32,806 nucleotides of DNA from a bacterium (GTDB lineage: Bacteria; AUK180). Position 1 is the first letter of the stretch; the number at the start of each line of letters is the position of its first letter. The notes under the pieces are model-generated. The model ran no database searches and was not told the DNA's origin. It worked only from the letters and a program-made list of their open reading frames with translations. Below, piece by piece: positions 1 to 32,806 of this stretch. Position numbers and translations under genes: made by a program. The DNA lies in the NCBI GenBank assembly GCA_021162505.1, contig JAGGYO010000124.1, positions 1 through 32,806 on the forward strand, read 5' to 3'.

Positions 1-83
1 AACTATGATCCTATAAAAAAATAGAATCTTTATCTATAATACCGAAATATATGGCTTTGCTTGAAAAGAAATGAATAATAAGT

Positions 84-89
84 TATAAT
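84..89 (+). promoter_or_regulatory. candidate -10 box for the DHH operon
   Basis: TATAAT at 84-89, about 23 nt before the SD-preceded ATG at 112; no clear -35. Confidence 0.35.
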
Positions 90-111
90 GACTACTTATA
101 ATGAGGTATAT

Positions 112-1416
112 ATGAAGTATTTAGAATTCATGGAAAATCTAAAACAAGACAAGGATTTTCAAAATGTATTGCAATTTATTACGAATTTAAAAGGGAAAAA
201 GATCTATTACTTTTCCCACGATGACCCTGATGGTATTACATCAGCGGCTATTATGGCTGAACTGTTCGAATATTTAGGATATGAATATAAATTATTCTTC
301 CCATCTAATTTTGCACTGAGAAAAGAAGACATTCCCGACAATAACTATGATGCAATTCTCATAACTGACAAAGGAACCCTAAAAGAATATGATACATTTT
401 ATGATGAAAATAAACCATTTTTAACCATAGACCACCATTTTACGCCGGGTGTTCCGGAAAAAGTAATGTATTATAACCCATCTTTGAAACCAAATTCCTA
501 TTGTTCTGCATCATTTATTGTTCACAATATTGCTACCGCGCTTGGTTTTAGAAGCGACTATACGGACTTTTATGCTATGGTGGGTATGAAAGGTGACTGG
601 GTAATTGATCCTGCAATTGATATGATAGCACCCTATGTTCAATCATTTTATGATGATTTTGAATCAAAATTCCCCAACTTGGTGGAAAAAAAGAAAGGAT
701 TCGAACCAACAATGTTCGAAGCCGGCCAAAAAGAAGTATCAACACTACTTTCTGTCTATTCCCACGATCTGCACGGTATTTCCGGCGGAGCATTCCAATT
801 TTTTTATAATGATCGGGATGAAAAATTAAAAGATATCTTTCATCCTCAATTTTCCTATGAACTATTAAGGGGCATTGAGAAAAAGAGCATTGATTTGAAA
901 AGCGTAAAAGATGTCGATGAGTTACTTGCAATTCCCGGATATGAAGAGATCGCAAAGCTCATGTTAAAGTTCTACAAAGAAGATTGGGACAAGGGAATAA
1001 ATCTTTTAAATACTGCTGTTGAATTAAAAACAGTAAAAGCCACAAGGATCTTTTTATATATGGGAAAAGAGATGAACCTTATGCCCATGCTTGGTTCTGT
1101 TACTCTATTTGATCTTGCGAACGGTGAGGATGCAATCTTTATTATGGCAGCAAAGATAGATTATGGTATACATTTTTCTGTTAGATCAACCGGCGGCAAT
1201 ATCCATTCAGGAAAACTATGCGGTAATCTTGCCGAAGAGGCAAAAAATACAGTTAATGATGAAAATAAAAAATTCATATCGGGCGGTGGCCACCCTAAGG
1301 CTGCAGAATGCAACATTAAGATAAAAGATTATCCCTATGATGATGCATTAAAGATGTTCTTGAATATGTTCAATGAAATAAAAACTGATTTTGATCAGGA
1401 AAAATTTGGAGTGTAA
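112..1416 (+). CDS. DHH-family phosphoesterase (RecJ/NrnA-like; DHH + DHHA1)
   Basis: Motifs SHDDPDGITSAA, TIDHH and C-terminal GGGHPKAAE. ORF track starts at 88, but ATG at 112 has a GAGG 5 nt upstream and a TATAAT at 84-89, so 112 is preferred. Confidence 0.85.
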   Translation: MKYLEFMENLKQDKDFQNVLQFITNLKGKKIYYFSHDDPDGITSAAIMAELFEYLGYEYKLFFPSNFALRKEDIPDNNYDAILITDKGTLKEYDTFYDENKPFLTIDHHFTPGVPEKVMYYNPSLKPNSYCSASFIVHNIATALGFRSDYTDFYAMVGMKGDWVIDPAIDMIAPYVQSFYDDFESKFPNLVEKKKGFEPTMFEAGQKEVSTLLSVYSHDLHGISGGAFQFFYNDRDEKLKDIFHPQFSYELLRGIEKKSIDLKSVKDVDELLAIPGYEEIAKLMLKFYKEDWDKGINLLNTAVELKTVKATRIFLYMGKEMNLMPMLGSVTLFDLANGEDAIFIMAAKIDYGIHFSVRSTGGNIHSGKLCGNLAEEAKNTVNDENKKFISGGGHPKAAECNIKIKDYPYDDALKMFLNMFNEIKTDFDQEKFGV

Positions 1417-1417
1417 T

Positions 1418-1804
1418 ATGGCTTTTTGGGAAACAGAATTTGTAGGTCTCATGGATTTTATTGATAACCTGATAGTTAAATATAAAAACAAAGATTTTAT
1501 ATTGAGCGTTTTAAAGGAATTGAAAAGAATTAGAAATATCGTTCCGCTCAACCCCGGGATCGTTTCAATGTGTGCATACGGTATTATTAAACCGGCGGAA
1601 AAAGAAGAATTTGAGAACGGAGAATACCTGGTCATAACAAAGAACGAAGAAGAGTATTTCGGCCACACAAAAAGCGATACGGAGAATATCTATATCGAGA
1701 ACTTTACCATACCAAGAGGTGAAATTGCGAATATTTATTATATTAAAAGAGATACGGTTGAAGAATTTTGGCCCACATTGATACACGAGGTAAGAGAAAA
1801 ATGA
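1418..1804 (+). CDS. hypothetical protein (128 aa)
   Basis: ORF between DHH and Clp1-like genes; GGAG upstream of ATG 1418; stop overlaps the next start (ATGA at 1801-1804). No family recognised. Confidence 0.7.
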   Translation: MAFWETEFVGLMDFIDNLIVKYKNKDFILSVLKELKRIRNIVPLNPGIVSMCAYGIIKPAEKEEFENGEYLVITKNEEEYFGHTKSDTENIYIENFTIPRGEIANIYYIKRDTVEEFWPTLIHEVREK

Positions 1805-3036
1805 AAGCTAATAAAAACGATATTTACTTAGTTAAAGGACCTTCAACAATAATTTTAAAGAACGGTCTTTTTGAGGTTATTGGTGCAAATTATGATTCCG
1901 GAAATATTAGTATACACGAAGGAAAGCAAATTCCCATTATTGTAAAAGAAGAAGGAGAATTAGATATAAACGGTGGTTCTTATGAAAAATTGGACCATTC
2001 TACGATTCCTGAAAAATGGTACGAGATACCCAAACTTATCAAAGAAAAAAGCATTAAAAAGATCCTTATTTTAGGAGAAGTTGATACGGGAAAATCTTTT
2101 TTTACTACATTTATTGCTAATCAATTGGGTAATCTGGGAGTAAGCGTTGGCGCTATTGATACGGATACCGGTCAATCAGATATTGGAGCTCCGGGGACCA
2201 TCGGTTTCGGAATATTTAATAAACCTCATTTTAATCTTTCAGATGTTAAATTGGATAAACAGTTCTTTATAGGGAATTTATCCCCCGGCGGCGGTTTTTC
2301 TATTTTTTTAGCCGGCATTTCAAAGATTCTAAGATATGCTCTATCAAAAGTTGATTCAGTAATAGTTGATACTACCGGCTGGGTGCACGGTGATGGCGGC
2401 AGGGCTATAAAAAGATCCAAACTTGACATTGTTGATCCGGACCTTGTAATATTATTACAAAGGGGAAGAGAGCTGGAACATCTGGTCCAGCATATAGACA
2501 GATCAAAGATCATTGACCTTAAAGTATCAAAAAAAGCATCGAATACTTCACAGGAAGTAAGAAAATCACTTAGAGAAGAGATATCCAGAAGATATTTTGA
2601 GAATGGCGGACCCATTACATTTGATTTTAACAAGGTTCTATTTGACCGCGTTTATACCAAAAGCGGTGTAAAAATGGAAAACGATAATCTGGATATACTT
2701 TATTTGGAAAAATTACCTGCCTGGGAAGGGACCGTAGTTGTATTTCCAGATAATATTAATAAGAAAAGAAGAAACGAACTACTGGGAAAATTCGGCAAAT
2801 CAATATGGTATTCTCCAAAATACTTAAAAGATATATTTGTAGGACTGTCTGATGAAAATGGTTTTTGTTTGTCTGTGGGAATTATTGAAAGCATTGATTT
2901 TGTCAATGGCAAAATATCGATATACTTGAATAAAAAGGATTGTGAAAAAGATGATGTAAGATTGATCCAATTCGGCTCCATCAGATATAATAACAAAGGG
3001 GAAGAAGCCGGATTTGTCATACCCGGATCAATATAA
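1801..3036 (+). CDS. Clp1/Grc3(NOL9)-family polynucleotide 5'-kinase-like P-loop protein
   Basis: Walker A GEVDTGKSFFTTFIA, Clp1-type IDTDTGQSDIGAPGTIGFG, VDTTGWVHGDGGRAIK; N-terminal VKGPSTI as in archaeal Clp1. ATG at 1801 overlaps the upstream stop. Confidence 0.85.
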   Translation: MKANKNDIYLVKGPSTIILKNGLFEVIGANYDSGNISIHEGKQIPIIVKEEGELDINGGSYEKLDHSTIPEKWYEIPKLIKEKSIKKILILGEVDTGKSFFTTFIANQLGNLGVSVGAIDTDTGQSDIGAPGTIGFGIFNKPHFNLSDVKLDKQFFIGNLSPGGGFSIFLAGISKILRYALSKVDSVIVDTTGWVHGDGGRAIKRSKLDIVDPDLVILLQRGRELEHLVQHIDRSKIIDLKVSKKASNTSQEVRKSLREEISRRYFENGGPITFDFNKVLFDRVYTKSGVKMENDNLDILYLEKLPAWEGTVVVFPDNINKKRRNELLGKFGKSIWYSPKYLKDIFVGLSDENGFCLSVGIIESIDFVNGKISIYLNKKDCEKDDVRLIQFGSIRYNNKGEEAGFVIPGSI

Positions 3037-3099
3037 AGAAGAATTAAATACCGACCTTTTTTAACCACGAATTATGCGAATTAAACGAAATAAAAAGCC

Positions 3100-3130
3100 G
3101 GTTCAAGGGTTCAAAGGTTCCAGGTTCAAA
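3100..3130. repeat. GGTTCAAA-type 8-bp degenerate intergenic repeat
   Basis: ggttcaagggttcaaaggttccaggttcaaa; same words recur at 32567-32607. Confidence 0.7.
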
Positions 3131-3210
3131 GTGAAAACAAAAAAATATAAAATAGAATAACCACGGAGCACGGGAGCAAAAGAATGTCAAATTCATTTAA
3201 ACTTTCAGTT

Positions 3211-3233
3211 ATGAAATAATATTTCATTTTTTT
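3211..3233 (+). terminator. possible rho-independent terminator of the DHH-Clp1 operon
   Basis: ATGAAAT-aat-ATTTCAT followed by a T-run (3227-3233); the stem is AT-rich, hence weak. Confidence 0.4.
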
Positions 3234-3274
3234 AAAACTTTCTCATTTGACTTAGTACTAAGTACGGTCCTTTT

Positions 3275-4210
3275 CTACTTTTTCGGAGTATAGAACACCA
3301 CATTAGTATCAAGATCTATTCTATTTTTTAATGATGTATCGCTTTTTATATAGGAATTAAGTAATTTTAATTTTATCCTATCAATACTATTATTATTTAT
3401 ATCAAGATATACATTTTCACCGGTAATTTTGCCGCCTTGAAAAGTAGAATTGAAAACAACAATACGGCTATTATTCACCTCTAATGAGAGTTTTTCCGAG
3501 ACCAAATTATTTATATTGAGAAAGCCGCTAAGGAATTTGAAATCCAGATCAGAGAAATTACAATCATTTATTTTCACATAAAGACCATTCCCGTTTCCAC
3601 CTAAATTATCAATGGAACATTTTTTAAAAAACAGGTGAGTATTACCCAAATTGCCCGTCATACTCTGTATATCACAATTATTGTATTCAAGGGAAGAATT
3701 TTCTGAACTCAGGGTAAAATTAACTATGCTTTTAAGGTCTTTCATGTTTACAAAAATATCATTGCATTGAAAAAGAATATTTCCTCCATTCAGTCCCGTT
3801 AGTGTTATTTTACTCTTATTTGAATAAATATTGATATTAATATTATTGCCGATATTTCCCGAGATCTCTTCTATTATACCGTCTTTTTTTAATAAGACAT
3901 TCAATACACTATCCTTTTTTTCAAAAGAGAAAGAAGCCTCCTTTTTATTCCAATAAATAATTTGAATTTCTTTCGCCTCTGTTTCGGAATGCCTTAAATT
4001 TATGGTCGTTAAGGTTGAATTAATGTTGATTTCTGTAATATTTTCGAGATCAACGATTTCTACACTTCTTTCTTTCATTAAGGTTCCTTTATTGTATAGA
4101 AAGGCGTGATCTTTATAACCGATCCCTCGGCTCCTTAAAAAGAAAATAGCTGTAAATGCCAGTAGAGCAATAATAACAGCGATAATAAAAATAGTTAAAA
4201 ACTTCTTCAT
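3275..4210 (-). CDS. membrane-anchored beta-rich (beta-helix/adhesin-like) protein of unknown function
   Basis: Single N-terminal TM segment followed by repetitive N-rich short beta-strand pattern; overlaps kdsD (4207-4210). Confidence 0.6.
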   Translation of the reverse strand: MKKFLTIFIIAVIIALLAFTAIFFLRSRGIGYKDHAFLYNKGTLMKERSVEIVDLENITEININSTLTTINLRHSETEAKEIQIIYWNKKEASFSFEKKDSVLNVLLKKDGIIEEISGNIGNNININIYSNKSKITLTGLNGGNILFQCNDIFVNMKDLKSIVNFTLSSENSSLEYNNCDIQSMTGNLGNTHLFFKKCSIDNLGGNGNGLYVKINDCNFSDLDFKFLSGFLNINNLVSEKLSLEVNNSRIVVFNSTFQGGKITGENVYLDINNNSIDRIKLKLLNSYIKSDTSLKNRIDLDTNVVFYTPKK

Positions 4211-5166
4211 AAATTTCCTCCAAGGATGTCGTGTAAATGTAGAATGCCCACGACCATATTATTTTTTAGAACGGGTAATGCAGTGATCTTTTTTTCTTCC
4301 ATAATATCCAGTGCTTCTTTTGCAATGGACATGCTTTGAACAAATAAAGGTTTTTTGGTCATGATCTCCTCTGTTTGCAGATCGAATGCCTGTTTACCAT
4401 ATTTCTCGAATGTTCTTCTTAGATCACCGTCAGTAATTACACCCAATAATTCTTTTTTATTGTTTATGACGATCCCGGCTCCCAACCTATGGGAAGACAC
4501 GGTATATAAAATATCCTTCATTTGACTTTTTAGGAAAAGAAACGGGATATCCTTATCTTTGTGCATTATATTTTCTATCTTTTTGTTCAGGAGTACTCCC
4601 AAAATCCCTCCCGGGTGTAATTTTGCAAAATCCTCAGGTTGAAAATCTCTTAATTTAGCACATGTTAATGCTAATCCATCCCCAATTGCCAATGTTAAAG
4701 TAGAGGAAATAGAAGGAATAAAAGGATAAATAGATACTTCCTTTTTAACAGGCAGTAAAATTGGAATATCTGCTCGTCTATATAGATTGGAATCAGAATT
4801 TCCGGTTATTCCAATAATAGGGACAGCAAGCGTATTGCAACGATCATATAAGAATTCAAACTCTTTTTGGTTGCCTCCAAAAGAGAGAACGATCAAAAGA
4901 TCCTTTTTATTTAAAACCCCAATATCGCCATGGGCTGCATCTGCGGGATGTAATGATATTGCTGTTCGGCCGGTTGATGTAAAGGTAGACGCGATCTTTA
5001 ATCCGATTATTCCCGATTTACCCACACCACTTATAATAATTTTGCCCCTTGACTTAACAATTTCATCAATTGCTTTTTCAATATTATTGTCAATATTTTT
5101 AATGGCGCCAAGTAATGCTTTTCCCTCCTCTTCAATAATACTGTAAAATATTTTTAATTTATCCAT
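4207..5166 (-). CDS. kdsD: arabinose-5-phosphate isomerase, KpsF/GutQ family (SIS + CBS pair)
   Basis: SIS motif ISGVGKSGIIGLKIASTFTSTGRTAISLHPADAAHGDIG; C-terminal tandem CBS domains. Confidence 0.9.
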   Translation of the reverse strand: MDKLKIFYSIIEEEGKALLGAIKNIDNNIEKAIDEIVKSRGKIIISGVGKSGIIGLKIASTFTSTGRTAISLHPADAAHGDIGVLNKKDLLIVLSFGGNQKEFEFLYDRCNTLAVPIIGITGNSDSNLYRRADIPILLPVKKEVSIYPFIPSISSTLTLAIGDGLALTCAKLRDFQPEDFAKLHPGGILGVLLNKKIENIMHKDKDIPFLFLKSQMKDILYTVSSHRLGAGIVINNKKELLGVITDGDLRRTFEKYGKQAFDLQTEEIMTKKPLFVQSMSIAKEALDIMEEKKITALPVLKNNMVVGILHLHDILGGNL

Positions 5167-5168
5167 AT

Positions 5169-6026
5169 CTATAACCCCGGTGTTAATATTGAAATATTTT
5201 TATAAAGAACACTCATTTCTAAAAAATTTGAAAAACCCAATTCTCCATCTCTTTCGTAATAAAATCCGCCATCTTTTTCTATTTTTATTTTTTTTACATG
5301 ATATAAAAAGCAATTGGGATGCCCGATATGGGTTCCCCTGTAAACACGAGGAAATAATGTAAACAATTGAAATTTTGATAATTTCTTTATAATAATGATA
5401 TCCAATAACCCGTCATCGATCTTCGCCATGGGAGCTATCTTCATATTCCTTCCAAAATAATTACCGTTTGCGACAACTATTACATTAACATCTTTCATAA
5501 AATATTCTTTACCGTCCAGAGTAATATTATAATCTTTTGTTTTATGTCTAATAAGAGCCCTATAAAAACCGGTAAAATAACTTCTTGTACCTTGAAGCAT
5601 CTGAACTACTTCACTGTCAATGCCCGTACCAACAATATTTGTTGCTATTTTGCCACCGTTAAGAGAAATAATATCAATTTTTTTAGGCCTATAATCAGAA
5701 ATATTTTTAAGCGTTTCCAAAGGATTTCCATTAAGACCCAAACTTCTCGCAAAATCATTGCCAGATCCCATTGGAACGAGCCCAAGATCTACTTTTTCAC
5801 CCGCAACACCATGAACAACCTCATTGAATGTTCCGTCCCCTCCAACAGATACAATAGTTTTAAAGCCATTTTTAACGGCTTTATATGCAATTTCCGAGGC
5901 ATGTAAGGGTCCATCTGTTAATTCTACATAGGCATTTTTTAAAAATCTCTTTATATATTTTCTAAAGATGTCCAATCTTCCTCTTTTTTTAAGTTGTCCT
6001 GAAAAAGGATTAATTATTAATTTCAT
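5169..6026 (-). CDS. diacylglycerol/sphingosine-kinase-like lipid kinase (YegS/DagK family)
   Basis: IINPFSG, VGGDGTFNEVVHG, PMGSGNDFARSLG motifs. Confidence 0.9.
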   Translation of the reverse strand: MKLIINPFSGQLKKRGRLDIFRKYIKRFLKNAYVELTDGPLHASEIAYKAVKNGFKTIVSVGGDGTFNEVVHGVAGEKVDLGLVPMGSGNDFARSLGLNGNPLETLKNISDYRPKKIDIISLNGGKIATNIVGTGIDSEVVQMLQGTRSYFTGFYRALIRHKTKDYNITLDGKEYFMKDVNVIVVANGNYFGRNMKIAPMAKIDDGLLDIIIIKKLSKFQLFTLFPRVYRGTHIGHPNCFLYHVKKIKIEKDGGFYYERDGELGFSNFLEMSVLYKNISILTPGL

Positions 6027-6882
6027 TTTTTAAAAACTCCGGGATCTCCTGCGGTAAATTTGCCACCTTTATGCCGAGATTTTCTAAAAATTCTGTTTTT
6101 GATTGTGCTGTCTCGCCTTTACCGGAAATTATTGCTCCGGCATGCCCCATCTTTTTCCCTTTGGGTGCGGTTTTACCTGCAATAAAAGCCACCACTGGTT
6201 TCCCCAGCTCATTTTTGATATATTCTCCGGCCACCAATTCATCATTTCCGCCTATTTCACCGATAAGAACAACGCCCTGTGTTTCGTTATCTTCTTTAAA
6301 TAATCTTAATAATTCAATGAACCTGCTTCCTATAATGGGGTCTCCGCCAATGCCGATGACCGTGCTTTGCCCGAATCCTCCATTGGTCAAACTATAAACC
6401 ACTTCATAGGTCAGCGTTCCGCTTCTTGATATGACACCGATATTTCCTTTTTTAAATATGGAACCCGGCAAAATTCCCATTTTGGCTTCTCCGGGGGTAA
6501 TGAGGCCTGGACAATTGGGACCTATGATATTAATATCTTTACCCTTTGTATAATTTTTTATTTTCATCATTTCGAGTGCCGGCAATCCTTCGGTTATAAT
6601 AACGATGAGTTTTACCTCTTCCTCAATTGCCTCCCAAACAGCATCAACAGCAAATTTTGGCGGAACAAAAATAATAGTGGCATCAACGAGCAGTTCTTTT
6701 TTGGCATTATGGACAGAATTAAATACCGGTTTACCTTCAACGCTCAGCCCGCCCTTTCCCGGTGTTATCCCACCGACGATATTTGTACCATAGTCAAGCA
6801 TTGATCTTGTGTGAAAAGACCCATCCCTTCCGGTAATACCCTGAACAATAACATTTGTATTTTTATGTAATAAAATAGCCAT
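6010..6882 (-). CDS. sucD: succinate-CoA ligase subunit alpha
   Basis: VQGITGRDGSFHTRSMLDYGTNIVGGITPGKGG; IIGPNCPGLITPGEAKMG; GHAGAIISG. Confidence 0.95.
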   Translation of the reverse strand: MAILLHKNTNVIVQGITGRDGSFHTRSMLDYGTNIVGGITPGKGGLSVEGKPVFNSVHNAKKELLVDATIIFVPPKFAVDAVWEAIEEEVKLIVIITEGLPALEMMKIKNYTKGKDINIIGPNCPGLITPGEAKMGILPGSIFKKGNIGVISRSGTLTYEVVYSLTNGGFGQSTVIGIGGDPIIGSRFIELLRLFKEDNETQGVVLIGEIGGNDELVAGEYIKNELGKPVVAFIAGKTAPKGKKMGHAGAIISGKGETAQSKTEFLENLGIKVANLPQEIPEFLKNEINN

Positions 6883-6883
6883 A

Positions 6884-8020
6884 CTATTCTCCTACCATTG
6901 AAACTGCTTTCTTGACAGCGTCCTGCATTGATGTTGTGCTATCCAAACCCAAAGAATCAATTATCCTAACCCCCTCTTTTTCATTGGTCCCCGTTAGTCG
7001 AATGATAATGGGAAGAGATATATCCAATTTTTCCAACGCCATCTTGATCCCATTGGCAATATCATCGCAACGGGTGATCCCCCCGAAGATATTGAACAGA
7101 ATCACCTTCACATTGGGATCTTTTGTAATGATCTTCAAGGCGCTTATTACTTTATTTGGATTTGAAGATCCTCCTACATCAAGGAAATTCGCCGGTTCTC
7201 CACCAAAGAACTTGATCATATCCATTGTTGCCATTGCCAATCCCGCACCATTTACGATACAACCGATATTGCCGTCCAGTTGAACGAAACTTAATCCAGA
7301 GGATTTGGCGTTGACCTCGTCTTCTGTCATGTCATCATAATTTTTGATATGATCCATATCTTTTAAAAATGGAACCGCATTATCATCAATTACTACCTTG
7401 GAATCCAAGGCGATCAATCTGTTTCCCGAAACGATAACAAGAGGATTTATCTCAATTAAACCCAAAGAAAGCTCATTGAACATTTTATACATATTGTTAA
7501 GAACATGGATAAATTGATATTTTAATGTTTTATCCCGGATACCCAGATGTTCAAAGAATCTCATATAGTGAAATGATCTCAACCCCACCAGGGGGTCGAT
7601 ATTTAATTTTAGTATGGCGTCGGGATTATTCTTTGCTACATTTTCAATCTCTACCCCGCCCTCCGAAGAGGTTATTAATGTTATTTTCTCATTATTTCGA
7701 TTCATCATAAAAGAGAGATAGATCTCTTTCTCAATATTCATGCCTTCTTCGATGAGGACCTTATTTACTGTGTAACCCTTGATATTCAAGCCAAAGATGG
7801 AGTTCAATACCGGTTCCACATCCTCCATTGTCTTAACAAGCTTTACTCCCCCCGCTTTACCTCGTCCGCCTATCAGGACCTGTGCCTTAACTACCACAGG
7901 CAGTATAGAACCCTTAATGATCCCCCTTGCCTCGTCAATTGTTAATGCCACCTTTCCTTTGGGAATGGGTATCTGATATTTGGCAAACAAATTCTTTCCC
8001 TGAAACTCATATAACTTCAT
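6884..8020 (-). CDS. sucC: succinate-CoA ligase subunit beta
   Basis: MKLYEFQGKNLFAKYQIPIPKG; VVKAQVLIGGRGKAGGVK; NFLDVGGSSNPNKV; FNIFGGITRCDDIANG. Confidence 0.95.
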   Translation of the reverse strand: MKLYEFQGKNLFAKYQIPIPKGKVALTIDEARGIIKGSILPVVVKAQVLIGGRGKAGGVKLVKTMEDVEPVLNSIFGLNIKGYTVNKVLIEEGMNIEKEIYLSFMMNRNNEKITLITSSEGGVEIENVAKNNPDAILKLNIDPLVGLRSFHYMRFFEHLGIRDKTLKYQFIHVLNNMYKMFNELSLGLIEINPLVIVSGNRLIALDSKVVIDDNAVPFLKDMDHIKNYDDMTEDEVNAKSSGLSFVQLDGNIGCIVNGAGLAMATMDMIKFFGGEPANFLDVGGSSNPNKVISALKIITKDPNVKVILFNIFGGITRCDDIANGIKMALEKLDISLPIIIRLTGTNEKEGVRIIDSLGLDSTTSMQDAVKKAVSMVGE

Positions 8021-8023
8021 ATT

Positions 8024-8674
8024 TTACCTCACATGGTCCAAAACAAACACATTTTTATTAAAATCCGCAAGTCCACCCTTCTCGATATTCAAGGTATGGA
8101 CCTTACTGTAGTCGCCGAACAAAGATAAAAAATTATTAACAGTATCAATATCAAAACCAAGTTTTTCCGTTTTATAATGCATGGGGATCACTATTTTGGG
8201 TCCAATTAACCGGATTATTTCAAATGCTTCTTTATGATCAATGGTAAATGTCCCGCCAATAGGGATTAGAACAATATCCGCATCTTTAATATTTTGCATA
8301 ATATTTTCATTTGGAATTACCCCTTGGTCGCCAAAATGTATGATCTTTATGCCCGAAGGCGATATAATTTTTGCAATGAGGTTTTCTCCCCTTAATGCTC
8401 CCTTTTTATCATCATGAAAAGATGCCATCATCTCAATATGAAAACCCTCTCTTTCAAAAACACCTTTTTTATCAATGATCACGGGGTTTCCCTTAATGGT
8501 GTTTATGCCATAATGATCCTCGTGTTTATGAGAAGCGGTAACAATGTCCGCGCTTTCATCAATGGGAGAATAGCCCACCGCACCACCGAAAGACCCATGA
8601 ATATAGGGGTCAGTAATAAGTTTTTTATTATCAATTACAGCAAAGGACGAATGTCCGTACCAAATTATTTCCAC
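8024..8674 (-). CDS. metallo-beta-lactamase-fold hydrolase (UPF0173-like)
   Basis: WYGHSSFAV, TASHKHEDHYG, HFGDQGV, PIGGTFTID, PMHYKTE. Confidence 0.85.
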   Translation of the reverse strand: MEIIWYGHSSFAVIDNKKLITDPYIHGSFGGAVGYSPIDESADIVTASHKHEDHYGINTIKGNPVIIDKKGVFEREGFHIEMMASFHDDKKGALRGENLIAKIISPSGIKIIHFGDQGVIPNENIMQNIKDADIVLIPIGGTFTIDHKEAFEIIRLIGPKIVIPMHYKTEKLGFDIDTVNNFLSLFGDYSKVHTLNIEKGGLADFNKNVFVLDHVR

Positions 8675-8686
8675 CTTATCCTCCCA

Positions 8687-9142
8687 TTATCCATTTTTTC
8701 TATCCCAATCATAGGGGATCTTTTCAGTATTCCACGGTAAACGATATTCGTCGGGATCGTTACTGTTATAAGGCATGGTTATGATATTTACCACAATGGC
8801 TTCTTCTTCTGAAATACATTTGAATCCATGATAAACATGTTTTGGTATTTTGATTATCATAGGATTGAAATCTCCAACGAAAAACTCATTGATCTCGCCT
8901 CTTGTTGACGAACCTTCTCTGTCATCAAAAAGCACGATCTTCATCATTCCCTTAGCAACAGCCATATGATCATCCTGAATATTATGATAATGCCATGCTT
9001 TTACAACGCTTGGATAAGCAGTGGTAATATAGACCTGACCGAATTTCGAATACATATCATCATCAGAACGCAACAATTCCATTAACCGACCCCGTTCGTC
9101 GGTATTCCATTTTATTTTTTTGATCTCAACACCTTTAATCAT
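8687..9142 (-). CDS. dTDP-4-dehydrorhamnose 3,5-epimerase-like cupin
   Basis: DERGRLMELLRSDD, KAWHYHNIQDDHMAVAKGMMKIVLFDDR, IPKHVYHGFKC; adjacent to the rmlA-like gene. Confidence 0.85.
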   Translation of the reverse strand: MIKGVEIKKIKWNTDERGRLMELLRSDDDMYSKFGQVYITTAYPSVVKAWHYHNIQDDHMAVAKGMMKIVLFDDREGSSTRGEINEFFVGDFNPMIIKIPKHVYHGFKCISEEEAIVVNIITMPYNSNDPDEYRLPWNTEKIPYDWDRKNG

Positions 9143-10214
9143 TTCTTCCTCCTAGTGTAATTTTAGAATTATCTCCTACCATCAGGGAAATATAGGCGGA
9201 CATTTTTTTAACGCTTTTTATTTCAACATTTTTTCCCAGTAATGAATGATCAATTCTTCCCTGAATTTTTTCCAGCTTACCGTTTTCCAAAATTATAGAA
9301 TACTCTATTTCACAACCATTCAAGGAACAACCATTGTTAATTGAAGTATAAGGTCCGATATAACAATCTTTAATAACTACATTATCACCAATGATCACCG
9401 GACCCCTAATGGTGCTATTGGAAATGATAGAATTTTTTCCAATATTGACCCGTCCTTGTATCTTTGTATCTTTTGGTATCTTACATGAGATCTTTCCCTC
9501 CATGTCTCTATCCAGAATGATTCTATTTGCCTCAAGAAGATCTTCCAGTTTACCTGTATCTTTCCACCATCCCGTAACGAAGGAATGGCCCACTTTAAAT
9601 TTTTTATCCATTAGATTTTGGATCGCTTCTGTTATCTCGTATTCCCCTCTATGCGAGGGTTTAAGTTTTTCAATAATTGGAAAGATATTTTTATTAAATA
9701 TATAAATACCGCAGAGAGCAAAATTAGACGGCGGATTTTTGGGTTTTTCAATTAATTTTATGACCTTTTTTTTATTGAATTGAGCTACTCCGAATAGTTC
9801 GGGATGCTCAACTTCGGTTAATAAGATCTTACAATCCAGTTTTTTCCTTTTAAAATCGGAAACAAAACCCCTTAGATCCTCATGTAAAAGATTGTCTCCA
9901 AGATATAAAACAAAATCATCATTTTTTAAATAATCTTTGGCGATCTTTACGGCATGGGCGATACCCAGGGGTTCTTTTTGATAGATATAGGTAATTTTGA
10001 TATTCCATTTTTTACCACCCCCTACGACACTTTTTATCTCTTCCTTTGCATCTCCCACAACAATGCCAATATCTTTTATACCCGCTGAAACTATCTGTTC
10101 AATACCGTAGAACAAAACAGGTTTATTGGCTATGGGGATCAGTTGTTTTGATGATGTATAAGTAATGGGTCTCAAACGCGTCCCTTTTCCGCCACTTAAT
10201 AAAAGTGCTTTCAT
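9135..10214 (-). CDS. glucose-1-phosphate thymidylyltransferase-like (long form with left-handed beta-helix C-terminus)
   Basis: MKALLLSGGKGTRLRPITYTSSKQLIPIANKP; SD aaaggag before the ATG; hexapeptide-like C-terminal repeats. Confidence 0.9.
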   Translation of the reverse strand: MKALLLSGGKGTRLRPITYTSSKQLIPIANKPVLFYGIEQIVSAGIKDIGIVVGDAKEEIKSVVGGGKKWNIKITYIYQKEPLGIAHAVKIAKDYLKNDDFVLYLGDNLLHEDLRGFVSDFKRKKLDCKILLTEVEHPELFGVAQFNKKKVIKLIEKPKNPPSNFALCGIYIFNKNIFPIIEKLKPSHRGEYEITEAIQNLMDKKFKVGHSFVTGWWKDTGKLEDLLEANRIILDRDMEGKISCKIPKDTKIQGRVNIGKNSIISNSTIRGPVIIGDNVVIKDCYIGPYTSINNGCSLNGCEIEYSIILENGKLEKIQGRIDHSLLGKNVEIKSVKKMSAYISLMVGDNSKITLGGRND

Positions 10215-10440
10215 CTTTGCTCCTTTACTGTATTTTATAACAAATCTTAAAAAAAGTAAAGGGAAAAAACAAATACAATTGACAATGGTGGTTCATCTCC
10301 ATTTTAGTTGCTTGATTTCCCAATAAAACCCTGGTTACCATTGAGAACAAAGCAGTCTATATAGTGGGATTATATTTGGTCATTCCTGCGTTGTCAGTTC
10401 TCGAATCAGATGGGGGCGTAGAAATTCAGAAAACCAAAAA

Positions 10441-10473
10441 CTGGATTATCGGGTCAAGCCCGATAATGACGGG
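10441..10473. repeat. REP-like palindrome 1
   Basis: ctggATTATCGGGtcaagCCCGATAATgacggg; perfect 9-bp arms. Confidence 0.85.
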
Positions 10474-10516
10474 AAAAAAGATGCTGACAGAAAAAAAATA
10501 ATAATTGAAAAAAAAA

Positions 10517-10547
10517 TGGATTATCGGGTCAAGCTCGATAATGACGG
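10517..10547. repeat. REP-like palindrome 2
   Basis: tggattatcgggtcaagctcgataatgacgg; near-copy of 10441-10473, one arm mismatch. Confidence 0.85.
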
Positions 10548-10601
10548 AATGAGTGAGTAAAACCATTTGAACAAAGTACCATATTGGCGAAATGTTTTTC
10601 T

Positions 10602-10630
10602 CCGTCATTCCTGCGAAGGCAGGAATCCAG
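10602..10630. repeat. REP-like palindrome 3, opposite orientation
   Basis: ccgtcATTCCTGCgaaGGCAGGAATccag; same outer flanks (CCGTCATT...AATCCAG) as the reverse complement of repeats 1-2. Confidence 0.85.
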
Positions 10631-10668
10631 TAACTTTTATTTTTTTTTAAAATATATTATAATACATT

Positions 10669-11019
10669 ATGAATGGATGTGTCTATATAATAGCAAGTAA
10701 AAGAAATGGAACTATATACATAGGAGTTACTAATAATTTAATAAAAAGGATATAAGAACATAAAAATAATTTAGTGGGAGGTTTTACTAAGAAATACCGG
10801 GTTCATAACCTTGTTTATTATGAAGTATATGAACGAATTATAGATGCAATTGCAAGAGAAAAACAGTTAAAGAAATGGAAAAAAAGATGGAAAACAAATT
10901 TAATTGAAAAAAAAATCCAGAATGGTGAGATTTATATGAAGAAAGTGTTGCAATTTCCTTTTTTCCCTGTCATTCCGTGCTTGACACGGAATCTATCTTT
11001 GAAGGTTACCCCTCTCTAA
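10669..11019 (+). pseudogene. GIY-YIG nuclease-like gene (short, UvrC-like/YhbQ-like) with an in-frame stop
   Basis: Frame from ATG 10669 reads MNGCVYIIASKRNGTIYIGVTNNLIKRI*EHKNNLVGGFTKKYRVHNLVYYEVYERIIDAIAREKQLKKWKKRWKTNLIE; TAA at 10753-10755 where an aromatic residue is expected; the 3' end reads into REP-like repeat 4. Confidence 0.85.
10967..10993. repeat. REP-like palindrome 4
   Basis: ctgtcATTCCGTGcttgaCACGGAATct; perfect 8-bp arms, downstream of the GIY-YIG remnant. Confidence 0.8.
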
Positions 11020-11081
11020 TCCCCAACCTATGTTTTTCTATCCGCGGTTTAAAGAACACTATCTCGCAAAAAACTAATAAT

Positions 11082-11110
11082 TTGATTTATAATGCTAAAA
11101 GTGATAGAAT
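11082..11110 (+). promoter_or_regulatory. candidate promoter of micro-ORF A
   Basis: TTGATT (11082-11087) - 17 nt - TAGAAT (11105-11110) - 7 nt - ATG 11118. An alternative -10, TATAAT, lies at 11088-11093. Confidence 0.45.
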
Positions 11111-11117
11111 TAGATAT

Positions 11118-11216
11118 ATGAGAAAGAATAAAATCAGAATAATGAAAGGGCGGGTTGGAAAAAGAATAAGTCCATTAGAGAATTTAGAAATAGGGAGAGA
11201 TAGTAAATATCAGTAA
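11118..11216 (+). CDS. putative micropeptide A (32 aa, basic)
   Basis: MRKNKIRIMKGRVGKRISPLENLEIGRDSKYQ; aligns without gaps to micro-ORF B, and the upstream DNA is also similar. Confidence 0.35.
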   Translation: MRKNKIRIMKGRVGKRISPLENLEIGRDSKYQ

Positions 11217-11229
11217 AAGTTAAAGAAAA

Positions 11230-11259
11230 GTTTATACGAAGTTTCCTTCGGATATAAAC
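11230..11259. repeat. inverted repeat (hairpin) after micro-ORF A
   Basis: GTTTATACGAAG tttc CTTCGGATATAAAC; 12-bp stem with a 2-nt bulge. Confidence 0.5.
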
Positions 11260-11348
11260 AACTTAGCTATCTACCATTTGAAATATAAACTTGCGTTTCC
11301 CTAAATTTGATTATAATGCTACGAGATATTAATAAAAAAGAGGAAGAT

Positions 11349-11792
11349 ATGATACTAAAAAATTTTAACTCGCTAAATAAACCACCCTTGGAAGAAAAAC
11401 GCAACATAGTTGGTTTTATGTTTAATCATCTTGAAAAATTTAGTGATCCAAGAGCAGATATTGAAAAAGCTATTGATTATTCGTTACAAGAATATTCATC
11501 TTTTGGCGGTTTTGTTTTAATAGCAAAAAATGACAAAGAGATTATAGATGCAGTAGTTGTAAATCAGACAGGAATGAAAGATTATATTCCTGAAAATATA
11601 TTAGTTTACATAGCAATCCATGAAGACCACAGGGGAATAGGTGTTGGAAAACAAATATTGAAAAGATCAATAGAATTACCAGAAGGTGATATTGTACTAC
11701 ATGTTGAACCTGATAATCCAGCAAAATTTCTTTATGAGAAAGTCGGATTTACAAGCAAATATATTGAAATGAGATATAAAAAAGGAGAATAA
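11349..11792 (+). CDS. GNAT-family N-acetyltransferase
   Basis: YIAIHEDHRGIGVGKQILKRS (acetyl-CoA binding motif A), VEPDNPAKFLYEKVGF. ATG 11349 has an agagga SD; an alternative ATG at 11316 overlaps a TATAAT. Confidence 0.85.
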   Translation: MILKNFNSLNKPPLEEKRNIVGFMFNHLEKFSDPRADIEKAIDYSLQEYSSFGGFVLIAKNDKEIIDAVVVNQTGMKDYIPENILVYIAIHEDHRGIGVGKQILKRSIELPEGDIVLHVEPDNPAKFLYEKVGFTSKYIEMRYKKGE

Positions 11793-12871
11793 TGGCTTTT
11801 TTAACCTTAGATATAAAAAAATTAAAATTAAACTTTGATTATCTTAATACTCTTTTTAAAAAAAATAAGATTGAGTGGGCTGTTGTATCAAAAGTGTTAT
11901 GTGGAAATAAAAAATATTTAACTGAATTATTAAAATTTGACATAAATCAAGTATCAGATTCTCGTGTATCTAATTTAAAAGTAATAAAATCTATAAATTC
12001 TAAAATTAAAACAATATATATTAAACCACCGGCGAAGCGCTCTATTCCAAGTATTGTAAAATATGCAGATGTGAGCATGAATACTGAAATAGAAACAATT
12101 AAACTATTATCAGAAGAAGCCAAAAAGCAGAACAAAATTCATAAGATAATAATTATGATAGAACTTGGAGAACTTCGAGAAGGCGTATTAGGTGAACATT
12201 TAATTGATTTCTATGAAAGTGTTTTTAAATTAAAAAATATTGAAGTAATAGGACTTGGTGCAAATTTAGCTTGTTTGTATGGCGTTTTGCCAAATAATGA
12301 CAAATTAATTCAGTTAAGTTTATATAAACAGTTAATTAAAGCAAAATTTAACAAGCAAATACTTTATGTTTCAGGTGGTTCGTCAGTAACAATCCCTTTG
12401 ATATTTCAAAATCTTTTACCAGAAGGAATTAATCATTTTAGAGTAGGTGAAACATTATTTCTTGGAACAGATGTTTACAACAATAAAAAATTAAAAAAAA
12501 TGCACTCTGATGTATTTAGACTATACTCTGAAATAATCGAATTAATAGAAAAACCAATTGTTCCTATTGGTGAATTTGGGACAAATGTTGAAGGAGAAGA
12601 TTTTGAATTTGACCAAACCAATATTGGAGAAACATCGTACAGAGCAATTATTGATTTAGGTCTTCTTGACGCAGAGCCGGATCATCTTGGATTAATTGAT
12701 AAAAGCTTCAAATTTGCTGGTGCAAGCTCTGATATGATGGTAATTGATCTTGGTGAAAATAAGAAGAAATATAAAGTTGGAGACTTGATCAAGATTAAGT
12801 TAGATTATATGGGATTGCTTAGAATAATGAACTCTAAATATATTGAGAAAAGATTAAAAAACAGTAGTTAA
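11792..12871 (+). CDS. PLP-dependent fold-III racemase (alanine/ornithine racemase family)
   Basis: LDIKKLKLNFDYL..., WAVVSKVLCGN (PLP lysine region), VSGGSSVTIPL, NHFRVGETLFLG; start overlaps the GNAT stop. Confidence 0.85.
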   Translation: MAFLTLDIKKLKLNFDYLNTLFKKNKIEWAVVSKVLCGNKKYLTELLKFDINQVSDSRVSNLKVIKSINSKIKTIYIKPPAKRSIPSIVKYADVSMNTEIETIKLLSEEAKKQNKIHKIIIMIELGELREGVLGEHLIDFYESVFKLKNIEVIGLGANLACLYGVLPNNDKLIQLSLYKQLIKAKFNKQILYVSGGSSVTIPLIFQNLLPEGINHFRVGETLFLGTDVYNNKKLKKMHSDVFRLYSEIIELIEKPIVPIGEFGTNVEGEDFEFDQTNIGETSYRAIIDLGLLDAEPDHLGLIDKSFKFAGASSDMMVIDLGENKKKYKVGDLIKIKLDYMGLLRIMNSKYIEKRLKNSS

Positions 12872-12939
12872 AGGAACCTTTTCTAATTTTATTTGTGTTA
12901 TTTACACTATCTTATATTCGTGTAATTTGCAGGAATAAT

Positions 12940-12968
12940 TTGATTTATGAGATTAAATGTGTTATAAC
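12940..12968 (+). promoter_or_regulatory. candidate promoter of micro-ORF B
   Basis: TTGATT (12940-12945) - 17 nt - TATAAC (12963-12968) - 7 nt - ATG 12976; same layout as module A. Confidence 0.45.
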
Positions 12969-12975
12969 TAAGTGA

Positions 12976-13068
12976 ATGAGAATGTATAAAATCAAAAGAA
13001 CTAAAGAACAGATTAGGAAAATAAGAAGTCCATTAGACGATATGAAAGTGGATAAAGAGGATTTATGA
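12976..13068 (+). CDS. putative micropeptide B (30 aa, basic)
   Basis: MRMYKIKRTKEQIRKIRSPLDDMKVDKEDL; resembles micro-ORF A; stop overlaps the next ATG (ATGA). Confidence 0.35.
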   Translation: MRMYKIKRTKEQIRKIRSPLDDMKVDKEDL

Positions 13069-13271
13069 AAGAACAAATTTATTCTATGATAGAGATGCAT
13101 ATCCAACACAGTCGTGTATACGCCCAAAACAGAATTATATCCGACATTGTCGGATATAAAAAGTTATGTAAAATAAATTCAGAGCCCTTTATCAATAAAT
13201 ATATACCCCTCCAATTACTGTGTTCAATAATTGGTAATTTAAAATCTATCAATTTAGGTGATAACACATGA
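13065..13271 (+). CDS. putative 68-aa ORF linking micro-ORF B to the DUF1611 gene
   Basis: SD aaagagg before ATG 13065; both ends overlap neighbours by ATGA. No family recognised, and it contains palindromes, so it may be non-coding leader. Confidence 0.25.
   Translation: MKEQIYSMIEMHIQHSRVYAQNRIISDIVGYKKLCKINSEPFINKYIPLQLLCSIIGNLKSINLGDNT
13135..13159. promoter_or_regulatory. 25-bp palindrome upstream of the DUF1611 gene
   Basis: TTATATCCGACA t TGTCGGATATAA, perfect 12-bp arms. Confidence 0.6.
13211..13234. promoter_or_regulatory. hairpin 34 nt upstream of the DUF1611 start
   Basis: CCAATTA-10 nt-TAATTGG perfect 7-bp arms. Confidence 0.4.
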
Positions 13272-14350
13272 ACGCGAAAGCAATAGTATATTGCGAAAAT
13301 CAATTCGGGAAGATGGATGGAAAGATCACGAATGGACTTGTTAGGTACTCTAAAAAGTATGAGATTGTCGGTATTATTGACAGCTCAAAAGTTGGTATGG
13401 ACGCTGGGGAATATCTCGATGGAATAAAAAACGGGATACCGATATTCCATGACCTTGATGACGCTATTGAAAGGTTAGAGGAGCGTCCTAAATATTTTAT
13501 ATATGGCGTTGCACCCCTTGAGGCGTTTCTTACGAAGGAACAGCGGAATATAGTGCTCAAGGCTGTAGAAAAAGGGATGGATATAGTGAACGGCCTCCAT
13601 GAGTTCTTAACCCAGGATGAAGAGTTTATACGAAAAGCAAAGAAATATGGCGTCAAGATATACGATATTAGAAAGCCTCCGGCGAAAAAGGATCTTCATC
13701 TCTTCTCCGGGCGCATTCTTAAAGTCAATATACCAATAGTGACCATACTTGGCACAGACAGCGCAGTTGGAAAGAGAACCACTTCTGTACTACTTGCGGA
13801 AGCCTTGAAAAAAGAGGGTTTGAATGTTGCATTTGTGGCAACCGGCCAGACAGGATTGATTCAAGGTGCAAAGTATGGCGTTGCATTAGATGCCATTATA
13901 GAGGAATTTATGACAGGAGAGATCGAAAACACAGTTATGGAGGCATATGATACGGAAGATCCAGATATAATCATAGTTGAGGGCCAAGGCGCATTGAGCC
14001 ATCCAGCATACCTTAGTTCATGTGCTATTATACGGGGTGCGAGACCACGGGCAATCATAGTTCAGCACCCTCCGAAAAGAAAGAACATCGGAGATTTCCC
14101 CTATATACCAATGCCAACCCTGGAAAGTGAGATAGAGCTATTAGAGGTTTTTTCAAGATCAAAGGTAATTGCCATCACACTCAACCATGAAGATATGACG
14201 GATGAGGAGATCAAAGAGACCATAGCCGAGTATGAAAAAAAGCTCCAACTGCCAACGACAGATGCTCTAAAATATGGATGCAAAAAGCTTGTCAAAAGGA
14301 TATTCAAAGTATTTCCAGAATTACACTCATCTTTATCCCAAGACCTCTAA
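13268..14350 (+). CDS. DUF1611 family P-loop protein (DgcN-like, putative D-glutamate N-acetyltransferase family)
   Basis: VTILGTDSAVGKRTTSVLLAEALKKEGLNVAFVATGQTG, VEGQGALSHPAYLSS, RAIIVQHPPKR; SD AGGTGAT before the ATG. Confidence 0.85.
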   Translation: MNAKAIVYCENQFGKMDGKITNGLVRYSKKYEIVGIIDSSKVGMDAGEYLDGIKNGIPIFHDLDDAIERLEERPKYFIYGVAPLEAFLTKEQRNIVLKAVEKGMDIVNGLHEFLTQDEEFIRKAKKYGVKIYDIRKPPAKKDLHLFSGRILKVNIPIVTILGTDSAVGKRTTSVLLAEALKKEGLNVAFVATGQTGLIQGAKYGVALDAIIEEFMTGEIENTVMEAYDTEDPDIIIVEGQGALSHPAYLSSCAIIRGARPRAIIVQHPPKRKNIGDFPYIPMPTLESEIELLEVFSRSKVIAITLNHEDMTDEEIKETIAEYEKKLQLPTTDALKYGCKKLVKRIFKVFPELHSSLSQDL

Positions 14351-14762
14351 AAAGGGATAAAAAGGGTTATTTTTACTCTATCTAAAAACATTATTTCCCG
14401 GTATAGTTATAATTATATTTTCCCTTCTCTCTAAAATTCAACCGTAGTCCCCAAAAATTTCAAAAAAAATCGTGTAAATCGGGTTACATTCGTTATTCTC
14501 TTATTTTGGTATGATAAACTTGGGTTAGAACGAACAATTAAAAAATCAGTAAAATTAGGCGTTATGAAAAACGGTAAAAACAATTATTGTTTATCAATTT
14601 AGTATAGAATGACAGAAAATAAGTCAAAGGGCAAAGGTCTAATGTCCAAAATTGTGAATAGAAAGATAAAAAAACTTATGATTTGAAATTTGAGGTTTAG
14701 AATTTGAAATTTTTAATTGTTCTGCCATTTTTCGATAATCATTATTCACTTTTTACTTATTT

Positions 14763-14771
14763 TGGTATAAT
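14763..14771 (+). promoter_or_regulatory. extended -10 promoter of the MATE gene, possibly leaderless
   Basis: TGGTATAAT-aagca-ATG; only 5 nt between the -10 and the start codon, no SD. Confidence 0.5.
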
Positions 14772-14776
14772 AAGCA

Positions 14777-16138
14777 ATGAAAAACGGGAAAGAACCTAAA
14801 CTCATTCAAGGGAATGTCCAAAAAACCATATTAAAACTAACCTTTCATATGTTCTGGGGAATGGTCGCAATGGTAACATTTAATTTAGTGGATACATATT
14901 ATGTAAGTAGATTAGGTACAGACCAATTGGCGGCTATGGCATTCACATTTCCCATAATTATGATATTAAATGGAATTGCACTCGGTATAGGGACAGGAAC
15001 TTCTGCCGTTATATCGGTTGTTTTAGGCCGTGGAGATCACGAAGAAGCAGAGCGTTTAGCCACCGATAGCTTGAGCCTGGGATTCATAGTTGTCTTAATA
15101 TTTATTTTATTCGGTTATCTTACCATTGATCCGGTATTTAAAGCAATGGGAGCAAAGCCTGAAATACTTGCTTATATAAAAAAATATATGCTTATTTGGT
15201 ATGCCGGTGTTCCCTTTGTAGTATTTCCAATGATAGGCAATATGGCTATTCGAGCGACAGGGGATATGAAAACTCCGAGCTTTATTATGATCATGGCGGT
15301 CATAGTAAATATGATATTGGATCCATTATTGATATTCGGTATTGGTATTTTCCCCAAAATGGGTCTTTCCGGAGCTGCTCTTGCAACCGTATTTGCACGA
15401 TTTACCACATTTTCCTTATCATTATATGTACTTGGAATAAGATACAAATTGATAACCTTAAAAATTATTCCCCTAAAAAGAATCCTGCGCTCGTGGGGAA
15501 AGGTCTTGTATATAGGTCTACCCACTGCATTAATGAGGGTGATTCTACCATTGGGAATGGGGATAATCACCAGAATATTAGCGGGTTATGGAAAACACGC
15601 GGTTGCAGGATTTGGTATTGCTACCAGGATTGAATTTTTGGGTTTCACGGTTATAATTGCTCTCTCTTCCGTGATAGCTCCCTTTGTAGGTCAGAACTTA
15701 GGAGCAAAAAAGATAAATAGGATCAATGAAGGTGTAAGATTCAGCAATATCTTTTCTATTTTTTATGGATTGCTCTTGTTTATAATACTTGTTTTTTTGA
15801 GTAAACCAATTGCAATGCTTTTCAATAAAGACCCTAAGGTCATTTATGCCACAATGACATATTTAAAGATCGCTTCATTGGCTTATGGTCTCTACGGAAT
15901 AATGATCATAACGAATTCGGTATTAAATGTCATAAAAAAACCATATTACAGTGCCGGTATAATATTTACACAGATCTTTGTTCTTTATGTACCGCTTGCT
16001 TTTTTAGGATCGTATCTTTTTGGTTTAAAAGGAGTATTTATAGGTGCTTTTTTTGCATACGCACTTGCGGGCCTTTTGAGTTTGTTCATTGAAGGAAAAT
16101 TATTGCACAAACTTGAAATGAAAATTCTTGATACTTGA
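14777..16138 (+). CDS. MATE-family multidrug/Na+ efflux transporter
   Basis: About 12 hydrophobic segments; MFWGMVAMVTFNLVDTYYVSRLGTDQLAAMAFTFPI typical of MATE. Confidence 0.9.
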   Translation: MKNGKEPKLIQGNVQKTILKLTFHMFWGMVAMVTFNLVDTYYVSRLGTDQLAAMAFTFPIIMILNGIALGIGTGTSAVISVVLGRGDHEEAERLATDSLSLGFIVVLIFILFGYLTIDPVFKAMGAKPEILAYIKKYMLIWYAGVPFVVFPMIGNMAIRATGDMKTPSFIMIMAVIVNMILDPLLIFGIGIFPKMGLSGAALATVFARFTTFSLSLYVLGIRYKLITLKIIPLKRILRSWGKVLYIGLPTALMRVILPLGMGIITRILAGYGKHAVAGFGIATRIEFLGFTVIIALSSVIAPFVGQNLGAKKINRINEGVRFSNIFSIFYGLLLFIILVFLSKPIAMLFNKDPKVIYATMTYLKIASLAYGLYGIMIITNSVLNVIKKPYYSAGIIFTQIFVLYVPLAFLGSYLFGLKGVFIGAFFAYALAGLLSLFIEGKLLHKLEMKILDT

Positions 16139-16162
16139 AACTGTTTTGGGAAAATTATTCCC

Positions 16163-17395
16163 TCATCTATTTAAAAAATAATTCGCTATCAAAGAGAATA
16201 TTGTTAAAAATATCCCGGGAAGCACCATTTTGCCGTACATTTTCATGAGATTTGTATTGAAATATTCCTTTGTGACCAAAAGACAAAGATGCATTGGAGA
16301 AAAAAGTAATCCTATATAACCGCCTAAAAAAAATATCGTAAAATAATAAAAATTGATCTCTCCTGTTTGGGTTAAAAATATAAATGAAATAATTGGAAAG
16401 CCCAAGGAAATAGTACCGATTGTTAAACCGAAAAGCAAACCGAAGAACATAGGAACAAGAAACAGTATTATTTCTAAGGGTACCTGTCCGGCTTCCACGA
16501 TATTCAAAACTCCGTCTTTTATAGTGGAATACTCTACAAAAAATTTGAAGATATAGATAATTGGGATTAAAAGGATCAACTTGAGATTAAAACCCTTCTT
16601 TGCATAAAGCAAAAGACTTTTGACCGAGATTCTTTTCTGTAATGTAAATAGAATACTTAAGAAAAGAATAAGGAGAATTAAATAGAAAAGACCCTTGGGA
16701 AGGAGAACAACCCCTATGACTAAAAAAACAATAGGCCATAGAGTGACCAGTAAAGAAACTATATTGGCTTTTTTAATGACCCTATTGACGATCTGTATTT
16801 TTTTCGAATTGAATATCAATAAAAAAACAAATCCCCCTAAAAAAGCGAACACCATTAGAAAATACTGATGAGAAACAATATTCATGACCGAGGTATTCAA
16901 AAACTCTTTTGAAGAAAGAATTATTATTCCCGGATATAGTATCCATACGGATTCCCAAATATGTCTGAACCAAAAATTTATTACGGCTTCTGTTTCCGGA
17001 GGAAGTCCCGAACCCTTTGTCATCTTCTTTAACATAGGAGCAGATACTAAAGCTCCTCCGGGCATTGGGAATAAACCGATCAAAGCGGGAAAAAAGGGAA
17101 ATAAAAAAACAGGATTCCTAACACTTTTCAACAACATATCGGATGCTGATTTTATAATTCCTTCTCCGTCTATCATAGCTGTGAATGCCACGGTGATCCA
17201 AATAAGGAACATTAATTGGTATGTGGACAATGAGGTTAAACCCATAAAAAGACCCTTGGAAAAAAGAGAAAACCTTAAGAAAAAAAGACCGAATAAAAGC
17301 GTAATTCCCCCCAAGGTAATGATCAACGGATACTTCTTTAAAGAAAAAAAGATAAAGAGTGATATTAAAAAGATAATTTTAATTGCTAATAGCAT
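16163..17395 (-). CDS. DUF401 family integral membrane protein (permease-like)
   Basis: Polytopic; FPALIGLFPMPGGALVSAPMLKKM and NFWFRHIWESVWILYPGIIL signatures. Confidence 0.85.
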   Translation of the reverse strand: MLLAIKIIFLISLFIFFSLKKYPLIITLGGITLLFGLFFLRFSLFSKGLFMGLTSLSTYQLMFLIWITVAFTAMIDGEGIIKSASDMLLKSVRNPVFLFPFFPALIGLFPMPGGALVSAPMLKKMTKGSGLPPETEAVINFWFRHIWESVWILYPGIIILSSKEFLNTSVMNIVSHQYFLMVFAFLGGFVFLLIFNSKKIQIVNRVIKKANIVSLLVTLWPIVFLVIGVVLLPKGLFYLILLILFLSILFTLQKRISVKSLLLYAKKGFNLKLILLIPIIYIFKFFVEYSTIKDGVLNIVEAGQVPLEIILFLVPMFFGLLFGLTIGTISLGFPIISFIFLTQTGEINFYYFTIFFLGGYIGLLFSPMHLCLLVTKEYFNTNLMKMYGKMVLPGIFLTIFSLIANYFLNR

Positions 17396-17897
17396 TTTCT
17401 ATATCTTGAATAATTTTTTTAAGTTCTTTTCTTTCCAAGGAAAAACCCTTTTGCGAGAAAAGGTTATTTGCTTTATGGGCATGAAAAATTATCTTTTCTA
17501 TGATCTCTCTATTATTATTTTCCGTTAAATATAACGATTTTGCAAAATAATAATGTGATATTCCGGAGTATTTGAATTTTTTTACAAAAACAGCAGATAC
17601 GATGGCTGCTCTATTATAAAAAACCTTTCTTTTTTCAGGGTTGATAAGCGCTAATTGGTATAATGAATTGATATAAACAATATATGCATCTTTTGCTTTG
17701 ATCCCATTATTGATCTTTTCATTTAAGGATCCAAGTATATTTTCATAAGCAGCAGTTCTTTTTATTTTATTTCTCAGACCCAAGCTCTTTTCATAGTCCT
17801 TCTTCGCGCGAGCAATGGAAGGGTAGAGTATTGCACATGAGGATAATAAAAAAATGGTTAATAAGGAAAACACCAATATTTTTATATTTCGTCCCAT
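17379..17897 (-). CDS. putative lipoprotein of unknown function
   Basis: Signal with lipobox LLSSC; alpha-helical remainder (TPR-like feel); overlaps its neighbours. Confidence 0.65.
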   Translation of the reverse strand: MGRNIKILVFSLLTIFLLSSCAILYPSIARAKKDYEKSLGLRNKIKRTAAYENILGSLNEKINNGIKAKDAYIVYINSLYQLALINPEKRKVFYNRAAIVSAVFVKKFKYSGISHYYFAKSLYLTENNNREIIEKIIFHAHKANNLFSQKGFSLERKELKKIIQDIENAISN

Positions 17898-18364
17898 ATT
17901 TTTTTTATCGTCTCTTCGTTTCCCTTAAGAGAGTTGATTTGTGTAAATAGCTTTTTTATATTAAATGTGGAATAGGACTTATATTTTTTAATATATTTTT
18001 TTAATCTTAATGAGATAAGTCCGAAATCGTTTATATTTTCAATGGCTTTATTCAAGATATAATCTTTTGGCAGTACTTTTAAATTTTTTAATGCCCTTAG
18101 ATCCCCGGAATAATTCAGTAAAATATAGGCGTTTTTCAATTTATCAATATTTTTATAGGGATTAATGAGATCTTTTTGAAATGCTTTTTTCAAAACTTCA
18201 TCATTTTTAAAAAAATAAATGATCTGTCTAATTCCCGGAACCGGAATATAGGGAAGATAGATACGCTCTACTTTCATTAAATGTAAAAAAACATTTTTTA
18301 CACCAGGGGTAATATCAATAATTAATTCCCAAAACCGAGGATTCAAAAGTATTTTTGAATACAC
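17882..18364 (-). CDS. hypothetical protein (160 aa)
   Basis: Intact ORF abutting the SDR gene (18365) and overlapping the lipoprotein gene. Confidence 0.6.
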   Translation of the reverse strand: MYSKILLNPRFWELIIDITPGVKNVFLHLMKVERIYLPYIPVPGIRQIIYFFKNDEVLKKAFQKDLINPYKNIDKLKNAYILLNYSGDLRALKNLKVLPKDYILNKAIENINDFGLISLRLKKYIKKYKSYSTFNIKKLFTQINSLKGNEETIKKIWDEI

Positions 18365-19474
18365 CTATAATAGTCCTCTTTTTTTTAATTCATTGAATGC
18401 TTTATTAAAATTATCCGAAACATGTTGGGTGGAAAGCCACATAAGATAATGTTTTATACCATCCTTTAATGGTACCTGTGCTTTAAAACCAAGAAGTTTT
18501 TTTGCTTTTATTATATCCGCAAAACAGTGTCTTATATCTCCCGGTCTGTATTTATTGACAATGTCAAGATGTGATTCAGGTAAAAGGTGATCTCTCATTA
18601 TTTTTGCTATCATTTTTATTGAAGTTCCTTTTCCGGTACCAAGGTTAATGGATTCAAAATTAGCTTTATCGCTATTCATAGAAAGATAGATACCGTTAAC
18701 AATATCGCTCACATGAATGAAATCTCTTGATTGATTACCATCCTCAAAAATAACGGGTGATTTACCGTTTAATAATCTTGTAGCAAATATGGCGAGTACT
18801 CCGGTATAAGGATTGGACAGCGCCTGTCTTTCTCCGTAAACATTAAAAAATCTAAGGGCAACGGTTGGAACACCGTATGCTAAACCATAGGTATGGAACA
18901 TTTCTTCCTGATCTTTTTTTGTTATTGCATAAAAAGAAGTTGGGTATAAGGGTTTGTTCTCTGTGGTTGTAATGTGTGTAATATGGTCCCCGCAAACGGG
19001 GCATTTCATTTCCCATTTCTTATTATCCAATTGTTCTTCGCTTCTAATCTTAGGGAATACCGTGCCGTGTTTTTTACAAAAATATTCACCTTCGCCGTAA
19101 ATAGACATGGAAGACGCTACTATCATTTTTTTTATATGATTTTCATGTTTGACCAAATAATCAAGCAAAATAGATGTATTATATGTATTTCCTTTAAAAT
19201 ATCTTTTAATGTCATACATAGATTGACCTACCCCAACAAGAGCGGCAAGATGCACTAAAATATCTGTTTCATTAGCAATCTTCTTTAAATTTTCTTTCTT
19301 TTCGTAGGGTTCAAAAAGATATTTTGCTTTTTTATTCAAATAATCCGGTTTTTTACCATGATGAACCTGTTTTTCCAAAGAGTCAATAACCAAGACATCA
19401 TGTCCTTTTGCTATAAGGAGATCAACCAAATGACTTCCGATAAAACCTGCACCGCCCGTAACTGTAATTTTCAT
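18365..19474 (-). CDS. SDR-family nucleotide-sugar epimerase with Cys-containing insert (dTDP-L-rhamnose 4-epimerase-like)
   Basis: TGGAGFIGSH, YAITK; insert FCKKHG...KCPVCGDH as in WbiB-like epimerases. Confidence 0.85.
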   Translation of the reverse strand: MKITVTGGAGFIGSHLVDLLIAKGHDVLVIDSLEKQVHHGKKPDYLNKKAKYLFEPYEKKENLKKIANETDILVHLAALVGVGQSMYDIKRYFKGNTYNTSILLDYLVKHENHIKKMIVASSMSIYGEGEYFCKKHGTVFPKIRSEEQLDNKKWEMKCPVCGDHITHITTTENKPLYPTSFYAITKKDQEEMFHTYGLAYGVPTVALRFFNVYGERQALSNPYTGVLAIFATRLLNGKSPVIFEDGNQSRDFIHVSDIVNGIYLSMNSDKANFESINLGTGKGTSIKMIAKIMRDHLLPESHLDIVNKYRPGDIRHCFADIIKAKKLLGFKAQVPLKDGIKHYLMWLSTQHVSDNFNKAFNELKKRGLL

Positions 19475-19475
19475 A

Positions 19476-20444
19476 TCATTCTCCGTTTTTCAGGTATATA
19501 AGAATATCATCAATGATCTTCTTAAGATCAAATTTTGGAGACCATCCGATAAAACTATTTATCTTTTCTATATTTGGTACCCGTCTTTTCATATCTTCAA
19601 AATTTTGCCCCATAACATTTTCATAGGGAATATTGATGATCTTTGAACTTGAATTAGTTATTTTAATGATCTTTTTGGCAAGGTCATTAATTGAAACTTC
19701 TTGTGGATTACCTATATTGAAGATCTGCCCTTCACATTTCTTATTGCCCATGACTTCAATAAGGGCTATTATCACATCATCTATATGGGTAAAACATCGG
19801 GTTTGTTTCCCGTCACCATAAACGGTAATGGTTTTATTTAAAAGTGCTTGCTTAATAAAGCGTGGAACCACCATTCCATAATCACCTACCTGTCCGGGAC
19901 CCGTAGTATTGAATAATCGTACAATTACAAGGGGTAATTTTTTAACATTAAAATAAGCAAGCCCCAAGAACTCATCCAATGCTTTTGTATTGGAATAACT
20001 CCACCTATTAATGGTTGTGGTGCCTAAGACCCTGTCGTCTTCTTCACTTAAAGAATCCTTTTCATTTTTTCCGTATATCTCTGATGTTGAGGTTATTAAG
20101 ACCTTTTTTTTATATTTATTTGCCAATTGAAGAACATTTTCCGTACCCTTTACATTTATTTCAATGGACTTCAATGGGTTATTTATAACATACTCAACTC
20201 CCACAGCAGCAGCAAGATGAAATATGGCATCTATTTGGGGAATTATTTTGTCTAATATTTCAAAATTCATAACGGAATCAAGATAAAATTTAAAATTTTT
20301 ATCCGCCTCGAAATCTTTAATATTTTCTAAAAATCCTGTTGAAAGATCATCAATAACTATGACCTTGTGTCCTTTATTCAAAAGAGATCTTGAAAGGTTT
20401 GAACCAATAAACCCAGCACCGCCTGTTATTAAATATTTACTCAT
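19476..20444 (-). CDS. NAD-dependent epimerase/dehydratase (SDR, GalE/UDP-glucuronate decarboxylase-like)
   Basis: YLITGGAGFIGSNLS, TSTSEIYG, YSNTKALDE. ORF track starts at 20462, but the inner ATG (20444) has an SD, aagga. Confidence 0.85.
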   Translation of the reverse strand: MSKYLITGGAGFIGSNLSRSLLNKGHKVIVIDDLSTGFLENIKDFEADKNFKFYLDSVMNFEILDKIIPQIDAIFHLAAAVGVEYVINNPLKSIEINVKGTENVLQLANKYKKKVLITSTSEIYGKNEKDSLSEEDDRVLGTTTINRWSYSNTKALDEFLGLAYFNVKKLPLVIVRLFNTTGPGQVGDYGMVVPRFIKQALLNKTITVYGDGKQTRCFTHIDDVIIALIEVMGNKKCEGQIFNIGNPQEVSINDLAKKIIKITNSSSKIINIPYENVMGQNFEDMKRRVPNIEKINSFIGWSPKFDLKKIIDDILIYLKNGE

Positions 20445-21451
20445 TATAATTCCTTCACCCATTCATAAAGGGCATCAATTCCAGCATTGGCATTGTATTG
20501 GGGACTCCAATCAAAGACCTTTTTTGCCTTGGCGATATTTGAAATATAAACCTTCTGATCGCCGGGTCGCCATTCCTCAAAAGAATACTCTATTTTATGT
20601 CCTAATTTTTTCTCAATAATATCGATAAATTCCAATAGCGAAAGGGTATTGTTTTTCCCGCCGCCGGCATTAAATACCTGACCTTTTACGGTTTCAATAT
20701 TATTAATGGCTTTTTCATATAGTAGAACAAGATCTTTAACATAGAGCACATCCCTAACTTGTAATCCGTCACCATAGATGTTCAGGGCTTGTCCGTTATT
20801 GGTAGCAATAAGAAAATGTGCTACCCATCCCTGGTCCTCATTACCGAATTGATGATCTCCATAAATACAGGACTGTCTAAATACCACCGTTTTAAAACCA
20901 TATATTCTGGCATAATCTATGAAATATTGATCTCCGGTACCCTTTGAACATCCGTATGGAGAATGAAAATCAAGAGGGAAGTTCTCAGAAATACCCTCAG
21001 GGAAATCTTTATAGCCATAATGTTTATTATCCTTTTTAATGACCTTCACTTTTTCCATTCCGCCATAAACCTTATTTGTAGATGAATAGAGCATTACAGG
21101 CTTTTGTCCTGTTATTCTTGCTCCTTCAAGAACATTGAATGCACCCAAGGCATTGATATTAAAATCTGTCCTGGGATCTTCAACCGATGTAGTAACCGCC
21201 ACTTGTGCGGCAAGGTGAAAGACCACATCAAATTTATGATCTTCAAAAACCTTTTTTACTTCGCCCCAAATACTTACATCTCCCTTTATAAAGGTTACAT
21301 TCTTAAAATTCTTTTGAATAAATTCCAAATTCTTTTCAGTGTTTTTTCTTGAAAGATTATCAAATATAATTATTTCATCATATTTTAAAGCGAAATGTTT
21401 TACGACATTAGTGCCTATAAATCCCGCACCACCTGTAACCAATGCTTTCAT
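20444..21451 (-). CDS. SDR epimerase, CDP-paratose 2-epimerase-like
   Basis: TGGAGFIGTNVV, HLAAQVAVTTSVEDPRTDFNINALGAFNVLE, SSTNKVYGG, SPYGCSKGTGDQY, FRQSCIYGDHQFGNEDQGWVAHF. Confidence 0.85.
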   Translation of the reverse strand: MKALVTGGAGFIGTNVVKHFALKYDEIIIFDNLSRKNTEKNLEFIQKNFKNVTFIKGDVSIWGEVKKVFEDHKFDVVFHLAAQVAVTTSVEDPRTDFNINALGAFNVLEGARITGQKPVMLYSSTNKVYGGMEKVKVIKKDNKHYGYKDFPEGISENFPLDFHSPYGCSKGTGDQYFIDYARIYGFKTVVFRQSCIYGDHQFGNEDQGWVAHFLIATNNGQALNIYGDGLQVRDVLYVKDLVLLYEKAINNIETVKGQVFNAGGGKNNTLSLLEFIDIIEKKLGHKIEYSFEEWRPGDQKVYISNIAKAKKVFDWSPQYNANAGIDALYEWVKEL

Positions 21452-21476
21452 TAATAACTCCTATTCTCAAAAGTAA

Positions 21477-21505
21477 ATTGTACCTTTTTTTATGTTTTTT
21501 TTCAA
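21477..21505 (-). promoter_or_regulatory. sigma70-type promoter of the SDR operon
   Basis: On the - strand: TTGAAA (21505-21500) - 17 nt - TACAAT (21482-21477), then AGGAG and ATG 21451. Confidence 0.55.
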
Positions 21506-21510
21506 ATTTT

Positions 21511-21519
21511 TGGTATCAT
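21511..21519 (+). promoter_or_regulatory. extended -10 promoter of the DUF58 gene
   Basis: TGGTATCAT, 7 nt before ATG 21527, no SD. Confidence 0.4.
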
Positions 21520-21526
21520 ATGATTT

Positions 21527-22411
21527 ATGAATGAGAATGATTTCATTGATCAATTAAATAGTTATGCCCATGCATTGGAAAAAGTGAAAATATCCGGGAA
21601 CAAAATACTTCACGGCTTATTTTCCGGGATCCACAAAAGTTCTTATTTGGGTTTTGGAGCAGATTTTGAAGACAATAGAGAGTATAATTACGGCGATAAT
21701 TTAAAGCTCATCAATTGGCCGTTATGGGGTCGAACAGAAAAACTCTTTGTTAAAAGATTCAAGGAAGAGACCAATACGGACATATATATTATTCTTGATG
21801 ATTCCCTATCTATGCTTTATCCACAAGGATCTCTTTCAAAATTTCACATGGCTAAATACCTGGCGGCATTATTGGGAATAGTATTTTTTAATCAACTGGA
21901 TCGTGTTGGTTTTTACCCTCTTTCAGGCGATCCGGCACTATTAACCCCAGCAAGAGGCGAAGAAGCTAAATATCATTTCATTAATAAAGTTGCCAAAATG
22001 AAAATAGGGAGCAAAGGCAGATTTCTAAGTGCTATGGAATATTTTACTGCAAATGTACACAGAAGAGGAATAATAATTTTACTTTCGGATCTTATATATC
22101 CAATAGAGGAATTGAATATGGGTTTGAACCATCTTAAATTTGAAGATCATCTGATCATTTCAATAAAAATAGAGCATTCCTTTGAGATTGACCCCGTTTT
22201 TTCAAAGGGATCCTACTTTGATCCTGAAAATTCTGTTAAAAAAGTGAGTGTATCCACACAAGAAAAAAAAGATTATTTGAAAAATTTTGAAAAACGGAAT
22301 AAGGAAATTAGAGAGATCTTTTTGGAAAAAGAGATCATTTATCATCCCATAGATACAAACACCGATATACTAAAATTTCTCACAGATCTGCAAACAAGGA
22401 GTGCTTTATGA
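21527..22411 (+). CDS. DUF58 domain protein
   Basis: GLFSGIHKSSYLGFGADFEDNREYNYGDNLKLINWPLWGRTEKLFVKRFKEE (DUF58 core), VWA-like DDSLSM. Confidence 0.9.
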   Translation: MNENDFIDQLNSYAHALEKVKISGNKILHGLFSGIHKSSYLGFGADFEDNREYNYGDNLKLINWPLWGRTEKLFVKRFKEETNTDIYIILDDSLSMLYPQGSLSKFHMAKYLAALLGIVFFNQLDRVGFYPLSGDPALLTPARGEEAKYHFINKVAKMKIGSKGRFLSAMEYFTANVHRRGIIILLSDLIYPIEELNMGLNHLKFEDHLIISIKIEHSFEIDPVFSKGSYFDPENSVKKVSVSTQEKKDYLKNFEKRNKEIREIFLEKEIIYHPIDTNTDILKFLTDLQTRSAL

Positions 22412-23778
22412 GTTTTTTAAATCCCCTCCTTCTATATTTTTTACCCGCGATCATTATTCCGCTTATTTTAAATCTATTCCCCGGATTGTCTGCAAAGAAA
22501 ATTCCCTTTCCTCTTTATTTTCTTATAAATAAAACGAAAAGCGGTCATGGAATAAACTTGCGTTCCATATTAAAAACTATAATAAGAATGCTCATCATCG
22601 GAACGCTCATCCTTATTTTCGCACATCCTTATATAAAAACGGGTCAAAGGGATGATATGATTATTTTTGACAATTCCATATACACAAGGATATTGAAGAA
22701 TAATGTTCCGATATTTAACGAAGGAAAGAAATTATTGAAACAGATGAGATCAAAAAACATCTATACCTTTAATGAAAAAGGCTTATATCCGGTAAAAAAA
22801 ATTGATGATATTCAAATAATGAAAAACGCAATAGATCTTGATCTTATTAGAAGACCGTCTCAATACAACAATGTGATATTGATTTCTCCTTTTACTCAGA
22901 AATTTGATATAGATGGCAATATGTACGATCTTTTTCCTGAAAATTTTTATAATGTAGGAATAATATTCAAATCTTATTCTATTATTGAGCATAGTATAAA
23001 TATCTGTGTTTATTCTCAAAATAAAGATGCGAATATTCAAATCCTTGCAAAAAATAATACACAGGATATAAATATTTTTTCCGGAGAAATAAAAAAAGAT
23101 CAGCCGGTCAATTTAATATTGAAGATACCCCTGGACGGACAAGTAAAAATATTAGTAAATGTATTAAATTTCAAGGATTCTTTTTTCCCGGATAATTCAA
23201 CCTCTGTTTATTTTCCCCAAAAATTGGTGATCAATTTAAGGTATAAGAATAAATTTTTAGAAAAGTTCATTGCTGTTCTTTCCAATAAAATCCCTGTGGA
23301 ATATTCAAAAAAGGGTCTTTTGATCTCCAAGGGGAATGAAATGGGTTCCGGTATCTTCTTTCACGGAACAACTTCCCTTATTAAGACAAAGATTTTCTAT
23401 GAAAATGAAGGGGATTACATAATTCCCATAAATATCCGCTCCATTCAAAAAAAGGAAGGAACGGTTTTAATATCTTCATATAAAAACGAAGCAGTAGCAA
23501 TAATGCAAAAAAAACGACTTGATCTGGCATTTGATCTGGAGAGTAATTCCAAAATCCTTAAAGAACCGGAATTTATAAATATGTTCACCAAGACATTTGA
23601 TGATTTTTTGGTACATTATTACTGCAATAGCCACCCAAAGGAGAATCTGGGTCCGGTCAAACATTATGCGCCCACAAGCAATAGTTATACTGAGAACAAA
23701 AAAGAGAAACCAAAAGATTATCAGAAGGGATTGATCCTTCTTTTTTCCATTTTAATGGTATTTGAATTATTGATCTAA
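22408..23778 (+). CDS. BatA-like membrane protein (aerotolerance N-terminal domain)
   Basis: MSFLNPLLLYFLPAIIIPLILNLFPGLSAKKIPFPLYFLI; TM segment at both ends; start overlaps the DUF58 stop. Confidence 0.8.
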   Translation: MSFLNPLLLYFLPAIIIPLILNLFPGLSAKKIPFPLYFLINKTKSGHGINLRSILKTIIRMLIIGTLILIFAHPYIKTGQRDDMIIFDNSIYTRILKNNVPIFNEGKKLLKQMRSKNIYTFNEKGLYPVKKIDDIQIMKNAIDLDLIRRPSQYNNVILISPFTQKFDIDGNMYDLFPENFYNVGIIFKSYSIIEHSINICVYSQNKDANIQILAKNNTQDINIFSGEIKKDQPVNLILKIPLDGQVKILVNVLNFKDSFFPDNSTSVYFPQKLVINLRYKNKFLEKFIAVLSNKIPVEYSKKGLLISKGNEMGSGIFFHGTTSLIKTKIFYENEGDYIIPINIRSIQKKEGTVLISSYKNEAVAIMQKKRLDLAFDLESNSKILKEPEFINMFTKTFDDFLVHYYCNSHPKENLGPVKHYAPTSNSYTENKKEKPKDYQKGLILLFSILMVFELLI

Positions 23779-23877
23779 ATTTCTGGTCAAAAGTAGAGTT
23801 AAGCGAAAATAGAATAACCACAGCGCCAAAAAGGCGTTGGATATACCACAAAGCACAGGGTTTTCTTTGTATATTGA

Positions 23878-24378
23878 TTAATTAAAAGGGCGCTGTACCG
23901 AATATGAATCTATTAAATTTAAGAAATCTTGATTTTTCAGGGGATCCTTTTTGAAATAAACCAGATGTGAAATGACCTTGCTATCACTGGCACCAAATCC
24001 CTTTATAACGTTATCACCAAGAGAAATTATACTTTCTGCCAATTCATCTTCAATTTTCATATCATGAAACAATATCTGATATTTTAAGGGAGTAAAACCC
24101 CTATTAGAGGTTATATGGTCAATATGCCATTTTATTGTTTTATTCCTTTTCAGATGTCTTAAAACTCTTTTTGATAAGCTTGTATATCCGCTTCCAATAT
24201 AAACATAATACCCATTTTTAAAATAAAAATTTCCTAATTTACCGATAATAAATTCTTTTGAATAAATATTTTTTAATAAAAACAAATATGTTCCTTTATC
24301 ATTAGGTGACTTACCAATGTGGATAAAACTTATTCCCGGAAAATCCCTTAATTTCTCTTTTAATAAATTCTTGAACAA
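23878..24378 (-). CDS. GIY-YIG nuclease, DUF123 family
   Basis: GTYLFLL...GYYVYIGSGYTSLSKRVLRHLKRNKTIKWHIDHIT...GFGASDSKVISHLVYF. Confidence 0.85.
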   Translation of the reverse strand: MFKNLLKEKLRDFPGISFIHIGKSPNDKGTYLFLLKNIYSKEFIIGKLGNFYFKNGYYVYIGSGYTSLSKRVLRHLKRNKTIKWHIDHITSNRGFTPLKYQILFHDMKIEDELAESIISLGDNVIKGFGASDSKVISHLVYFKKDPLKNQDFLNLIDSYSVQRPFN

Positions 24379-24387
24379 ACTATCAAA

Positions 24388-25647
24388 TTACCAGGTAGCA
24401 GGGTTTGGTGGTGTCAAATGCTGAATAGATACAACAATATTGTTTCCGTTATACTGCATTTTAATGGGCTTATCACCAATAATCCAACCACTTCTGGAAA
24501 CCTTATTTCTGTTAGCAGAAACATATTTTGAAAAGTCCATATAACCGGCATAGGAATTACCTTTAAGATCCATTGAGTCAAAAGAAACAATAGTACCCAT
24601 AAAATCTTCATTACCGGAAAGCAAATTACTGTTTGGGCCGGTATATTCACCCATGACAATTACGATTCCTTTGAAATAGGGTGTTCCGGTCATTTTCAAA
24701 TTTCCTTTAATAATTATTATTGGGGGAGGAACTTCTCCCAACTCCTCATCGGAATAATCCATATCTCCATTAACATCCACCGGATCAACTCCTGGAGCAT
24801 TACCCGCCCAAGAAACATCTCCATCCATGCAATACTTACCTTCTAATTTGCCGTCATCATTTAGTCCTGAAAAACCATTAGTCAGGATTGTTTTGGAGTC
24901 CGTATAGTATTGTCCTATATCATTTGCTTCATCACAAATATCATTTGCCCAACCGGAAAGAGCATCGGTTATATTATCGCAATCATCAGCCGTTGGTGCA
25001 CAATTCGTATTTCCATTTGTTATGATTGTTCCTGTTACCGTTGGTGCACAAACATCTCCCTGAACCTCTGCTGAACCGTTTCCATCAATGGTGCCGCATG
25101 AAAAAATAGCTGAGTTGAACGGATCAATAGGGACAGCAGCGCTTACCTTTGCTACAATAGTTCGTTTAATTATTTGGGTTTGATATGCAACGGTATTTCC
25201 TCCACTAGCAATGAGGGATCTGTATTCATCAGCGTTATCATGAGGATAGTAAAATCCCGTAATTTTCACCCACATCTTGTATTCTTCGGTATTAAAATAA
25301 TTATCTGCGGTTCCGGTATTTGCATAAATTGGGTTATTTGTTGAATCAAGGATCTCTACTTTATAGTTCATGCTCTGAAAATTGAAAGCATATGGCACAG
25401 TATTTGGAAATCCATAAGTAGGGGATTTACTACCCGCTGTTCTAAAATCCCAGTCAGGATCACGCATTAAAATATTAATTACGCCATTTAATCCTTCTTC
25501 CGCGTAATTCAAAGCGATCTCCTCGCCCCTTATTCTTTTTGTATTTGATTTATAGCGTCTTACAACTCCGATAAAGATCAAGGTCATAATTTCAACAAGC
25601 GCCAAAAGAACTATTACAACTAAAAGCAAGCTTCCTTTTCTTTTCAT
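24388..25647 (-). CDS. PilX/GspK-like minor pilin-type protein
   Basis: MKRKG|SLLLVVIVLLALVEIMTLIFIGVV N-terminus without E+5; large globular C-terminal part. Confidence 0.7.
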   Translation of the reverse strand: MKRKGSLLLVVIVLLALVEIMTLIFIGVVRRYKSNTKRIRGEEIALNYAEEGLNGVINILMRDPDWDFRTAGSKSPTYGFPNTVPYAFNFQSMNYKVEILDSTNNPIYANTGTADNYFNTEEYKMWVKITGFYYPHDNADEYRSLIASGGNTVAYQTQIIKRTIVAKVSAAVPIDPFNSAIFSCGTIDGNGSAEVQGDVCAPTVTGTIITNGNTNCAPTADDCDNITDALSGWANDICDEANDIGQYYTDSKTILTNGFSGLNDDGKLEGKYCMDGDVSWAGNAPGVDPVDVNGDMDYSDEELGEVPPPIIIIKGNLKMTGTPYFKGIVIVMGEYTGPNSNLLSGNEDFMGTIVSFDSMDLKGNSYAGYMDFSKYVSANRNKVSRSGWIIGDKPIKMQYNGNNIVVSIQHLTPPNPATW

Positions 25648-25656
25648 AATCTCCTC

Positions 25657-26403
25657 CTATTGAGATCTTATAAGCAATGTATAAAATTTTGTAGTTTCAT
25701 AATTATATGGGTCTTGATGGCTCATCTGATCTTCTCTGAATTTTGCTTTATCAAGATAATCCCTTACGCCAATACTTATAGCTAATAATTTGACATTGAT
25801 AAAATTATTACTTGTATCCGGTGAAATATCTATCTTTCGTAACCACAATTTTTTAGGTTTTGCTGCGAGTTCTTTCTCAGTTAAGATAATACCGGTGGTA
25901 TAATCTTGGTCCAAATATACAAAATTACTTTCTTTTGTTAATTCACCATTATTTGTAAAGCTTATCCCCATTACCCTGTACATATCAGTAGAAGAAGTTG
26001 CTTTATTTAAAAGAGGATTATCAAATTTGAAAACAAAAAGAATAAGTACTTCTCCGAATCTGGGAGAAGTATATATATTGCTTACATATGGTGGTGTCAA
26101 TTGTGCGGCACCTTGAGAAAAAGAATGTGAACTTATCATTGTTCCTTGATAATAACCGGGGGTTGCTATTGACAAAAGGCTTGAATTGCCGGAAATCAAT
26201 TGGACCGAGGTCATAGAACCGAATGTTCGTTGAAATCCTAAATTCAGCATATTCAGGTATTCTTCTGTTTCTGCTTGCGCTCGCTTCTTAGCTGTTTGTT
26301 TTGTAATGGTTTGATATGTAAGCATTAGGGTTGCTAAAACCCAACCGGATATAGCGATTACAACCATTAGTTCCATTAATGTGAACGCTTTTTTCTTATT
26401 CAT
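25657..26403 (-). CDS. prepilin-type protein (PilW/GspJ-like)
   Basis: MNKKKAFTLMELMVVIAISGWVLATLML class III signal. Confidence 0.85.
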   Translation of the reverse strand: MNKKKAFTLMELMVVIAISGWVLATLMLTYQTITKQTAKKRAQAETEEYLNMLNLGFQRTFGSMTSVQLISGNSSLLSIATPGYYQGTMISSHSFSQGAAQLTPPYVSNIYTSPRFGEVLILFVFKFDNPLLNKATSSTDMYRVMGISFTNNGELTKESNFVYLDQDYTTGIILTEKELAAKPKKLWLRKIDISPDTSNNFINVKLLAISIGVRDYLDKAKFREDQMSHQDPYNYETTKFYTLLIRSQ

Positions 26404-26411
26404 CTATACTC

Positions 26412-29400
26412 CTATTGGCAAGAACAGAAATTGTTTGCACCGTGTCCGCCACAACCAACATTCGCTGTAGCTGTATCAATATTCCCGGAACTGTCCCAAA
26501 CCATTACGGTTATGGTAAAGATTTGAGCAGTATTTTTGGGGAATGAGTGGGTTGCAGTTAATGTATTATCATCATTATATGTATCCGCAGAACCATCTCC
26601 CCAATCAATGGAATAGTTAAAAACAGTATCATCCTGATCACTAACAATAATATCAAATCTCATTAATGTTCCTTCTACAAAGGAACATATGAATGAATCA
26701 ATATTGGGTGGGAAAGATACACAATTCCCAGCAGAGGAACAATCAGGATCATCACAATCCACATAGGTGTCTCCATCATCATCGATTCCGTTATCACAGA
26801 TCTCGGTTATTGCAGTATTACAATTTGCCGCCATTGTACAATCGGGATCGAAGCAATCCACTAATGTATCCCCATCATCATCTACACCATTATCACAAAT
26901 CTCTAATAAGGTTTGACTTGGGTATAAATTTATTTTACAAAGATCAGTATCTGATGCATTACTCGGATCGGCAACAGTTAATGTTACATCTATGGAAACG
27001 GGACTTGTATCGGTTATTCCCTGTTCGGTTTTTTTTGTTGAATAGAAGGTATTGTCATATGTATGCCATGCGGTTGCACCATAAGCGGCGTCGCCATCTC
27101 CAAAATCCCAATAATATGATAATTCCGCTCTCGTATTATCACAATCAACGGAAGACCTTCCCTCAAAATATATTGCAGAACCAACGGTTCCAAAATTATC
27201 TTTTCCGGCATTTGCAACCGGCGGATAGTTATAGCCAGTGGTTTTTGTATTGAACTCCAGGTGGGTATTACATGTATAATCTTTTTCCGGATTTGCATTT
27301 ATAGTTAAATTATATTCTACTTCGTCCATTGCAAATGGTTGAGCTGCAAAGGGTTCATCTGTAGGTCTATCCATAAAATGTAAATAAAGGGTTGCTTCGG
27401 TCTCAAAACCATCAATCAATAATTTGTCTTGATCATCGGGGTCAAAGAATATTTCAATGGGTGCTCTTTTTCTTGAACCCGGATTTGGCTCTCCGTTTTC
27501 CCAGTACCAAATAGTATTTCGTTTATAATTACTACCGTCAGATGCTTGGGTTTCTAAAACTACTCGATCAATATAAGGGAATGCAACCGATGTATCTCCT
27601 GTTGATAAGCAAACACTTTTATAGGCGGGATCTTCAATATTTAAACTATAGAGATAAAAATCACCTGTCCTGTAATTAGTCAATGAAATTGCTACGGTAT
27701 CATTGTATCCTCCCTCCAATGCAACCTCTCCAGAAGCATAGGGGTCTGCCGACGGTGTTGGATAAAAGAGTGCATTTGATTGATGAATTATATTAGGTCC
27801 TTCTTCTAATGAGGGTTCCCAATTTTTTAAATTAGAACTGTCTGTGGCAAACATTCTAAATTCCATATCATTTCTTGATGGGGGTAAAAGAGAATAAGAA
27901 ATATGTTTATAATTTGTGGTAAGGCTAGCCCATGTCCATGTACCGGTTGTTGCGCCGGTATCTTTAGAAATTCGGCTGAACCCGGCATTGATCAATTGAC
28001 ATTCATCAATTACAGTAAATCCAATAGGTATCTGTCTTTCTCCATAAGGTACACAGTCCTCGAATCCCAATCCACTATAATCAGGATATATCAAAGGTGG
28101 GTTTATATCCGTCTCCGTAATTTTAATAGTTGTTGGTTTTTCAATACCAATATCAATTGGTGTTGAAACGGAATTTCCACAATAATCACTTGCAGTAACC
28201 TGATAAAAAATATCCGGCAGATCATCAAAAGTACCACCGCCCGAAGAATCAATGAGGGCAGATTGTGGTAATGTCCAGAAGAAATTACCCTCACCGTCAG
28301 GTCCTGTTTTTGTGGTAATCTCTTGAAGGGTTCCAATGTTTCCTCCGGCATCCATTTGTCCCCAATAGGCATGTTCTTCAGCTATTCCGCTAACTCCATT
28401 AGAACCGTCTGAAATTTTTGCTATGATCAAACCCAAACAGCTTTGGGCAACTACTCTACTTGAATAATCCAAAATCACGGGAACCTCATCATCAGCAACA
28501 TTAACAAAAAAGGTATCGGAATAAGTTTCTCTAACGGTATTGGAACATTTATTTCCTATATAGTCGTCTTTTGCATAAACCAATAGTGACATATCAAAAG
28601 GTTCTACGGCACCCTCTTCTTCGGAACAAGTATAGCTACCGGCATAACCGGAAGCAATATCTGCATTTATTACTTCGCTGCCGGGGATAACCCCAATATA
28701 ATAATTTAAATTGCCCGCATATTTCATTGGAATAGATCTTGCATTTGACTTATCTTCGCCATAGTACCAGTAAAGTAATGTAAGAGCCGGCAATTTCGAA
28801 ACACATTGATCATTTAAACCGATACGAACAAGGTATTCGGTGGAAACATCTAAGGGCGTTGTCTTAATATCAATTCCTTTTCCATCGGTGGTAAGTACTT
28901 CAATATCACTTAAAGTCGGGTTATCACAACAACTTTTATCCATTGGTTCAAAACTTGAAATAACGCTTGACATTTTGAATGTTACCATTCTGTACTTACT
29001 TTTAAAATTTTCATTATTTGAAAGAAGGGCATTTAATATTTGTGTTTTTGTTAATACAGCCGTTCTTTCCGGCCATGTAACGGTTATTACGACTTTTTTC
29101 ATATCATGTCCTTGTCCCGTATAATCATCAGCACCATCGTTATTAAGGTCGATCATAGGTCTTATTTTATATGACTCATCGATCGTGGGATTTGATGTTT
29201 GTTCGAATACAACATAGGAAATATCTTCTGCTACAAAGTACATTTTAGTCAACTTTAAATTTAAATTTGTATAGTATGGTTTGGAATTTTCAAATTCCCA
29301 AGTTGAGCTTTGTATACTACTAAAATATTTTTTCGCCAACGCCTCATCACGATCAATATGTATCTTTGCTATTTGCCTTGCCTCGTTTGTATGGGTTAAT

Positions 29401-29513
29401 TGTGCAGTTTCCTTTCCCGCCATAACAACTGCTCTAATAACAGCAAAAAAACCAATAGTTATAATGGCAATTGCCACGAGTAATTCAATGACCGATGTAC
29501 CTTTGCGTTTCAT
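26412..29513 (-). CDS. very large pilin-headed surface protein with PKD domains and DDDGD Cys repeats
   Basis: N-term MKRKG|TSVIELLVAIAIITIGFFAVIRA; PKD motif YYWDFGDGDA and a second FNYSIDWGDGSAD; two EICDNGxDDDGDTxVDCxDPDC units; SD aggagg. Confidence 0.85.
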   Translation of the reverse strand: MKRKGTSVIELLVAIAIITIGFFAVIRAVVMAGKETAQLTHTNEARQIAKIHIDRDEALAKKYFSSIQSSTWEFENSKPYYTNLNLKLTKMYFVAEDISYVVFEQTSNPTIDESYKIRPMIDLNNDGADDYTGQGHDMKKVVITVTWPERTAVLTKTQILNALLSNNENFKSKYRMVTFKMSSVISSFEPMDKSCCDNPTLSDIEVLTTDGKGIDIKTTPLDVSTEYLVRIGLNDQCVSKLPALTLLYWYYGEDKSNARSIPMKYAGNLNYYIGVIPGSEVINADIASGYAGSYTCSEEEGAVEPFDMSLLVYAKDDYIGNKCSNTVRETYSDTFFVNVADDEVPVILDYSSRVVAQSCLGLIIAKISDGSNGVSGIAEEHAYWGQMDAGGNIGTLQEITTKTGPDGEGNFFWTLPQSALIDSSGGGTFDDLPDIFYQVTASDYCGNSVSTPIDIGIEKPTTIKITETDINPPLIYPDYSGLGFEDCVPYGERQIPIGFTVIDECQLINAGFSRISKDTGATTGTWTWASLTTNYKHISYSLLPPSRNDMEFRMFATDSSNLKNWEPSLEEGPNIIHQSNALFYPTPSADPYASGEVALEGGYNDTVAISLTNYRTGDFYLYSLNIEDPAYKSVCLSTGDTSVAFPYIDRVVLETQASDGSNYKRNTIWYWENGEPNPGSRKRAPIEIFFDPDDQDKLLIDGFETEATLYLHFMDRPTDEPFAAQPFAMDEVEYNLTINANPEKDYTCNTHLEFNTKTTGYNYPPVANAGKDNFGTVGSAIYFEGRSSVDCDNTRAELSYYWDFGDGDAAYGATAWHTYDNTFYSTKKTEQGITDTSPVSIDVTLTVADPSNASDTDLCKINLYPSQTLLEICDNGVDDDGDTLVDCFDPDCTMAANCNTAITEICDNGIDDDGDTYVDCDDPDCSSAGNCVSFPPNIDSFICSFVEGTLMRFDIIVSDQDDTVFNYSIDWGDGSADTYNDDNTLTATHSFPKNTAQIFTITVMVWDSSGNIDTATANVGCGGHGANNFCSCQ
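26721..26903 (-). repeat. in-gene tandem repeat encoding EICDNG(V/I)DDDGDTxVDCxDPDC
   Basis: Unit 1 26903-26805 (33 aa), unit 2 26804-26721 (28 aa). Confidence 0.85.
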
Positions 29514-29598
29514 AGTAACCTCCTGTTTTCTACTTCCTAATGTGCAAAATGTGTGCCACCCAGATAATTATAGTTATACTCGACTAATTTATGGTAGG

Positions 29599-30057
29599 TT
29601 ACCACTTGTCAATTGAATTTTCCACAATTTTTTGCGAAATTTTCTTAATGGCATCCGTCAATGCTTTATTTTCCTCTTGGGAGTCAGGTCTGTATAAGCC
29701 ATAATCATTTATTTTCCCCTTTTTAATTTCTTTATCCTTTTTTATTATTTTATATTCTATGCTTACGGTCATCTTATATTCTTCGGGACTATTTGTGGAA
29801 GAAAAAGATGTTGCTTTCTTTGAAATGGTTAGTATATTAATATTCAAAGAAGTCGAACTTTTCCCAATGGTCAATCCATTGGAATAAAAAGCCTGTTCCA
29901 ATTCTGTCCTAAAAGAATTTTCTATGGGATAAAATGTTTTATTTGAGATGCTATCAATACTTATTTTGCTATCACCCGTTAAAAGTACAATGCCGAAATG
30001 ATAACCGCAGTTCAATAATATAGAAAGAATTATGAAAAGCAAAAGTTTTTTATACAA
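29599..30057 (-). CDS. lptE: LPS-assembly lipoprotein LptE-like
   Basis: Lipobox LLNC followed by GYHFG; next to leuS, as in many Gram-negatives. Confidence 0.8.
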   Translation of the reverse strand: MYKKLLLFIILSILLNCGYHFGIVLLTGDSKISIDSISNKTFYPIENSFRTELEQAFYSNGLTIGKSSTSLNINILTISKKATSFSSTNSPEEYKMTVSIEYKIIKKDKEIKKGKINDYGLYRPDSQEENKALTDAIKKISQKIVENSIDKW

Positions 30058-32476
30058 TTATATTCACCAGTTTTTTAGGTATATAAATAATTTTTTTTAT
30101 GGGCTTATTATCAATAAATTTCCTTACATTATCTATTTCCATTACCAATTCTTTTAATTTTTCCTCAGTAATATGGGAAGTGATATTGATCCGGCCTCTT
30201 ATTTTGCCTTTCACTTGAACCACGATCTCAATTTCCTCCTTTTCCAATTTTGATCTGTCTGCTTTAGGGAATTTCTCCAAGAATACAGAATTTTCATTGC
30301 CGGTTTTATTCCAAAGTTTTTCTGCCAAATGAGGAAATATGGGCGCCATTACAATAATAAATTTCTCTTTTATTCCTTTTGGGATACCAAAATCTTTATT
30401 TTCTGAAAAACTTTTTTCCGTAAAATTGATGAATTTCATTAGAGAGGAAACCGCAGTATTCAATTTGAATCGCTGGAGATCATGAGAAAAAGATTCTATC
30501 AAAAAATTAATTTCATAATCAATGTCATCGTTTTCCACGGTTTTTGTTGGGATCTTCTCTACTGTATGAACGATCCTTCGCATAAAATTTTTAATACTTT
30601 GGACACTTTCTTCATTCCATTCCAGAGCTTTTTCAGGCGGTGCAATAAAAAGAATAGTCCCCCTCGCCACATCCGAACCTTCTTTTTCAACAAAAGGTCC
30701 CACCGGGATCGCATTGCCCTTGGATTTTGACATCACTTCCAAATTACCATTGACCCTATTCATCACCATCCCCTGAGTAAATAGTTCTTTAAAGGGCTCG
30801 TCATTTTTTATCAAACCCTCATCACATAGAAATTTGGTTATGAAACGGGAGAATAATAGATGCAATATCGCGTGTTCAACCCCGCCAATATACAGATCTA
30901 CCGGCATCCAGTAATTTAATTTATCCTTAGAAAAGATCTCTTTCTCATTATTAGCATCGCTATAGCGTAAATAATACCAGGAAGAATCAACAAAAGTATC
31001 CATTGTATCAGTATCTCTTTTTGCTGGCCCGCCGCATACAGGGCAAGTCGTATTAACAAATTCTTCAACCGATGCAAGGGGTGATTTCCCCTTGGGGATA
31101 TAATCTACCTTATGTGGGTCGGGTAATAGGACTGGCAGATTTTCAATCTTTTCGGGTACAATTCCGCATTTTGGACAATGGATCATTGGGATGGGTGTTC
31201 CCCAATATCTTTGTCTCGATATAAGCCAATCCCTTAAACGATAATTTACGGTTCTTTCCCCCCAGCCGATCTTTTCAAGGTGTTCTATTATTTGTTCTTT
31301 TGCATCAGTAGATAACATTCCGCTAAATTGTTCTGAGTTTTCCATGATACCGGTTTCGATATATGCATCTTTCATATCTTTGTCATTTATTTTTTTATCC
31401 TTGGGCTGAATAACGATCTTTATTGGAATATCATATTTTTTTGCAAAAGAAAAATCCCTTGTATCATGTGCAGGAACTCCCATAACAGCACCGGTACCAT
31501 AAGATGCAAGAACATAATCTCCTACAAAAACGGCTACTTTTTGGTTAGTTAAGGGGTTCTTAACATAAATTCCGGTAAAAACTCCGTCCTTTTCTGTTTT
31601 TGACCCTGCTCGCTCAATTTCACTCTTTTTCCCCGAGGTTTTAATATATTTATCAACTTTTTTTCTAATGTCCTCTTCCATGGGTAATCTTTGGATAATA
31701 GGATTTTCCGGCGCTATGGCCATGAAGGTAACCCCATAAAGCGTATCGGGTCTTGTAGTATAAACATCAATAAATTCTGTTCTGCTGTGAAGGAAAGGAA
31801 ATCTTACGGTAACTCCATTCGATCTACCTATCCAATTTTTCTGCATCATCTTTACCTTTTCGGGCCATTTATCTAATTTTTCCAGATCATCCAAGAGTCT
31901 ATCTGCATATTTTGTTATTTTAAAATACCATTGTGTCAAATTTTTCTTTATTACTTCTGCTCCGCATCGATAGCATTTTCCGTCTTCAACTTGTTCATTT
32001 GCAAGGACTGTTTTACAATCAGGGCACCAATTAACGGGAGATTCCTTTCTATATGCCAATCCTTTCTCATATAATTTTATGAAGATCCATTGTGTCCATT
32101 TATAATAATCCGGCAAACAGGTTGTAACTTCTCTATCCCAGTCATAAGATATACCCATTTCCTTGAAGGTATTTTTTGAAACGGAAATATTGGATAAGGT
32201 CCAATCTTTCGGTGAAATTTCTTTTTTTATGGCAGCATTTTCAGCAGGCAATCCAAAAGCATCCCAACCCATAGGATGTAATACGGAATAACCCAACATT
32301 TTATAATATCTTGCGTAAACATCTCCGATGACATAATTTCTCAAATGTCCCATGTGAAGATCTCCCGAAGGATATGGGAACATTTCCAGAACATAGAATT
32401 TTTTACCTTCTTCCTTTGTTTTAAATATTTTATTTTTTATCCAGTATTCACGCCAATATTTCTCATTAGAGTACAT
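30050..32476 (-). CDS. leuS: leucyl-tRNA synthetase
   Basis: MFPYPSGDLHMGHLRNYVIGDV; editing domain TTRPDTLYGVTFMAIAPE; VMSKSKGNAI (KMSKS). Confidence 0.97.
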   Translation of the reverse strand: MYSNEKYWREYWIKNKIFKTKEEGKKFYVLEMFPYPSGDLHMGHLRNYVIGDVYARYYKMLGYSVLHPMGWDAFGLPAENAAIKKEISPKDWTLSNISVSKNTFKEMGISYDWDREVTTCLPDYYKWTQWIFIKLYEKGLAYRKESPVNWCPDCKTVLANEQVEDGKCYRCGAEVIKKNLTQWYFKITKYADRLLDDLEKLDKWPEKVKMMQKNWIGRSNGVTVRFPFLHSRTEFIDVYTTRPDTLYGVTFMAIAPENPIIQRLPMEEDIRKKVDKYIKTSGKKSEIERAGSKTEKDGVFTGIYVKNPLTNQKVAVFVGDYVLASYGTGAVMGVPAHDTRDFSFAKKYDIPIKIVIQPKDKKINDKDMKDAYIETGIMENSEQFSGMLSTDAKEQIIEHLEKIGWGERTVNYRLRDWLISRQRYWGTPIPMIHCPKCGIVPEKIENLPVLLPDPHKVDYIPKGKSPLASVEEFVNTTCPVCGGPAKRDTDTMDTFVDSSWYYLRYSDANNEKEIFSKDKLNYWMPVDLYIGGVEHAILHLLFSRFITKFLCDEGLIKNDEPFKELFTQGMVMNRVNGNLEVMSKSKGNAIPVGPFVEKEGSDVARGTILFIAPPEKALEWNEESVQSIKNFMRRIVHTVEKIPTKTVENDDIDYEINFLIESFSHDLQRFKLNTAVSSLMKFINFTEKSFSENKDFGIPKGIKEKFIIVMAPIFPHLAEKLWNKTGNENSVFLEKFPKADRSKLEKEEIEIVVQVKGKIRGRINITSHITEEKLKELVMEIDNVRKFIDNKPIKKIIYIPKKLVNIIV

Positions 32477-32502
32477 ATCTGCTCCTTTTATATATATGTT
32501 TT

Positions 32503-32531
32503 ATTAAATCATAAAACACCGATTATGTCAA
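32503..32531 (-). promoter_or_regulatory. sigma70-type promoter of leuS
   Basis: - strand TTGACA (32531-32526) - 17 nt - TTTAAT (32508-32503); SD aaaggag before the ATG. Confidence 0.6.
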
Positions 32532-32566
32532 GTGAAAAGAGGAAACAGCCAGATGCATAAATTCTT

Positions 32567-32607
32567 GGTTCAAAGGTTCCATGTTAAAAGGTTCAAAGGT
32601 TCAAAAA
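32567..32607. repeat. GGTTCAAA-type 8-bp intergenic repeat
   Basis: ggttcaaaggttccatgttaaaaggttcaaaggttcaaaa. Confidence 0.75.
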
Positions 32608-32610
32608 AAT

Positions 32611-32640
32611 GGTACTAAGTACTAAGCTATTGGTACTAAG
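32611..32640. repeat. TACTAAG heptad repeat
   Basis: ggtactaagtactaagctattggtactaag. Confidence 0.7.
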
Positions 32641-32785
32641 TGGAGAAACTAAATACTTAGTACTGAATACTGCATACTGTTTTTCAATGTGGAGAAACTA
32701 AATACTTAGTACTGAATACTGCATACTGTTTTTCAATGTGGAGAAACTAAATACTCAGTACTGAATACTGCATACTGTTTTTCAA
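32641..32785. repeat. 49-bp tandem repeat, about 3 copies
   Basis: Units start at 32641, 32690 and 32739: tggagaaactaaatacttagtactgaatactgcatactgtttttcaatg; copy 3 differs by one base (atactCag) and lacks the last 2 bases. Confidence 0.95.
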
Positions 32786-32806
32786 CTCTCCTATGAAAGA
32801 AAAAGT

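Follow-up and report, generated by a model that had tools for sequence, protein, structure and literature searches.

The window analysed here, which is the whole stretch of 32,806 nucleotides, contains two look-alike blocks on the forward strand (W1 and W2), each made of a promoter-like sequence and a short open reading frame and each followed by accessory genes: a GNAT acetyltransferase and an alanine-racemase-like PLP enzyme behind W1, and a DUF1611 gene behind W2 (Table 1). When the window's own genome was searched with each block, 11076-11179 and 12934-13037 aligned without gaps over 104-105 bp at 75% identity (E ~1e-13); a repeat search of the blocks gave 125 nt at 71%, and beyond the partner block either query returned only short, weak matches. 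The initial annotation had described two such blocks at these positions, with the layout TTGATT-17-TAGAAT/TATAAC-7-ATG and ORFs of 32 and 30 codons, and our analysis agrees with it on both counts. Seven bases separate the -10 hexamer from the ATG in W1 and W2 alike, and, judging from this spacing, both starts are probably leaderless. The further proposal of a third, shorter copy ahead of the GNAT gene (TTTGATTATAATGCTA, 11306-11321) did not hold up: some 16 bases are common, with one deletion, there is neither a peptide nor a -10 element at the proper spacing, and the stretch is absent from the block-1 search results in the own genome; we rejected it as too short to be a module copy. Also rejected as copies were promoter-only matches in the same genome (L002, L006, L010 and L013), which resemble the organism's ordinary promoter consensus. 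An Rfam scan of the whole window gave no match.

Table 1. Features of the two modules and of the genes behind them, in window coordinates.
Feature	Position	Strand	Details
W1 promoter	11076..11117	+	AATAATTTGATTT...; -35 TTGATT 11082-11087, spacer 17, -10 TAGAAT 11105-11110; from sequence, kept in all copies
W1 integrase remnant ORF	11118..11216	+	MRKNKIRIMKGRVGKRISPLENLEIGRDSKYQ, 32 codons; ATG 11118, stop TAA 11214-11216; based on family alignment and coding test, with integrase C-terminal homology via longer copies
W1 att-like site	11230..11268	+	hairpin GTTTATACGAAG/CTTCGGATATAAAC, then ACAACTTAGC; core GTT changed to CTT; likened to Bacteroidota attI
GNAT acetyltransferase, cassette gene	11349..11792	+	Pfam PF13508, PF00583
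Alanine-racemase-like PLP enzyme, cassette gene	11792..12871	+	Pfam PF01168
W2 promoter	12934..12975	+	-35 TTGATT 12940-12945, spacer 17, -10 TATAAC 12963-12968; from sequence and conservation across copies
W2 integrase remnant ORF	12976..13068	+	MRMYKIKRTKEQIRKIRSPLDDMKVDKEDL, 30 codons; ATG 12976, stop TGA 13066-13068
Att-spanning ORF2	13065..13271	+	68 aa; start overlaps the remnant stop (ATGA), frame runs through both hairpins, TGA overlaps the DUF1611 ATG (ATGA)
W2 att-like site	13097..13159	+	two hairpins: 13097-13123, imperfect; 13135-13159, TTATATCCGAC-ATT-GTCGGATATAA, 11 bp perfect
W2 recombination core GTTATGT	13163..13169	+	identity to G002:C25 shifts here, from 58% to 90-94%
DUF1611 cassette	13163..14350	+	5' UTR from the core, gene 13268-14350; homology to G002 stops at 14324

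Two neighbouring features deserve mention in their own right. The stretch 10676-10960 reads as a gene for a GIY-YIG endonuclease interrupted by a stop in its frame (...NNLIKRI*EHKNN...), beside dispersed palindromic repeats at 10436-10650, and a 30-base direct repeat (80%) with TTATTTTGGTATRATAA, at 14488-14517 and 14744-14773, possibly represents duplicated promoters ahead of a MatE-like gene at 14777.

A homology search of related genomes, which the initial annotation had proposed as a check, uncovered many further copies. When 60 relatives were searched in translation with the second peptide, five matches aligned from the start turned up in G002, a genome of the same family as the window's own, and one in G005, which belongs to the same class; the genome set holds seven genomes of this class. 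Eight copies were aligned over 125 columns, promoter included, at a mean column identity of 80%. A sequence model of eight copies recovered 13 in G002, four in G005, two to four in G001 and, besides marginal further matches, the two with clear E-values in the window's genome; it found no copies in 186 genomes outside the class. The module is a class-specific, multicopy one, and the tandem module-gene-module layout that W1 and W2 form here is also present at G002:C169, G005:C46 and G001:C92.

The short form has the consensus MKKYKIKITK-x-QI-GKIVSPLD-x-M and, taken alone, corresponds to no NCBIfam family. At G001:C95 and G002:C65 (MKKYEIKIIKERIEFNKIQELLEHRSSKTTEIYTHVSNKSLRSIMNPLDNLNKGG...), two longer copies share this N-terminus and the promoter but run into the end of a tyrosine recombinase. 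Both match TIGR02249, the former at model positions 281-313 of 315 (E 5e-10) and the latter at positions 278-315 of 315 (E 1e-7), and both score better with this model than with XerC/D models; the top PDB match of the G001:C95 copy is 2A3V, the structure of the V. cholerae integron integrase. The window's genome holds three further integrase fragments, namely two C-terminal ones at C294 (E 1e-16) and C110 (8e-15) and an N-terminal one at C90 (2e-11), and the end of the C110 fragment, LGKIVSPIDTINLNKG / VSRKNLGKIVSPIDTINLNKG, is the micropeptide core. DNA similarity between short copies and the G002:C65 copy amounts to 70% over 152 bp (E 7e-10; L104/L109), in a stretch that spans the integrase 3' end, the stop and the att site. 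W1 and W2 are themselves too short for any model match, and we assign them to the integrase through a chain of DNA and peptide alignments that leads from the short copies to the longer ones and from these to TIGR02249. The initial annotation knew of no named family for the peptide; relatives do exist, and the alignments argue strongly that it joins the N-terminal tip of an integron-type tyrosine recombinase to the C-terminal one, with SPL[DE] read as the final residues of an integrase that has lost its interior. The same deletion junction occurs in copies from three genera and two families.

Beside the cassettes, the integrase is present as remnants only (family members match TIGR02249 with E 1e-7 to 1e-16). 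Searches of the class with TIGR02249 and the C294 fragment returned fragments and ordinary Xer proteins but no full-length parent carrying the MKKYKIKITK N-terminus, and no TIGR02249 match in the class lay above the curated cut-off. As to the origin of the N-terminal half, one of six proteins tried, an integrase of Persicobacter with RIRLTKLQIR at its start, shows a likeness (shuffle p 0.006) that is suggestive only. The fragments at C294, C110 and C90 of the window's genome (G000; L151, L152 and L153) form a second set of decayed integrase pieces; of these, C294 and C110 share a different promoter, TTGAC...TATAAAAT...ATGTAATGTTAAACGA, and have the same anatomy as the modules: remnant, hairpins, GTT core and gene.

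Purifying selection on the peptides, another check suggested earlier, could be assessed on the eight short copies. Thirty changes from the consensus were synonymous against 18 expected (p 4e-4), in a test that assumes a star tree and with one further copy, c06, frameshifted. None of the eight contains a stop (p 0.025), the ATG is kept in all of them (p 0.013), NG86 dN/dS is ~0.32, and changes at third positions are in excess (p 0.05). Copies that are broken or without a peptide comprise c13, c17 and c21 in addition to c06. The coding constraint could in part be older than the truncation.

The remnant stop is succeeded by one or two hairpins, variable in sequence but constant in shape (e.g. TATATCCGAA..TTCGGATATA), and then by an att-like core, AAACAAGTTRTRT / AAACAAGTTATATG or close variants. 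A generic hairpin-plus-GTT scan gave 8 hits against 2-3 under the null in 176 kb, which is mildly above the null, and recovered only some of the sites; we do not count it among the main evidence. No U-tract follows the W2 hairpin, and we rejected an attenuator reading on this ground. The downstream boundary of the site emerges from comparing W2 with c04, the module copy at G002:C25 (L104) that carries the DUF1611 cassette of W2. The promoter and peptide parts of the two are 75% identical and their genomic surroundings differ; from the alignable peptide end to the core, identity is 58%, whereas it is 90.5% from the core to the ATG, which is noncoding, and 94% in the gene. Since the DUF1611 protein is 93% identical between the window's genome and G002, which belong to different genera, and a housekeeping gene adjoining a Xer gene is only 60% identical, we conclude that the DUF1611 cassette has moved; by this alignment, DUF1611 is a gene cassette with its boundary exactly at GTT 13163. 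A second cassette (CAAX protease type), found in two places in G002, shows 43% identity before and 84% after GTTAGCC, the sequence that precedes it in G002:C25. Chryseobacterium and Persicobacter psychrovividus have ATATAAACAAGTT after the stop of the integrase. Identity between two Chryseobacterium integrons is 95% as far as the G of this GTT and 46% beyond it, a drop that places their crossover at G^TT. An attI-type G^TT crossover is thus marked by identity jumps at GTT both in W2/c04 and between the two Chryseobacterium integrons, and W1 is degenerate (CTT).

For W1, a comparison with Bacteroidales GNAT-racemase loci is uninformative as to the site, since DNA likeness begins inside the GNAT gene (at 11392-11445 in the best cases); an integrase C-terminus was not found in these loci. 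The racemase shares 75-84% of its residues with proteins of Bacteroidales and Saprospiraceae, which we read as horizontal transfer. The 3' ends of the GNAT-racemase and DUF1611 cassettes show no clearly recognisable attC, and the DUF1611 homology ends inside the gene. Further genes behind modules encode a type IIG restriction enzyme, a DNA methylase, SIR2, a nucleotidyltransferase, a papain-like protease and radical SAM proteins, and the gene set as a whole is typical accessory cargo. Defence-type proteins are abundant behind the modules of relatives (type IIG restriction enzyme, DNA methylase, SIR2, PDC-S11 and nucleotidyltransferase at L101, L102, L105, L108 and L116), and a cassette gene, MI[IT]EKLSENEKLVDVINSMH..., is 90% identical in DNA between two genera in which it sits in different arrays (G000:C296, L118, and G002:C169, L103).

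The earlier description of a micro-gene marking each transcription unit is right in that a promoter and short ORF recur at the head of accessory units; what marks them is not duplication alone, the unit being a landing platform with inserted cassettes. The term 'mobile micro-element' likewise pointed in the right direction, with the functional unit extending beyond the stop into the att-type hairpins and the GTT core.

At W2, a second ORF connects the remnant with the cassette, and c04 (L104) has a matching ORF of 70 aa at the same position. Counting as bridging any ORF that starts on or near the remnant stop, crosses the att hairpins and ends between -30 and +25 bases from the cassette start, we found one in 7 of 13 modules, with W2 among them and W1 not, compared with 2.1 expected from dinucleotide shuffles of the intervening DNA (7 was reached in 0/1000). 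Without c04, whose cassette is common with W2, the count is 6/12 (p 0.003); c01 and c07 have hairpin sequence in common, so that the bridging cases are not all independent. The overlap of the ORF2 start with the remnant stop is mostly ATGA or GTGA, all seven TGA-ending remnants end in one of these two ways, and both joints are ATGA in W2 and C294. The intact integron of Rufibacter has the same ORF chain; those of Chryseobacterium, Pontibacter and Persicobacter have no such chain.

We consider it highly probable that the blocks are decayed, dispersed integron heads whose remnant ORF would give captured genes both a promoter and translational coupling, like ORF-11 of class 1 integrons; their identity as integron heads is the strong element of this reading. 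Each block would be the relic head of an integron with its integrase gene pointing toward its own attI and cassettes, and would retain the intI promoter, the first ~13 and the last ~11-18 codons of intI (the rest having been deleted) and an attI-type site of one or two hairpins and a GTT core, into which DUF1611 was inserted at W2 and, presumably, GNAT-racemase at W1. Since intI and the cassettes are codirectional, the old intI promoter would now transcribe the cassette, from a start at the ATG or slightly upstream of it. The remnant ORF would be translated first, probably as a leaderless one; ribosomes would terminate at the overlapping ATGA or GTGA, reinitiate on the second ORF, open the att hairpins and be delivered to the start codon of the cassette. 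The copies carry a promoter-like sequence, homology to integrase ends, hairpins, a core and a cassette boundary at that core, and we infer that the remnant ORF is kept for ribosome entry and reinitiation toward the cassette. The module functions like, and descends from, an integron head, and is not to be filed as a complete integron: no IntI lies above the cut-off and no attC was recognised behind the window's cassettes. As the class's seven genomes yielded no intact integrase of this type, the platforms there are probably immobile or reliant on a recombinase from elsewhere.

That the heads are simply dead, their ORFs functionless pseudogene stumps and the promoter alone of consequence, retains an appreciable minority probability. 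Several copies are frameshifted, broken or peptide-less (c06, c13, c17, c21), the intact integrase was not found in the class, and intI pseudogenes are common, amounting to nearly a third in one survey (PMC2426708). Against this stand the synonymous excess (p 4e-4), the kept start (p 0.013) and the absence of stops (p 0.025) in the eight short copies, the presence of the same truncated form in two families, and the greater frequency of bridging ORF2s than in shuffles. The tandem layouts (W1-W2, G002:C169, G005:C46 and G001:C92) would also suit another arrangement, in which the module is the 3' end of a mobile cassette comprising gene, promoter, integrase stump and attI-type site, is multiplied by attI-by-attI exchange, and lets cassettes carry the promoter for the next gene; delta-attI cassettes are reported for mobile integrons (PMC12901181). 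We regard this arrangement as unlikely, in that the copies are mostly single in the stretches read, c04 adjoins opposite-strand genes, and we found no unit, excised or shared, with a module at its end.

The free-standing duplicated micropeptide gene of the initial annotation (a regulator, leader peptide or toxin-like product) would fit the coding constraint and the start, ~30-codon length and SPL[DE] core kept in eight copies. It becomes improbable once the same N-terminus and promoter are seen to join an integrase C-terminus in G001:C95 and G002:C65, rather than defining an independent family; these longer copies, like C110 and C294, have the SPL[DE] core as their integrase C-terminus, the DNA homology runs past the stop into the att sites, and the short form alone lacks an NCBIfam entry. 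Least probable of all, and largely refuted by the cassette boundary at the GTT core, is a MITE- or REP-type transposon-like repeat with an outward promoter and a coincidental likeness to integrase: the modules are multicopy and dispersed and possess hairpins, and other dispersed repeats abound in the genome around 10436-10650, but neither terminal inverted repeats nor target-site duplications were noticed, and the integrase homology is significant and in frame.

If the blocks are indeed decayed integron heads that still serve captured genes, the integron persists as a set of expression platforms after loss of its integrase, with the recombinase reading frame apparently reused to translate what was captured. 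This putative reuse of an integrase stump as a leader is to us the interesting part. It offers a route by which foreign genes, GNAT-racemase and DUF1611 here and restriction-modification, SIR2 and other defence-type genes in relatives, gain expression in a poorly known lineage. More tentatively, and at somewhat under even confidence, we propose that a dying integron was turned into dispersed expression platforms in which a constrained leaderless start ORF of ~30 codons and ORF2 load ribosomes onto the captured gene, that the module spread with its cassettes, and that its source lies among the little-described, patch-less XerA-like integrases of Bacteroidota arrays.

Among known systems, the modules share with the codirectional integrons of the Treponema denticola type an intI that reads toward attI and the cassettes and an attI R site with GTT; in Treponema, intI is transcribed toward attI, and T. 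brennaborense has GTTAGGT between intI and the first attC (PMC3607928). They differ in that intI is cut down to its two ends, that many dispersed heads carry one or two genes each, and that neither an attC array nor an intact intI was seen. The codirectional layout holds in all modules checked and in the intact Bacteroidota relatives, that is, in arrays of Chryseobacterium (NZ_CP041688, NZ_CP094530), Rufibacter (NZ_CP012644), Pontibacter (NZ_CP111080) and Persicobacter plasmids, where the integrase ends in S-P-[LF]-D (SPFDDL, SPLDNL, SPLDQW) and is transcribed toward one-strand cassettes; in Chryseobacterium and P. psychrovividus, as here, the integrase is followed by ATATAAACAAG^TT. Unlike the modules, these arrays retain a complete integrase that carries an N-terminal extension, HARP-like or other, and in Rufibacter attC-like palindromes (expected form RYYYAAC ... 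GTTRRRY) were seen by eye between cassettes. Against TIGR02249 the closest intact relatives align in two separate stretches, of which the first ends at 179-180, and reach 193-207 bits, below the cut-off of 265; they lack the stretch holding the IntI-specific domain (the patch) and score best as XerA-like, and for this reason the source integrase lineage may be of a non-canonical kind. Integron-like arrays with codirectional integrases, a gap at the IntI patch and XerA-like scores, some with HARP-like N-terminal extensions, are present on Bacteroidota plasmids (L179, L180, L182 and L183). Patch-less codirectional Bacteroidota integrases are thereby indicated, and integron finders that depend on the IntI patch may miss patch-less integrases.

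The closest parallel for the proposed coupling is found in class 1 integrons, where ORF-11 in attI1 couples translation to the cassette and a similar role has been proposed for short ORFs in attC (review PMC8876359). Like ORF-11, ORF-17 and ORF-18, the ORFs described here are small, lie over attI and end near the start of the first cassette, whose translation they would couple. In attI1, however, the ORF is unrelated to the divergent intI, whereas here the leader would be the residue of intI itself, with a probably leaderless start, joined by a second ORF across the hairpins. Finally, the modules resemble intI pseudogenes and CALINs in that a working integrase has been lost beside cassettes. 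While CALINs keep their attC clusters and lose the head, here it is the head, with its promoter, intI ends and attI, that has been kept and multiplied.
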